This document shows, piece after piece, positions 1-64,000 of a stretch of 64,000 bases of DNA (the stretch's first letter is position 1; each line of letters begins with the position of its first letter). The notes beneath the pieces are model-generated. The model was given only the letters and a program-made list of their open reading frames with translations. It ran no database searches and was not told the origin of the DNA. The stretch covers positions 1 through 64,000 of the forward strand of contig JALOKU010000009.1 in assembly GCA_025456345.1 (NCBI GenBank), read 5' to 3'. A program made the position numbers and the translations under genes. This DNA comes from Vicinamibacterales bacterium (GTDB lineage Bacteria; Acidobacteriota; Vicinamibacteria; Vicinamibacterales; JAKQTR01).

Positions 1-993
<993 letters not shown>

Positions 994-1032
994 CCGCTGG
1001 TTCCAGGCCGGACGACCAGAGGCCTGGCCGCC

Positions 1033-2478
1033 GTGCGATCAGCTGGCGCGAGCATGCGTACTCGCAGGTTGGACTTGCGCGTCCTACGTTTCGTTGTCGC
1101 CGTCGCCCTCCCGCCGCTGCTGACCTGTCTGCTCGCGGCCGTCTGGGTTCAGTCGGGCCGCATCCGTCTCTTCGGTGACGAACCGCACTACGTCATTATC
1201 GCCGAGAGCGTCGTGCGCGATGGAGACGTCGAACTCCGAAACAACCACGCGCTCGAGGAACGCTCTCCCACGCACGTCGGAGAGGTTGCGCCCCACGCCT
1301 ATGCGGCAGGCCACCGCTGGTACCCGCTCCATGGCCCTGGACTGGGGGTCCTCATCGCACCGGGGCTCAGCGTCGGCGGCGTGCTGGGCGCGCGACTGAC
1401 GACCTGCGCACTGTCCGCACTCCTGCCTCTCACGATGTTCCTGTGGCTGGATGGCCTGCTCGGGCGACGTCACGCGATGTGGCTGACGCTGGCCGCCACG
1501 CTCTCGATCCCCTACGTGTTCGGCGCGGTCCACCTGTACCCCGATCCGGTGGCGGCGGCGATGGCGGCGCCGCTGCTGCTCCTACTCGCGCACCCCGCCG
1601 ACGGGCAGCGCCGGTACATGGCCTGGGCGGCGTTCTGGCTGGTCACTGGCCTGCTGCCCCTCTTGATGGTGAAGTTCCTGGCGCCGTCGATCCTGCTGGC
1701 GATGTTCGCGCTGGCCGGTCCACCGTCCCATCTGCGACGGCTTCCCGGGCGCCACGACGCCTGGCGCACAGCTCCTCTCTTCGTGGTCGGCCCGCTGATT
1801 CTCGCGGCGTATCACATCGTGGTGTTCGGCGACGTGCTCGGCCCACGGGGCATGGGTGAACTGGCCGCTGGCATGAACCAGGCCGTCATGGTTCTCCTGG
1901 GCCTGCACCTGGATCAAGCGCAGGGGATCTTCCTGCAGCAGCCGCTCCTCCTGGCGGGCGTCCCCGCGCTTGGCGTCATGGCCGTCCGGCGGCCCGGACT
2001 CGCGGCGGCGTGGTGCGCGCTCTACGCCTCGCTCCTCGTCCCGAATCTCCTCCAGATCATTCCATTCGGGGGTGCGAGCCCGTCAGGCCGTTTCGCCTGG
2101 CCAGCGGCATGGCTGTGGCTGGTGCCTCTGGCCGTGACATTCAGCTGGCATCGAGGCCAACTGGAGCGTTTCTTCCGCCCGGTGCTGCTCGCCGCCGGTG
2201 CCTACCAGGCGGTACTGGCGCTCAGGTGGCTTCCCAGCCCGATGACGATCACGAACGAGTTCACTCCTGATCTGGCGCTCCGGAACAGCCTCTTCCCGGT
2301 CGGGATGCGCGCGTGGCTCCCTTCCTTCTACTCCGCGGACTTCCTGTCGTTTCCGCCGAACGTTGTCGCCATCGTCGCACTGCTGCTGCTCGTGGCGAGC
2401 GGTCCAGTCCTGGGATGGTGGCTCGCCCGATCGCGATCAGCGGACCGACGCACGTCCGCCGGCCCGGGGCCGGATTAG
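1033..2478 (+). CDS. polytopic membrane protein, possible GT-C type glycosyltransferase
   Basis: About 481 residues with roughly ten hydrophobic segments. After the first membrane helix there is GDEPHY, an acidic pair in the first extracytoplasmic loop, which is where GT-C (ArnT/PMT-like) transferases keep their catalytic acids; this is the only functional hint. A second in-frame ATG (1054, MRTRR) is an equally good start. It follows the helicase by 39 bases and ends 23 bases from a converging gene. No named family is recognised with confidence, so a polyprenol-sugar transferase role is inference. Confidence 0.6.
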   Translation: MRSAGASMRTRRLDLRVLRFVVAVALPPLLTCLLAAVWVQSGRIRLFGDEPHYVIIAESVVRDGDVELRNNHALEERSPTHVGEVAPHAYAAGHRWYPLHGPGLGVLIAPGLSVGGVLGARLTTCALSALLPLTMFLWLDGLLGRRHAMWLTLAATLSIPYVFGAVHLYPDPVAAAMAAPLLLLLAHPADGQRRYMAWAAFWLVTGLLPLLMVKFLAPSILLAMFALAGPPSHLRRLPGRHDAWRTAPLFVVGPLILAAYHIVVFGDVLGPRGMGELAAGMNQAVMVLLGLHLDQAQGIFLQQPLLLAGVPALGVMAVRRPGLAAAWCALYASLLVPNLLQIIPFGGASPSGRFAWPAAWLWLVPLAVTFSWHRGQLERFFRPVLLAAGAYQAVLALRWLPSPMTITNEFTPDLALRNSLFPVGMRAWLPSFYSADFLSFPPNVVAIVALLLLVASGPVLGWWLARSRSADRRTSAGPGPD

Positions 2479-2501
2479 CAACACGTCAATCGTGCGCTGA
2501 G

Positions 2502-3050
2502 TCAGATCAGCCGGCCGGCGAGACCCGGGTGCGTGGTGACGGCGTGCATCGCCCGCGCCACCCAGCCGTCCCGGCTGGCCGCGTCGAGGCGGCAGTGCGG
2601 AATTTTCTTCTCCGCGAGCAGCGTGTCGACAAGCTGATCGATCGACCGCACGAAGAACTCGTCCGTGTCGCGCACGCCGTCCTCGGCGGCCGGGGCGATC
2701 ATCGGCACCTTGATCAGCACGTCGTACGACTTCATCCAGTAGTCCACGAACCGTTCGATGGCCTTCTGCCGTCCGCACGAGAGGACCATGTAGGCGTAGT
2801 TGTCGAGGACGCTGCGGTCGCAGACGACGACGTCGTGGGCGCTGCCGGAGCGGATCTCCTCCGCCACCTGGGTCATGAGGATCCAGGTCTGCGCGTCGAG
2901 GGAGGTCTTGCGGTTGATCGGCAGCGGCGAGAGGCGCGCCACCTCCTTGACCATGTCCGCGTTCAGGCCCTGCCGCTTGAGGCCGGCCGTCACGTCGTAA
3001 CACAGCGTGGTCTTCCCGGTGCCGTGGGTGCCGATGAACGCGAGCTTCAT
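2502..3050 (-). CDS. P-loop NTPase, AAA_28/NadR-kinase-like
   Basis: The 182-residue protein begins [15 protein letters not shown], a textbook Walker A loop, and has [14 protein letters not shown], the Walker B/DRS-type motif of small nucleoside or cofactor kinases in the AAA_28 group. The track extends this frame upstream to 3446, but the P-loop sits at the ATG at 3050, which overlaps the stop of the aldo/keto reductase as ATGA. Substrate unknown; a phosphotransfer or nucleotide-binding role is inferred. It is the last gene of a leftward set with the reductase, a dipeptidase and a peroxiredoxin. Confidence 0.75.
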
Positions 3051-4051
3051 GCGATCGGGGTCTTCATCCAGGGCGCGGTGTTGTGGAAGTTGGTCACCAC
3101 GCCGCCGGGGGGCACCAGCGCGTCGCAGGCCAGGCGCTCGGCGGCCGCGAGCGACAGGTCGAGCACCGGCAGCAACTCGAACAACTGCTCCTCGGTCCGC
3201 GGGCCGACAATCGGCGCGGTGACGCCGGGCTGGTCCTTGCACCACAGCAGCGCGAGCTGGCCCGGCGTCCGACCGTGCGAGCGGGCCAGGTCGGCGAAGG
3301 CTCTCCCCACCGCGAGACCGCTCGGCGTCACGCGGTCTGCGTAGATGTTGGCCTGCCCGGGCTGGCGCATCGCGCGCGAATCGGCGGGCAGCGGCCCCTC
3401 GGCGGGGTACCGCCCGGCCAGCACGCCCTGGGCGAGCGGGGCCCACGGCAGAATCGCAAGGCCGTAGCGCTGGGCGAGCGGGATCAGTTCGTTCTCGATG
3501 CGCCGATCGAGGAGATTGTACGGCGGCTGTTCGCTGACGTAGCGGGCGAGTCCGAGGCGCTCACTCACGGCGAGCGCTTCCATCACCATCCACGCCGGGT
3601 GGGTCGAACAGCCGACGTAGCGGACCTTGCCGGCACGCACGAGATCGGTGAGGGCGCCAAGCGTCTCGTCGACCGGGATGTCCGGGCTGGGCCGGTGGAT
3701 CTGATAGAGGTCGATGTAGTCCGTACCGAGGCGTCTCAGCGACGCGTCGCAGGCCCGCAGGATGTGCAGGCGCGAGTTGCCCTGATCGTTCGGGCCAAGA
3801 CCGGTCCGCCCGTGGACCTTGGTGCCGAGAATCACCTTGTCGCGGCGGCCGGCCAGGGCTTTCCCGACGAGGCGCTCCGAGTCGCCGGCGTTGTAGACGT
3901 CGGCGGTATCGACGAAGTTGATGCCCGCGTCCAGCGCGGCGTGCACGATCCGGACCGCCTCGGCCTCGGCCGTGCCGCCGCCGAAATTCATCGCGCCGAG
4001 GCACAGCGGCGACACGCGCACGCCGGTCCGGCCCAGCAGTCGATGGTCCAT
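3047..4051 (-). CDS. aldo/keto reductase
   Basis: About 334 residues with the AKR barrel signatures: [15 protein letters not shown] at the N-terminus, the catalytic tetrad spread over FVDTADVY (Asp, Tyr), GTKV (Lys) and QIHRP (His), and a GPRTEEQL cofactor-binding segment near the end. It should reduce a carbonyl with NADPH in the cytoplasm; the substrate cannot be read. The track starts at a GTG at 4063, but the ATG at 4051 is preceded by GGAG at six bases and matches the normal family start. It overlaps the next gene by four bases. Confidence 0.92.
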
Positions 4052-4124
4052 CGCGTGCTCCACGTGAGAACGGGGCCAGACTCGCCCGGCCCGATGCCGC
4101 AGGCGCGAATCTGACGCCGGTCAC

Positions 4125-5408
4125 CTACCTCGCGGTCTTCTGCTCCCGCGCGGCCACTTTCTCCACCCCCCGCCAGACGCGCAGGAGGTTGCCGCCCCAG
4201 ATCTTCGCGATGTCCTGCTCGGAGTAGCCGCGGCGGACAAGCTCCTCCGTCACGTTGGGCGCTTCCGACGCGTCGTTGAACCCGAGGATGCCGCCGCCGC
4301 CGTCGAAGTCGGTGCCGATCCCGACATGATCGACGCCCGCCACCTTCACGGCGTGGTCGAGATGATCGGCGAAGTCCTTCAGGGTGGCGGGCGGGAACCT
4401 GGCATCGATCTCCTGCATGCGCGCCATGTACGCAGCGCGGCGCGTCTGCGCCTCCGCCTGCTGTTCCGGCGTCTGCGGCTGCGCGGGCGGGCCACCGCCC
4501 ATCCGGCCGCGCCCGCCGGGCTGCATGCCAATCTCTTCCCGCAACTTCCGCACGGCCTCGGCGCGTTCCGGCGAGTCCGCCTTCAAGTACGACCCGAGCG
4601 CCACGATCTGCACGACGCCGCCGCCTTTCGCGACGGCCCGCAACTGATCGTCGTCGAGGTTCCGGTCGACGTCATTGACGGCCTTGCAGCCCGAATGAGA
4701 CGCGATGATCGGCGCCTTCGAGATCTTGACGACGTCCCAGAACGTCGTCGGCGCCGAGTGCGACACGTCCACCATCATCCCGAGACGGTTCATCTCGGCC
4801 ACCACCTGCCTGCCGAACGCCGAGAGGCCCCCGCTGCGCGGCGGGTTGCGGTCGCTCGACGAGTCGCCGATCTGATTGTGGCCGCTGTGCGTCAGGGAGA
4901 TGTAGCGGGCGCCCCGGTCGTAGAAGGCCTTCACGTTGGCGAGGTCCTCCCCCACCGGATAGCCGTTCTCGACGCCGGTCATGATGATGCGCTTGCCGGT
5001 CTTCGCGACGCGCTCGACCTCGGCGGGAGACACCGCGAAGGCGCACATCTCGGGCCGCGCTTTCTGCGTCAGGGTGTCCAGCGAGTCGAACTGCCGCATG
5101 GCCGAGTCGAACGCGGCCTTGTACGCCGCGGCATCGAACGCCTGCCGCTGCCCGACGAAGACGGCCAGGAACACGCCCTTCATGCCGCCCTGCTGCATCT
5201 TGACAAGATCGACCTTCTGCCCGGGCGTCAGCACGCCGTAGTCCCCGTTGCGCATATCCACGTGAGTGTCGAGCGTCAGGACCTTCGCGTGAATCGCGTC
5301 GGATTTCAGGCGCACCGCGTCGTTCGGCGCCGCGCCGCCCTGCGCCCCGACGACCGCCGCCAGGCACACCGTCACGACCGACAGGCCCGTTATCAGCTTC
5401 AGCATCAT
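4125..5408 (-). CDS. membrane dipeptidase (M19 / renal dipeptidase family), secreted
   Basis: A 427-residue protein with an N-terminal signal peptide (hydrophobic run ending VVGAQG). Metal-binding features of family M19 are visible: LDTHVD (HxD), VSHS and ASHSGC (two His), and GIGTDFDG near the C-terminus. The family removes N-terminal residues from dipeptides with a dinuclear zinc site. A Gly/Pro/Gln-rich insert (about residues 295-320) interrupts the barrel. It starts 19 bases after the peroxiredoxin stop, so they may be cotranscribed. Confidence 0.93.
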   Translation of the reverse strand: MMLKLITGLSVVTVCLAAVVGAQGGAAPNDAVRLKSDAIHAKVLTLDTHVDMRNGDYGVLTPGQKVDLVKMQQGGMKGVFLAVFVGQRQAFDAAAYKAAFDSAMRQFDSLDTLTQKARPEMCAFAVSPAEVERVAKTGKRIIMTGVENGYPVGEDLANVKAFYDRGARYISLTHSGHNQIGDSSSDRNPPRSGGLSAFGRQVVAEMNRLGMMVDVSHSAPTTFWDVVKISKAPIIASHSGCKAVNDVDRNLDDDQLRAVAKGGGVVQIVALGSYLKADSPERAEAVRKLREEIGMQPGGRGRMGGGPPAQPQTPEQQAEAQTRRAAYMARMQEIDARFPPATLKDFADHLDHAVKVAGVDHVGIGTDFDGGGGILGFNDASEAPNVTEELVRRGYSEQDIAKIWGGNLLRVWRGVEKVAAREQKTAR

Positions 5409-5427
5409 GAACTCGCTATCAGCGTCC

Positions 5428-6039
5428 TCAGCCCTGGAGCGCCTCGTGGACCTTGCCCACGAGGTTCGCGCCCGGGAGCAGCGTTTTGTCGCCCTCGTCC
5501 TTCCACTTCGACGGGCAGGCCTCGGTGGTCTTTCGCGACAGGTAGAGGTTGGCCTTGAACTTCCGCAGCAGCTCGTCGATGTTGCGGCCCAGGTTGTAGA
5601 AGTTCATCTCGGTCCCGAGCAGGGTGCCCTCGGGATTGATGATGTAGGTCCCTCGCAGCGCCAGGCCGGACCCCTCGTCGAGCACGCCGAACATGCGGCT
5701 GAGCGCGCCGGTGGCGTCGGAGCCCATCGGGTACGCGACCTTCGAGAGTTCCTTCTCGTGCTCGCGCCACGCGAGGTGCACGAACTTGGTGTCGGTGCTG
5801 ACCGTGACGACGTCACACCCCATCTTGACGAACCGGTCGTTCTGCTCTGCCAGAGCAGCGAACTCGGTCGCTCACACGAACGTGAAATCGGCCGGATAGA
5901 AGAACAGGATCGTCCAGCGCTTCTTCGCGATCTGCGACGCCAGCGAAAACGTGCCGAAGTCGCCTTTCGCCGGTTCGTAGGTCTCGAGTTCGAAGTCGGG
6001 GACCCGCTGCCCCAGTTTCAACGGCGTGCAGTCAGACAC
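5428..6039 (-). CDS. prxU: selenocysteine-containing peroxiredoxin (TGA = Sec56), AhpC/TSA family
   Basis: The track shows only the last 131 codons (from 5823). Reading upstream in the same frame gives a normal 2-Cys peroxiredoxin N-terminus back to a GTG at 6039 with AGGAGG five bases before it, interrupted by one TGA (5872-5874). That codon falls exactly at the peroxidatic cysteine: FYPADFTFV-[TGA]-ATEF, where relatives have FTFVCPTE. The full protein is 203 residues, a normal family length, with Sec56 and a resolving Cys175 in EACPSKW, so it should reduce peroxides as a typical 2-Cys enzyme. A perfect hairpin lies 13 bases after TGA (see SECIS entry). Selenoprotein PrxU is a known family; that this gene is one is read from sequence. 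No sel genes are in the window. Confidence 0.9.
5842..5858 (-). promoter_or_regulatory. bacterial SECIS-like hairpin of the peroxiredoxin gene
   Basis: On the coding strand, 13 bases after the in-frame TGA, CTGCTCT-GGC-AGAGCAG forms a perfect 7-bp stem with a loop beginning with G (or 6 bp with loop TGGCA). Bacterial SECIS elements sit immediately downstream of the UGA inside the coding region, with a small apical loop carrying an early G about 16-37 bases away; this fits. Confidence 0.8.
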
Positions 6040-6076
6040 GTACGCCTCCTCAAACGATCGATGGCTCCCGAAATGC

Positions 6077-6082
6077 TATCAT
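6077..6082 (+). promoter_or_regulatory. candidate -10 element for the YdjM-like gene
   Basis: TATCAT lies in the 56-base gap between the divergent peroxiredoxin and YdjM-like genes, 13 bases before the ATG. A start about seven bases downstream would leave a leader of only a few bases. No clear -35 is seen, so confidence is low. Confidence 0.3.
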
Positions 6083-6095
6083 GGCGGTCTGACGC

Positions 6096-7214
6096 ATGGA
6101 ACCACTCGCGCACACGCTGGCGGGCGCGTGCCTGGCCGAAAGCGGCCTCAAAAGGCTCTCCCCGCTCGCCACGTCAACCCTGATCATCGCCGCGAACATC
6201 CCCGATGTCGACGGCGCGTGCTACCTGCACGGCGCCGACCTCGCGTTCGCGTTCCGCCGGGGCTGGACGCACGGCGTGCTGGCCATCGTCCTGCTTCCCG
6301 TCGCGTTGACGGCGGCGATGCTGGCCCTCGATCGCGTCCTGGGCCGGCGGCACGCGGGGCGCCCGCCGGCCAGGCCCCTGGCCCTGCTGGGCCTCGCCGC
6401 CCTTGGTGTGCTCTCCCACCCGTTTCTCGACTGGCTGAACAACTACGGCGTGCGGCTGCTGATGCCGTTCTCGGACCGCTGGTTCTACGGCGACACGCTG
6501 TTCATCGTCGATCCGTGGCTCTGGCTGATCCTCGGCGGCGCCGTCATGCTGGCCTGGACGACGCATACCCGCGGCAGCGTCACCGCGGCGGCGCTGGGAC
6601 TCGGGACGACGGCCGCGATGCTGATGGCCCCGATCGTCCCTGAGTGGGCCCGTGCCGTCTGGTTCGGCGGCCTCGTGGTCTGGGCGCTCGCCCGCGCCCG
6701 CGTGGGCGCGCCGCGCCGGCCGGCCATCGCGATCGGGGCGCTCGTCCTCGCCGGCGCCTACATCAGTGTCATGTTCGCCGGGTCGAGGCTGGCGGAACGG
6801 CAGGTGCGCGATCTGGCCCGGGCCCGCGGCTGGGCCGCCGAACAGGTGGCGGCCATGCCGGTGCCGGCCGAACCGCTGCGCCGGTCGGTCATCGTCGTGT
6901 CGGCCGATCGATATCTGTTCGTGCCCGTCACCTGGACAACGGGCCCCGCGGCCGGGATCGAACCGACGATTTTCGAGCGGGGTGCGCGGGATCCCGCGGT
7001 CGAGGCGGCGCTCTCCGCGCCTTTCGTGCAGGGCGTACGGGCGTGGCTGCGGTTTCCGAGCTATGAGGTGACGCCGCTCGCCGATGGCGGGAAGCGGGTG
7101 ATCATCCGCGACGCGCGGTTCGCGATCGGGAATCGTCCCGGCTTCGGCGTCATCGCGATGGTCGACCTCGACGCCGACTTCGTGCCGAGGCCGGGACCCC
7201 GCCTCACCGACTGA
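6096..7214 (+). CDS. YdjM-like membrane-bound metal-dependent hydrolase
   Basis: The 372-residue protein opens with MEPLAHTLAGACLAE and has IIAANIPDVDG, GWTHGVL and LSHPFLDWLNNYG, the His/Asp-rich motifs of the LexA-regulated YdjM/YfhO-type membrane hydrolase family (PF04307-like), with several membrane helices between them. The C-terminal ~150 residues form a soluble domain outside the conserved core. Family members are predicted zinc hydrolases of the inner membrane; the substrate is unknown. It is divergent from the peroxiredoxin. Confidence 0.85.
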   Translation: MEPLAHTLAGACLAESGLKRLSPLATSTLIIAANIPDVDGACYLHGADLAFAFRRGWTHGVLAIVLLPVALTAAMLALDRVLGRRHAGRPPARPLALLGLAALGVLSHPFLDWLNNYGVRLLMPFSDRWFYGDTLFIVDPWLWLILGGAVMLAWTTHTRGSVTAAALGLGTTAAMLMAPIVPEWARAVWFGGLVVWALARARVGAPRRPAIAIGALVLAGAYISVMFAGSRLAERQVRDLARARGWAAEQVAAMPVPAEPLRRSVIVVSADRYLFVPVTWTTGPAAGIEPTIFERGARDPAVEAALSAPFVQGVRAWLRFPSYEVTPLADGGKRVIIRDARFAIGNRPGFGVIAMVDLDADFVPRPGPRLTD

Positions 7215-7240
7215 CGGAACCGCCGGCTCCTGGCGCCGCC

Positions 7241-7954
7241 CTACTGCTTGCGGGCCGCGGTCCAGGTGCCGGTGGCTTCGCCCTTGTTGTAGTCCACGAC
7301 GCCGACCAGTTTGCCGTCCTGGATCTTCGCCCCCATGCCCACGGGCTCTCCGGCAGTGTACGGGAACCCGAGTTGAAGGGCGCCGTCCTTCCAGCTGCCG
7401 GCCGTCAAGGGCACCTTGCCTGCCGCCGAGATCATCTCGCCGCTCACGGTCTCGCCGCTCAACCGCAGGTCCATCGAGAACGACATGATCTGGCCGGCGA
7501 TGTCGACTTCGCCGGCCCAGGTCCCGCTGATGGGATCGCCGGCCTGGGCGCCACCGGCGGCCCCGGGCCGGGTGAGCCAGAACGTCCCGCTGCTGTCGCC
7601 GAGCTCCCACACGCCTTCGATGCGGCTGCCCTTCAGGGCGCAGGCGAGAGTGCCCTGCGACCCCTGGAGTTCAATCGTCAGCACCAGCTTCTCCCCGGTC
7701 AACGCCGCAGCCGCCACGGGAATCGGGCCCATTGATGATTCAATGGTCCCGGTGAGCTTGCCGTCCACAACCTTGAAGTCGCTGCGCAACGACACGTCGC
7801 CGTTGGGCGTCTGCGCCGAGCCTTCCCAGGCACCGGCAAACGACTCCAGCGTCACCGGCTGCCCGCCCTGGGCCGCCGCGACGCCCGGCAGCCCCGCGGC
7901 TGCCAGGACCATCACCGTTGCCGCCATCGCCACACGTAGGTTCACCACCATCAT
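7241..7954 (-). CDS. secreted protein with two similar beta-rich halves, function unknown
   Basis: A signal peptide (VAMAATVMVLAAAGLPGVAAAQG) precedes two related halves: AGAWEGSAQTPNGD... and SGTWAGEVDIAGQI..., each followed by alternating strands with L.G....G turns, suggesting two lipocalin-like or sandwich repeats. The start is set at the ATG at 7954, which has GGAGG five bases upstream, rather than the track's 7972. No enzyme motif is seen. Small secreted proteins of this 'GTW..' kind are frequent in acidobacterial genomes; the role is unknown. Confidence 0.75.
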   Translation of the reverse strand: MMVVNLRVAMAATVMVLAAAGLPGVAAAQGGQPVTLESFAGAWEGSAQTPNGDVSLRSDFKVVDGKLTGTIESSMGPIPVAAAALTGEKLVLTIELQGSQGTLACALKGSRIEGVWELGDSSGTFWLTRPGAAGGAQAGDPISGTWAGEVDIAGQIMSFSMDLRLSGETVSGEMISAAGKVPLTAGSWKDGALQLGFPYTAGEPVGMGAKIQDGKLVGVVDYNKGEATGTWTAARKQ

Positions 7955-7995
7955 TGCAGCCTCCAGGAACATGACGCGCCACTGGGCGCCGTCGT

Positions 7996-8733
7996 TCAGT
8001 CCAGCACCAGCCGTGCCCGCCGGAACCGCGCGAAGGCGGCTGCCAGGAGCGAGAGGTCAACAAGCGCCAGCAGCCCGGCCGCGACCCACAGCAGGCCATC
8101 GATGCCGATCGCCAAGGTCCAGGCGCCCATCTGCGCCTTCCAGGACTCCGGCAAGACCTGGATGCCGAGGGCCGGGACGAACATGAGCAGCAGGATCCCG
8201 ACGTTCAGCGTCTGGGCGGCCTGGCGCACGGTCGGGGCCCGAAGCGACACCAGCACGCCGGCGGTTGCCGCCAGCCCTGCGCCCAGCAGCGCCAGCAGCG
8301 GCGCCCCGACGGCGAAGCGCCACGGGAACATGAGCCACGCTCCCGAGCGCGCGGCGATGTTCACGGTGAGCAGGCTCAGCGCGAGCATGACGATCACCAG
8401 GCCCCAGCCGTACGCAACCGCCGCGAGCATCTTGCCCAGCAGAATGGCGCGGTCCGGCAGGCGGCTCGCAAGCAGGGTCTCGAGCGTGTGCCGTTCACGT
8501 TCGCCGGCAAAGGAGTCGGCCACTGCGCTGCCAACCAGCATCAGCGGCACCCATCCCCAGTAGAACACCGTCGCGGGCGACTGCACCCACTCCGCGCCCG
8601 ACTGGAGCGGAAGGAACACCCCGAACACGCCGATCAGGAGGACGAGGCTGAACCGCCCGCCGCGGTGGCTTCCCCCGAGCTGGAACAGTTCCCGCCATTC
8701 CTTCCACGCGACGGTCAGCACGTCCCCGATCAC
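7996..8733 (-). CDS. ABC-2 type transporter permease
   Basis: A 245-residue membrane protein with about six helices. It begins MIGDVLTVAWKEWRELF, the usual N-terminal amphipathic helix of ABC-2/NatB-like permeases, and includes AVADSFAGERERHTLETLLASRLPDRAILLGK, the conserved coupling segment. Its start overlaps the stop of the ATPase gene as ATGA, so the two form one exporter. The cargo cannot be read. Confidence 0.9.
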   Translation of the reverse strand: MIGDVLTVAWKEWRELFQLGGSHRGGRFSLVLLIGVFGVFLPLQSGAEWVQSPATVFYWGWVPLMLVGSAVADSFAGERERHTLETLLASRLPDRAILLGKMLAAVAYGWGLVIVMLALSLLTVNIAARSGAWLMFPWRFAVGAPLLALLGAGLAATAGVLVSLRAPTVRQAAQTLNVGILLLMFVPALGIQVLPESWKAQMGAWTLAIGIDGLLWVAAGLLALVDLSLLAAAFARFRRARLVLD

Positions 8734-9662
8734 GGCTCTTCCTCCATCAGCGTCAGAAAGACGTCCTCGAGCGACCCCTTGTCCTTCCGCACCTCCTCCA
8801 CGAGTCCGCCGCTCTGGACGATGAGCCCGACAAGCGGCGCGGTCTCGGCCGATTCGGCCAGCTCGAGCACGATGCGCCCGTTCTGGAGCTGCGCACGAAC
8901 CACGCCCGGCCGCCCGCGCAGCAGGGCCAGCATCGCCTCGTTGAAGCCCCGCCCGGTGATCTCCGCCCGGGTCGCGCGGCTGGCCTTCAGCTCGTCCGGA
9001 TGGCCGACCGCGAGCAGCCGGCCCTGCTTGATCACCGCCACGCGGCTGCAGAGACGCTCGGCCTCAACGAGGTTGTGCGTGGTCAGAAACACCGTGACGC
9101 CTTCGCGCTGCACCAGCGTGCCCAGTTCGTCTCTGAGCGTCGCCGCCGCAACGGGGTCGAGGCCTGCGGTCGGCTCATCCAGAAACAGGAGGCTGGGCTT
9201 GTGCAGCAGCGCCCGCGCGACGGCCAGCTTCTGCTTCATCCCGCGGCTCCAGCGCCCGACAGGCTCGCCGCGGCGCTCCCAGAGCCCGAGCGGCTGAAGC
9301 AGTGCGCGGATGCGGGCGGCGCGGGCCTCGCCGCCGATGCGCCAGACGCGCGCGTAGAAGGTGAGATTGTCCTCCGCGCTCAGCCGCTCGTAGAGGCCGT
9401 GGTGTTCGAGCAGCGCCCCGGACTGCTCGCGGATCGAGCCGCCGTCGGCGCGCGTATCGAAACCGAGCACGGTGGCCCGCCCCCCGGTGGGTTCGAGCAG
9501 GCCGAGGAGGAGCCGGATGGTCGTGGTCTTCCCCGCCCCGTTGGGCCCGAGGAACCCGAACACCGTGCCCGACGGAATCTCGAGGTCGAGCCCGTCGACC
9601 GCGCGGACGCTGCCAAACGTGCGCGTCAACCCCTCGGTGCGAATGATCGCCGGTGCCGACAT
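8730..9662 (-). CDS. ABC transporter ATP-binding protein (ABC-2 exporter)
   Basis: About 310 residues with Walker A GPNGAGKTTT, a Q-loop region, the signature RWSRGMKQKL (a variant of LSGGQ as often seen in CcmA/DrrA-like proteins), Walker B LLFLDEPTAGLDP and the H-loop LTTHNL. A C-terminal extension of ~90 residues matches the regulatory tail of DrrA/NatA-type ATPases. The ATG at 9662 (MSAPAIIRTEGL) is preferred to 9683 because homologues start near the first strand. It is coupled to the downstream permease. Confidence 0.93.
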   Translation of the reverse strand: MSAPAIIRTEGLTRTFGSVRAVDGLDLEIPSGTVFGFLGPNGAGKTTTIRLLLGLLEPTGGRATVLGFDTRADGGSIREQSGALLEHHGLYERLSAEDNLTFYARVWRIGGEARAARIRALLQPLGLWERRGEPVGRWSRGMKQKLAVARALLHKPSLLFLDEPTAGLDPVAAATLRDELGTLVQREGVTVFLTTHNLVEAERLCSRVAVIKQGRLLAVGHPDELKASRATRAEITGRGFNEAMLALLRGRPGVVRAQLQNGRIVLELAESAETAPLVGLIVQSGGLVEEVRKDKGSLEDVFLTLMEEEP

Positions 9663-9692
9663 GACCCACCATGATACCTGCACATGAAGACG

Positions 9693-9723
9693 GAGGGACT
9701 AGGGACTAGGCGCTAGGGACTCG
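9693..9723. repeat. degenerate GGGACTAGG/CGCTAGGG repeat
   Basis: The intergenic stretch contains GGGACTAGGGACTAGG followed by CGCTAGGGAC, imperfect copies of a 7-base CTAGGG(A/G) unit. It resembles the perfect array at 53256-53318 and the short array at 42071-42100. The rest of the 9663-9873 gap shows no gene. Confidence 0.7.
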
Positions 9724-9873
9724 CCCTTTCGACTCGCGCGCTGGCGGACCGCTCGCTCAGGGTGCGCCGTTCCGGCGCAGGTCGTCAATCGTGCGGCCGT
9801 CACGCGGCGCACTGCGTACTTGCCTGCCGTCACCGTCTCGGGTACGTTGCTCAGACATCCCTGTGGAGGTTGC

Positions 9874-12531
9874 ATGCTCGCCCCCCTGGTGTCGGCGTTC
9901 ACCCGGCTCTTCGCCTACGTCGCGAGGCCCATCATCGGCCTCCGCTACCGCATCGAGGTCCGCGGCCTCGAGGCCGTCAAGCGGAAGGGGCGGCGCGGCA
10001 TTCTGTTCCTGCCGAACCACTCGTCGCTGCTGGACCCGGCCTTCATCGTCGCGCACCTCTACCCCGCCTTTCAACTGCGCCCGCTCGCGGACGAGCACCA
10101 GGTCAACCGGACCGTGTTCGGCTACATCGCCCTGCTCTACGGCTCCCGCATCCTGCCGAACCTGGAGCGCAGCGGCGCGGGCGCCCGCGATCGCACCCGC
10201 CAGGCGCTGCAGGAGATCGCCGGCGGCCTGAAGGCCGGCGAGAACATCCTGCTCTACCCGGCCGGCCGTCTGAAGCGCCAGTACCTGGAGGACATCGGCA
10301 GCGCGAGCGGCGTCGAAACGCTCGTCAAGGCGGTGCCTGACGTCCGGATCGTGCTCGTGCGGCACAACGGACTCTGGGGCAGCAGTTTCAGCCTCGGGTA
10401 CAACGGCGAGATGCCGGACATCGGCGCGGCCCTCGCACGCGGGATCAAGTACCTCCTGCTGAACGGCCTCTTCTTCCTGCCGAAACGGCGGATGACGGTC
10501 GAACTGGTCGAGCCGGAAGACTTCCCGCGAACGGGCACGCGATCCGAGATCAACCGGTACCTCGAGCGCTTCTACAACGAAGGCGCCGCGCGGAACACGT
10601 ACGTGCCGTACGGGTTCTGGGAAAAGGGCGGCACGCGCGAGGTGCCGGACCCGGTGCAGGAAGCGACGCTGGCCGATGCGTCGGCGGTGTCACCCGCCAC
10701 GCAAGACCTCGTGCTCGCGCATCTTCGCGAGGCGTCGGGCCGGGGCGACGTGGCCGTCGAGCATCACCTCTCGAAGGACCTGGGGTTCGACAGCCTGGCG
10801 ACCGCCGAGCTGGTGACCTGGCTCCAGCAGGAGTTCGGGTTCTCAGTCGACACGCCCGAGAGTCTCAACACGGTTGCCGACGTCATGCTCGCGGCCGCCG
10901 GCCGGGGCGTGTCCGCCAAGGCGTCCGATCTGAAGGCCCCGCCCACCGCATGGTTCGCCGCAGCCGGGAACCGCTCGGTCCTCACCCTGCCGCAGGGCGA
11001 CACGCTGACGGCCGTGTTCCTGCAGCAGGCCGCGGGCCGCGCCGGCCAGCCGTTGTTCGCGGACCAGGCCAGCGGCACGCGCACCTACCGCGACCTGGTG
11101 ACGGCGGTCCTCGTGCTGAAGCCGAAGCTCGAGCAGCTGCCCGGATCGTACCTCGGCATCATGATGCCGGCATCGGTCGGCGCCTCCGTGTTCCTGCTCG
11201 CCGCTCTTTTCGCCGGCAAGACGCCGGTCATGGTGAACTGGACGACCGGCCCGCGAGCGCTGCGGCATTCGCTCGACACCCTCGGCGTCACCTCCGTCGT
11301 GACCGCGCGGGCGCTCGTCGCGAAACTGGGGTCGTCAGGCGTCGACCTCTCGGGCATCGAGGACACGTTCCTGTTTGTCGAGGACCTTCTGGCGTCGGTC
11401 GGTCCGGCCGAGAAGCTGAGGGCCGCGCTGAGCAGCCGGCTCAGCTGGGCGCCGCTCGAACGGGCCGTGCCGCCCGACACGGCCGTCGTCCTGTTCACGA
11501 GCGGATCGGAGAGCCTGCCGAAGGCCGTGCCGTTGACCCACCGCAATCTGCTGACGAACATCGCCGACATCCTGACCATGGGACATCTGGAGGAGGGCGA
11601 CATCACGGTCGGGCTGCTGCCGCCCTTCCACTCCTTTGGACTCACCACCACCGTGCTGCTGTCGTGGTGCCTGGGCCTGCGCACGGTGTTCCATCCCAAC
11701 CCGACCGAATCGGCGCTGCTGGCGCGCGTGATCGAGACCAACAAGGCCACGGTGCTCTTCGGCACGCCGACGTTCCTCGGCGGGATCGTACGGGTGGCGG
11801 CCGACCGGCAGCTCCGAAGCCTCCGGCTCGCCGTGACGGGCGCCGAGAAGTGCCCCGACAGCCTCTTCGCGACGCTCGGCCAGCGCTGGCCGTCGCTCAT
11901 CGTGCTCGAGGGATACGGCATCACCGAGTGCTCGCCCGTGGTCGCGGTGAACCCCATGGACGAACCGGTTCCCGGCACGATCGGCAGGCTGATGCCGTCG
12001 GTGGAAGGTGCCGTCGTGGACCTCGATCTTGCGCGGCGCGCGGCGCCCGGTGAAACCGGCATGCTGCTGGTGCGCGGTCCCAGCGTGTTCGGCGGGTACC
12101 TGCACTACGCGGGCGAGTCGCCGTTTGTGACCTTCGATGGCCGGTCCTGGTATCGAACCGGGGACCTGGTCGTGATGGCCGCCGACGGCCGCCTGACCTT
12201 CAAGGGCCGGCTCAAGCGTTTCATCAAGCTCGGCGGCGAGATGGTCTCGCTGCCGGCGATCGAGGCCGTCCTCCAACCGCACTTCGGCGAGGCCGACGAC
12301 GGGCCGGTGATGGCCGTTGAGGCCATCGGCCATCCGGATCATCCTGACGTCGTGCTGTTCACGAGACGCCCGGCCGACCGCGCCGAGGTCAATGGCCTCA
12401 TCAAGGAGGCCGGGCTGAGCGCCCTGCACTACGTCCGGCAGGTCACGGTGGTGGAGGCGATCCCGGTGCTCGGCACCGGCAAGACCGACTACCGGGCGCT
12501 GAAGGCCCGCTACTCGCCCCCGGACGCCTGA
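9874..12531 (+). CDS. acyltransferase - acyl carrier protein - AMP-ligase fusion (Aas-like)
   Basis: An 885-residue protein in three parts. Residues ~35-250 are a PlsC-type acyltransferase with NHSSLLD (HX4D) and YPAGR. Residues ~270-345 are an acyl carrier domain with LGFDSLA; Ser307 should carry phosphopantetheine. Residues ~375-880 are an adenylating acyl ligase with LFTSGSESLPKAV, GYGITECSP and YRTGD. E. coli Aas joins the first and last domains; here an ACP sits between them. The likely job is activation of a free fatty acid, loading onto the built-in ACP and transfer to a lysolipid. The ATG at 9874 with GGAGG four bases upstream is chosen over the track's TTG at 9820. Confidence 0.9.
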   Translation: MLAPLVSAFTRLFAYVARPIIGLRYRIEVRGLEAVKRKGRRGILFLPNHSSLLDPAFIVAHLYPAFQLRPLADEHQVNRTVFGYIALLYGSRILPNLERSGAGARDRTRQALQEIAGGLKAGENILLYPAGRLKRQYLEDIGSASGVETLVKAVPDVRIVLVRHNGLWGSSFSLGYNGEMPDIGAALARGIKYLLLNGLFFLPKRRMTVELVEPEDFPRTGTRSEINRYLERFYNEGAARNTYVPYGFWEKGGTREVPDPVQEATLADASAVSPATQDLVLAHLREASGRGDVAVEHHLSKDLGFDSLATAELVTWLQQEFGFSVDTPESLNTVADVMLAAAGRGVSAKASDLKAPPTAWFAAAGNRSVLTLPQGDTLTAVFLQQAAGRAGQPLFADQASGTRTYRDLVTAVLVLKPKLEQLPGSYLGIMMPASVGASVFLLAALFAGKTPVMVNWTTGPRALRHSLDTLGVTSVVTARALVAKLGSSGVDLSGIEDTFLFVEDLLASVGPAEKLRAALSSRLSWAPLERAVPPDTAVVLFTSGSESLPKAVPLTHRNLLTNIADILTMGHLEEGDITVGLLPPFHSFGLTTTVLLSWCLGLRTVFHPNPTESALLARVIETNKATVLFGTPTFLGGIVRVAADRQLRSLRLAVTGAEKCPDSLFATLGQRWPSLIVLEGYGITECSPVVAVNPMDEPVPGTIGRLMPSVEGAVVDLDLARRAAPGETGMLLVRGPSVFGGYLHYAGESPFVTFDGRSWYRTGDLVVMAADGRLTFKGRLKRFIKLGGEMVSLPAIEAVLQPHFGEADDGPVMAVEAIGHPDHPDVVLFTRRPADRAEVNGLIKEAGLSALHYVRQVTVVEAIPVLGTGKTDYRALKARYSPPDA

Positions 12532-12541
12532 TCGCCGCGGA

Positions 12542-13879
12542 TCAGGCGAGGCGGAACGCGGCCGGCCCTGGTGCCGTTTCGAAGAACACGGCCCGGGCCG
12601 CGGCCTCCGGGTGCGCGCGCTCGTACGCCCGCCGCCACGCGCGGCGGAAGTCCTCGCTGCGTCGTTCCGCCACCATCGCCCAGACGCTGCCGCCGAACCC
12701 GGCACCGAACGCGGACGCCGCGGCCGCGCCCAGGCGGCGGGCTTCGCGGGCCAGGCAGACGGTCTCGGGCACCTGGTTGCCCAGCCACTCTTCGACGGCG
12801 TGCTGCGACTGATCGACAAGCGCGCCGAAGCGGTCCAGGTCGCCGTCGCGCAGCGCGTCGCCCGCGCCGGGCACGATGGTCCGGCTCTCCAGCACGAATT
12901 GATCGAACCGCTGCCGCAGCAGACGGGCGCCGAACTCTTCGTCACCCGCCGCGGCAATGGCCTCGCGGATCGCGTCGGCGGCGCCGCTGTCCTCGACGAC
13001 CGCCGCTTCCAGCGTGCTCACGCGCCGCCCGCTCGTGTCACGCCAGATCTGCAGCACCCTGGCCGCCGCACCAGACGCGCGGTTGTAGGTGGCGAGGGCC
13101 GCGCCGGTCTTTTCGGCGAGCAGACCGCTGAACGCCACGACGAACACGTGCCCCGCGGGCATGGCCACATCCCGCTCGAAGTGGACCGGCGCGAAGCGGT
13201 ACTGGCCGAGCGTCGAGGCCCGGCAGCACAAGATGGCCGTGTGGTCTTCGCTGCCGCCGAAGGTCCCGACGCCTGCGTCTCCGGCCAACGGGCCAAAGGT
13301 CCTGCCGTTCTCGACTGTGCCGAGGTACCCGGCCAGATCCTCCGGATGGCCGATCGCGGCGCGGTAGGCCGGCGTCCGATCCAGCTCGTTGAGCGCCGCC
13401 ACGGCGAGGAAGACCGCCACCATGAACGCACTGGAACTGGACATCCCCGACGCCGGAGGCAGGTCGCTGGCGAAGGCGAGGTCCGCGCCGGCGGCCGCCT
13501 CTGGAAAATTCCGCGCGACGCGCCGCAGCACCGTGGCCGGGTAATTGCTCCAGTGCCCCATCACCGGCTGGAGATCCGGGCCCAGTTCGAACGCTGCGCG
13601 ATCCCCGGTGTCCGCATTCACCACGGTGACGCGGCGGTCGCTCCTCGCCCTGGCGACGAGGCAGAACCCCTGCTCGGCGGCGCACAGCAGGCTCCGCCCG
13701 CCGGCGTAGTCGGTGTGCTTGCCGAGCACCTCGATGCGCCCGGGCACGAAGAACGCCGCCTCCCGTGCGGGGCCCTGCCGGCCGAGTGCGGCGCGCGCAC
13801 GCGCGAACAGCGCGTGCTTGGACGCCGCCGCGCCGGCGCGGAGGCCCGACGTGTCGAGGCCGGCGGCGACGGGTACCAT
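12542..13879 (-). CDS. galactokinase-like GHMP sugar kinase
   Basis: A 445-residue GHMP kinase with PGRIEVLGKHTDYAGG (the galactokinase signature, usually GEHTDY), LPPASGMSSSSA (phosphate loop), GVGTFGGSEDH (galactokinase family motif) and GAGFGGSVWAM (third GHMP motif). It should phosphorylate a hexose at C1. Glu to Lys in the signature hints that the sugar may not be galactose itself. It starts at the stop of the nucleotidyltransferase (TGATG), so the two probably make an activated nucleotide sugar in sequence. Confidence 0.85.
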   Translation of the reverse strand: MVPVAAGLDTSGLRAGAAASKHALFARARAALGRQGPAREAAFFVPGRIEVLGKHTDYAGGRSLLCAAEQGFCLVARARSDRRVTVVNADTGDRAAFELGPDLQPVMGHWSNYPATVLRRVARNFPEAAAGADLAFASDLPPASGMSSSSAFMVAVFLAVAALNELDRTPAYRAAIGHPEDLAGYLGTVENGRTFGPLAGDAGVGTFGGSEDHTAILCCRASTLGQYRFAPVHFERDVAMPAGHVFVVAFSGLLAEKTGAALATYNRASGAAARVLQIWRDTSGRRVSTLEAAVVEDSGAADAIREAIAAAGDEEFGARLLRQRFDQFVLESRTIVPGAGDALRDGDLDRFGALVDQSQHAVEEWLGNQVPETVCLAREARRLGAAAASAFGAGFGGSVWAMVAERRSEDFRRAWRRAYERAHPEAAARAVFFETAPGPAAFRLA

Positions 13880-14672
13880 CAGAGGGAGACCTCCACGTTG
13901 GCGAGGCGGCTGGCGACACTCGCGATATCGCCGCGGCTGGACAGATCCAGCACGCCCGCACGCATCCGAACGACGCGGAACCTGGTTCCCGTCTCGTGGC
14001 GCGCGAGCCGCACCGCGTCGGTCAGCTCACGCTCGCCCCGCGCCGAGAGGGGCACCCGCCGGCACGCGTCGAGCACCGACGTGTCGAACCGCCAGCAGTT
14101 CATGCTGATGTACACCTGGTTCCCGAACGCCGCCAGGGTCGCGGCGTCGGGCTTCTCGACGATGTCGAGCATCGATTCGTCGCCGCCGATCCGCACCACC
14201 GCAAACTGGCCGACGCGGTCCGCCGGCACGTTGCCCTCGCGAATCATCGCGTCGCGTTCGAACGCCACCAGGCCCGGGCCGTCCAGCGCCGCCAGCGCCC
14301 GGTATGCCTCCACGGGATAGTAGTTGTCGGAGTTCAGCACGAGGAAATCCCGCGATCCGACCACCGGCGCCGCCGCCGCTACGGCGTCGGCGGTGCCCAA
14401 CGGCTGTTCCTGGACGGCGAAGGCGACGCGCACCCGCGTCGGCGCCGCGGCCCCGCCGTAGTACTCGCGCACCGCGGCGTGCTCGGGGCCGATGACGAGG
14501 CAGACCTCGGCCAGGCCGGCGTCCGCCAGCGCGCTCAGGACGTAGTCCAGGAACGGCCGCCCGATGGGAATCATCGCCTTGACGCCCGTGTCGGCCACGC
14601 GCGCCTGGTCGTCGCCGAGCGCGGCGCCGGCGTCGCCCCGCCGCATCCGCGTGCCGAGCCCGCGGGCGAGGA

Positions 14673-14694
<22 letters not shown>
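13879..14694 (-). CDS. sugar-1-phosphate nucleotidyltransferase
   Basis: About 271 residues, beginning HTPIAVILARGLGTRMR, the nucleotide-binding signature of NTP_transferase enzymes (normally AGGLGTRL). KAMIPIGRPFLDYVL is the substrate-side motif, and LVLNSDNYYP supplies the metal-binding Asp. It should join a sugar 1-phosphate to a nucleotide. The track's start at 14703 is TTG; the ATG at 14694 is preferred. It overlaps the carboxylase 3' end by 22 bases and is coupled to the kinase. Confidence 0.85.
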
Positions 14695-20324
<5,630 letters not shown>

Positions 20325-20388
20325 GAAAGCCTCGATGGCGGACCGGCCGGAATCCACCGGGCGCGCCGTTGACGGCAAAGGACCACGT

Positions 20389-20394
20389 ATTCTA
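20389..20394 (-). promoter_or_regulatory. candidate -10 element for the carboxylase gene
   Basis: TAGAAT on the minus strand lies about 65 bases upstream of the carboxylase ATG, at the 3' end of the GNAT gene. No convincing -35 is seen. Confidence 0.3.
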
Positions 20395-20399
20395 GCCCA

Positions 20400-20873
20400 T
20401 CAGGCGGGATTGGCTGCCGGGGCGAGCCGCTTCTGCATGAGGATTTCGTCGGCCTCCTCGATGAGGAAGGCCTTCAGCGTGCCCGCCGCTTCGAACCCGT
20501 GGCGCTCGTAGAAGCGCCTGGCGCGCGGATTGAAAGAGGAGACGCAGAGAAATATGTGGCGTGCGCGTCCCCGGTAGGTGCGCTCGGCGTGGTCGAGCAG
20601 CGCGGCGCCGACTCCGCGGCTCCGGAAACCCGGTGCCGCCGCGATGGAGACGATGTAGGGCGCACCGGCCAGGCCGGCCGGCCGCACCAGAACGAGCCCG
20701 CACCGCTCGCCTCCGGTTTCGGCAATCTCCAGCACGTCCATCGCGGACGTGCAGGCCGCCAGGCACGCGTCGAACCCGCGGCCGAGCGTGAGCCAGGGGT
20801 CCGACGAGGCCATGACTCCGGCCGCCCATTCCGCATCGTCGCCCGCGGCCATTCGGATCGTGACGGCCAGCAT
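20400..20873 (-). CDS. GNAT-family N-acetyltransferase
   Basis: A 157-residue GNAT fold: MLAVTIRMAAGDDAEW at the N-terminus, then IVSIAAAPGFRSRGVGAALLDHAE, the acetyl-CoA binding motif A, and FNPRARRFYERHGFE (motif B). The ATG at 20873 has GGGAGC upstream; the track's larger frames are out-of-frame extensions. Substrate unknown; a small amine or a protein N-terminus is possible. Confidence 0.88.
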   Translation of the reverse strand: MLAVTIRMAAGDDAEWAAGVMASSDPWLTLGRGFDACLAACTSAMDVLEIAETGGERCGLVLVRPAGLAGAPYIVSIAAAPGFRSRGVGAALLDHAERTYRGRARHIFLCVSSFNPRARRFYERHGFEAAGTLKAFLIEEADEILMQKRLAPAANPA

Positions 20874-20885
20874 GCTCGCTCCCGC

Positions 20886-20891
20886 TATAAT
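20886..20891 (+). promoter_or_regulatory. consensus -10 (TATAAT) before the small membrane protein
   Basis: A perfect TATAAT lies in the divergent gap between the GNAT gene and the 20948 gene, giving a leader of about 50 bases with an AAGAGG ribosome site. A weak TGACGG lies upstream at a longer than ideal spacing. Confidence 0.45.
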
Positions 20892-20947
20892 CGCCGGGCG
20901 GCCGCCGACGTGCGGCCGCCCGGCACCTGACGCACCAAGAGGACCCG

Positions 20948-21355
20948 ATGGCCTCGATCCCCGCGCTGCTCTTCCCGGATCCCCGGCGCCGCCTGCCCCA
21001 CTCCCGCTGGTGGAACATCGGGGCGCGCACGGTGCACCTCGCCGCCACAGGCATCCTGCTCGGCGGCCACGCCTTCGGCGCTGACGCCGCAACGTTGATG
21101 CCGCTGCTGTGGGCGGCGATCGTGAGCGGCGCGGCCATGATCGCGATCGAGTTGTATCCGACCGCCCACTGGGCCCACCAGGTCTGCGCCCTGTTCGTGT
21201 ACGCGAAGCTGGGCGTGCTCTGCCTGGTGCCGTACCTGTGGGAGCAGCGCGTCGCGCTGCTGCTGGCGGTGCTCGTGCTCGCGTCGGTCGGCGCGCACGC
21301 CCCGCGCAGCGTCCGCCATTACTCGCTCTGGTACCGCCGGGTCATGGTCGACTGA
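20948..21355 (+). CDS. small four-helix membrane protein, unknown
   Basis: 135 residues with about four hydrophobic segments, each ~20 residues, and short charged loops (PDPRRRLPHSRWW at the start, HYSLWYRRVMVD at the end). AAGAGG precedes the ATG. The architecture suggests an inner-membrane protein; no family is recognised. It converges on the ferredoxin oxidoreductase genes. Confidence 0.75.
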   Translation: MASIPALLFPDPRRRLPHSRWWNIGARTVHLAATGILLGGHAFGADAATLMPLLWAAIVSGAAMIAIELYPTAHWAHQVCALFVYAKLGVLCLVPYLWEQRVALLLAVLVLASVGAHAPRSVRHYSLWYRRVMVD

Positions 21356-21395
21356 TCACCCGGCGGCGTTCAGCGTCGCTCCGAGGCCCGCTTGC

Positions 21396-21435
21396 CCCGC
21401 CGAAGCCAGCCGGCAGACCGGTTGGGGAAGGCGGG
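21396..21435. terminator. hairpin between convergent genes
   Basis: CCCGCC-gaag-CCAGCCGG-caga-CCGGTTGG-ggaa-GGCGGG folds into a 6-bp plus 8-bp stem (one G-U pair) separated by a symmetric 4x4 internal loop, in the gap between the converging 20948 gene and the oxidoreductase beta subunit. There is no T-run, so it would be a bidirectional block or 3' end stabiliser rather than a classic intrinsic terminator. Confidence 0.55.
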
Positions 21436-21447
21436 AGTCCCGGCCAA

Positions 21448-22344
21448 CTACGGCTTCTTCAACCGAAACACATTGAGCACATCCGCCCGGCTCTTGACGG
21501 TGGACCGCTGGGCGTCCTGGCGCTCCCGCGCGAGGCGTTCGAACGTCGGCCCCGGCTTCGCGTGCCGGAAGAACACGCCCGTGTAGAGCTTCTCGCCGTA
21601 CGCCTGCGCCAGGTCCATGGCGGCCAGCCGGTCGGCGGGGTTGTGACTGAGCGACTCCAGCGTCTGCAGCGTCGCTTTCTGCGCCTTGAGCATCTGGTCT
21701 TCCTGCCCGTAGGTGACGCAGGGCGACTGCACGTTGATGAAGGCGAATCCGGGGTAGCGGATGCCTTCCTCGATGATCTTCGCCAGGCCGTTCATGTCGG
21801 CCGGCGTGCCCTGCGCCACGAACTCCGCGCCGTACCCCAGCACGTAGAGCAGCGGGTTCACCGGGCTCTCCATGGCGCCGTGGGCCGACGACACGGTGGC
21901 GAGGCCCCGGCGGGAGGTCGGCGACAGCTGCCCCTTCGTGAGCCCGTAGATCTGGTTGTCCATCACGATGTACGTGATGTCGATGTTGCGCCGGATGGCG
22001 TGGGCCACGTGGCCGCCGCCAATCGAGAAGCCGTCGCCGTCGCCCCCGGCGCACAGCACCAGGAGGTCGGGGTTGGCCAGCTTGATCCCCTGCGCGATGG
22101 GCAGCGATCGCCCGTGCACGCTGTTGAAGCCGTAGGCGGTGGTATAGCCCGGGATGCGGCTCGAGCAGCCGATGCCGGAGATGAACGCGATCTCGTGGGG
22201 AGGCCGGCCCACGTTGGCCAGCGCCCGGTAGATGGCCTGCACGACGCCGAAGTCGCCGCAGCCCGGACACCAGATGGGCTTCAGATCGCTCTTGTAGTCC
22301 TTCGCGGTGTAGTCCTCGACGGGTCTCGCGCTCAGCGTGCTCAT
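21448..22344 (-). CDS. 2-oxoacid:ferredoxin oxidoreductase, beta subunit (TPP)
   Basis: 298 residues. WCPGCGDFG near the N-terminus, GIGCSSRIPGY and CAGGDGDGFSIGGGH...MDNQIYGLTKGQ make the thiamine-diphosphate and metal-binding core of KorB/PorB-type subunits. With the alpha subunit it decarboxylates a 2-oxoacid (2-oxoglutarate most likely, given the KorAB layout) and passes electrons to ferredoxin. It lies 19 bases downstream of the alpha gene. Confidence 0.95.
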   Translation of the reverse strand: MSTLSARPVEDYTAKDYKSDLKPIWCPGCGDFGVVQAIYRALANVGRPPHEIAFISGIGCSSRIPGYTTAYGFNSVHGRSLPIAQGIKLANPDLLVLCAGGDGDGFSIGGGHVAHAIRRNIDITYIVMDNQIYGLTKGQLSPTSRRGLATVSSAHGAMESPVNPLLYVLGYGAEFVAQGTPADMNGLAKIIEEGIRYPGFAFINVQSPCVTYGQEDQMLKAQKATLQTLESLSHNPADRLAAMDLAQAYGEKLYTGVFFRHAKPGPTFERLARERQDAQRSTVKSRADVLNVFRLKKP

Positions 22345-22363
22345 GTCCCGTGTCCTCGTGTGC

Positions 22364-24148
22364 CTAGCCCTCGGAGGGCTGCTGGTGCTTTTCGCGCTGC
22401 AGCGCGAGGGAGATCTGGCGCAACCGGTCCGCGACCTCGGCCGGCGTGATGGGGTTCGACCCGCTCTTGGCGAGCTGTTCGATCCCGCGCGGCACGTCGA
22501 CGAACATGCGGAGCAGCCTGAACAGCTGGCTCTGGTGGTTCTGCTCCACCACCAGCCCGCGGGCGATGGACGCGAAGAACTCCTGGTAGACCTGTTCCGA
22601 CACCGGGTAGAGCAGCCGCGGCACCAGCAGCTTCACGCGCAGGCCCTGCGTGAGGGCGAGGTGGAAGGCCTCAATGGCGATGCCCGCGGTGCTGCCCCAG
22701 CTGATCAGGCCGAGGGGCGCGTCGGCATGGCCGTCGACGATGAACAAATCGCGCCGCTGCTTGAGCGGGTCGAACTTCCTCAGCCGCTTGTCGTTCATCC
22801 GGCTGTGCATCTCGCCGTTCGCGGTCGGGGCGCCGTGCTCGTTGTGTTCGATCCCGGAGGCGAGGTAGTTGCCGCCCTTCATGCCGGGGTGGCTGATGGG
22901 GCTGATGCCGGTTTCGGTGAAGCGGAACCGGACGTAGTGCTCGAGTTCCTTCGCCGTCGGCTTCTGCCGCTCGATGATGCGGATCGCCGCCGCGTCGATG
23001 GGCTCGGCCGTCTCCTTGCGCTGCCCCACTTCCTGGTCCGACAGGATGATGACCGGCGTCTGGTACTGCTCGGCGAGGTTGAAGGCCTCGATCGTAACGG
23101 GGAACATGTCCTCGGCGCTGACCGGCGCCAGCACGGGGCGGATCACGTCGCCGTGCGCCGAGAACGCGGCCTGGAACAAGTCCGACTGCTCGCCCTTCGT
23201 CGGGATGCCGGTGGAGGGCCCTCCGCGCTGCACGTTCACGCAGACCAGCGGCAGTTCCGCGATGCTGGCCAGGCCGAGCATTTCGGTCTTGAGCGACATG
23301 CCGGGCCCCGACGTCGCCGTCATCGCCTTCTTGCCGGCGAACGACGCGCCCACCACCGCGCCCACGCCCGCGATCTCGTCCTCGGCCTGCAGCATCGTGC
23401 CGCCGTACTTCCAGATCTCGCGGCCGAGGAAGTGCATGATCTCCGACGAGGGCGTGATCGGGTAGCCGCCGAAGAAGTCGCAACCCGCCACGATCGCGGC
23501 GGCCGCGCAGAGGTCGTTGCCGTCCACGACGAATTTCGCCGTCGGCGCGGAGGGCTCCGCCATGAGGCGGTCGGTCTTGAGGGGATGCTGCTCCGCGAAC
23601 TCGAGGCCTGCGTGGAACGCCTTCTCGGCCCGCTCGATGATCTCCTCGCCCTTCTTTGCCAGGCGCTTCCGGATGCCGGCAATCACTTCCTGGCGGCCGA
23701 TGCCGAGCCAGCCCGACATCAGGCCGAGCACCACGGTGTTCTTCGCCCGGTCGCTCCCGCCGGTCTCACGCGCGATCTGCTCGATCGGTACCGGGATCAC
23801 CTCGGCGGGGGTGACACCCACCAGCGGAATCCTGTCCGGCGCCACGTTCGTGTTGCTGTCGTAGATCACCGTGGTCTGGCCGCCGACGGGCAACTCGGCG
23901 CCGAACTTGAGGAAGTCCTCCCAGTTCAGCGCCACCGCGAGGTCGAGCGACCCGCCCGGGCTGAGGACCTTCGCCGTGCACACGCGCAGCCGGAAACTCG
24001 ACTCACCGCCGCGAATCTGCGGGCCGAAACTCTTGGTGAGGACGCCGTGATAGCCCTCGAGCGCGGCCGCGGTGAGCAGCGATTCGCCTGCCGACACGAT
24101 GCCGTCGCCGCCAGAGCCGGCCATTCCGATGACAAGATCCGTATTCAT
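22364..24148 (-). CDS. 2-oxoacid:ferredoxin oxidoreductase, gamma-alpha fused subunit
   Basis: About 594 residues. The N-terminal ~190 residues are the gamma domain (DLVIGMAGSGGDGIVSAGE, KSFGPQIRGGESSFRL). The alpha part carries GNDLCAAAAIVAGCDFFGGYPITPSSEIMH and TSGPGMSLKTEMLG. This gamma-alpha fusion with a separate beta is the KorAB arrangement. The track start at 24298 gives a non-homologous tail; the ATG at 24148 starts at the first strand of the gamma domain. Together with NfnAB and NifJ it places ferredoxin at the centre of this organism's carbon metabolism. Confidence 0.95.
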   Translation of the reverse strand: MNTDLVIGMAGSGGDGIVSAGESLLTAAALEGYHGVLTKSFGPQIRGGESSFRLRVCTAKVLSPGGSLDLAVALNWEDFLKFGAELPVGGQTTVIYDSNTNVAPDRIPLVGVTPAEVIPVPIEQIARETGGSDRAKNTVVLGLMSGWLGIGRQEVIAGIRKRLAKKGEEIIERAEKAFHAGLEFAEQHPLKTDRLMAEPSAPTAKFVVDGNDLCAAAAIVAGCDFFGGYPITPSSEIMHFLGREIWKYGGTMLQAEDEIAGVGAVVGASFAGKKAMTATSGPGMSLKTEMLGLASIAELPLVCVNVQRGGPSTGIPTKGEQSDLFQAAFSAHGDVIRPVLAPVSAEDMFPVTIEAFNLAEQYQTPVIILSDQEVGQRKETAEPIDAAAIRIIERQKPTAKELEHYVRFRFTETGISPISHPGMKGGNYLASGIEHNEHGAPTANGEMHSRMNDKRLRKFDPLKQRRDLFIVDGHADAPLGLISWGSTAGIAIEAFHLALTQGLRVKLLVPRLLYPVSEQVYQEFFASIARGLVVEQNHQSQLFRLLRMFVDVPRGIEQLAKSGSNPITPAEVADRLRQISLALQREKHQQPSEG

Positions 24149-24242
24149 GGCAATCCCGGGAGACAGTGGGTTCGTGGTGGCCACGTCGACCGACTCAGCC
24201 GGAGGCGGCACCTCACGGCCGACGTAAAGCCCCGCAAGCATA

Positions 24243-25154
24243 TCAGATGGAATCTGGCTCGGGCCAGAGCCACGCCGCACCCCTGACACCGCTGGCATCG
24301 CCGTGGCGCGGGGCGGCCAGCCTCGTGTCGACGCGGTCGGAGAAGACCCACGGCGCCCACTGCGCGGGTACGTGCTCGTAGAGGCGAGTCAGCTTCGACA
24401 ACCCGCCGCCAAGCACGATGACATCGGGGTCGAGCACGTTGATGACGCTCGCGAGCGCGCGCGCCATCCGCCCCTCGTACCGGCGGAGCGTCGCGTCGGC
24501 GTCCGCATCGCCTCCCTCCGCGAGTGCGGCAATCGCCTCGCCGCTCAGCCGGACGCCGGATGCCTGCTCGTGGTCGCGTGCCAGACCGGGGCCAGAGAGG
24601 AACGTCTCGATGCACCCCCGCCGGCCGCAGTAACACGGCCCGCCCGGCCACTCCTCCGGCCCGGGCCAGGGCAGCGGGTTGTGTCCCCACTCCCCCGCGA
24701 TCGCGTTCGGCCCGGTGACGATCTGCTGGCGCACGGCAATGCCGCCGCCGGTGCCGGTGCCGATGATGACGCCGAAGACCACCGCGGCGCCGGCCGCTGC
24801 GCCGTCACACGCCTCGGAGAGCGCGAAGCAGTTCGCGTCGTTGGCCAGCCGCACGGCGCGGCCGAGCGCCCGGTCGAGGTCCTGCTGCAGCGGCCTCCCG
24901 TTGAGCCATGTGGAGTTGGCGTTCTTCACGAGACCGGTCGCGGGCGAGACGGCGCCGGGCATGCCGATGCCCACCGTGCCGCGCGACCCGGCCTCCGCCT
25001 CGAGCGTGGCCACCAGCCCGGCAATCGCCCGGACCGTGGCGCCGTAGTCGTCCCGCGGCGTCGCGATGCGCCGGCCAGCCGCGACCCGGCCGCCCGCCGC
25101 GAGCGCGATGCCTTCGATTTTCGTGCCGCCGAGGTCGATGCCGATTCGAACCAT
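24243..25154 (-). CDS. ROK-family sugar kinase
   Basis: 303 residues starting MVRIGIDLGGTKIEG, the ATP-binding phosphate-1 motif. GIGMPGAVSP, LANDANCFALSEA (catalytic Asp) and GTGTGGGIA follow, and the ROK zinc-binding signature is visible as GHNPLP...CYCGRRGCIETF. The size and motifs suit a fructokinase, glucokinase or N-acetylglucosamine kinase; the choice cannot be made by eye. Confidence 0.9.
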   Translation of the reverse strand: MVRIGIDLGGTKIEGIALAAGGRVAAGRRIATPRDDYGATVRAIAGLVATLEAEAGSRGTVGIGMPGAVSPATGLVKNANSTWLNGRPLQQDLDRALGRAVRLANDANCFALSEACDGAAAGAAVVFGVIIGTGTGGGIAVRQQIVTGPNAIAGEWGHNPLPWPGPEEWPGGPCYCGRRGCIETFLSGPGLARDHEQASGVRLSGEAIAALAEGGDADADATLRRYEGRMARALASVINVLDPDVIVLGGGLSKLTRLYEHVPAQWAPWVFSDRVDTRLAAPRHGDASGVRGAAWLWPEPDSI

Positions 25155-25210
25155 GATGCCGTCCGCCCGCGCCGCCCCCGTCAGCCGGGTCGCCGCGCCC
25201 GGCGCCCTGT

Positions 25211-25216
25211 TATGAT
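25211..25216 (+). promoter_or_regulatory. candidate -10 (TATGAT) for a leaderless transcript
   Basis: TATGAT ends six bases before the ATG at 25223 and no Shine-Dalgarno-like sequence is present in between, so transcription would start at or next to the start codon. Confidence 0.4.
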
Positions 25217-25222
25217 ACGCGG

Positions 25223-25552
25223 ATGGCGCTACAAGAGCGGGACTTCTACACCGAGACCCAGGGGACGCGGCCCGCCAGCTACGCGTGCCCCCACTGCAAG
25301 CGGCGCAATGACTACCAGATTCACTGGGTGACGCGGATCAAGAAGGACCGCCTGCCGCCGGGAGCCGACGATCGCGACCGCGCCCAGTTCCCCAAGCTGC
25401 GCAACTACATGATCCGCACCGACGACCTGGTGACCTGCCTCACCTGCCGCCGGCGCTTCGAGGTCCCGAGCCACCAGTCCCTCGTCTTCCTCGCCGACGG
25501 ACAGGGCCCGGTCCAGTACGACCCCGACGACGACAATTTCGGCAATCGCTGA
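25223..25552 (+). CDS. small zinc-ribbon protein, unknown
   Basis: 109 residues with CPHC near residue 22 and CLTC near residue 73, a four-cysteine zinc ribbon with a long spacer rich in charged residues, and an acidic C-terminal tail (YDPDDDNF). No catalytic motif is seen. It has a likely leaderless start and ends at a strong inverted repeat facing the plsC gene. Confidence 0.7.
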   Translation: MALQERDFYTETQGTRPASYACPHCKRRNDYQIHWVTRIKKDRLPPGADDRDRAQFPKLRNYMIRTDDLVTCLTCRRRFEVPSHQSLVFLADGQGPVQYDPDDDNFGNR

Positions 25553-25594
25553 CCGCAACGCCGCGACGGCCGTACGCCAGCCGAAGCTCGCCGG

Positions 25595-25633
25595 TGACGA
25601 CGCCTCCCATCCCGTTCTGACGAGGCGTCATCA
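25595..25633. terminator. inverted repeat between convergent genes
   Basis: TGACGACGCCTC and GAGGCGTCATCA pair over 12 bases with one mismatch around a 15-base loop. The repeat sits between the zinc-ribbon gene and plsC and reaches the plsC stop codon. It lacks a T-run. Confidence 0.55.
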
Positions 25634-26356
25634 CCCGTCCAGCATCCGCTGCAGCCGTTCGCGGACCGTCTCCATCAGCCGCTCCCGGTCGTGGATCGTG
25701 AGCCCGGTGGTCGGAATCGGCGCACCCACCTCAACCCGAACCACCCCGGGCTTCACCCAGAGCTGCCCGCGGGGCATGACGTCGGCGGTGCCGTGCAGCG
25801 CCACCGGAGCCACCGGCACCTGCGCCTTGATCGCCATGACGAAGCCGCCTTTCTTGAAGGGCAGCATCGCGACGCTCCGCGCGCGCGTGCCTTCGGGCGC
25901 GATGATGAAGGAGTCGCCGGCCACGAGCCGCTCCGCGGCGGCGTCCACCGACGCGATCGCGCTGGTCCGGTTCCCGCGGTCCACCGGCACGAACCCGACC
26001 AGGCGCATCGCCCGGCCGAGGATAGGGACCTTCCCCAACTCGGCCTTGTACAATCCGCGCAGCCGGAGGCACTTCGGGAACAGCGCCTCGAACGCCACGA
26101 CGTCGGCAAGGCTCCGGTGATTGATGCAGTACAGCGTGGGCCGATCGCCCACCACGTGCTCCAGGCCACAGACCTCGAGCCTGATGCCCAGCATCCTGCG
26201 CACAACCGTCGCGCCGAACCGGCCGAGGGCAAAGACATGTCCCGACCGGCCGGTCAGAAAGGCTGCAGCCAGGGCGGGCGGCCCTACGGCGGCGATGTAG
26301 ATCGCCAGGAAGAGGTAGGCGGTGAATGACCGCAACCGGTAGAGGATGGCCGACAT
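25631..26356 (-). CDS. 1-acyl-glycerol-3-phosphate acyltransferase (PlsC family)
   Basis: About 241 residues: an N-terminal membrane helix (YLFLAIYIAAVGPPALAAAF), the catalytic NHRSLAD (HX4D), GFVPVDRGN, and APEGTRARS (glycerol-phosphate binding). It should acylate lysophosphatidic acid at sn-2 at the inner membrane. The start at 26356 (MSAILYRLR) is chosen over the track's 26371 because it begins at the helix boundary. Confidence 0.9.
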   Translation of the reverse strand: MSAILYRLRSFTAYLFLAIYIAAVGPPALAAAFLTGRSGHVFALGRFGATVVRRMLGIRLEVCGLEHVVGDRPTLYCINHRSLADVVAFEALFPKCLRLRGLYKAELGKVPILGRAMRLVGFVPVDRGNRTSAIASVDAAAERLVAGDSFIIAPEGTRARSVAMLPFKKGGFVMAIKAQVPVAPVALHGTADVMPRGQLWVKPGVVRVEVGAPIPTTGLTIHDRERLMETVRERLQRMLDG

Positions 26357-26528
26357 ATTCCAGCCCGGCATCTTATCCCAGGATGGCCGGCGGCCGTGCG
26401 GCGGAGTGCGCGGCGCGCAGTCTCAATGTGGTACCCTCTTTGCAGCCCTCCGGGTGCGTCGGAGCGGACCGCCAGAATCCCGGCAGTCCTCAACTTCAGT
26501 GTGTGTCTGCAACAGCGGAGCCTGACCC

Positions 26529-27380
26529 GTGCACCGAATCCTCAGCAAGGAAATCCTGGCGCCTGACGTGGTTCGCTTCTGGATCGAGGGGCCGCACATC
26601 GCCCGCAAGCGCAAGCCCGGCCAGTTCGTGATCGTCCGCACGGGCGAAGACGGCGAACGGATTCCCCTCACCATCGCCGACGTCGACAAGATCCGCGGCG
26701 CGATCTCCATCATTGTCCAGGGCGTCGGGAAGTCCACCCGGCAGCTGAACGCGCTCAACGAGGGCGACGCGATCCTGGACCTGGCGGGCCCCCTCGGCCG
26801 CGCCACCGAAATCCACCCGGGCCGCAAGGTCTGCTGCATCGGCGGCGGCATCGGCACGGCGGTCGTGTACCCGATCGCGTGCGGCGTCAAGGCGCTCCAC
26901 GGCGAGGTTGTGGCCATCATCGGCGGGCGGACCCGGGACCTGGTGATCCTCGAGAAGGAACTCCGCGCGGCGGTGGACCAGGTCATCGTCACGACCGACG
27001 ACGGGTCGTACGGCGACAAAGGCCTGGTGACCGACGCCCTGAAGGCGCTGCTGGCCGAAGGCCGCCACTTCGACGAGGTGGTTGCCGTCGGACCGCTGCC
27101 GATGATGCGCGCCGTCGTCGAGGTCACGCGCCCGCTCGGCATTCCCACGACCGTGAGCCTGAACCCCGTGATGGTGGACGGCACGGGCATGTGCGGCGGG
27201 TGCCGCGTGTCGGTTGGCGGCGAACAGAAGTTCGTGTGCGTCGACGGCCCGGAGTTCGACGGCCACCAGGTGGACTTCGAGGAGCTGAACGCGCGGCTGC
27301 GCGCGTACCGGGAGCAGGAAGCCGAGTCGCTGCGTCTGTTCGACCAGGCCACCCTCTGCCGCAGCAGTCAGGCCCGCTGA
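26529..27380 (+). CDS. NfnA-like small subunit: FAD/NAD-binding and 2Fe-2S ferredoxin:NAD(P)H oxidoreductase
   Basis: 283 residues: a ferredoxin-reductase type FAD domain (KPGQFVIVR, RIPLTIAD), a nucleotide-binding domain (KVCCIGGGIGTAVVYPIA), and the C-terminal cluster motif DGTGMCGGCRVSV...FVCVDGPEFDGH that binds a 2Fe-2S centre. This is the NfnA/sulfide-dehydrogenase alpha family. Translation starts at GTG with GGAG eight bases upstream. It is followed after 34 bases by the NfnB-like gene, the standard order of the electron-bifurcating transhydrogenase. Confidence 0.9.
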   Translation: MHRILSKEILAPDVVRFWIEGPHIARKRKPGQFVIVRTGEDGERIPLTIADVDKIRGAISIIVQGVGKSTRQLNALNEGDAILDLAGPLGRATEIHPGRKVCCIGGGIGTAVVYPIACGVKALHGEVVAIIGGRTRDLVILEKELRAAVDQVIVTTDDGSYGDKGLVTDALKALLAEGRHFDEVVAVGPLPMMRAVVEVTRPLGIPTTVSLNPVMVDGTGMCGGCRVSVGGEQKFVCVDGPEFDGHQVDFEELNARLRAYREQEAESLRLFDQATLCRSSQAR

Positions 27381-27414
27381 CGCACGCAACCCTACTGAGC
27401 CGAGTCTGAGACCC

Positions 27415-28848
27415 ATGGCGAAGAAGATCATCCAGAAGACCAAGAACCCGATGCCCCTCCAGGATCCGCACGAGCGGGCGCACAATTTTGAGGAGGTCTC
27501 CCTCGGCTACCCGGTGGACCTGGCGGTGCTGGAGGCCCAGCGCTGCATCCAGTGCAAGAACGAGCCCTGCATCGCCGGGTGCCCGGTCGAAATCGACATC
27601 CCGCACTTCATCAAGCAGGTCGCGGAACGCGACTTCGAAGGCGCCTACCGGACGCTCATGGATCGCAACGTGTTGCCGGCCGTCTGCGGCCGCGTGTGCC
27701 CGCAGGAAGAACAGTGCGAAGTCAAGTGCACGCTGGGGGTCAAGAACGAGCCGGTGGCCATCGGCCGGCTCGAGCGCTTCGTGGCCGACTACGCCGCCCT
27801 CGTGAAGTTCACCGACGACACGCCGCCCGCGCCGCCGACCGGCCACAAGGTGGCGGTGGTCGGCTCGGGGCCCGCCGGCCTGACCGTGGCGGCCGACCTG
27901 GCGAAGATGGGGCACGGCGTGACGATTTTCGAAGCCCTGCACAAAGCCGGCGGCGTGCTCGTCTACGGCATTCCCGAGTTCAGGCTCCCCAAGGCGATTG
28001 TCGAGCGTGAAATCGACGGCCTCAGACGGATTGGCGTCGAGATCAAGACGAACCACGTGATCGGCCAGACGTTCACCGTCGACGAACTGTTCACCGAGCT
28101 CGGTTTCGAAGCGGTGTTCATCGGCACGGGGGCCGGCCTGCCGACATTCCCGAAGATTCCCGGCATCAACCTGATCGGCGTCTATTCGGCGAACGAGTAC
28201 CTGACGCGCTCGAACCTGATGAAGGCGTACCTGTTCCCCGCCACGGACACGCCGACCATCCGCGGCCGCAACGTGGCGGTCATCGGCGGCGGCAACACGG
28301 CGATGGACGCCGTCCGCACGTCGCTGCGCCTCGGGGCCGAACACGCCTACCTGATCTACCGCCGCACGCGCCAGGAGATGCCCGCGCGCGCCGAGGAGAT
28401 CGATCACGCCGAGGAAGAGGGCGTGCAGATCATGATGCTCGCCGCCCCGACGGCCATCCTTGCCGACGAGCGTTCGAGGGTCCGCGCGATCCGCTGCATC
28501 CGCATGGAGCTGGGCGAGCCGGATTCCTCTGGCCGCCGGAGCCCGGTGCCCGTGAAGGGCTCGGAGTTCGACGTCGAGGTGGATACGGTGGTGTTCGCCA
28601 TCGGACAGGGCGCCAACCCGCTCATCCGCAACACCACGCCGGACCTCCCCGTGAACAAGTGGGGCAACATCCTCGCCGACGACGGGACCGGCGCCACGCA
28701 GAAGGCCGGCGTCTTCGCCGGCGGCGACATCGTCACCGGCGGCGCGACGGTGATCTCGGCGATGGGCGCCGGCCGGAAGGCCGCGGGCGCGATTGACACC
28801 TACCTGCGGAACCCGTCCTCGGACGGCTTCTCGCCCACCGACGTCTGA
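27415..28848 (+). CDS. NfnB-like large subunit / glutamate synthase small-chain homologue
   Basis: 477 residues. The N-terminal part carries cysteine motifs CIQCKNEPCIAGCPV and CGRVCPQEEQCEVKC for two 4Fe-4S clusters. Then come an FAD domain (VAVVGSGPAGLTVA) and an NADP-binding domain (VAVIGGGNTAMDA), with GGDIVTGGATVISAMGAG near the end. Alone this reads as NADPH-dependent glutamate synthase small chain; beside an NfnA gene and with no large glutamate synthase chain, NfnB (NADH + ferredoxin to NADPH bifurcation) is the better call. Confidence 0.9.
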   Translation: MAKKIIQKTKNPMPLQDPHERAHNFEEVSLGYPVDLAVLEAQRCIQCKNEPCIAGCPVEIDIPHFIKQVAERDFEGAYRTLMDRNVLPAVCGRVCPQEEQCEVKCTLGVKNEPVAIGRLERFVADYAALVKFTDDTPPAPPTGHKVAVVGSGPAGLTVAADLAKMGHGVTIFEALHKAGGVLVYGIPEFRLPKAIVEREIDGLRRIGVEIKTNHVIGQTFTVDELFTELGFEAVFIGTGAGLPTFPKIPGINLIGVYSANEYLTRSNLMKAYLFPATDTPTIRGRNVAVIGGGNTAMDAVRTSLRLGAEHAYLIYRRTRQEMPARAEEIDHAEEEGVQIMMLAAPTAILADERSRVRAIRCIRMELGEPDSSGRRSPVPVKGSEFDVEVDTVVFAIGQGANPLIRNTTPDLPVNKWGNILADDGTGATQKAGVFAGGDIVTGGATVISAMGAGRKAAGAIDTYLRNPSSDGFSPTDV

Positions 28849-28893
28849 GTCGGGTCGAGCACCCGTGCTCGCGGAAGACGGCGGGCCGCTGTC

Positions 28894-28934
28894 TGCAGGT
28901 TCTGAAACCGGTCATGCAGGTTCTGTCGTATCAT
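28894..28934 (+). promoter_or_regulatory. direct repeat plus -10 element before the YqgE gene
   Basis: TGCAGGTTCTG occurs twice (28894-28904, 28915-28925), exactly 21 bases apart (two helical turns), and is followed by TATCAT (28929-28934). Six bases later is a GTG in the YqgE frame. The arrangement looks like an activator site next to a -10 for a leaderless transcript. Confidence 0.45.
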
Positions 28935-28940
28935 CGTATC

Positions 28941-29510
28941 GTGACCGATGATGACGCCGCGGACCGGCCCACGCTGGCGCCCGCGATGCTCGTGTCGATG
29001 CCGCAGCTTGCGGACCCCAACTTCCGCCACACCGTCATCCTGCTGTGCGAATACAGCGCCGACGGGGCGTGGGGCCTCGTGCTGAACCGCCCGACCGGGA
29101 AGACGGCCGCCAGCGTGATCGAGTTCACGCCGCCCCTCGAGGGCGACAGCGGCCTGGAGATCTGGACGGGCGGCCCCGTCGAGACCCAGCGCGGCGCGCT
29201 CCTGCTGCCCGAGGAGCCGCTCGGCGACGACGCCTTCGAAGTGAGCCCCGGGATCTTCGTGTCCTCCTCGGCCGAACTGCTGCGGAAGCTCATCGAGGGC
29301 CCGCCGGTGGAGAAGGCCCGGCTGCTGATGGGCTATGCCGGCTGGGACGCCAAGCAACTCGACCGCGAACTGACCGAGTCGTCGTGGCTCATCAGCGACG
29401 TGGCGGCCGAGATCGTGTTCGACACCAATCCCGCTGAGATGTGGGAAGCCGCCATCCGCCGCCTGGGTGTCGACCCGGCCGCGCTGCACGCCAGTTCCGG
29501 GATTCACTAG
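28941..29510 (+). CDS. YqgE/AlgH family protein
   Basis: About 189 residues from GTG 28941 (198 from the track's ATG at 28914, which would lie inside the promoter-like repeats). Family motifs are present: MLVSMPQLADPNFRHTVILLCEYSADGAWGLVLNRPTG, then WTGGPV and LLMGYAGWDAKQLDREL. The family (UPF0301) is widespread and its molecular role is still poorly defined. It lies six bases before ispH. Confidence 0.9.
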   Translation: MTDDDAADRPTLAPAMLVSMPQLADPNFRHTVILLCEYSADGAWGLVLNRPTGKTAASVIEFTPPLEGDSGLEIWTGGPVETQRGALLLPEEPLGDDAFEVSPGIFVSSSAELLRKLIEGPPVEKARLLMGYAGWDAKQLDRELTESSWLISDVAAEIVFDTNPAEMWEAAIRRLGVDPAALHASSGIH

Positions 29511-29516
29511 GCGCGC

Positions 29517-30710
29517 ATGCCCTCACTCATCTTCCGCAAGGGCCTCGACCTGAAGGCGGCCGTCGCCGGCGAACTGGCGCAGGACTACCGCAGTGCGCTG
29601 GTCGACGAGCTGAAAGGCTCCGACTTTACCTACCAGTCCGGCCGGCTCACGCTCCACCTCGCGCGGGAGTTCGGGTTCTGTTACGGCGTGGACCGCGCGG
29701 TGGACTACGCCTACCAGTCGCGGCGCAAGTTCCCGGACCGGCGCGTGTTCCTGACCGGGGAGATCATCCACAACCCGCACGTCAACGAGAAGCTGAGGAC
29801 GAGCGGCATCCGCTTCCTCGACGACGCCGGCGAGTCGCCCGGCTCACTCGGGCCCGAAGACGTCGTCATCCTGCCGGCGTTCGGGGTGACGATCGCACAG
29901 CTGGAGGCCTTCGACCGGCAGGGCTGCACGCTGGTCGATACCACCTGCGGGTCGGTGCTCAACGTCTGGAAGGCGGTCCGGCGCTACGCCGAGGGTGGCC
30001 TGACGTCCGTCATCCACGGGAAGATCCGCCACGAGGAGACCCAGGCGACAGCCTCGCAGGCCCTCAAGTCGCCGAGCGGGCCCTATCTTGTCGTGCTCGA
30101 TCGCGCCGAAGCGGCGGACGTTTGCCGGTACATCCGCGAGGGGGGCAACCGGGACGACTTCCTCGCGCGCTACGCCGAGGCTGCGTCGCCCGGATTCGAT
30201 CCGGACCGGGATCTGGTCAAGGTCGGCCTGGCCAACCAGACGACCATGCTGATGACCGAGTCGCTCGAGGTCGGCGAGATGTTCCGGGAGGCCCTGGCCG
30301 CCCGCTACGGCGCCGACGCGCTCGCCGAGCACTATCGGGCGTTCGACACGATCTGCAGCGCGACGCAGGATCGGCAGGACGCCGTCGTCGGTCTCCTGGC
30401 TGACCACCCCGTCGACCTGATGGTCGTCGTCGGCGGCTACAACAGCAGCAATACGCTGAATCTGGCGAGAATCTGCGCGAACCGCGTGCCCACCTTTCAC
30501 ATCGCCGACGACGACTGCCTGATCTCCCCCGATGAGATCCGGCACCGTCCGGCAGGAGAGAAGGCCGAGGTGACGACCCGCAGGTGGATGGCCGCCGCCG
30601 GGCCGGTGTGCGTGGGCCTGACCGCTGGCGCCTCGACGCCCGACAACCTGGTCGGCGCCACGATTCTCAAGATCGCCCTCTTCGCCAACGCCTCGGCGGA
30701 GAACCGGTAA
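29517..30710 (+). CDS. ispH: 4-hydroxy-3-methylbut-2-enyl diphosphate reductase (long type)
   Basis: 397 residues. The three cluster cysteines are visible in EFGFCYGVDRA, DTTCGSV and DTICSATQDRQ, with GEIIHNPHVNEKL and the C-terminal TAGASTPDNLV. It catalyses the last step of the methylerythritol phosphate pathway with a 4Fe-4S cluster. It is ~90 residues longer than the E. coli enzyme and matches the cyanobacterial/plant-like long form, including the insert after the second cysteine (about residues 190-240). It starts six bases after yqgE. Confidence 0.95.
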   Translation: MPSLIFRKGLDLKAAVAGELAQDYRSALVDELKGSDFTYQSGRLTLHLAREFGFCYGVDRAVDYAYQSRRKFPDRRVFLTGEIIHNPHVNEKLRTSGIRFLDDAGESPGSLGPEDVVILPAFGVTIAQLEAFDRQGCTLVDTTCGSVLNVWKAVRRYAEGGLTSVIHGKIRHEETQATASQALKSPSGPYLVVLDRAEAADVCRYIREGGNRDDFLARYAEAASPGFDPDRDLVKVGLANQTTMLMTESLEVGEMFREALAARYGADALAEHYRAFDTICSATQDRQDAVVGLLADHPVDLMVVVGGYNSSNTLNLARICANRVPTFHIADDDCLISPDEIRHRPAGEKAEVTTRRWMAAAGPVCVGLTAGASTPDNLVGATILKIALFANASAENR

Positions 30711-30765
30711 ACACTCCACGCCACCCGGTCGTAGTTCCCAGGCGAAGCGGAGGTGTAAGACCGCC

Positions 30766-31200
30766 ATGCTCATCTGGCGCGGCCTAATCTGGTTCCTGGT
30801 TCTGGCGCTGGCGGCTCCAGCCGTGGCGGGCGCCCAGGGTTTCAAGTGGTGGCAGTCCGATAAGTTCAAGACCGACTTGACGTTATCGGCTGACCAGATC
30901 ACCCGGCTCGAAGAGGTCTACCAGAGCCTGCTGCCGAAGCTCACGGCGGGCAAGGAGGACCTCGATCGGCTCGAAAGCAGCCTGTCGACGCTCATCGCCG
31001 AGGGCGTGGCGCCCGAAGGCGACGTCATGAAGATGGTCGACCAGGTCGAGCGCTCCCGGGCCGAACTGGCGAAATCCCGCACCCTGATGATCTACCGGAT
31101 GCACCGCCTCCTGACCGCTGACCAGAGGGTCAAGATGAATGCCCTCCATGAGCGCTGGGAGCGGGAACGCCGGCAGGTCCGCCGCCAGCCAGCGAAGTAA
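30766..31200 (+). CDS. Spy/CpxP-like periplasmic protein
   Basis: 144 residues with a signal peptide (LIWFLVLALAAPAVAGAQG), then a helical domain with LTLSADQITRLEEVYQ and LLTADQRVKMNALHERWE, two LTxxQ-type motifs of the Spy/CpxP/heavy-metal-resistance family. The family acts as ATP-independent chaperone or envelope stress sensor in the periplasm. It begins the efflux block and lies 36 bases before the tolC-like gene. Confidence 0.85.
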   Translation: MLIWRGLIWFLVLALAAPAVAGAQGFKWWQSDKFKTDLTLSADQITRLEEVYQSLLPKLTAGKEDLDRLESSLSTLIAEGVAPEGDVMKMVDQVERSRAELAKSRTLMIYRMHRLLTADQRVKMNALHERWERERRQVRRQPAK

Positions 31201-31236
31201 CCGCGACAGGATAGCCCCTGACCAGGGAGGAGTTCC

Positions 31237-32901
31237 GTGAAGAGGATTGGGACATCTGCACTCATGCTGGGACTGGTGGCGGTGGCGCTCGCGCTTCCCT
31301 CCGGCACGTTCGCCCAGGCGCCGTCCGGGCTCCCCGGCGCCGTTGATCAGGCCCGCGTCGACGAACTGGTGAAGTACGCCAGAGAGAAGTACGTCCAGGG
31401 CCAGGCGCAGCCCGCGCCGGCGCAGCAGCGTACGCTCGAGGAGCGCGCGGAAGCCCGGCCCGTCATCCAGCTCACCGTGGAACAGGCGGTCAGGATGGCG
31501 CTCGAGAACAACATCGAGCTGTCCATCGAGCGCCTCAATCCCCAGTTGCAGGACCTGACGCTCGCGCAGACGCGCGGCGCCTACCGGCCGACACTGGCGT
31601 CCACCCTGAATGCCAACTCGGCCGCGCCGCTGCCCACCAGCTTGTTGAACGGCGGCCAGAACGTGACCAACGAGACGGCCAATGCGAACGTGAACATCGC
31701 CCAGGTTCTCCCGTGGTTCGGCACGAACTACACCGCCGGGTTCAACAACTCGCGCACGAACACCACCAGCACGTTCGCGACCTTGAACCCGCAGTTCACG
31801 ACGCAGCTCACGGCCTCGATTACGCAGCCGTTCCTGCGCGACTTCAAGATCGACAACACGCGCAACCAGCTGCTGACAGGCACGATCACGCGCCAGGTCT
31901 CCGACATCACGCTGCGGACCCGCATCACGAATACCACCGCGACGACCAAGAACGCCTACTGGGACCTGCTCGCCGCGATCCGCGCGATCGAGGCCGCCAA
32001 GCAGTCGCTCGCGCTGGCCGAGAAGCTCATCGAGGACAACCGGGTCCGCGTCGAAGTCGGCACCCTGGCCCCCATGGACATCATCTCGGCCCAGGCCGAG
32101 GCGGCTACACGGCGGCAGACGCTGACCCAGGCCGAAGCGACGCGCCGCACGGCGGAGCTGGTGCTCAAGCGCCTCATCGTCAGCGAAACCAACGACCCGG
32201 TCTGGAGAGCGTCGATTGACCCGATTGACGTGGTGCAGGTCCGGCCGATCACTATCAACCTCGAATCGGCCGTGACCGCCGCCCTCGACCAGCGGACCGA
32301 CCTGCTGACGGCCAGGAAGAACCTGGAGGGCAGCGACGTCAACATCCGCTACCTGCGCAACCAGATGCTGCCCGCCCTCAACGCCGTTGCCACGCTGGGC
32401 ACGCGCGGACTCGGCGGCAACCAGTTCATCCGCGAGGGCGGCGTGGTGGTGGGATCGATCCCCGGCGGCTGGCCCGACGCCTTCGCCATGATGCGCCGCT
32501 TCGATTACCCGAACTGGACCGTTGGCGCGACCTTCTCCTACCCGCTGGGCCAGAGCTCGCAGGAAGCCGCCTTCGCCCGCGCCAAGCTGCAGTACCAGCA
32601 GTCACAGTCCCAGATTCGCGCGCTCGAACTGACCGTGGCGACCGAGGTGACCAACGCGGCGCTGCAGGTCGAGAGCACGTTGAAGCGCATGGAAGCGTCA
32701 CGCGCCGCGCGGGAACTGCAGGAGAAGCGCCTGGAGAACGAGCAGAGCAAGTTCGAGGTCGGCATGTCGACCAACTTCTTCGTGGTGCAGGCCCAGCGCG
32801 ACCTGCTCGACGCCCAGATCGCCGAGCTTCGGGCGACGCTCGACTACCAGAAGGCGCTGGTCGCGTTCGAGCGTGTCCAGCAGACCGCTGGCGGCGTTTG
32901 A
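31237..32901 (+). CDS. TolC-family outer membrane efflux protein
   Basis: 554 residues with a signal peptide and two OEP repeats, each with long coiled-coil helices (IEAAKQSLALAEKLIEDNRVRVEVGTLAPMDIISAQ; ELQEKRLENEQSKFEVGMSTNFFVVQAQRDLLDAQ). It forms the outer-membrane duct. The N-terminal ~70 residues carry a Pro/Gln stretch. It is the only TolC-like gene here and may serve both the RND and the MacAB pumps encoded after it. AGGGAGGAG precedes the start. Confidence 0.93.
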   Translation: MKRIGTSALMLGLVAVALALPSGTFAQAPSGLPGAVDQARVDELVKYAREKYVQGQAQPAPAQQRTLEERAEARPVIQLTVEQAVRMALENNIELSIERLNPQLQDLTLAQTRGAYRPTLASTLNANSAAPLPTSLLNGGQNVTNETANANVNIAQVLPWFGTNYTAGFNNSRTNTTSTFATLNPQFTTQLTASITQPFLRDFKIDNTRNQLLTGTITRQVSDITLRTRITNTTATTKNAYWDLLAAIRAIEAAKQSLALAEKLIEDNRVRVEVGTLAPMDIISAQAEAATRRQTLTQAEATRRTAELVLKRLIVSETNDPVWRASIDPIDVVQVRPITINLESAVTAALDQRTDLLTARKNLEGSDVNIRYLRNQMLPALNAVATLGTRGLGGNQFIREGGVVVGSIPGGWPDAFAMMRRFDYPNWTVGATFSYPLGQSSQEAAFARAKLQYQQSQSQIRALELTVATEVTNAALQVESTLKRMEASRAARELQEKRLENEQSKFEVGMSTNFFVVQAQRDLLDAQIAELRATLDYQKALVAFERVQQTAGGV

Positions 32902-32967
32902 TGATGAATATGGCGGGACCCGACACAGCCCCGGCGCGTCAAAGTCTGAGCGACTCCGGCAGGACCT

Positions 32968-34236
32968 ATGCGTAAAGCACTCACACTCGGCATCGTGGCG
33001 GTGGCCGTCGCGCTCGGCGTCTGGATGTACTTGAGGCCCGGCCCGGCTGACGGCGCGTCATCCGCGCAGGCGGCCGCCGGCCAGCCCGGCGGCGGGGGCG
33101 GCCGCGGCGGCGCCTTCCGCCCGACGATGACCGTGGAAACCACGACGGCGAAACGCCTCGGCGTGGCTGAGCGCGTCACGGTGGTCGGGAACCTGATCGG
33201 CGCGGTCACGGTTGACGTCGTGCCCAAGGTCAGCGGCCGCCTCGAGGCAGTGAATGTCCGCCTCGGCGACCCGGTGCGCCGGGGCCAGTTGCTGGCGACG
33301 CTCGAGGACCGGGAACTGCGCGAGCAGGTGCGCCAGAACGAGGCCTCGCTGGAGGTGTCGAAGGCCACCGTCCGGCAGCGCGAAGCCGACCTCAAGAACG
33401 CCCAGAGCAACCTCGATCGCTCCCGGAACCTGTTCGGGCGCAGCCTGGTCGCGCGGCAGACGCTGGACGACGCCGAGGCGAGGTTCGACGCGGCGCTGGC
33501 GCAGGTCGACCTGGCCAAGGCCCAGGGCAACCAGGCGGCGGCGAGGCTGGAAGAGCTCCGCATCAACCTCTCGAACACGCGGATCCTCTCCCCCGTCGAC
33601 GGCTTCGTCGGAAGCCGGCGCCTGGATCCCGGCGCTTTCGTGGGCACCAACTCGTCGTTCCTGTCGGTGGTGGACATCCACTTCGTGCGCCTCGTCGCGA
33701 ACCTGGTCGAGAAGGATCTCCGGCGAATCGTCATCGACATGCCGGCACGGGTCGAGGTGGATGCGTACCCCGGCGAGGTGTTCAAAGGACGTGTCGCCCG
33801 CCTGTCGCCCGTGCTCGACCCCGCAACGCGCACGGCCCAGATGGAAGTCGAAGTCCCCAACCCCTCCGCCAGGCTCAAGCCCGGGATGTACGCACGCGTG
33901 CAGTTTGTCGTCCTCGAGCGGGCCGACGCCCTCACGGTCCCGCGCAATGCGATTGTCGACGTCGAAGGCACGCGCGGCGTGTTCGTCGCCGACGGCAAGA
34001 CCGCCCGCTTCAAGCCGATCACGAGCGGCATTGTCGACGGCGAGGCCGTCGAGATCACCGATGGCCTCGCCGACGGGAGCACGGTCATCACCCTGGGCTC
34101 CGCCTCGCTTCGCGACGGCGACCCGATCGTGGTCGCCGGCCAGGGCGGCCGGGGCGGGCGCGGCGAGGGCTCCAGGGGTGGCGGGCAGCCGGAGGGCGGA
34201 GCCAGGAGTGGGCAGCGCCCCGGCGGCGGGGCGTAG
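32968..34236 (+). CDS. RND efflux periplasmic adaptor (membrane fusion protein)
   Basis: 422 residues: one N-terminal membrane helix, a Gly-rich linker, a lipoyl half (VDVVPKVSGRLEAVNVRLGDPVRRGQLLATL), a coiled-coil hairpin, and the second lipoyl/barrel parts (RILSPVDGFVGSRRLDPGAFV, ARLKPGMYARV). The C-terminus is a Gly/Arg-rich tail. It bridges the RND pump and TolC across the periplasm. Confidence 0.93.
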   Translation: MRKALTLGIVAVAVALGVWMYLRPGPADGASSAQAAAGQPGGGGGRGGAFRPTMTVETTTAKRLGVAERVTVVGNLIGAVTVDVVPKVSGRLEAVNVRLGDPVRRGQLLATLEDRELREQVRQNEASLEVSKATVRQREADLKNAQSNLDRSRNLFGRSLVARQTLDDAEARFDAALAQVDLAKAQGNQAAARLEELRINLSNTRILSPVDGFVGSRRLDPGAFVGTNSSFLSVVDIHFVRLVANLVEKDLRRIVIDMPARVEVDAYPGEVFKGRVARLSPVLDPATRTAQMEVEVPNPSARLKPGMYARVQFVVLERADALTVPRNAIVDVEGTRGVFVADGKTARFKPITSGIVDGEAVEITDGLADGSTVITLGSASLRDGDPIVVAGQGGRGGRGEGSRGGGQPEGGARSGQRPGGGA

Positions 34237-34271
34237 GCGGCAATCAGGTCGAATCAGCAGAGACGGAACGT

Positions 34272-37200
34272 ATGAGCATCCCACGCACGGCCATTGAGCG
34301 CCCGATCACCATGTACATGCTCTGCGGGGTCATCGTGCTCCTCGGCGCGATTTCACTCGTGCGGCTGCCAGTCGACCTGATGCCGGACGTCACCTTCCCC
34401 AGCATCACCGTCCGCGTGAGTTACGGCGGCGTCGGACCGCTCGAGATGGAGGAGCTCGTCACCCGGCCAATCGAGCAGGCGGTGAGCGCCGTCGCCGGAC
34501 TGGAGCAGATCAACGCCACCTCGTCGGAAGGCAGTTCCACCGTCCGCCTGAACTTCGCGTGGGGGACGGACCTGAACGCGGCCGCCGACGACGTGCGCAG
34601 CCGCGTGGACCGGGTGCGCGGCCGCCTGCCGGAGGACGCGGACGCGCCGATCCTGTTCAAGTTCGACGCGTCGGCCATGCCGATCATGGGCGTGGGCGTC
34701 GAAGGCAACATGGACCGGGTCGCGCTGCGCGAGATGGCGCAGAACATCCTGTCGCCGCGGATGGAGCGCGTGCCGGGCGTGGCGGCCGTGAGCGTCGAAG
34801 GGGGGCTGCGGCGCCAGATTCACGTCGAACTGTCGAAGGAGAAGATTGCCGCCCTCAATCTCTCCGTGGACCGCGTGATCTCCATCCTGCGAACAGAGAA
34901 CGAGAACACGCCGCTCGGTGAAATCGACGAAGGCGACACGACCTACCTGCTGCGCAGTCAGGGCCAGTTCGAGAACCTCGACCAAATCCGGGATCTCGTG
35001 GTGCAGTCGACCGGCAACGTGCCGGTCTACCTCCGCGACATCGCCGAGGTGAACGACGCCACCGAGGACCTGCGGGCGTTCACGCGGATCAACGGCAAGC
35101 CGGCGATCCGGATGCGCGTCACCAAGCAGTCGGGGGAGAACACGGTGGCCATCGCCGAACTGGTGAAGGCCGAGATCGCGCGCATCAACCGCGAAGTGCC
35201 CAACGTGCGGCTGATGGTGCTCGACGACAGCTCGATCTTCATCCAGCGGTCGATCTCGAGCGTCAAGGAAGCCGCCTATCTCGGTGCCTTCCTGGTCGTC
35301 GGTATCATCTTCCTGTTCCTGCGGGACCTCCGGTCGACGTTCATCATCTGCGCGTCGATCCCTATCTCGATCATCGGGACGTTCGCCCTGCTCTACTTCT
35401 CCGGGTTCACCCTGAACACGATGACATTTGGCGGGCTCGCGCTCGGCGTCGGCATGATCGTCGACGCGTCGATCGTCGTCCTCGAGAACTCGTTCCGCCA
35501 CATGGAGCAGTTCGGCAAGGACCGGAGGCAGGCCGCCATCGACGGCAGCGAGGAAGTCTGGTCGGCCATCCTGGCGTCGATCCTGACGCACATCTCGGTG
35601 TTCGTGCCGCTGCTGTTTCTGACCGGCATCTCGAGCGTGATGTTCAAGCAGCTCGCCATCGTCGTGATGTTCTCGCTCAGCATGTCGCTTTTCGTCGCCG
35701 TGACGCTCGTCCCGGTCCTCTGCTCGAAACTGCTGCGCCTGCCTCCTCCCGCCGAGGCGCGCCGCGGCCTCTCTGGCCGGCTGTTCACCTGGAGCGAGAC
35801 GGTGCTGAGCCGGATGGACGACGGCTACCGGGCGCTGCTCCACAAGGCCCTCCACCACCGCCCGACGGTCCTGCTCGCGGGCTCGGCGCTCTTCGTGCTG
35901 GCGCTCGCCCTGCTGCCCATGATCGGCTCCGAGCTGATGCCGCAGACCGACGAAGGCGAGGTGCAGGTCGACGTCGAGCTGCCCGTGGGGACCCGCATCG
36001 AGCGAACCGAGGCGACCATCCTCAGGCTGGAACAGATGGTCCGCGAGCTGGTGCCCGAGCTGGACATCCTCATCAGCAACGGCGGCGGCGGCGGGTTCAT
36101 GGGCGGGTCGGGCCACCGCGGCTCGCTGACGCTGCGGCTCAAGCCCCGCGCCGAGCGCACGCGCTCGAACGAACAGGTGGCGGCGGATCTCCGGGTCAAG
36201 CTGACCGGCCTGCCAGGCGTGGTGCTCCGCCCGCGCGCCTCCGGCGGCAACAACCAGATGAGCCGCATGTTCAACATGGGCGGCGAGGGGCGCCTGTCGC
36301 TCGAGATCCGCGGCCACGACCTCGAAGATTCCCGCGCCCTTTCCATTCGCGCGAAGGCGCTGATGGACCAGACGCCCGGCATCAAGGGCGCCCGCATCGG
36401 CCGCGAAGAAGGCCGGCCGGAGCTGGCCGTGCGCGTGGACCGGCCGAAGGCGGCCCTGCTCGGCCTGCGCCAGAGCGACGTGGCCAGCACGCTGCGCACG
36501 AACGTCGCCGGCACGACCGCCGCCCAGTTCCGGGAACGCGGCTTCGAGTACCCGATCGTCGTCCGCCTGCGCGAGGAGGACCGGAGCCGGGTCGAGGACG
36601 TCGACCAGGTGATGCTCAGCGCCGGGCAGGGACAGGTGCTTCAGGCCAAGAACCTGCTCGACGTCCGCACGCAGAAGGGCCCGGTCCAGATCGAGCGGCG
36701 CAACCAGGAGCGCATCGCGCGCGTGAGCGCCGAGATCGAAGTGCCGCTGAGCGAGGCCGTCAAGGCCGTGCAGGCGCGGCTTCCCGGGATGGCTATTCCG
36801 CGCGACTTCTCCGTCGGGTTCGGCACCGAGGTCGAAGAGCAGGCCAAGGCGTTCAACCAGCTGCTGCTGACGCTGGTGCTCGCGCTCATCCTCACCTACG
36901 CGGTCATGGCGTCCCAGTACGAGTCGCTCAAGGACCCGTTCATCATCATGTTCTCGGTGCCGCTCGCCGCCATTGGCGTCGTCGGCGCGCTGCTGCTCAC
37001 CGGCACGACGTTCAGCCTCCAGGCCTACATCGGCGTCATCATGCTCGCGGGCATCGTCATCAGCAATGCCATCCTGCTGGTGGACTACACGAACGTCCTC
37101 CGGCGGCGGGACGGGCTGCCCCTGCGCGAGGCGGTCGAGCTTGCCGGCCGCACGCGGCTGCGTCCGATCCTGATGACCTCGCTCACGACGGTCCTCGGTC

Positions 37201-37400
37201 TGGTGCCGATGGCGATGGCGCTCGGCGAGGGCTCCGAGATCCAGGCCCCACTGGCGCGCGTCGTCATCGGCGGCCTCGTGACCTCGACGCTCATTACGCT
37301 CGTGTTCGTGCCCACCGTCTACACCGTCTTCGAAGAGGGCTGGAAGGGTCTCAAGCGCGGTCTTCACCATGAGCCCGCGGAATCGCAGCCGGGTGACTAA
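34272..37400 (+). CDS. RND-family efflux transporter permease (HAE1/AcrB type)
   Basis: 1042 residues with the two-fold RND layout: [19 protein letters not shown] at helix 1, [16 protein letters not shown], a large periplasmic loop, TM4 with [19 protein letters not shown] (proton-relay Asp pair), the second half TPSEL-like loop, and [17 protein letters not shown]. It exports hydrophobic compounds using the proton gradient. A Gly-rich [11 protein letters not shown] loop (~600) is unusual. It starts 35 bases after the adaptor. Confidence 0.95.
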
Positions 37401-37403
37401 GTC

Positions 37404-39239
37404 ATGAAAAAGTTCATTATCACGCTCATCGTGCTCGGCGCCATCGCCGCTTCCGTCGGCGCGTACTACAAGTACCGCACCCCCGGCGAAGAGGTGAAGA
37501 TCTCCAAGCTGGCCGTGGCCCGCGGGGACGTCATCGAGTCGGTCGGCGCCACCGGCACCCTCCAGGCGGTGAAGACGGTACTGGTCGGGTCCCAGGTGTC
37601 TGGCAACATCAAGGCGCTGTACGCCGACTTCAACTCGATCGTGAAGAAGGGCCAGGTTGTCGCCGAATTGGATCCGTCGCTGCTCCAGACCCAGATCGAG
37701 CAGGCCCGCGCCAATGTCATCCGCTCGCAGGCCGACCTCGATCGGCTGAAGGTCTCGCTGGAGGACGCGAAGGTGAAGCTGAAGCGGTCCGAGAGCCTGG
37801 CCGCGCGCAAGCTGGTCGCGCCGCAGGAACTGGAGACCGCCCAGGTCGCCGTGCGTTCGGCCGAGGCCCAGATCAAGTCGTCGGAGGCGAGCCTCACGCA
37901 GTCGAAGGCCTCGCTCAACCAGAACGAGGTCAACCTCCAGCACACGGTCATCGAGGCGCCGATTGACGGCATCGTCATTTCGCGCAACGTGGACGTGGGA
38001 CAGACGGTCGCGGCGAGCATGAACGCGCCGACCCTGTTCATCATCGCCGAAGACCTGACGAAGATGCAGGTCAACGCGAATGTCGACGAGTCGGACGTGG
38101 GCCGCATCCGGGCCGGGCAGGCCGTCAAGTTCCGCGTCGACGCCTATCCCCTCGAGGAATTCACGGGCACGGTGTCGCAGGTTCGCCTGCAGCCGATCGT
38201 CACCCAGAACGTCGTGACCTACGCGACGGTCATCGACGTGCCGAACCCGCAACTGAAGCTCAAGCCCGGGATGACCGCGAATGTCACCATCGAAATCGCG
38301 CGGAAAAACGATGTGCTCCGCGTGCCGAACGCGGCGCTGCGGTTCCGGCCGAACGCCGACACGTTCGCGGCGCTGAACCAGGCCGTGCCGCCCGAGATGC
38401 AGCGCGCCGCGGGCGGCGGCCGCCAAGGTATGGGCGGAGGCCGACCTGGCGAGGCTGGCGGCGCGGCGGCCGCCCCGACAGCCGCGCCGGGAGCCGGCTC
38501 CCCTGCGGGCGGCCGTGCGGCATCCGGCGAGAGCCGCGGCGCCCAGAATCCGCCGGCGCCGCCCGCCGCGGGCGCAAGCCAGGGCCAGGGCGGCCAGCGC
38601 GCGCAGAGCGCCGCGCCGGCCGTGGAACAGGGCCAGCGCGGCGCGAGCGGCGGACAGGGCGGGTTCGGCGGCGGACAGAACATGGATCCGGAGGAGCGCC
38701 GCCGCCGCTTCCAGGAGCGCATGGCCAGCATGTCTCCGGAAGAGCGCGCGCAGTTCGAGGCGCGCATGCGCGAGCGCGGCATGGACCCGAACAACCCGGG
38801 TGGTGGCACGCCGGGCGGCGGCCGCGGCGGATTCGGGCAGAGCGGCGCGGCGGGCCCCGGCCAGCGAGGCCAGGGCGGGGCGCCCGGCACGGGCCGTCCA
38901 ACGGGCCAGGCACCGGCTTCGGCGAATCGCGCCGGCGCCCAGACCATCGACCAGCTGTTTGGCCCGCTGCCCGTGACCGAGTCGAGCGGCCGCGTCTGGC
39001 TCGATGCAAGCGGGCAGCTGAAGTCGGTACGCGTGCGCCTGGGCATCACCGACGGCACCTACACCGAGTTGCTGTCGGGCGAGTTGCAGGCCGGCCAGGA
39101 GCTCGTCACGGCTGTCGTCACACCGGCACAAGCGGCCGCCGCGAGCTCGCGGTCGCCGCTGATGCCTGGCGGGCCTGGCGGCGGACGACCCGGCCAGGGA
39201 TTCCCGCAGCAGGGCGGACAGCGCGGCGGAGGCCGCTAG
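37404..39239 (+). CDS. MacA-like periplasmic adaptor with a long disordered insert
   Basis: 611 residues, whereas MacA is normally ~370. Residues 1-325 are regular: membrane helix, GATGTLQAVKTVLVGSQVSGNIKALYADFNSIVKKGQ (lipoyl), a coiled coil, VIEAPIDGIVISRNVDVGQTV. Residues ~330-510 are Gly/Ala/Gln/Pro-rich with one charged helical piece (MDPEERRRRFQERMASMSPEERAQFE), then the end domain resumes at ~512. The insert sits before the membrane-proximal domain. Start is three bases after the RND stop, so the two pumps share an operon. Confidence 0.9.
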   Translation: MKKFIITLIVLGAIAASVGAYYKYRTPGEEVKISKLAVARGDVIESVGATGTLQAVKTVLVGSQVSGNIKALYADFNSIVKKGQVVAELDPSLLQTQIEQARANVIRSQADLDRLKVSLEDAKVKLKRSESLAARKLVAPQELETAQVAVRSAEAQIKSSEASLTQSKASLNQNEVNLQHTVIEAPIDGIVISRNVDVGQTVAASMNAPTLFIIAEDLTKMQVNANVDESDVGRIRAGQAVKFRVDAYPLEEFTGTVSQVRLQPIVTQNVVTYATVIDVPNPQLKLKPGMTANVTIEIARKNDVLRVPNAALRFRPNADTFAALNQAVPPEMQRAAGGGRQGMGGGRPGEAGGAAAAPTAAPGAGSPAGGRAASGESRGAQNPPAPPAAGASQGQGGQRAQSAAPAVEQGQRGASGGQGGFGGGQNMDPEERRRRFQERMASMSPEERAQFEARMRERGMDPNNPGGGTPGGGRGGFGQSGAAGPGQRGQGGAPGTGRPTGQAPASANRAGAQTIDQLFGPLPVTESSGRVWLDASGQLKSVRVRLGITDGTYTELLSGELQAGQELVTAVVTPAQAAAASSRSPLMPGGPGGGRPGQGFPQQGGQRGGGR

Positions 39240-39243
39240 GGCC

Positions 39244-40068
39244 ATGCCTGTTATCTCGGTCAGGAACCTGAAGAAGACCTACATCGTCGGAGACATCCAG
39301 GTCCACGCCCTGCGCGGCGTGAGCGTGGATGTCGAGGCGGGCGAGTTCGTGTGCGTGACCGGGCCGTCCGGCTCGGGCAAGTCGACGTTCATGCACATCC
39401 TGGGCTGCCTCGACAAGCCGACCGCCGGCCAGTACATCCTCGGCGATCAGGACGTGTCGACGATGTCGCGCGACGAGCTCGCGAAGGTCCGGAACCACCG
39501 GATCGGATTCGTCTTCCAGGGTTTCAACCTGCTGTCGCGGACAAGCGCCATCGAGAACGTGGAACTGCCGCTGCTCTACAGCCGCGAGCACATCAAGGCG
39601 TCGGATCGGCACAAGCGCGCGCGCTCCGCGCTCGAAATCGTCGGGCTGCTCGATCGATCGCACCACCACCCGAACCAGCTGTCCGGCGGGCAGCAGCAGC
39701 GCGTGGCGATCGCGCGCGCGCTCATCAACGACCCGTCCATCCTGCTGGCCGACGAGCCGACCGGGAACCTTGACAGCCGCACCAGCATCGAGGTGATGGA
39801 CGTGTTCCAGCGCCTCAACATCGAGCGCGGCATCACGATCCTGCTCATCACCCACGAGCACGACATCGCCGAGTACGGCACCCGGACGATTGCGTTCCGC
39901 GACGGGCACATCGTGCGGGACGAGTTCAACCAGCACCGGCGCTGGGCGAAGGACGAACTGGCGGCGCTGCCGCCGCCCGAGGTGAACGGCACCACAGACT
40001 CGCCGAGCGGCGGCCTCAAGCGGAAATCGGCGCCCAAGGCCGCAGCGGCCGGGCCGGCCGGGAGCTGA
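39244..40068 (+). CDS. MacB-type ABC transporter ATP-binding protein
   Basis: 274 residues: GPSGSGKSTFMHILGCLD (Walker A), NQLSGGQQQRVAIARAL (signature), LLADEPTGNLDS (Walker B) and LITHEHDIAEYG (H-loop). The closest style is MacB/LolD. It has a ~35-residue charged C-terminal tail. In E. coli MacB the ATPase and permease are fused; here they are separate genes four bases apart. Confidence 0.95.
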   Translation: MPVISVRNLKKTYIVGDIQVHALRGVSVDVEAGEFVCVTGPSGSGKSTFMHILGCLDKPTAGQYILGDQDVSTMSRDELAKVRNHRIGFVFQGFNLLSRTSAIENVELPLLYSREHIKASDRHKRARSALEIVGLLDRSHHHPNQLSGGQQQRVAIARALINDPSILLADEPTGNLDSRTSIEVMDVFQRLNIERGITILLITHEHDIAEYGTRTIAFRDGHIVRDEFNQHRRWAKDELAALPPPEVNGTTDSPSGGLKRKSAPKAAAAGPAGS

Positions 40069-40072
40069 ACCC

Positions 40073-41296
40073 ATGATGCGACTGTTGATGATCCTCCGCG
40101 TCGCGCTCAAAGCGCTCAACCGCAACAAGATGCGCACGGTGCTGACCATGCTGGGCATGATCATCGGCGTGGCCGCGGTCATCGCGATGGTGGCGCTCGG
40201 CAAGGGCGCCCAGTCGTCGATCGAAGCCCAGATCAAGTCCGCCGGCACGAACATCATCAACGTGATGTCCGGGAACTTCATGTCGATGGGCGTGCGTCAG
40301 GGATCTGGCGCCTCGAACACCCTGACGGTCGAGGATGCCGCGGCCATCCGCCAGATGATCCCCACGGCGCAGTATGTCGCCCCAGGCGTGAACACGCGGA
40401 ACCAGGTCATCGCGGGCAACCAGAACTGGCAGACCCGCATCGAGGGCACCGACGTCGAATTCCCGATGATTCGATCGTGGCCCCTGAAGTACGGGGCGTT
40501 CTTCTCCACGCAGGACGTGACCAGTTCGACCAAGGTCGTGGTGATGGGTTCAGTCGTCGCTACCAACCTGTTCGGCGAAGACGTCGATCCGACCGGCCAG
40601 ATCGTCCGGATCAAGAACCAGCCTTTCAAGGTCATCGGCGTGATGACGAGCAAGGGGTCGGGCACCGGGTTCGACGATCAGGACGACAAGGTGTACGTGC
40701 CCTACACGACGGCGCAGAAGAAGCTGATGGGCATCCAGCACATCCAGGGCATCACGGTCTCCGCGGTCTCGGCCACCGACGTCAAGTTGACGGCCGACGC
40801 GATCACGGAACTTCTGCGCACGCGGCACAAGATCATGCCGGGCGACACCGACGACTTCATGGTGCGCACGCTCGAGGAGATGGCGGCCATGCGGACCGAG
40901 ACCACCAAGACGATGACGGCGCTGCTTGCCGGCATCGCAGGCGTCTCGCTGCTGGTCGGCGGCATCGGGATCATGAACATCATGCTCGTGTCGGTCACCG
41001 AGCGGACGCGCGAGATCGGCCTCCGCATGGCCATCGGCGCCCGCGGGTCGGACGTGCTCATGCAGTTCCTCGTTGAGGCCGTCGTGCTCAGCCTCTTCGG
41101 CGGCGGCATCGGCATCGCGCTCGGGTTCGGGATTTCCTGGGGCGTGACGAGGTTCCTCACCTGGCCGACCACGATCTCTTCGGACGCCGTGGCGCTGGCG
41201 TTCGGCTTCTCCGCGATGATCGGCATCTTCTTCGGCTTCTACCCGGCCACGAAGGCCGCGAAGCTCGACCCCATCGAAGCGCTGCGCTTCGAGTAA
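40073..41296 (+). CDS. MacB-type ABC transporter permease (FtsX domain)
   Basis: 407 residues with the MacB plan: one N-terminal helix (MRTVLTMLGMIIGVAAVIAMVALGKGAQ), a periplasmic domain of ~230 residues, and three C-terminal helices (LLAGIAGVSLLVGGIGIMNIMLVSVTERTREIGLRMAIGAR). It works by mechanotransmission with the MacA adaptor and TolC to expel substrates from the periplasm. The C-terminus DPIEALRFE is typical. Confidence 0.95.
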   Translation: MMRLLMILRVALKALNRNKMRTVLTMLGMIIGVAAVIAMVALGKGAQSSIEAQIKSAGTNIINVMSGNFMSMGVRQGSGASNTLTVEDAAAIRQMIPTAQYVAPGVNTRNQVIAGNQNWQTRIEGTDVEFPMIRSWPLKYGAFFSTQDVTSSTKVVVMGSVVATNLFGEDVDPTGQIVRIKNQPFKVIGVMTSKGSGTGFDDQDDKVYVPYTTAQKKLMGIQHIQGITVSAVSATDVKLTADAITELLRTRHKIMPGDTDDFMVRTLEEMAAMRTETTKTMTALLAGIAGVSLLVGGIGIMNIMLVSVTERTREIGLRMAIGARGSDVLMQFLVEAVVLSLFGGGIGIALGFGISWGVTRFLTWPTTISSDAVALAFGFSAMIGIFFGFYPATKAAKLDPIEALRFE

Positions 41297-41316
41297 CCCG
41301 CAACAAGGAGTCCGGT

Positions 41317-41814
41317 ATGACAAGAACGTCCGTGTTGGTTGCCCTCCTCGCCTTCGTCCTGGCGCTCCCCGCCCTGGCGGTCGCGCAGTCTCCCAACTTC
41401 TCCGGGAAGTGGATCCAGGACGTGGAGAAGAGCGATCCGCCACCCCAGGGCATGGGCGGCGGCGGCGGGCGCGGCCCCGCAGGCCCCCAGAGCTACACCA
41501 TCGCCCAGACGGCCACCGAGCTGGCCATCGAGCGTGAGACGCCCAACGGGGTGATGAAGTCCGTGTTCAAGCTCGACGGCAGCGAGAGCGTCAATGCCGG
41601 CGGCCGCGGCGGCGAGATCAAGAGCAAGAGCAAGTGGGACGGCGCGAAACTGGTCACCACCAGCGTCCAGACCATGAACATGCAGGGGAACGAAGTCACG
41701 ATCGAATCGACCGAGACCCGCAGCCTCGAGGCTGACGGCACCATGACGGTGGTCACCGTCCGAAAGACCCCGAACGGCGAAACCACCCGCAAGCTGGTCT
41801 TCAAGAAGGCCTAG
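41317..41814 (+). CDS. small secreted protein at the end of the efflux operon, unknown
   Basis: 165 residues with a signal peptide (LLAFVLALPALAVAQ) and a beta-rich body beginning FSGKWIQDVEKSD, similar in style to other 'GTW/GKW' secreted proteins of acidobacteria. A Gly-rich stretch follows at ~45. Its stop and the stop of the opposite gene share the four bases CTAG. Role unknown; it may be an envelope lipocalin-like protein. Confidence 0.75.
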   Translation: MTRTSVLVALLAFVLALPALAVAQSPNFSGKWIQDVEKSDPPPQGMGGGGGRGPAGPQSYTIAQTATELAIERETPNGVMKSVFKLDGSESVNAGGRGGEIKSKSKWDGAKLVTTSVQTMNMQGNEVTIESTETRSLEADGTMTVVTVRKTPNGETTRKLVFKKA

Positions 41815-42056
41815 CCGAGCGCCTTCAGATCCGCGTCGAGCGCCGCGAGCGCCCGCTCCAGTGCATGCCGCTGGGCGGGCGACGCGGCCCTGGACAAATC
41901 GGCCGATGTCCGCGCGCGGGCCAGGTTCAGCGTCTGACGACGCTGGAGCCGGGCGCGCTCGTCGTCGGACAGCGGCCGTCCCTTCCTGTCCTCGCGGCCG
42001 CGCGCCGCCTCTTCCTGCTGGTACTCCACCGACTTGCTGTCAAAACCGCGGGCCAT
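41811..42056 (-). CDS. small charged helical protein, unknown
   Basis: 81 residues, nearly all charged or Ala, predicted as one or two helices: KSVEYQQEEAARGREDRKGRPLSDDERARLQRRQTLNLARAR. No family is recognised. It overlaps the converging secreted protein gene by four bases (stop to stop). Confidence 0.6.
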   Translation of the reverse strand: MARGFDSKSVEYQQEEAARGREDRKGRPLSDDERARLQRRQTLNLARARTSADLSRAASPAQRHALERALAALDADLKALG

Positions 42057-42070
42057 CGTGTTAATCCATC

Positions 42071-42100
42071 AGGGGCTGGGGTCTAGGGGCTAGGGGCTGG
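42071..42100. repeat. short G-rich CTAGGGG repeat
   Basis: AGGGGCTGGGG followed by CTAGGGGCTAGGGGCTGG: two perfect and two degenerate copies of the 7-base unit found nine times at 53256-53318, located between the 81-residue gene and the nitrilase gene. Confidence 0.75.
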
Positions 42101-42124
42101 TCCGCACGCACATGGCACCTCCGC

Positions 42125-42955
42125 CTAGCCATCGAACGATAACAGCGACGTCACCAGATCGGGTCTTCTGTCCCGCAAGAACAACTGTCTCGCGTGGCAG
42201 GACAGCAGTTGCGCCAGGTCGAGGTCCGCGTAGACAATGGCTTCGGCCGCCGCAGGCCCGCGCGCGATGACGCGTCCGGACGGGTCGCAGACGAACGACT
42301 CGCCTGCGAAGGTCATCGACGGCTCAGCGCCGACCCGATTCGCCAGGGCCGTAAAATAGCCATTCTGAAACGCCGCCACCCGGAGTTCGGCCTCATACAG
42401 CCCGTCGGGCCACTCCCCCAACATTCCCGCCTGGGGCACGACGACGACATCGGCCCGCTGCAGGCCAAGGCTGCGCATCACTTCGGGATAGTGCCGGTCG
42501 TAGCAGATGGCCACGCCAATCCGTCCCGCGGCCGTGTCGTACACCGGCAGGCCGCGGTCACCGGGCGTGTAGTAGTCCTGCTCGTAGAAGTGCGGCATCT
42601 GCGCGACGTGCAGCATGCGTGTGGTGCCGAGCAGACGGCCGTCGGCGTCAATGACCGGCGAGCTGTCGAAGGCACGGTCGCCCTCACGTTCGTACAGGTT
42701 CAAGACAATCACGGTGCCCAGTTCGGCGGCCAGCCTGGCGAATGCCTCGGTGGTCGGTCCGGGCACCGGTTCGGCGAGTTCGAGCGGCGGCGGCCCGCCG
42801 CACCGGCGGCACGGGAAGAACGGCGTGAACGCCAATTCGGGAAACGCCACGAGCGCAGCGCCGCCGGCCGCTGCTTCCCGGACGGCGTCGAGTCCCCGAG
42901 CCACGTTGACGGCGTGATTCGCACCCGCCTGATGCTGGATGAGCGCGACGCGCAT
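42125..42955 (-). CDS. carbon-nitrogen hydrolase (nitrilase superfamily)
   Basis: 276 residues with the nitrilase fold: LVAFPELAF (Glu), IGVAICYDRHYPE (Cys nucleophile), and YTPGDRGLPVYD. The usual lysine segment (R-K-x-H) reads GTTRMLHVAQ, so Met stands where Lys is normally found. The order and spacing resemble N-carbamoylputrescine amidases and related acyl-amide hydrolases. Start set at 42955 (MRVALIQHQ), not the track's 42970. It is five bases from folK. Confidence 0.88.
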   Translation of the reverse strand: MRVALIQHQAGANHAVNVARGLDAVREAAAGGAALVAFPELAFTPFFPCRRCGGPPPLELAEPVPGPTTEAFARLAAELGTVIVLNLYEREGDRAFDSSPVIDADGRLLGTTRMLHVAQMPHFYEQDYYTPGDRGLPVYDTAAGRIGVAICYDRHYPEVMRSLGLQRADVVVVPQAGMLGEWPDGLYEAELRVAAFQNGYFTALANRVGAEPSMTFAGESFVCDPSGRVIARGPAAAEAIVYADLDLAQLLSCHARQLFLRDRRPDLVTSLLSFDG

Positions 42956-42959
42956 AGGG

Positions 42960-43418
42960 CTACCCCTCACCCAGCGACCGCAACAGCTCGGCCACTGTCC
43001 GCCCCGTCACCGGGTCCAGCAGGTCCGGGGCGATCTGGCACAGCGGGGCCAGCACGAATCGCCGCCCCCTGAATCTCGGATGGGGAACGGCGAGGCCCGG
43101 TTCATCGATGATCGCGGAACCGAAGAGGATGAGGTCAAGGTCGAGAGTACGGGGGGCGCCAGGATACGGCCGCCGGCGCCCGGCCGCCTGCTCGATGGCC
43201 TGCAACAGGGCGAGCAGCGACCGCGGTTCGCCCTCCCAGCCGCCAACCGCGGCGCCGTTGAGGAACAACGGCTGCTCGCCGACGCCCTCCGGTTGCGTGT
43301 CGATGAAGCCTGAGGCCGTGAGGCCGGCCAGGTGCCTGGCGAGCTCGTCGACAGCGCCATTCAGTGAGGCCACTCGATCCCCCAGGTTGCTGCCAAGGGC
43401 GATGGCGGCTCGCACCAT
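42960..43418 (-). CDS. folK: 2-amino-4-hydroxy-6-hydroxymethyldihydropteridine pyrophosphokinase
   Basis: 152 residues: AIALGSNLGDR at the N-terminus, FLNGAA, and APRTLDLDLILFG (the HPPK signature with the two metal-binding Asp), then PHPRFRGRRFVLAPL. It makes the pyrophosphorylated pterin for folate synthesis. It lies between the nitrilase gene and a possible ferritin-like gene, with no other folate gene in view. Confidence 0.95.
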   Translation of the reverse strand: MVRAAIALGSNLGDRVASLNGAVDELARHLAGLTASGFIDTQPEGVGEQPLFLNGAAVGGWEGEPRSLLALLQAIEQAAGRRRPYPGAPRTLDLDLILFGSAIIDEPGLAVPHPRFRGRRFVLAPLCQIAPDLLDPVTGRTVAELLRSLGEG

Positions 43419-43422
43419 TCGG

Positions 43423-43911
43423 CTACTCGACCCAGCGCCGCGGGAGGACGCCGCCGCCGGTGCCAGTGCTTTCGGGCCGCCGGCCGAGGAGGTCGGTACT
43501 CCCGACCGCGGCCTGCGCGAAAAACCGCTGGTGCTCGGCGACCTCCCCGAGCACGAGTTCCAGCAACTTCCGGTCGCGCGCCTGCGTCATCGCGGCCACG
43601 CGAGGCCGCCAGCGGACCAGGAACTCCCCCGCCGTCCGGGCATCGTCATCGGCCACCGCCCGCGCCGCGTCTGCGGACCCGCCGCCCGGCAGCGTGACCT
43701 CGGTTGCCGCGTCGGCGGCGACACCGCCGGCCTCGACGATCGCACTCCGGAGCCAGTCGAGGTGGGTGTCCTCGCGCGCCAGCACGTATTGATAGGCGTT
43801 GTTGCTGTCGTAGGCCGACACCCGCTCGGCGCCTGCCTGGTGGCGGTAGAAAAGCGCCGCCTTCTCGCGGAAGAACTCCTGGAGCAGGGCGAGGCTGTCG
43901 GTCGGGTTCAC
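43423..43911 (-). CDS. possible ferritin-like helical protein
   Basis: 162 residues, predicted mostly helical, with LAREDTHLDWL (ExxH) in the second helix and VLGEVAEHQRFF in the last, which loosely recall the iron-ligand helices of ferritin-like proteins; this assignment is tentative. It starts at GTG 43911 that overlaps the DksA-like stop as GTGA. The track's ATG at 43995 lies inside that gene. Confidence 0.6.
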   Translation of the reverse strand: MNPTDSLALLQEFFREKAALFYRHQAGAERVSAYDSNNAYQYVLAREDTHLDWLRSAIVEAGGVAADAATEVTLPGGGSADAARAVADDDARTAGEFLVRWRPRVAAMTQARDRKLLELVLGEVAEHQRFFAQAAVGSTDLLGRRPESTGTGGGVLPRRWVE

Positions 43912-44240
43912 GAGTTCTGTTTCTCTTTGCAGGTGATGCAGACGCGGGTCCAAGGAATCGCGGTGAGGCGGGCGGCGGAAATCGGTTCGCCGCAATCCCG
44001 GCAGATCCCGAAGTTGCCCTTCTCGAGCCGTGCCAGCGCCTCTTCGATGGCCTGCAGGATCTTGGCGTCGGTCTGCTTCAGCTTGAGCTGGATGTGGACC
44101 TCGTTGTTGCCGTCGGCCTGGTCGGCCATGTCGCCCTGCCGGGAGTTGTTCTCCATCGTCGCCGCCAGGGGGCGGACCCCGCCGGTGGTGAGGATTTCTG
44201 ATTTCTTCCGCACGAGGGCTTCGCGGTAATTTTCGGACAT
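43908..44240 (-). CDS. DksA/TraR-family zinc-finger protein
   Basis: 110 residues with a helical N-terminal half and the C4 zinc finger CRDCGEPI...RVCITC near the end, preceded by the typical EALARLEKGNFG. The family binds RNA polymerase and modulates transcription (DksA) or is a shorter relative. Acidic coiled-coil tip residues are not obvious, so a full DksA role is uncertain. Confidence 0.88.
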   Translation of the reverse strand: MSENYREALVRKKSEILTTGGVRPLAATMENNSRQGDMADQADGNNEVHIQLKLKQTDAKILQAIEEALARLEKGNFGICRDCGEPISAARLTAIPWTRVCITCKEKQNS

Positions 44241-44318
44241 CGCACCTACTCCTGCGCCATCGGCGACGCGGCGAAGTTCACATCATAACACGTCTAATTT
44301 GGGGGCCGGCCCGCGGTG

Positions 44319-46850
44319 CTATTCGGCCCGCAACGTCGCCAGCGGCTTCCGGCGAAGCACGTCGAGGCTGGCCGTGACGCCGACGGCGGCAACCAGCGCC
44401 GAGGCCAGCCCGACGGCCGCCGCGAGTGTGCCGGGGGCGGGTTCCCAGGGCAGGTCGAGCACGTAGCGGGCGACCGCCCAGGACAGGCCGGACGCGCCAG
44501 CTGCCCCGATGACACCCGCCGCCGCCCCGATGAGGCCGTATTCGACCAGCAGCATGGCGGCGACGTGGCCGGTAGTCGCCCCGAGCGTCTTCAGGATCGC
44601 GGTCTCGTACATGCGCTGAAACCGCGTCATCGAAACCGACCCGATGAGGATCAGGATGCCGCTGACGAGCACGAGCGTTCCGACGATGGTCACCGCCAGC
44701 GAGACCGTGCGCAGCACCCGGGTGATCCCGGCGAGGATCTCGCGCACGTCGATGACCGACACGTTCGGGAACCTGGCCGTGAGGTCACGCTGGAATCGCG
44801 CTCGAGCCGCCGCGTCGCCTGGCCCTCTCACGGGTGCGACGAACGTGCCCGGCGCCGACTCGAGCACGCCGGGCCGGAAGACGAACATGAACCCGCCGGC
44901 GCGCGCGTCGGCCCAGTCCACCCGGCGTACGTTGGTGACGGTCGCTTCAATCGCCCGGCCGAGGACGTCGAACCGGATGACGTCCCCGGTCCCGAGCCGC
45001 TCACGCTCGGCGAGGCCCTGCTCGACCGAGACCTGCGCGCCGGCGGCAGGCGCGGCCGGCCAGAACTCTCCCGCCACGAGGCGTTCATTGTCCGCCAGGC
45101 CCGCGCGGTACGTGACCACGTACTCCCGGCCAAGCCCGCGTCCCCGGCTGCGGACGTCCTCGTAGCTGTCAAGCGCGGTCTCCCTCCCGCGGATCGCCGT
45201 GATCCGCGCGCGCAGCACCGGGATCAGCGTCGCCTCGCCCGGCGCGCCGGGCCCGCGGAGAAACGCGCGAACGCCGTCGGCCTGGTCCGGCTGGACATCG
45301 ATGAGGAACATGTCCGGCGAGTCCGGCCGCATGCTGACCGCCATCGCCCGCAGCACGTCCTCCTGGAGCACGCGCACGCCGACCACGAGGAAGGTTCCAA
45401 GTCCCACGGCCAGCAGCACCGGCCGGACCTGGCTCCCGGGCCGTCCGACCCGGCGCGACGCGTAGCGGATGGCGAGGCGATGGCTCCGCTGCAGGGGCCG
45501 CATCGCCCGCACGAGCAGGATGCCCGCGCCCATCAGCACCGCCGACACGCCCGCGAACCCGGTGGCCAGGATCAGGCCCACACGCCACGACCCGGCCTGC
45601 CACGCGGCCATCGCCACCAGCAGGGCCCCGATGACGAACGTCGTGCCGAACCACACGGCGTCGCGCCGGGGCCGCGGAGGCTCCGAGGCCCGCAGCAGGA
45701 TCGACGGTCGCACGTGCCGCACATCGAGCAGCGGCACCAGGGCAAACAGCAGCGCGACCAGCAGCCCGATGCCCGCGCCCTGCGCGACAGCGCTGGCGGT
45801 CAGCCCTGCGCCCGCCTCGACGCCGGTGGCGGCGGCCACGGCAGGCCGCAGCCACGCCACCGCGCCGGCCGCCAGGATCACGCCGATGGCGCTGCCCGTC
45901 AGGCCCATCAAGACGACCTGCGCGACGTAGACCGTCAGCACCTGCCTCGTACTGCCGCCGACGCACTTCAGAACCGCCACGCTGCGGAGCTTCTGCTGGA
46001 CGAAGACGCGGATCACGCTCCAGACCCCGACCCCGCCGAGCAGCACGATGATGAGGCCGACCAGGCTGAGGTAGTTCTCGGCCCGCCCGAGTTCACGGCC
46101 CAGTTCGTCCTCGGCGGACCGCGACGTCCTCACCGACACGAACCGGCCGCGAAACGCCTGCCGCAGGTCGCGCGCCAGCCGCTCGGTGTCAGGGCCGGGC
46201 ATTCTGAGGAGCATCCGGTGCGTGGCGCGGCTGCCGAGCCCCAGCAACCCGGAGGCCTTGAGATCTTCGAGGTCGACGATTGCCCGCGTGCCGAAACTGA
46301 ACGAGCCGACGCGCCGGCCCGGCTCCGCCAGCACCACCCCTCGGATGGTGAACCGGGCGTCGCCCATGATCACGTCGTCGCCGACCGCGACGTCGAGTTG
46401 CGCGAGAAGCTCGGGGCGCACCAGCAGCCCCCGCCGTTCCAGCAGCCGGTGCGTGTAGCGGCCGCCCCCGTCCAGCTCGACGGTGCCGTACAGCGGGTAT
46501 TCCGGCTCGACGCCAAGCAGTTCGACGAGGCGTGACGCGGCTTTCGCAGGATCGGCCGGCCGTACCATCGTCAGCGTCTCGACCTGCTGCGAGGCCGCGG
46601 CGGCTTGATACGGCGCGACGAGGCCCCCGATAACGGCCCGCGCCGCATCGTCCCAGGCGCCGCTCGTGGACAGCGCGAGATCCCCTCCCAGCCGCGTGCG
46701 CGCCTCGCTGAGCAGCGCCGCCCGCACGCCCTGAACGACGGACCGGAGGGTGACGATTGAGGCGACCCCGATCGACAGGCAGAGGAAGAAGAACAGCAGG
46801 CGCCGCCAGGCCCACCGCATCTCCCGCCACGCCATCCGGACGACGAACAT
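44319..46850 (-). CDS. FtsX-domain ABC transporter permease (YbbP-like)
   Basis: About 843 residues. It begins MFVVRMAWREMRWAWRRLLFFFLCLSIGVASIV, then has a large periplasmic domain and two FtsX-type membrane blocks (NYLSLVGLIIVLLGGVGVWSVIRVFVQQKLRSVAVLKCVGGS; FQRMYETAILKTLGAT), giving ~8-10 helices. It pairs with the ATPase four bases upstream and the TesA-like gene, as ybbA-ybbP and tesA are neighbours in E. coli. The start 46850 is used instead of the track's 46904. Confidence 0.9.
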   Translation of the reverse strand: MFVVRMAWREMRWAWRRLLFFFLCLSIGVASIVTLRSVVQGVRAALLSEARTRLGGDLALSTSGAWDDAARAVIGGLVAPYQAAAASQQVETLTMVRPADPAKAASRLVELLGVEPEYPLYGTVELDGGGRYTHRLLERRGLLVRPELLAQLDVAVGDDVIMGDARFTIRGVVLAEPGRRVGSFSFGTRAIVDLEDLKASGLLGLGSRATHRMLLRMPGPDTERLARDLRQAFRGRFVSVRTSRSAEDELGRELGRAENYLSLVGLIIVLLGGVGVWSVIRVFVQQKLRSVAVLKCVGGSTRQVLTVYVAQVVLMGLTGSAIGVILAAGAVAWLRPAVAAATGVEAGAGLTASAVAQGAGIGLLVALLFALVPLLDVRHVRPSILLRASEPPRPRRDAVWFGTTFVIGALLVAMAAWQAGSWRVGLILATGFAGVSAVLMGAGILLVRAMRPLQRSHRLAIRYASRRVGRPGSQVRPVLLAVGLGTFLVVGVRVLQEDVLRAMAVSMRPDSPDMFLIDVQPDQADGVRAFLRGPGAPGEATLIPVLRARITAIRGRETALDSYEDVRSRGRGLGREYVVTYRAGLADNERLVAGEFWPAAPAAGAQVSVEQGLAERERLGTGDVIRFDVLGRAIEATVTNVRRVDWADARAGGFMFVFRPGVLESAPGTFVAPVRGPGDAAARARFQRDLTARFPNVSVIDVREILAGITRVLRTVSLAVTIVGTLVLVSGILILIGSVSMTRFQRMYETAILKTLGATTGHVAAMLLVEYGLIGAAAGVIGAAGASGLSWAVARYVLDLPWEPAPGTLAAAVGLASALVAAVGVTASLDVLRRKPLATLRAE

Positions 46851-46854
46851 GACG

Positions 46855-47523
46855 TCAGGCCCCGGCGGTGTCGACGCGGCCGCCGCGCAGCCGCAGCCGC
46901 GCATCGGCCCGCGCCGCGAGCGCCGCGTCGTGGGTGGCGAGCATCAGCGTGGCGCCGCGCGTCCGCCGGATGTCGAGCAGCAGGTCCATGACGTGCTGCC
47001 CGTTGTCGAGGTCGAGGTTGCCCGTCGGCTCGTCGGCCAGCAGGATTGGGGGATCGTTCGACAGCGCGCGCGCCAGCGCGACGCGCTGCTGTTCGCCGCC
47101 CGACAACTGCGACGGATAGTGGTGCCCGCGGTCGGTCAGGCCCACTTCGGCCAGCAGCCCGCGCCCCCGGGCGACAGCGTCGTGCCGTCCGGCGAGTTCC
47201 ATCGGCACGCACACGTTCTCGAGGGCCGTGAGCGACGGAATCAGGTGGAAGAACTGGAACACGAACCCAATCGTGGAACGGCGCAGCCGCGCGAGGTCAT
47301 CTTCGCCCAGGCCCGTGATGTCGCGGCCTGCGATCAGGATGCGGCCCGCGGTGGGTGCGTCCAGCCCGGCGATCAGGCCGAGCAGCGTCGACTTGCCGCT
47401 GCCCGACGGCCCCGTGATCGCGAGGAACTGCGCCGGCGGCACGGTCAGGTCGAGCGGGTGCAGGATGGTGAGGGGCTGCCCGCCGCTCTCCACGGTCTTG
47501 GTCACCTGTCGCAGTTCAATCAT
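46855..47523 (-). CDS. ABC transporter ATP-binding protein (YbbA/LolD-like)
   Basis: 222 residues: GPSGSGKSTLLGLIAGLD (Walker A), PSQLSGGEQQRVALARAL (signature), LLADEPTGNLDLD (Walker B) and LATHDAALAARAD (H-loop). It is the energising subunit for the adjacent FtsX-type permease. It overlaps the TesA-like gene by eight bases, so all three are coupled. Confidence 0.95.
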   Translation of the reverse strand: MIELRQVTKTVESGGQPLTILHPLDLTVPPAQFLAITGPSGSGKSTLLGLIAGLDAPTAGRILIAGRDITGLGEDDLARLRRSTIGFVFQFFHLIPSLTALENVCVPMELAGRHDAVARGRGLLAEVGLTDRGHHYPSQLSGGEQQRVALARALSNDPPILLADEPTGNLDLDNGQHVMDLLLDIRRTRGATLMLATHDAALAARADARLRLRGGRVDTAGA

Positions 47524-48226
47524 GCGGCGGGGCCTCGCGCAGCGCGCGTTCGACGAAGGGCCAGACCAGCGAGGCGATCCGCTTCGCGCCCTCCGCGTTG
47601 GGATGAATGAGATCGGCCTGATTCAGCGCGGGCTGGCCCGCCACGCCCTCCAGCAGAAACGGGACGAGCGCGATGCGGTACTGCGCCGCGAGATCCCGGT
47701 AGGTCTGGCGGAACGCCGTCGTATAGGCCCTGCCGAGATTCGGGGGCGCTTCCATCCCGGCGAGGACGACGGTCACGCGACGCGCCCGCGCAGCGTCGAT
47801 GATGGCCGCGAGGTTCCGGCGGAGGTCGTCGGTGCTGAGTCCGCGCAGGGCGTCGTTGCCACCCAGCGCAACGACCAGCACCGCGACATGGCCGTCAAGC
47901 GACCAGTCCAGCCGCCTCAGGCCGCCGGCCGACGTGTCGCCCGACACGCCCGCATTCACGACGTCCACGGCGACACCGGCCTCGCGCAGCCGCAGCCGCA
48001 CGAGGCTCGGGTAGTCCTCTCCCGCGCCGAGACCGTACCCCGCCGTCAGGCTGTCTCCGAGAAAGACCACGCGCGGCGGTGACGACGGAACGGTCCGGGC
48101 GTCCTGGCGCGCCTCCGGTACCCTGGCCGGAGCCGGCTCGCGCGGCGCCTCGCGCCCGCAGGCCACGGCCATCGCCAGTCCGGCCAGCACGGCGGCGAGC
48201 GGCCGCGGAAGGAATCGTCGTCGCAT
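47516..48226 (-). CDS. TesA-like SGNH/GDSL esterase, probable lipoprotein or secreted
   Basis: About 236 residues. The N-terminus is hydrophobic and ends LAMAVACGRE, a possible lipobox. The SGNH blocks are clear: VVFLGDSLTAGYGL (Ser), VNAGVSGDTSAGG (Gly), VALGGNDALRG (Asn) and DLIHPNAEG (Asp, His). It should hydrolyse esters or thioesters in the periplasm. The gene order tesA-ybbA-ybbP is conserved in many bacteria, though the link in function is unclear. Confidence 0.9.
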   Translation of the reverse strand: MRRRFLPRPLAAVLAGLAMAVACGREAPREPAPARVPEARQDARTVPSSPPRVVFLGDSLTAGYGLGAGEDYPSLVRLRLREAGVAVDVVNAGVSGDTSAGGLRRLDWSLDGHVAVLVVALGGNDALRGLSTDDLRRNLAAIIDAARARRVTVVLAGMEAPPNLGRAYTTAFRQTYRDLAAQYRIALVPFLLEGVAGQPALNQADLIHPNAEGAKRIASLVWPFVERALREAPPHD

Positions 48227-48632
48227 GTGAACCACGCGGGCTCCATTATCCTACGGCGTGCTTCCCGCGTGCTTCCCGCTTCACAAACGCCCGGTCCCGT
48301 AGTACTGTTTGCTGGCTGTCGGTGAGCGTCCGGCTCCCGCTGTGGGTGGCCCCCTTTCTCCCGCCCCCCCATCACCTGCCGCGGCTTCCGAACTTCCGTC
48401 CGGCCCTGATTCGCACATCACCGCAGTCCGACCAGCCGGATGTCCTGGCGTGCCGGTAATCCGGCAGCCGTCTGCATTCCCCGCCGAAAGGGCCTGGAAT
48501 GCACGTATTTCGAGGCCGTTCCGAAGGGCACGGAGGTTGCGTAAGTCAGAGGGGTCCGACCAGGCCCGCCCCGGGACACACCGACGGCACTTCCACGGAT
48601 CTGCCCGGTTTTCAATCGGAGATTGCATACAC
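48227..48632. other. divergent intergenic region and long leader before nifJ
   Basis: About 406 bases between the tesA-like gene and the pyruvate:ferredoxin oxidoreductase. The ORF track extends the oxidoreductase frame to 48309, but the protein family starts at ATG 48633, so this stretch is untranslated. It holds a candidate -10 for tesA on the minus strand (GATAAT at 48245-48250), a repeated GCTTCCCGC, and the palindrome listed separately. No gene is supported. Confidence 0.6.
48473..48503. repeat. TGCATTCC palindrome in the nifJ leader
   Basis: TGCATTCC and GGAATGCA are perfect 8-base arms around a 15-base GC-rich spacer, about 130 bases upstream of the nifJ start. It may be a protein-binding site or an RNA hairpin. 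Confidence 0.5.
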
Positions 48633-51600
48633 ATGACACGGGAGCACATCACCATCGACGGCAACGAGGCAGTCGCCTCCGTTGCGCACCGCACCAACGA
48701 AGTCATCGCGATCTACCCCATCACGCCCTCCTCCAACATGGGGGAATGGGCGGACGAATGGTCCGCCAAGGGCATGAAGAACATCTGGGGCACGGTCCCG
48801 CAGGTCACCGAGATGCAGTCCGAAGGCGGCGCCTCGGGAGCCGTCCACGGCGCGCTCCAGGCGGGCGCCCTCACGACGACGTTCACCGCGTCGCAGGGCC
48901 TGCTGCTGATGATCCCGAACATGTTCAAGATCGCGGGCGAGCTGACCTCGTTCTGCATGCACGTGTCGGCCCGGACCGTCGCCACGCACGCCCTGTCGAT
49001 TTTCGGTGATCACTCCGACGTCATGGCGTGCCGGCAGACCGGGTTCGCGATGCTGGCGTCTGGCTCCGTCCAGGAAGCCCACGACTTCGCCGCGATTGCC
49101 CAACTGGCGACGCTGCGGTCCCGCGTGCCCTTCCTGCATTTCTTCGACGGCTTCCGGACGTCGCACGAGGTCGCGAAGATCGTCTCGATTTCGGACGACG
49201 AGCTGCTGCAGCTGCTGCCCAACGACCTCATCGCGGCGCACCGGAACCGCGCGTTGACGCCGGACCGGCCCCTGCTGAGGGGGACCGCGCAGAACCCCGA
49301 CGCGTTCTTCCAGGCTCGTGAGGCGTGCAACCGCTTCTACACCGAGTGTCCGTCGCACGTCGACGCGGCGATGGCCCAGTTCAAGGCCATCGTCGGCCGC
49401 TCGTACGGCCTGGCCGAGTACGTGGGTCACCCGGAGGCCGACCGCGTCATCGTCGTGATGGGCACCGGCGCCGAGGTGACGCATGAGGCCGTGGAATGGC
49501 TCAACGCCGGCGGCGCGAAGGTCGGCGTCCTGAAGCTCAGATTGTACCGTCCATTCCCGCTGGACCACTTCATCAAGGCGCTGCCGTCCACGGTCAAGGC
49601 CATCGCGGTCCTCGACCGCACCAAGGAACCCGGGGCCCTCGGCGAACCCCTCTACCTCGACGTCGTCACCGCGCTGCGCGAGGCCAAGGACAGCGGCCAG
49701 ACGGCGTTCGCCGCCGATCCGAAGGTCATCGGCGGGCGCTACGGCCTCTCGTCCAAGGAGTTCACGCCGACGATGGTCAAGGCGGTGTTCGACGAACTGG
49801 CGAAGCCGGCGCCGAAAAACCACTTCACCATCGGCATCATGGACGACGTCACGCACCTGTCGCTCCCCTACGACGCCGACCTGGATATCGAGCCGGACGA
49901 GGTGCGGCGCTGCGTGTTCTTCGGCCTCGGCGCCGACGGCACCGTGGGCGCGAACAAGAACTCGATCAAGATCATCGGCGAAGAGACCGAGAATCACGCC
50001 CAGGGCTACTTCGTGTACGACTCGAAGAAAGCGGGCGCCATTACGATCTCGCACCTGCGCTTCGGCCCGCGCCAGATCCGGTCGTCCTACCTGGTGAAGC
50101 AGGCGGCGTTCGTGGCCTGCCACCAGTACGAGTTCATGGACAAGTACGACGTGCTCGGCTACGCGGCGCCCGGCGGCGTGTTCCTGCTCAACAGCCCGTT
50201 CAGCGCCGGCGAGATCTGGGACCAACTGGCCCGCGAAGTGCAGCAGGAGATCCTCGACAAGAAGCTGTCCTTCTACGTGATCGACGCCTTCGCCGTGGCC
50301 AGCGACACCGGCATGGGCACGCGCATCAACACCGTGATGCAGACCTGCTTCTTCGCAATCTCCGGCGTGCTGCCGCGCGACGAGGCCATCGCGCAGATCA
50401 AGAAGTCCATCGAGAAGACGTACGGCAAACGCGGACCCGACGTGGTGCGCAAGAACTTCGCGGCGGTCGACCAGACGCTGGCGAATCTCCACCAAGTCAA
50501 GGTGCCCGCCGCCGCCACGGCCACCCGCGCGCTGCCGCCCATCGTGTCGGACGCGGCGCCCGACTTCGTGAAGCGCGTGACCGCCGTGATGCTCGCCAAC
50601 AAGGGCGACCTGCTGCCGGTCAGCGCCTTCCCGGTCGACGGCACGTGGCCGACGGCCACCGCGCAGTGGGAGAAGCGGAACATCGCGCAGGACATCCCGG
50701 TGTGGGATCCTGCCATCTGCATCCAGTGCAACAAGTGCGCGATGGTCTGCCCGCACGCCGCCATCCGCGCGAAGGTCTACGAGTCCGATCTCCTGAAGGG
50801 CGCGCCGGAGACGTTCAAGGGCGTCGACTTCAAGGGCAACGAGTTCAAGGGGCTGAAGTACACGATTCAGATCGCGCCCGAGGACTGCACGGGCTGCACG
50901 CTGTGCGCCGTGGTCTGCCCGGCCAAGGACAAGGCGAACCCGAAGCACAAGTCCCTCGACATGCACCCGCAACGGCCGCTGCGCGACACGGAGCGCGAGA
51001 ATTACGCGTTCTTCCTCGGCCTGCCGGAAGTCGATCGGACCAAGATCAAGATGGATCTGAAGGGCGTGCAGTTTCTGCAGCCCCTCTTCGAGTACTCGGG
51101 GGCCTGCGTCGGCTGCGGCGAGACGCCGTACGTCAAGCTGCTCACGCAGTTGTTCGGCGACCGCACGGTCGTCGCCAACGCCACCGGCTGTTCGTCAATC
51201 TACGGCGGCAACCTGCCGACCACGCCGTACGCGGTCGACGCCAACGGCCGCGGCCCGGCCTGGTCCAACTCGCTCTTCGAAGACAACGCCGAGTTCGGCG
51301 TCGGTTACCGGCTGGCGTTCGACAAGCACGCCGAGCAGGCCCATGAACTGCTGAAGGTGCTGGGGGCCGGGTTGGGAGACACGCTGGTTGACGGCCTCCT
51401 CACCGCCGACCAGTCGACCGAGGCGGGCATCGCCGAACAGCGTGCCCGTGTGGCCGCGCTCGTCGACAAGCTGAGGGCCGTCGACAGCCTCCAGGCGCGC
51501 CGGTTGGAGAAGCTCGCGGACTATCTCGTCCGCAAGAGCGTCTGGATCGTGGGCGGAGACGGCTGGGCCTACGACATCGGGTACGGCGGCCTCGACCACG

Positions 51601-52196
51601 TGATGGCCATGGGCCGCGACGTCAACATCCTGGTGCTCGACACCGAGGTCTACTCGAACACGGGCGGCCAGGCGTCAAAGGCCACGCCCATCGGCGCGTC
51701 GGCCCGCTTCGCGATGGCCGGCAAAGCCACCGGCAAGAAGGACCTCGGCATGATGGCCATGGCCTATGGCAACGTCTATGTCGCGCACGTCGCCTTCGGC
51801 GCCAAGGACGTGCAGACGGTGAAGGCGTTCCAGGAGGCCGAGGCGTACCCGGGCACCTCGATCATCATCGCCTACAGCCACTGCATCGCCCACGGCTACG
51901 ACATGGCGAAGGGCCTGGACCAGCAGAAACTGGCGGTCGACACCGGCTACTGGCCGCTCTTCCGCTTCGACCCGCGGCGCGCGGCGACCGGCGAGAGCCC
52001 GCTCGTGCTGGATTCGCCCGCACCCAAGCTCGACCTGGCCAAGTACACCGGGAATGAAATGCGCTTCCGGGTCGTCGAACAGATGGATCCCGCGCGGTTC
52101 AAGATGCTGTCGCAGCAGGCCCAGGAGCAAGTCGCCCGGCGCGTCAGTCTCTACGAGCAGCTGGCGAAGATGGCGTTCCCCGTGACGAAGGCGTAA
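48633..52196 (+). CDS. nifJ: pyruvate:ferredoxin (flavodoxin) oxidoreductase
   Basis: 1187 residues, all domains in one chain: alpha (ITIDGNEAVASVAHRTNEV, YPITPSSNMGEW), gamma (FFGLGADGTVGANKNSIKIIG), two ferredoxin motifs (CIQCNKCAMVCPHA, CTGCTLCAVVCPAK) and the TPP-binding beta part (GACVGCGETPYVKL, ANATGCSSIYGGN, GDGWAYDIGYGGLDHV). It oxidises pyruvate to acetyl-CoA and reduces ferredoxin. The ATG at 48633 is chosen by homology; the long 5' extension in the track is leader. A dihydroorotate-dehydrogenase-like gene follows, as is common. Confidence 0.96.
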   Translation: MTREHITIDGNEAVASVAHRTNEVIAIYPITPSSNMGEWADEWSAKGMKNIWGTVPQVTEMQSEGGASGAVHGALQAGALTTTFTASQGLLLMIPNMFKIAGELTSFCMHVSARTVATHALSIFGDHSDVMACRQTGFAMLASGSVQEAHDFAAIAQLATLRSRVPFLHFFDGFRTSHEVAKIVSISDDELLQLLPNDLIAAHRNRALTPDRPLLRGTAQNPDAFFQAREACNRFYTECPSHVDAAMAQFKAIVGRSYGLAEYVGHPEADRVIVVMGTGAEVTHEAVEWLNAGGAKVGVLKLRLYRPFPLDHFIKALPSTVKAIAVLDRTKEPGALGEPLYLDVVTALREAKDSGQTAFAADPKVIGGRYGLSSKEFTPTMVKAVFDELAKPAPKNHFTIGIMDDVTHLSLPYDADLDIEPDEVRRCVFFGLGADGTVGANKNSIKIIGEETENHAQGYFVYDSKKAGAITISHLRFGPRQIRSSYLVKQAAFVACHQYEFMDKYDVLGYAAPGGVFLLNSPFSAGEIWDQLAREVQQEILDKKLSFYVIDAFAVASDTGMGTRINTVMQTCFFAISGVLPRDEAIAQIKKSIEKTYGKRGPDVVRKNFAAVDQTLANLHQVKVPAAATATRALPPIVSDAAPDFVKRVTAVMLANKGDLLPVSAFPVDGTWPTATAQWEKRNIAQDIPVWDPAICIQCNKCAMVCPHAAIRAKVYESDLLKGAPETFKGVDFKGNEFKGLKYTIQIAPEDCTGCTLCAVVCPAKDKANPKHKSLDMHPQRPLRDTERENYAFFLGLPEVDRTKIKMDLKGVQFLQPLFEYSGACVGCGETPYVKLLTQLFGDRTVVANATGCSSIYGGNLPTTPYAVDANGRGPAWSNSLFEDNAEFGVGYRLAFDKHAEQAHELLKVLGAGLGDTLVDGLLTADQSTEAGIAEQRARVAALVDKLRAVDSLQARRLEKLADYLVRKSVWIVGGDGWAYDIGYGGLDHVMAMGRDVNILVLDTEVYSNTGGQASKATPIGASARFAMAGKATGKKDLGMMAMAYGNVYVAHVAFGAKDVQTVKAFQEAEAYPGTSIIIAYSHCIAHGYDMAKGLDQQKLAVDTGYWPLFRFDPRRAATGESPLVLDSPAPKLDLAKYTGNEMRFRVVEQMDPARFKMLSQQAQEQVARRVSLYEQLAKMAFPVTKA

Positions 52197-52258
52197 CCGG
52201 TACCGCACCACCAACCAGCCTGGCGCCGGAATGAGGCGCCGGGCGATGGAGACTGGCC

Positions 52259-53255
<997 letters not shown>

Positions 53256-53260
<5 letters not shown>

Positions 53261-53318
53261 GGGCTAGGGGCTAGGGGCTAGGGGCTAGGGGCTAGGGGCT
53301 AGGGGCTAGGGGCTAGGG
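53256..53318. repeat. nine perfect tandem copies of GCTAGGG
   Basis: Starting inside the dihydroorotate-dehydrogenase-like gene's stop codon, the heptamer GCTAGGG is repeated nine times without mismatch. With a GGGG run at each junction, the G-rich strand could form quadruplexes. It is a simple tandem repeat, not CRISPR. Related short arrays lie at 9693 and 42071. Confidence 0.97.
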
Positions 53319-53433
53319 AAAGAACGATAGACTCTCACACCATTTCGCTGTCAAGTTGTCGGCATTGAGGATCGGGGAAAGAGTTTCGTCGCGGCGGGAT
53401 CCGCCGGACGGAGCAGGATCCCCGGTCCTCAAT

Positions 53434-53706
53434 TCATGTACTGCGGCGCGCGGCGCCGCCCGACCCTAGCAGCGTGGCGATGCGCGCCCTGGCCCGCAGG
53501 CGCACGTCGGCGGGCAGCCTGGCGGTCCCCGCCTTGCGGCACGCATCGACCGTGTGTTTCAAGCTGTCGGCCATGGTTTGACAGCACGGGCACCGGCGCA
53601 AGTGCGCCGAGAGCGAGCGCCGCTCGGCCGGCGTCAGCTCGTCGTCGATGTACTTTGAGAGCTGTCCGAGCAGCGCACGGCAGCGATCCGATGCCGGCGA
53701 CTTCAT
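53434..53706 (-). CDS. zinc-finger anti-sigma factor
   Basis: 90 residues with the zf-HC2 pattern: CRALLGQLSKYIDDELTPAERRSLSAHLRRCPCCQTMADSL. There is no membrane helix, so it should be a soluble cytoplasmic ZAS-type regulator that could respond to redox change through its H-C-C site. It overlaps the sigma factor gene as ATGA, the normal arrangement. Confidence 0.9.
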   Translation of the reverse strand: MKSPASDRCRALLGQLSKYIDDELTPAERRSLSAHLRRCPCCQTMADSLKHTVDACRKAGTARLPADVRLRARARIATLLGSGGAARRST

Positions 53707-54338
53707 GGGGCCTCCAGATGCTGGCGCAGGCTCAGCCTCGCGCGGTGCAACCGGGTCTTCACGTTCGCCTCAGAGATGCCCACCACCGCGGCCACATCGC
53801 GCGTGGAGAGGCCCTCGACCTCCCTCAGGAACACGATCAGCCGGCTGTCGGGCGGCAGGGTCTGGAGCGCGCGGTGCAGCGACTGGCGGAGGCGCGAGTT
53901 TTCCATGACCTGGTCCGGCCGCCGCCCCTGGTCTTCGACGTCTATCCGCTGCAGGCTGCCGTCCGGGGCCATCGACACCTCGTCGAGCGAGTGCAGCCGC
54001 GCCGGCTCGTCCACGCGCCGCCTCCGGCTGATGAGGCAGGCGTTTTTCACCGTCCGGTACAGCCACGTCCTGAAGGCTGCCGGCTCCTTGATCTGGGCCG
54101 CGTGCCGGTAGGTCTTCAGCAGCGCCTCCTGCATCGCGTCGTCGGCGTCATCGGCGTGGCCGCAGACGAGCAGGCTGAACCGGTACGCGATCTCCTGGGT
54201 CTTCATCAGAAGCCGCTCCATGGCCGCCTGGTTCCCGCCCTGCGCCGCTCTCAGCAGCGTCGCGTAGTCGGTGCCTCGGGCGTCCTGGCCTTTGGTAGAG
54301 GGATTCGTTTCTGCGCGTTTGGTCACAGCAATCGTCAT
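53703..54338 (-). CDS. ECF-type RNA polymerase sigma factor
   Basis: 211 residues with sigma region 2 (DADDAMQEALLKTYRHAAQIKEPAAFRTWLYRTVKNACL) and region 4 (ALQTLPPDSRLIVFLREVEGLSTRDVAAVVGISEANVKTRLHRARLSLR). The start at 54338 is used; the track's 54674 extends through the promoter region. It is controlled by the partner anti-sigma factor and is divergent from the DUF302/selenoprotein pair. Confidence 0.93.
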   Translation of the reverse strand: MTIAVTKRAETNPSTKGQDARGTDYATLLRAAQGGNQAAMERLLMKTQEIAYRFSLLVCGHADDADDAMQEALLKTYRHAAQIKEPAAFRTWLYRTVKNACLISRRRRVDEPARLHSLDEVSMAPDGSLQRIDVEDQGRRPDQVMENSRLRQSLHRALQTLPPDSRLIVFLREVEGLSTRDVAAVVGISEANVKTRLHRARLSLRQHLEAP

Positions 54339-54451
54339 TGTAGCCTGTTCCGGCAGCCCTCCGCGCGCCGCAGCCCTCGTGTCACGTTCAGGTGAATTCC
54401 GCATCTCTGGAAGAGGCGAGGTCCGGGGCGCATCTTCGGGCCGGGATGGGC

Positions 54452-54457
54452 TACGAT
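54452..54457 (+). promoter_or_regulatory. candidate -10 for the DUF302 - selenoprotein pair
   Basis: TACGAT lies 16 bases before the DUF302 ATG, which has a good GGAGG four bases upstream. The same hexamer serves as the candidate -10 of feoB. No clear -35 is seen. Confidence 0.35.
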
Positions 54458-54473
54458 AGGCGTTGGAGGCAGC

Positions 54474-54899
54474 ATGAAGGAATCGCGGTACGGCATGGGC
54501 GTCGACGTGGCGCTGCCCTACGAGCAGGCGGTGGAGCGCGCGACTGAGGAGTTGAAGAAAGAGGGATTCGGCATCCTGACCACCATCGACGTCCAGCAGA
54601 CGCTCAAGCAGAAGCTCGACAAGGACTTCCGCAAGTACACGATTCTCGGGGCCTGCAATCCGCCGCTGGCCCACCGGGCGTTCGAGGCCGAACTCGAAAT
54701 CGGCCTGCTGCTCCCCTGCAACGTCGTCGTCTACGAAACGGAACCCGGGCGGAGCGTGGTGTCGGCGATGGCCCCGATTGCCGCCATGGGCGTGGTCGGC
54801 GGCAACCCTGCCCTCAAGGACGTGGCGCGGGAAGCCGACGAGAAGCTGCGGCGAGCCCTGAAGGCCATCGAGGCCGTCGGCGCCGCGGAGAGGTCCTAG
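54474..54899 (+). CDS. DUF302 domain protein
   Basis: 141 residues: YGMGVDVALPYEQAVERATEELKKEGFGILTTIDVQQTLKQKL, then YTILGACNPPLAHRAFEAELEIGLLLPCNVVVYE, the full DUF302 pattern with the conserved GACNP and LPCNV cysteine segments. The family is small, cytoplasmic and often linked to sulfur or redox genes. It is followed after two bases by the small selenoprotein candidate. Confidence 0.93.
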   Translation: MKESRYGMGVDVALPYEQAVERATEELKKEGFGILTTIDVQQTLKQKLDKDFRKYTILGACNPPLAHRAFEAELEIGLLLPCNVVVYETEPGRSVVSAMAPIAAMGVVGGNPALKDVAREADEKLRRALKAIEAVGAAERS

Positions 54900-54901
54900 C
54901 C

Positions 54902-55060
54902 GTGGACTACCTCATCCCCGTCGCGATCCTGGCGGTATGGGTCGTGCTGAATGCGTGGGTGCTGCCCAGGCTCGGCGTCCCGACTTGAATGAGCGGCGCG
55001 TGCGACGTCGAGTCTCGACGTCCAGACGAGAAGCGCGAACGGGAACGGGAGCAGGCGTGA
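54902..55060 (+). CDS. small membrane selenoprotein candidate (TGA = Sec29)
   Basis: Too short for the track. A GTG two bases after the DUF302 stop, with GGAGAGG eight bases upstream, opens a frame giving one membrane helix (IPVAILAVWVVLNAWVLP) followed by RLGVPT, then TGA (54986-54988). Read as Sec, translation goes on with MSGACDVESRR and a charged tail to TGA at 55058: 52 residues with Sec29 and Cys34 in U-x4-C. From memory, short membrane proteins with a Cys in this place (VPTCMSG.C) exist, which would make the TGA an equivalent of that Cys; this needs a search. A perfect hairpin follows at 15 bases. If the TGA is a stop, a 28-residue helix remains. Confidence 0.72.
55004..55022 (+). promoter_or_regulatory. 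bacterial SECIS-like hairpin of the small selenoprotein
   Basis: Fifteen bases after the TGA, GACGTCGA-GTC-TCGACGTC makes a perfect 8-bp stem with loop GTC (or 7 bp with loop AGTCT). The position and the GU at the tip agree with the bacterial SECIS rule and resemble the E. coli fdhF loop, which also has GU. Confidence 0.72.
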
Positions 55061-55082
55061 GCCGCGGCTCGCGCCCGCCGCG

Positions 55083-55649
55083 TCACGGCGACGCGCACCA
55101 GCCCGCGACGATGGCTGGATACGTCTCGAGCATCTTCAGGTAGCGCTCGCGATCGGGGTTCGTGGCGCGGCCGCCGGGGCTGTCGCTGAACTGCTCCACG
55201 ATCGAGGCATGCTCCGCCTCGGTCAACACCTGGTCCGCGAGCTTGTAGAAGTACTCGTCCTCGATCCGGATGTGCTCGCGGATGAGCTCCGTGTAGGCCC
55301 GCGCGTCGGCCGCCAGAGCCGAGGCGGCCGTCGGGTCCCGCTGCTGAAGCCGCTTCAGTTGCTTCTTCATCTTCGTCCCGTAGACCCGCCCGGCCTCGTG
55401 CTGCGAAACGAGCACGCTCACCACCGTCTGGTCGGGGCCGATGCCGTGCCTGGCTAGCAGCGGGAACAGCATCTCCTCTTCCCTGTCGTGGTGGCGGTCC
55501 GTGAAACTCTCGAAGAAGTCGAGCACGTCGACGAGCATCGGCATCGGGACCGGTTCGCCGCGTTCGAGCCGCCCGGCGACCGCGTCGAGGACGTCGAGCA
55601 TGGAACTGAACCCGCGGTGCTCGTCCATCAGGACCGTGAGGAATCGCAT
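55083..55649 (-). CDS. hemerythrin-domain protein
   Basis: 188 residues with the hemerythrin His pattern: MDEHRGF, FTDRHHDREEEMLFPLL, VSQHEAGR, and REHIRIEDEYFY. It should bind a di-iron site and sense or store oxygen or nitric oxide, or protect iron centres. The start at 55649 (MRFLTVLMDEH) has GGAGAG upstream. It lies next to feoAB and ends 23 bases from the small selenoprotein. Confidence 0.92.
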   Translation of the reverse strand: MRFLTVLMDEHRGFSSMLDVLDAVAGRLERGEPVPMPMLVDVLDFFESFTDRHHDREEEMLFPLLARHGIGPDQTVVSVLVSQHEAGRVYGTKMKKQLKRLQQRDPTAASALAADARAYTELIREHIRIEDEYFYKLADQVLTEAEHASIVEQFSDSPGGRATNPDRERYLKMLETYPAIVAGWCASP

Positions 55650-55830
55650 GTCTGGGCTCTCCACTCCTTGCCGCGCGGCCACGCCGGACCGGCCCGTGGC
55701 ACGCCGGGACGGCACCAGCCGCGAACGCGCTCATCCGAACCGGCTGGGGGCTGCGGAATCCCGGCAGGAGCAAGGGGACAGGCAAAAGGATCGCAAGCTG
55801 CGTGCCGGATCGGCCCGGATCAGGGCGTGT

Positions 55831-56070
55831 CTACTCGAGTTCGACGACGATGGCGCGGGCGACCGCTGGTTCGACGGCGAGTTCTGTGTGATCGCAGAGA
55901 AACACCACACCCGGGAACCGTTGGAGGACAGTCACGGTGGCACCGGGCGTCACGCCGAGGGCCATCAACCGATCGGCGCGGTCGGGATTCTCGCGCATGA
56001 CCCGGAGCACCCGGCCGCTCGCCCCCGGGCGCATCGCCGACAGGCGCCGCGTCTTCTCAGAAGGTGACAT
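55831..56070 (-). CDS. feoA: ferrous iron transport protein A
   Basis: 79 residues of an SH3-like FeoA domain: GASGRVLRVMRENPDRADRLMALGVTPGATVTVLQRFPG and ELAVEPAVARAIVVE. It works with FeoB in Fe(II) import. Here it comes after feoB and overlaps its 3' end by 14 bases, the reverse of the E. coli order. Confidence 0.93.
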   Translation of the reverse strand: MSPSEKTRRLSAMRPGASGRVLRVMRENPDRADRLMALGVTPGATVTVLQRFPGVVFLCDHTELAVEPAVARAIVVELE

Positions 56071-57847
56071 GGAGTCCGCGCAGGATGGCGTTCAAGACGA
56101 CGCCGGTGCCAAGCGCGATGACGGTGACCGCGCCCAGGATCCCCATGGCCGCTTTCAGGCCCTGCTCCTTGACCATCATGAGGAAGTTGGCCACGCACGG
56201 CACGAAGAGCGTCATCACGGTGAGCGCCACCACAGCCTGGACGCCGTCCAGCTCCCCCGCCTTCGACATCTGGAAGAGCCCGGCCGCGCCGTAGTCGCGA
56301 CGCAGGAAGCCCATCACGAAGACGGTCGCGGCGTCTTTCGGCAGCCCGAGCAGCCCCGCCACGACGGGTTCCATCGCCTCGGTCAGCACCGTCAGCAGCC
56401 CAAGACGGCTGAGCGTGAACAGCAGCGCCGTGCCGAACAGGAACAGCGGGACGGCCTCGCCGAGGTACCAGCGCACGCGCAGCAGCGTCTTCCGGACGAT
56501 GTTGCCGAGTTGCGGCAGCCGAAGCGGCGGAAGCTCCATGATGAATTCCGAGCGCTCGCCGGGGATGGTCCGCGCGGCGAGGAACCCCACCAGGAACATC
56601 TGGAGCATCACCACGCCAAACAACGTCACCAGGGCGAAGAACGACACGCCGCCGAGGATGCCGAGGATGGTGGCCAGCTGCGCCGAGCACGGGATGCCGA
56701 GCGCGAGCAGCAGGACCGCGATCAGCCGCTCCTTCGGCGTCCCGAGGATCCGCGTCGTCATCGTGGCCATCGTGTCGCAGCCAAGGCCGAGCACCATCGG
56801 CAGCACGGCCTTCCCGTTCAGCCCCATCGTGCGGAAGATCCGGTCGCTGAAGATAGCCAGCCTGGGGATGTAGCCCGAATCCTCGAGGAACCCGAACACC
56901 AGGAAGAACGTGGCGACCACCGGCAGCACGATGGCGATGGCGTACGTGAGCCCCATCGTGATGAGACCGTACTCGCCGACGAGAAAGTCCCTGGCGACCG
57001 CCCACGGCACGGCCCGGTTCACCAGGGCGATGGCGCCCGGGTTGATGAACTGCTCGAACAGGCCGCCCTCGATGAGGCCTACCAGCGTCTGGGCGCCGAA
57101 CACCCCGACGGCGAGGTACATGCCGTAGAGCACGATGGCGAGAATCGGCAGGCCCGTCAGCGGCTCGCGGACGAGCCGTCCGAGACGCTCCTGGATGCGC
57201 GCGGCCGATCGCCGGCGATAGCAGCGATACTGGACCGCCAGATCGTGTGCGAGGTGCGCGTGGTCGCCGCGGTGCGGCGCATCAAACGCCGGCACCGCCG
57301 CGCGCCCGATCGCGTCGCGCAGTCCGGCAATGCCGCGCCCCTCGGTGGCCACCGTCTCGACCACCGGGATGCCCAGGCGCGCCGCCAGCCCCGCGGCGTC
57401 GATGACGATGCCGTGTACCCGGGCTTCGTCGATCATGTTCAGGACGAGCACCATGGGCCGGCCGATGGCCGCCAGTTGCGAGGTGAGCATCAGGGCGCGC
57501 CGGAGGTTCCGGGCGTCCGAGACCTGGATGACGACGTCGGTCTGCCCGGCGTTGAGGATACGCCGCGCGACGAGTTCGTCCTCGGTGAGAGCCCCTTCGA
57601 GCGCCGTGACGCCGGGCGTGTCGACCAGTTCGCAGACTTCCCCGCCCAGCACGACGCGCCCGGTTGTGAGCGCCACCGTCGTGCCGGGGTAGTTCGAGAC
57701 GACGGCATACTGCCCGGTCAGACGGCCGAACAGGACGCTCTTGCCGACGTTGGCGTTGCCGACGAGCGCGATGCGGCGTGGGCGGGCCCGCAGCGTCAGA
57801 AGAGGGTCGGCTGCCGGTTCGCGCACCGCAGCCTGGGCGCAGGACAT
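56057..57847 (-). CDS. feoB: ferrous iron transport protein B
   Basis: About 596 residues. The N-terminal GTPase has GNANVGKSVLF (G1), NYPGTTV (G2), DTPG (G3) and NMIDE (G4). The membrane part contains the two Gate motifs with conserved cysteine (GIPCSAQLATI and FVPCVANFL). It imports Fe(II) across the inner membrane. It is shorter than E. coli FeoB (773) and no feoC is present. Start at 57847 (MSCAQAAV) instead of the track's 57895. A palindrome lies at its predicted transcription start. Confidence 0.95.
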   Translation of the reverse strand: MSCAQAAVREPAADPLLTLRARPRRIALVGNANVGKSVLFGRLTGQYAVVSNYPGTTVALTTGRVVLGGEVCELVDTPGVTALEGALTEDELVARRILNAGQTDVVIQVSDARNLRRALMLTSQLAAIGRPMVLVLNMIDEARVHGIVIDAAGLAARLGIPVVETVATEGRGIAGLRDAIGRAAVPAFDAPHRGDHAHLAHDLAVQYRCYRRRSAARIQERLGRLVREPLTGLPILAIVLYGMYLAVGVFGAQTLVGLIEGGLFEQFINPGAIALVNRAVPWAVARDFLVGEYGLITMGLTYAIAIVLPVVATFFLVFGFLEDSGYIPRLAIFSDRIFRTMGLNGKAVLPMVLGLGCDTMATMTTRILGTPKERLIAVLLLALGIPCSAQLATILGILGGVSFFALVTLFGVVMLQMFLVGFLAARTIPGERSEFIMELPPLRLPQLGNIVRKTLLRVRWYLGEAVPLFLFGTALLFTLSRLGLLTVLTEAMEPVVAGLLGLPKDAATVFVMGFLRRDYGAAGLFQMSKAGELDGVQAVVALTVMTLFVPCVANFLMMVKEQGLKAAMGILGAVTVIALGTGVVLNAILRGLHVTF

Positions 57848-57906
57848 CCGGTGCCTCTTACGCCGGCCCGCGAGTGGCGGTGCCGGCCGGGGCAATCGCC
57901 CCTCTA

Positions 57907-57923
57907 TTGAGATCCAATCTCAA
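57907..57923 (-). promoter_or_regulatory. palindromic operator candidate at the feoBA promoter
   Basis: TTGAGAT-CCA-ATCTCAA is a perfect inverted repeat (7-3-7) about 60 bases upstream of the feoB start. A TACGAT (57933-57938 read on the minus strand) precedes it, putting the repeat at about +3 to +19 of the transcript, a position where a repressor would block. An iron-responsive regulator (Fur or DtxR/MntR type) is the natural guess; the sequence is not a standard Fur box. Confidence 0.6.
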
Positions 57924-57938
57924 CACGCTCCCATCGTA

Positions 57939-60389
57939 TCAGATTCGGGGTGGCCCGGCACCCGATTCGGCCAGCCCCCGGAAACCCGTGCCGCGTACGA
58001 AGAACGGGCCGGCCGCCCCCGTGGAGCGGCCGGCCCGGCGTGCGATCGAGGTGACGGGCGCCAAGAACGTGTAGAGCAGGCGCGCGGCGAACGTGCTGCC
58101 GTTGTACGGCCGGTTGCCGTACCCGGTTGTCAGGCCGCCCAGGTAGTCGATCCTCGGCTGATCGGTGCCCGGGAGGTTGATGGTCGCGAAATCGCTGATG
58201 CTGAGCTTCTCGTAGAAATACCCGATCGCGAAGCCGACTTTCGCGTTGAACGAGTACTTCAGGTCAATCATGAACTGCTGCCAGTCGTTGGTCACGTCCG
58301 GCAGCTGCTCGAACGTCCGGAAGCCGTTCGCGTCGATCGTGTTGAACAGGGTCACGGTGCGCGGCCCGCCCAGCACGAAGGCGTTGTCCGAGTCGCTGTA
58401 GTTGTACGCGAACCGGATGCCCGTGTTCTTGAACATGTTGAGCAGGTCGACGTAGACGTCGACGTTGTTGACCTTCTCGTCGTTGTCGAGCGTCCAGTCG
58501 CGGTTCGGGTCCGTCCAGGACGGATCCGGCGGCGGGTTGGCGTTGCGCGCCCGCTGGTAGGTACTGAAGTCGTCGCGGCCGTAGTTGACGCCCATCGCGA
58601 CGTGGTCGCTCGGCGTGTAGTTGACGCCGACGTTGTACGCCGTATTGGTCACGTCGAACAACCCGAACTCCATGCCCGGGCCGCCGTAGTGGTCGTCGGT
58701 GTACGTGACCGACGCCGTGAAGTCCATCGTCTGGAACGGCGTCAGGGTCACCATGGCGTTGAAGCGGTTCCGCTCGCGGTCCGCTTCGTCGTAGAAACGC
58801 AGCCCGGGCTGCGCCGCCGCGTCCTCGACGGCCTGCTCGGAAAAGCCGAAGCCCGTGCGGTCGATGTACTCGTACCCCACGCGCACCGACAGCCACGCCG
58901 TGCCGACGGTGTCCCAGGTCAGCCGCATGCCCTGATCCCGCATGTCGTTGTGCGTCCGGCCCGTGCGGTCGTAGTTGTCGTAGAGGTAGCCGACGCGCAG
59001 GGTCGAGTAGGCCAGCGGGGAGAACGACACCGACGCGTCGAAGGTGTCACGGATGACGCTGTGGCCTTCGGCGAACTCTCCAGGGGTCTCCTCGGACACC
59101 GCGTCGAATCGCACGTTCTCGTCGTACGGGAACGGCCGCGAGATGTTCGAATGGGTGTTGTGGCGGTATTTCGCGTTGACGCCCATCCAGCGCACCGGGC
59201 GCGACGTGAAGTTGACGAGCGCGTTGACGCCGCGCACCTTCGCCTCGGCGGTCGGCCTCGGGAGTGCGGCGAGGTGCGGGAACAGCGCCCACACGCTCGG
59301 CTGGTTGATCTGCGCGTTGCTCGTCCAGGGGATCAGATCGTCGTCGTTGCTCTGGTCGCTGACCTGGACGGTCCCGTTCAGCGTCGTGGTGCGGTTGAAC
59401 TTGTACAACCCCATGAAGCTGACGACCGTCATGGAATTGTCCGGGAACGAGGAGATCCGGCCGCGGGCCGCGCCGTTGCCGTTGCTGTAGCCGTTGGCGT
59501 CGTACGGGCCGCTCGGCGGCTGCAGGCCGTTGTTGTAGTCGGTGAGGTTCAGCGGGTTGTCCCACAGCACGTCGTTGAACTGGTTCGAGAACATCGAGCG
59601 CTCGAACGCGGCCCGGAACATGCCCTGCGGCCGCACCCACTCGACGGCGGCGCCGAAGTCGTTGGTGCGGTTGTCGAGCTGCACCGGCAGCTCGTTCGCG
59701 TTGCTGAACGCGTGAGACATGCCGAACGGCTGGTAGCCCGACTTCTTGGTGCTCGTGAAGTCGACCGACAGCGCGACGTCGTTCGTCATGTCGTAGCCGA
59801 ACTTGACGCCGGTCGTATCGCGGCGCGACTGCATCTCGAAGGTCTGCGCCTGGGCTCGGTAGACCGAGGTCAGCTGGTTCTGCAGGTAGTTCGTGGGAAT
59901 GGCCACAAACCCCGGAGGCAGCGGAGTCACCGGAGCCGGGTAGCGGCTCTTCTGCACCTGGTTCTGGACGGCATCGTCGAGCACCCAGGAGTTCGCCGAC
60001 GCCTCGCGCCACGGCGTGAGGCAGTTGTAGCAGTAGTTCAGCGGGATCGAGTCGTACAGGAACGAGAACCTGAACTTGCTGTTCTGGTAGTCGACCGCGT
60101 ACTGCTGGTCGCGGTAGCCGATGTTCTTCGCCGTCACGTCGAGCAGATAGCCGTCGGTCTGTTTCCCGAACACGCAATTGGTGAACAACCCGCTTCGCAG
60201 GTCGCGGTACCGCTCGAAGCGGGCCTCGTCACCATTCGCGTCCGTGACGCGGACCCCGACGTCCGCCATGCCGGTCACGCCCCAGGGGGCGTTGCCCGAA
60301 GTCGCCTCGGCGGGCTTCGTCTGCGCCTTCGCGTGGATCGCGGAGGCGAGCAGAAGCGCCGCAGTCACCGTCACTACTCTGTTGCGCAT
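57939..60389 (-). CDS. MtrB/PioB/DmsF-family outer-membrane beta-barrel
   Basis: About 816 residues with a signal peptide (VTVTAALLLASAIHAKAQ) and a body of alternating strands with aromatic girdles typical of large porins. An early CYNC (CxxC, near residue 110) matches the conserved N-terminal pair of MtrB. The preferred start, 60389, has GAGGAGG six bases upstream. Next to the decahaem gene, it should sheath the cytochrome across the outer membrane. Confidence 0.9.
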   Translation of the reverse strand: MRNRVVTVTAALLLASAIHAKAQTKPAEATSGNAPWGVTGMADVGVRVTDANGDEARFERYRDLRSGLFTNCVFGKQTDGYLLDVTAKNIGYRDQQYAVDYQNSKFRFSFLYDSIPLNYCYNCLTPWREASANSWVLDDAVQNQVQKSRYPAPVTPLPPGFVAIPTNYLQNQLTSVYRAQAQTFEMQSRRDTTGVKFGYDMTNDVALSVDFTSTKKSGYQPFGMSHAFSNANELPVQLDNRTNDFGAAVEWVRPQGMFRAAFERSMFSNQFNDVLWDNPLNLTDYNNGLQPPSGPYDANGYSNGNGAARGRISSFPDNSMTVVSFMGLYKFNRTTTLNGTVQVSDQSNDDDLIPWTSNAQINQPSVWALFPHLAALPRPTAEAKVRGVNALVNFTSRPVRWMGVNAKYRHNTHSNISRPFPYDENVRFDAVSEETPGEFAEGHSVIRDTFDASVSFSPLAYSTLRVGYLYDNYDRTGRTHNDMRDQGMRLTWDTVGTAWLSVRVGYEYIDRTGFGFSEQAVEDAAAQPGLRFYDEADRERNRFNAMVTLTPFQTMDFTASVTYTDDHYGGPGMEFGLFDVTNTAYNVGVNYTPSDHVAMGVNYGRDDFSTYQRARNANPPPDPSWTDPNRDWTLDNDEKVNNVDVYVDLLNMFKNTGIRFAYNYSDSDNAFVLGGPRTVTLFNTIDANGFRTFEQLPDVTNDWQQFMIDLKYSFNAKVGFAIGYFYEKLSISDFATINLPGTDQPRIDYLGGLTTGYGNRPYNGSTFAARLLYTFLAPVTSIARRAGRSTGAAGPFFVRGTGFRGLAESGAGPPRI

Positions 60390-60404
60390 CGCAATCCTCC
60401 TCAA

Positions 60405-61360
60405 TTAGCGCAGGAAGGCCTTGCCGTTCGGAGAGTTGGAGCCGTGCACCATCTGGTGGCACACGACGCAGGAACGGCCGTAGATCCTGTTGGCGTTCTG
60501 CGAGTTCTTCAGCAGGTAGCCATCGTAAATCGTCGGGGGGTGCCGCGACGTCACGTGGCAGCGCTGGCAGAGGTAGGGCTGCTTGGCGACGAGCATCCGG
60601 TCGTTGTTCGAGCCGTGCGGGTCGTGGTGGTGGCGCAGCTGTCGGCCACCGGCGCGTGCTCCCACATGTACGGGCCGCGCTTCTCGGCGTGGCAGCTCGT
60701 GCAGCTCTCGTCAATCGTCGTGCCCGTCTTGAGCAGTCTCTGGTTCGAGCTGCCGTGCACGTTGTGGCACGACGCGCACGTCATCTTGCCTTCGCGCACC
60801 GGCATGTGGTTGAACCGGTTCTGCTTGTTCACGACGGCCCGGTGGCAGGACGCGCAGAGCGCAGACTGGTCCTTCGCCTTCAGCAGTCCGGCATCGCTCT
60901 TCGGCGAGTGGATGCTGTGGCAGCTCATGCAGCCGACGTTCCGGTTGTCGTGCTGGCTGCCGGCCCAGAGGGCGTGGGATTTGCGGTCGTGGCAGCTCGT
61001 GCACAGCGCGCTCGCGTCCTGCGCCGACAGCTTCGAGATCTGCGTGATTTTCGTTTTGTCGCCGCCGGCCTCGGCGTGGGCCTTCCCCGCGCCGTGGCAG
61101 CTCTCGCAACCCATCGTCGCGTTGGGGGTCTTCGGGTTGAACGCGCGGGCGTGCGCGCCGGCCTTGGTGACGGCGCTCTGGCCTTCGTGACAGCCCAGGC
61201 ACGTGTCCTGACCGGCGTAGTCGGCGGCGGTGGCCACCGGGGCCTTGGCCGCCGCCGGCTTCTGCGTCGCCGCCGATGCCGTCCCCACGGACGCGAGCCA
61301 GGCGGCCACCAGGCCGGCCAGCGCTACCCCTCGGATGAGGGTCCTGCAAACAGAATGCAT
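60405..61360 (-). pseudogene. decahaem c-type cytochrome (MtrA/DmsE-like), frameshifted
   Basis: The gene is split in the track into 60551-61507 and 60405-60665. Joined, it is a periplasmic decahaem cytochrome with a signal peptide (start ATG 61360, AAGGAG upstream). Seven intact CXXCH motifs lie in the first frame (CLGCH, CESCH, CTSCH, CMSCH, CASCH, CASCH, CTSCH) and two in the second (CQRCH, CVVCH). Motif 8 should be CATCHDPHG, but the DNA near 60622-60636 is one base short of it, shifting the frame. The joined length is 956 bases; one more gives 957, a whole number of codons. It may be a sequencing error or a real lesion. Confidence 0.85.
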
Positions 61361-61623
61361 GGCGTGCTCCTTGAGTAGAATCCAGCAGGATCCGGCCAAA
61401 GGACCGAATCCGCCGATTCGAGTGCAGACAGAATGCCCGTTCACGCCCGGAGAACTACCACACACCTCCCGAATGAACAGTCGGGCTGTTTGCTGGTCAA
61501 TCGTCAACTAAATCGACGCATTCGCAGATAACCGTCGGTTGACGACAGATATTGCCGGAAAACCGACAGGCTCAGGCAGTATCCAATCCAACCGATTGGA
61601 TTATTGCCCTGTCGTGAATTGCA
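61361..61623. other. intergenic region upstream of the decahaem gene
   Basis: About 260 bases between the decahaem gene and the six-haem gene. It holds AAGGAG (the ribosome site), several copies of CCGA/TTGAC-like words and the AATCCAA palindrome near 61585. No gene is supported. Confidence 0.5.
61585..61602. repeat. AATCCAA palindrome upstream of the decahaem gene
   Basis: AATCCAA-CCGA-TTGGATT is a perfect 7-4-7 inverted repeat, overlapped by a second register (CCAATC / GATTGG). It shares the 8-mer GATTGGAT with the feoB operator candidate. Confidence 0.5.
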
Positions 61624-63006
61624 CTACTCGATGGTGTGGCAGAGGCTGCAGTCCTGGGAGATCACCTTCCCGGCCCGGCTCTTGTGGCTGTCGTCGTGGC
61701 AGCGGAAACACCCCGCATAGGAGCTCGGGCCGGGGTCGCTGTGCCCGACGTTGTTCGGGTACGTTCCCCAGGTGACGTTCATGGCAGGAAACACGTTGCG
61801 GGCGAACACATGCTGCGCGGTGGCCACGGCCCGGTCCACCGATGCCTTCGGCACGTTCGCGGCATCCTTGTAGAACGCCGTGAGGCCGTTCTGGATGCCC
61901 CGGAAGGCTGCGGCCCTATCGGGATAGGCCACCTTCAACACCTTGACCGCCTCGCGCCGGATGAACGGCATCGCCGAGTCGAAGCCGCCGGCCGCAATCG
62001 CCTCGTCGACGGCCCGCTCGGCGGAGTACGCAAAGGTGTGCGACGGCCGGTTGTGGCAGTCCACGCAGTCGAGTACGCGCCGCTCGCCCTTCAACGACGC
62101 GGCGTCGGCGACACCATCGGCGAGGAACTCCGTGACGTTGCCCTTGCCATCGTCGAGCCTCACGTACGGAATGACCTGGCGCTTGTCGTCGGTCGCGATG
62201 TACTCGATGCGGTTCTGCCGCGAGACGTGCCAGTGGATGCCGGTGGCGGACTTGTCGAGCCGGTTGACCCCGCCGATGTGCATCCGCAGCGTCGTCACCG
62301 ATTCGGTGTTCGCCTCGTCGTCGGCGTACGTGCGGATGGTGCGGATCTTGTCGCCGTGGAACTTCTCCGGCCAGTGGCACTGCTCGCAGGTGTCGCGGGC
62401 CGGGCGCAGGTCCGTGACCGGCGACGGGATCGGCCGCGAGTGCGTGTTGAAGGTGACGGCGTAGACCTGCCGGAGCCCCGACATCTTGGACTTGACGAAC
62501 CAGCTGGCGCCCGGCCCGATGTGGCACTGCACGCACACCACGCGGGAGTGCGGGCTGTCCTGGTAGCCGGCCCATTGCGGTTCCATCACCTCGTGGCACA
62601 GCTGGCCGCAGAACTGCGGAGAGTCCATGTACTCGATGCCGGCAAAGGCGGCCACCAGCACGATCAGGAGGTTCGCGATCGTGGACGCGAGGAAGATCGC
62701 CGTGGCGCGGCGCTGGGTGACGTCGTTCAGGTCGATCTTCGGCCACGAGGGGCGCCAGGCGGTCAATCCGGCCGCATCGCGCCGGTGGGCCAGCCAGACC
62801 CCGAGGGGCATGAGGACGAGGCCCGCGACGAACAGCCCGGGGAGAATCAGGAAGAACAGCATCCCCACGTACGGGTTGGCGTGCATGCCCGCCAGTTCGA
62901 GGAGCAGGAACGCCAGGAAGAGGATGGCGCCGGTCGTGGTCAGCGCGGCCCCGAAGATCGTGATGGCGTTCTTGAACAGCGAGAAACGCGTGTGCGCTGG
63001 GCTCAT
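61624..63006 (-). CDS. NapC/NirT-like membrane cytochrome with six haem motifs
   Basis: 460 residues with three N-terminal membrane helices, then CGQLCH (CX3CH), CVQCH, CEQCH, CVDCH, CFRCH and CSLCH. The NapC/NrfH core has four haems; extra haems follow at the C-terminus. It should take electrons from quinol or cytochrome b and pass them to periplasmic carriers such as the decahaem cytochrome. Confidence 0.88.
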   Translation of the reverse strand: MSPAHTRFSLFKNAITIFGAALTTTGAILFLAFLLLELAGMHANPYVGMLFFLILPGLFVAGLVLMPLGVWLAHRRDAAGLTAWRPSWPKIDLNDVTQRRATAIFLASTIANLLIVLVAAFAGIEYMDSPQFCGQLCHEVMEPQWAGYQDSPHSRVVCVQCHIGPGASWFVKSKMSGLRQVYAVTFNTHSRPIPSPVTDLRPARDTCEQCHWPEKFHGDKIRTIRTYADDEANTESVTTLRMHIGGVNRLDKSATGIHWHVSRQNRIEYIATDDKRQVIPYVRLDDGKGNVTEFLADGVADAASLKGERRVLDCVDCHNRPSHTFAYSAERAVDEAIAAGGFDSAMPFIRREAVKVLKVAYPDRAAAFRGIQNGLTAFYKDAANVPKASVDRAVATAQHVFARNVFPAMNVTWGTYPNNVGHSDPGPSSYAGCFRCHDDSHKSRAGKVISQDCSLCHTIE

Positions 63007-63030
63007 AGGATGGCGACCGTTCCCGGAACG

Positions 63031-63879
63031 CTAATTCAGGATCGCGAAGACAATCAAGGCGACCATCAGCAGGCCGAGGACGACGGCGATGCCGCCGGCC
63101 GTGCGGCCGAGGCGGTACACCCAGCGCGGCGCCGCCGCGCTGGCCAGATCGTCGATGCGACCCGTCCGCGTCAGGCGGGCGAACTCCTCCGGGCGCTCCT
63201 CCTCCATTTCCTTCAGCGTCACGCGGCCCGTGAACATCACCGAGTCCATCGGGAACTTCTCCGGCCTGAGGTGCCCGGTGAAGAAGTGGAACGTGAAGAT
63301 GAACACGACGGCGAGCAGCGCTTCTTCGCCGTGGACGAGCGCGGCGATGTTGAAGACCCAGCCCGGCACCACGTGCGCGAACGTCTCGGGCAGCCAGAGG
63401 ATGAGGCCGGAGCCGCCGATGATCCCCATCCCCCAGAAGACCGCCCAGTAGTCGAACTTCTCCCAGTAAGTAAAGTGATCGAAGCGCGGGTGCGGGCCAG
63501 CGCCCACGAACCAGCGGATGTGGGCGATCATTTCGAAGAAGTCGCGCGGCTGGGGCACCATCGAGTTCGGCCCCCACAGGATGCCGAGGTCCTTCTGGCC
63601 GAACAGCCGGCGGAAGATCCGGCTCAGGTGAAGCACGAACACGGTGATCATCACCACGGCACAGATGCGGTGGACAATCCCCGCGCTGCGGAACCCGCCG
63701 AAGAACCGTACGAGCGTCGCCGCCCACTCCTGGTGGCTGAACAGCAGCGGCAGGCCGGTGAAGGCCAGTCCCAGGAAGCTGAACATCAGGAATCCGTGCA
63801 GGAGCCGCTCTTCCCGGCCGAACCTCCGGTAGTGCGTATGGGCGGCCAATCGGCCGCCCTCCGGGACCTCCACGTTCAT
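63031..63879 (-). CDS. membrane cytochrome b subunit (formate dehydrogenase gamma-like)
   Basis: 282 residues with four helices and candidate haem-ligand His in LLHGFLMF, AGIVHRICAVV, VLHLSRIF and LVHGEEALLAVVFIFTFHFF. The layout matches the Ni/Fe-hydrogenase or formate dehydrogenase cytochrome b family. The start 63879 (MNVEVPEG) overlaps the stop of the gene upstream (ATGA); the track's 63960 lies inside it. It is 25 bases before the NapC-like gene and should exchange electrons with the quinone pool. Confidence 0.88.
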   Translation of the reverse strand: MNVEVPEGGRLAAHTHYRRFGREERLLHGFLMFSFLGLAFTGLPLLFSHQEWAATLVRFFGGFRSAGIVHRICAVVMITVFVLHLSRIFRRLFGQKDLGILWGPNSMVPQPRDFFEMIAHIRWFVGAGPHPRFDHFTYWEKFDYWAVFWGMGIIGGSGLILWLPETFAHVVPGWVFNIAALVHGEEALLAVVFIFTFHFFTGHLRPEKFPMDSVMFTGRVTLKEMEEERPEEFARLTRTGRIDDLASAAAPRWVYRLGRTAGGIAVVLGLLMVALIVFAILN

Positions 63880-64000
63880 TCGCCGTCCTCCGTCGCGTCG
63901 TCGTTCCTGGGGCGGCGCCATGCCCCGGCCGCCTTGAGCTGCACACTCCGCCCGAGCCACAGCACCGTGAGCAGGCCGAAGAACGAGAACACGCCCACCA
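63876..64000 (-). CDS. C-terminal end of a membrane protein (5' part outside window)
   Basis: The window edge cuts this gene. The last 40 codons read as one hydrophobic helix (VFSFFGLLTVLWLG) followed by a charged tail, ending at TGA that overlaps the cytochrome b start. Given the locus it may be another electron-transfer subunit, but nothing diagnostic is in view. Confidence 0.7.
   Translation of the reverse strand, partial: VGVFSFFGLLTVLWLGRSVQLKAAGAWRRPRNDDATEDGE

Follow-up and report, generated by a model that had tools for sequence, protein, structure and literature searches.

Prokaryotic selenoproteins have been catalogued in 119 families and subfamilies (PMC13188914; NCBIfam 20.0, June 2026), and the gene described here has in common with them an in-frame UGA with a downstream SECIS element, orthologues carrying cysteine (Cys), and occurrence in genomes that decode selenocysteine (Sec). 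None of the 119 families fits it, however, as none is a single-pass membrane protein of approx. 50 residues with a U-x4-C motif. In layout, the closest described proteins are the eukaryotic SELENOK and SELENOS, which are small and possess one N-terminal transmembrane (TM) helix and a cytoplasmic C-terminal tail with Sec (PMC10650576). Small size, an N-terminal TM helix and a cytoplasmic Sec tail are also predicted here, but Sec lies 2-3 residues from the C-terminus in SELENOK/SELENOS and 23-25 residues from it, adjacent to the membrane, in the bacterial family (Sec29 of 52 in the protein studied). Moreover, the protein is bacterial and lacks the Gly-rich segment; no resemblance to SELENOK/SELENOS was seen, and they are likened by layout only. 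Two further proteins are relevant as neighbours. The YgaP-like membrane rhodanese (PF00581 plus PF11127), often encoded by an adjacent gene, would share membrane-tethered sulfur chemistry with the selenoprotein, yet the two are not homologous, the selenoprotein being a one-helix protein that lacks a rhodanese domain. DUF302 (PF03625) is a separate protein, encoded immediately upstream in the window (the whole 64,000-nucleotide stretch of DNA that was analysed) and in a same-family genome; it has been reported in sox clusters, where its role is unknown (PMC5037610).

The window is part of a 5.07-Mb metagenome-assembled genome (MAG; G000) of 253 contigs that is 90.8% complete and, judging from its relatives, belongs to the Acidobacteriota. 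A sequence-only reading had proposed that a GTG-started frame, beginning two bases after a DUF302 gene, reaches a TGA at GVPT-TGA-MSGAC and is read through it, and direct checking of the sequence confirmed this arrangement. The features of the locus are as follows.

54474 to 54899, plus strand: DUF302 (PF03625) gene, Pfam E=1.1e-26, the only copy in its genome
54887 to 54893, plus strand: Shine-Dalgarno-like GGAGAGG, 8 nt 5' of the GTG and within the end of the DUF302 gene, from direct reading
54902 to 55060, plus strand: selenoprotein gene that begins with GTG, has TGA (Sec) for codon 29 and ends in TGA, encoding one predicted TM helix, U-x4-C and a charged tail, from translation and homologues
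54986 to 54988, plus strand: TGA read as selenocysteine, with Cys in homologues L001, L003, L005, L006 and L081 and TGA in 81 collected members
55001 to 55003, plus strand: Cys34 codon TGC (U+5), putative resolving thiol, encoded by TGC or TGT in 63 of 81 TGA members
55004 to 55022, plus strand: SECIS-like hairpin with an 8-bp stem and an apical loop GUC from 23 nt past the UGA, encoding DVESRR

The coding frame runs from 54902 to 55057 (+) through the TGA at 54986-54988, and the TGA at 55058-55060 is its terminator. Its translation, VDYLIPVAILAVWVVLNAWVLPRLGVPTUMSGACDVESRRPDEKREREREQA, has 52 residues and bears the U-x4-C and charged tail that had been anticipated from read-through. With approx. 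52 residues in total and the UGA near codon 29, both flanking parts are too short for the usual ORF callers. The DUF302 stop codon (TAG, 54897-54899) is separated by 2 bases from the GTG at 54902, the order of the two genes is repeated in a same-family genome (locus L059), and they are probably co-transcribed; the Shine-Dalgarno-like sequence overlaps the 3' end of the DUF302 gene, which suggests that translation of the selenoprotein gene is coupled to that of DUF302. Taken together with the evidence below, the gene very probably encodes a single-pass membrane selenoprotein of 52 residues, and the reading of this locus as a selenoprotein gene is supported as essentially right.

An initial contig scan gave eight relatives, four with TGA and four with Cys at the site. 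In a sample of 396 Acidobacteriota genomes, a first profile search found the family in 93, and an improved 55-member profile matched 96, 93 of them strongly (E<=1e-6). Of the strong matches, 92 carry TGA in frame at this residue, and G187 alone has Cys; nearly all TGA-form matches span exactly one in-frame TGA, located at the Sec site. Homologues with Cys at this position occur in Planctomycetota, Myxococcota and that one Acidobacteriota genome. Members collected in full comprise 81 TGA and 5 Cys forms, i.e., 86 loci that are not phylogenetically independent, with a median length of 56 residues, Sec near residue 30 and a tail of approx. 25 residues (median 25). The Cys homologues that the sequence-only reading had named as support for itself exist, and the lack of homologues beyond the TGA that it had named as evidence against itself is not observed: they continue past the site, with Cys or TGA there. 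P22, G25, T28 and U/C29 are invariant in the 55-member alignment, and the family is defined by the motif LPxxG[VIFY]xT-[U/C]. A Cys is found at U+5 in 63 of the 81 TGA members and at U+6 in 5, whereas 13 have none within eight residues. The U+5 codon is TGC or TGT in all 63 class A members, varying at the third base only, and such purely synonymous variation indicates protein-level selection past the TGA. A genome-wide reassignment of TGA to a different amino acid was rejected as extremely improbable because TGA also acts as the terminator within the same family, both of the window gene itself and of many other members; the in-frame TGA is all that would favour reassignment, the aligned residue is Cys, and the genome contains a Sec pathway.

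Most of the 13 form a Cys-less subgroup whose members (L119, L121, L123, L125-L127 and L129-L132) continue after Sec with A-V-P-x-P or similar, and their hairpin loop is often closer to the UGA (17-20 nt). A group that matched only profile positions 2-30 and seemed to consist of stop-free, truncated or Cys forms proved to have TGA followed by A-V-P-x-P (U-A-V-P-x-P), with Cys lacking nearby. One match (G059/L136, E=4e-4) was judged spurious, and a tblastn search of plasmids gave no match to the family.

The hairpin is formed by the arms GACGTCGA (55004-55011) and TCGACGTC (55015-55022), which make 8 perfect pairs around the loop GTC (55012-55014), 15 nt past the TGA, precisely as described in the sequence-only reading. 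Bacterial SECIS elements are modelled as a 4-16 bp stem with a 3-9 nt loop, G within the first two loop positions, a distance of 16-37 nt from the UGA and a minimum free energy of at most -7.5 (PMC13188914); with 8 bp, the loop GUC, 23 nt and -13.2 kcal/mol, the hairpin agrees with this model. Synonymous recoding of the peptide yields so long a stem in just 0.8% of cases (p=0.008). When this synonymous-codon null is extended to the family, the combined p is 2e-32 for the 81 TGA forms and 0.98 for the 5 Cys forms, in which no hairpin beyond chance was found. Most TGA members possess a hairpin of 6-9 bp, with a G-initial loop (GUC, GGA, GGUC or similar) approx. 23 nt past the UGA; weak or shifted hairpins occur in a few TGA forms (L084, L107), of which the majority come from AT-rich genomes or belong to the Cys-less class. 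A plain folding-energy z-score was discarded as a test of the hairpin, since it was about 0 and is uninformative in GC-rich DNA, and the synonymous-codon and covariation tests were used instead.

Covariation, which the sequence-only reading had singled out as the check on a SECIS, is present. Across 68 TGA members taken without selection, the register of the window hairpin is paired in 388 of 544 cells, compared with a shuffle mean of 297 (sd 7.8, maximum 320). Among 30 members selected for their use of the 3-nt-loop register, pairing is found in 92.9% of cells, a percentage favourably biased by this choice; double changes are seen at all 8 pairs, with 47 double-compensated cells vs. 12.1 after shuffling, and the covariation score is 0.62 vs. 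0.22, a value reached by 0 of 500 shuffles. RNAalifold independently recovers the same stem, in which 7 of 7 pairs covary. The peptide encoded by the hairpin differs among TGA members (DVESRR, DLGSRD, SVEDRR, RPAERG). Because DVESRR occurs in TGA forms and is absent from Cys forms, it is better taken for a by-product of the SECIS in the coding sequence than for a motif of the protein.

A lack of selenocysteine genes had likewise been named as evidence against a selenoprotein, but the genome carries selA (527 bits), selB (336 bits) and a selD whose product itself contains Sec, in VSCSGUASK (UxxK motif; L023, G000:C60:11345-12277). In this 90.8%-complete MAG, tRNA-Sec was not found with an Rfam model, a pattern or the sequence of a relative; it is present in the same-family genome G245. 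Across the 396 genomes, selA occurs in 86 of 92 genomes with the TGA form vs. 164 of 304 others (p=7e-14). Five of the six TGA-form genomes without selA carry tRNA-Sec at approx. 69 bits or more, and therefore the missing selA in these five is probably a MAG gap. The Acidobacteriota Cys form of G187 is accompanied by neither selA nor tRNA-Sec and is a natural pairing of the Cys form with the missing Sec trait. The one exception is a TGA form without nearby Cys (L127) in the 97%-complete genome G373, where neither selA nor a convincing tRNA-Sec was found.

It could be argued that the TGA is an ordinary stop, in which case the locus would encode a membrane peptide of 28 residues, the frame beyond it would be open by chance, and the hairpin would be some other mRNA element. 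The standard code, the poor conservation of the tail past the hairpin and the G373 TGA form without detectable Sec machinery are compatible with this. Such a stop is very improbable, however, given that Cys homologues extend beyond the site, that the U+5 codon varies synonymously only, that the TGA form co-occurs with selA, and that a hairpin at SECIS spacing covaries and is missing in Cys forms.

A second in-frame TGA in the window lies at 5872-5874, within a peroxiredoxin gene (AhpC/TSA, E=2e-34) at 5431-6075 (-), in the motif PxxxTxxU (PADFTFV-U-ATE), and is followed approx. 20 nt downstream by a 7-bp hairpin with the loop GGC. This peroxiredoxin is a known kind of selenoprotein, counts with the Sec genes of this genome in favour of the selenoprotein reading, and is probably the first selenoprotein candidate of the sequence-only reading.

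The reading frame, the exchange of Cys and Sec, the covariation of the hairpin, the Sec machinery and the neighbourhood were computed here; topology, partners and chemistry we infer. The membrane helix proposed earlier is predicted at residues 4-23, the only helix of an AlphaFold model with a mean pLDDT of 77, in which the tail has pLDDT in the 60s and carries no fold information. A PDB search gave only chance TM matches. The N-terminus is negative in 62 of 86 members and positive in 2, and the segment before U is positive in 80; negative charge ahead of the helix and positive charge behind it predict an N-out/C-in orientation. Thus, Sec is predicted to lie at the cytoplasmic face of the membrane, in a short flexible tail. 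In the proposed mechanism, SelB and Sec-tRNA would decode the UGA at 54986 as Sec under the direction of the hairpin at 55004-55022, and the identical UGA at 55058 would terminate translation. The Cys five residues after Sec in most members might form a Se-S bond as a resolving thiol; its absence in 13 of 81 TGA members suggests that Sec is the essential group. The membrane-tethered selenol might accept or reduce sulfane sulfur (persulfide) or a disulfide, and might pass sulfur to or from neighbours such as the YgaP-like membrane rhodanese, an MBL-rhodanese, DUF302 and the TauE/SafE exporter.

These partners are suggested by the gene neighbourhood, which was analysed within 4 kb of the 86 loci using neighbour profiles built here. 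DUF302 is found at 20 loci, a YgaP-like TM domain at 34 (including rhodanese fusions), TauE at 7 and an MBL domain at 14; a rhodanese profile matches at 41, a raw count that partly overlaps the YgaP-TM fusions. An earlier count of "rhodanese" neighbours had merged three families (rhodanese, YgaP-TM and a protein of approx. 100 residues beside RND genes) and was replaced by the separate counts. Rhodanese, YgaP-TM, DUF302, TauE or persulfide-dioxygenase-like genes lie within this range at 50 of 86 loci, adjacent and on the same strand at 40, and none of them at the remaining 36. According to Pfam, the immediate upstream genes (n=70) include 11 for rhodanese, 6 for DUF302, 4 for TauE and 4 for ArsR, and 9 of 56 immediate downstream genes encode DUF302. 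The expectation that the family always follows DUF302 does not hold: DUF302 is within range at just 20 of the 86 loci, and approx. 16-17 of these have it adjacent on the same strand, either upstream or downstream. Eight genomes checked have 0-2 copies of DUF302, with a single copy adjoining the selenoprotein gene in G000, G245 and G283, and DUF302 is missing from some selenoprotein-bearing genomes. At the window locus, DUF302 is present and no rhodanese, YgaP-TM or TauE gene is nearby. With rhodaneses, YgaP-TM, persulfide-dioxygenase-like proteins and a sulfite exporter for neighbours, a selenol at the inner membrane face may well accept, transfer or reduce sulfane sulfur. On the basis of this neighbourhood, a function in sulfane-sulfur/thiol handling as a cytosol-facing, membrane-tethered selenol is put forward tentatively, as a proposal with nearly even prospects.

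A selenoprotein of this kind might instead be a general thiol/peroxide reductant or a redox sensor at the membrane, outside sulfur trafficking. U-x4-C does look like a redox pair, oxidoreductases make up the majority of selenoproteins (PMC13188914), and thioredoxin, OsmC and peroxide-related genes lie near some members; however, sulfur-handling genes, found at 50 of 86 loci, outnumber other neighbours, the 13 members without a nearby Cys have no such pair, and no thioredoxin-like fold is predicted in the AlphaFold model, which makes a general reductant rather unlikely. That the selenol binds soft metals or metalloids as an accessory of RND-type efflux is a still fainter prospect: RND transporter genes are located upstream on the same strand at 12 of 86 loci and ArsR-type regulators precede 4 members, but these are a minority of loci, no neighbours with metal-binding domains were counted, and some ArsR-type regulators also sense sulfane sulfur (PMC12423496).

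Other genes were noted in passing. A protein of approx. 100 residues (MK[EQ]xx...) is encoded directly upstream in L084, L086, L088, L107, L108 and L109, near RND genes in several; the two copies tested have no Pfam match, and we presume a P-II-like look. In the window, a gene at 60405-61507 (-), which we take from its sequence to be a multiheme cytochrome, is apparently broken into two ORFs (60551-61507 and 60405-60665) by a frameshift near 60660, and the adjoining 57939-60404 is presumably, again by reading, a possible MtrB/PioB-like beta-barrel gene.

The selenoprotein family is apparently undescribed. No Pfam or NCBIfam model matches it (the best NCBIfam hit, a model of an ATP synthase subunit at E 0.024, is not credible), and no description was found in a literature search covering mainly open-access journal papers. 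The single Acidobacteriota genome on which deep-Sep was tried is reported to have yielded no new selenoprotein. More tentatively than the general function, this widespread family may be seen as a selenol carrier, anchored in the membrane, that handles sulfane sulfur (possibly selenium) together with TauE, DUF302, persulfide-dioxygenase-like proteins and the YgaP-like rhodanese, which would make it a counterpart of SELENOK/SELENOS in layout with a new role for Sec. The family, which occurs in approx. a quarter of the Acidobacteriota genomes sampled (92 of 396) and is unlisted in the catalogues checked, adds a type of bacterial selenoprotein that has no globular domain and offers a handle on the neighbouring sulfur genes DUF302 and YgaP-TM, whose roles are poorly known. 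With a second in-frame UGA serving as terminator in the same gene, it also provides a compact model for how a SECIS separates Sec from stop. Finally, these findings suggest that selenium use in Acidobacteriota has been underestimated.
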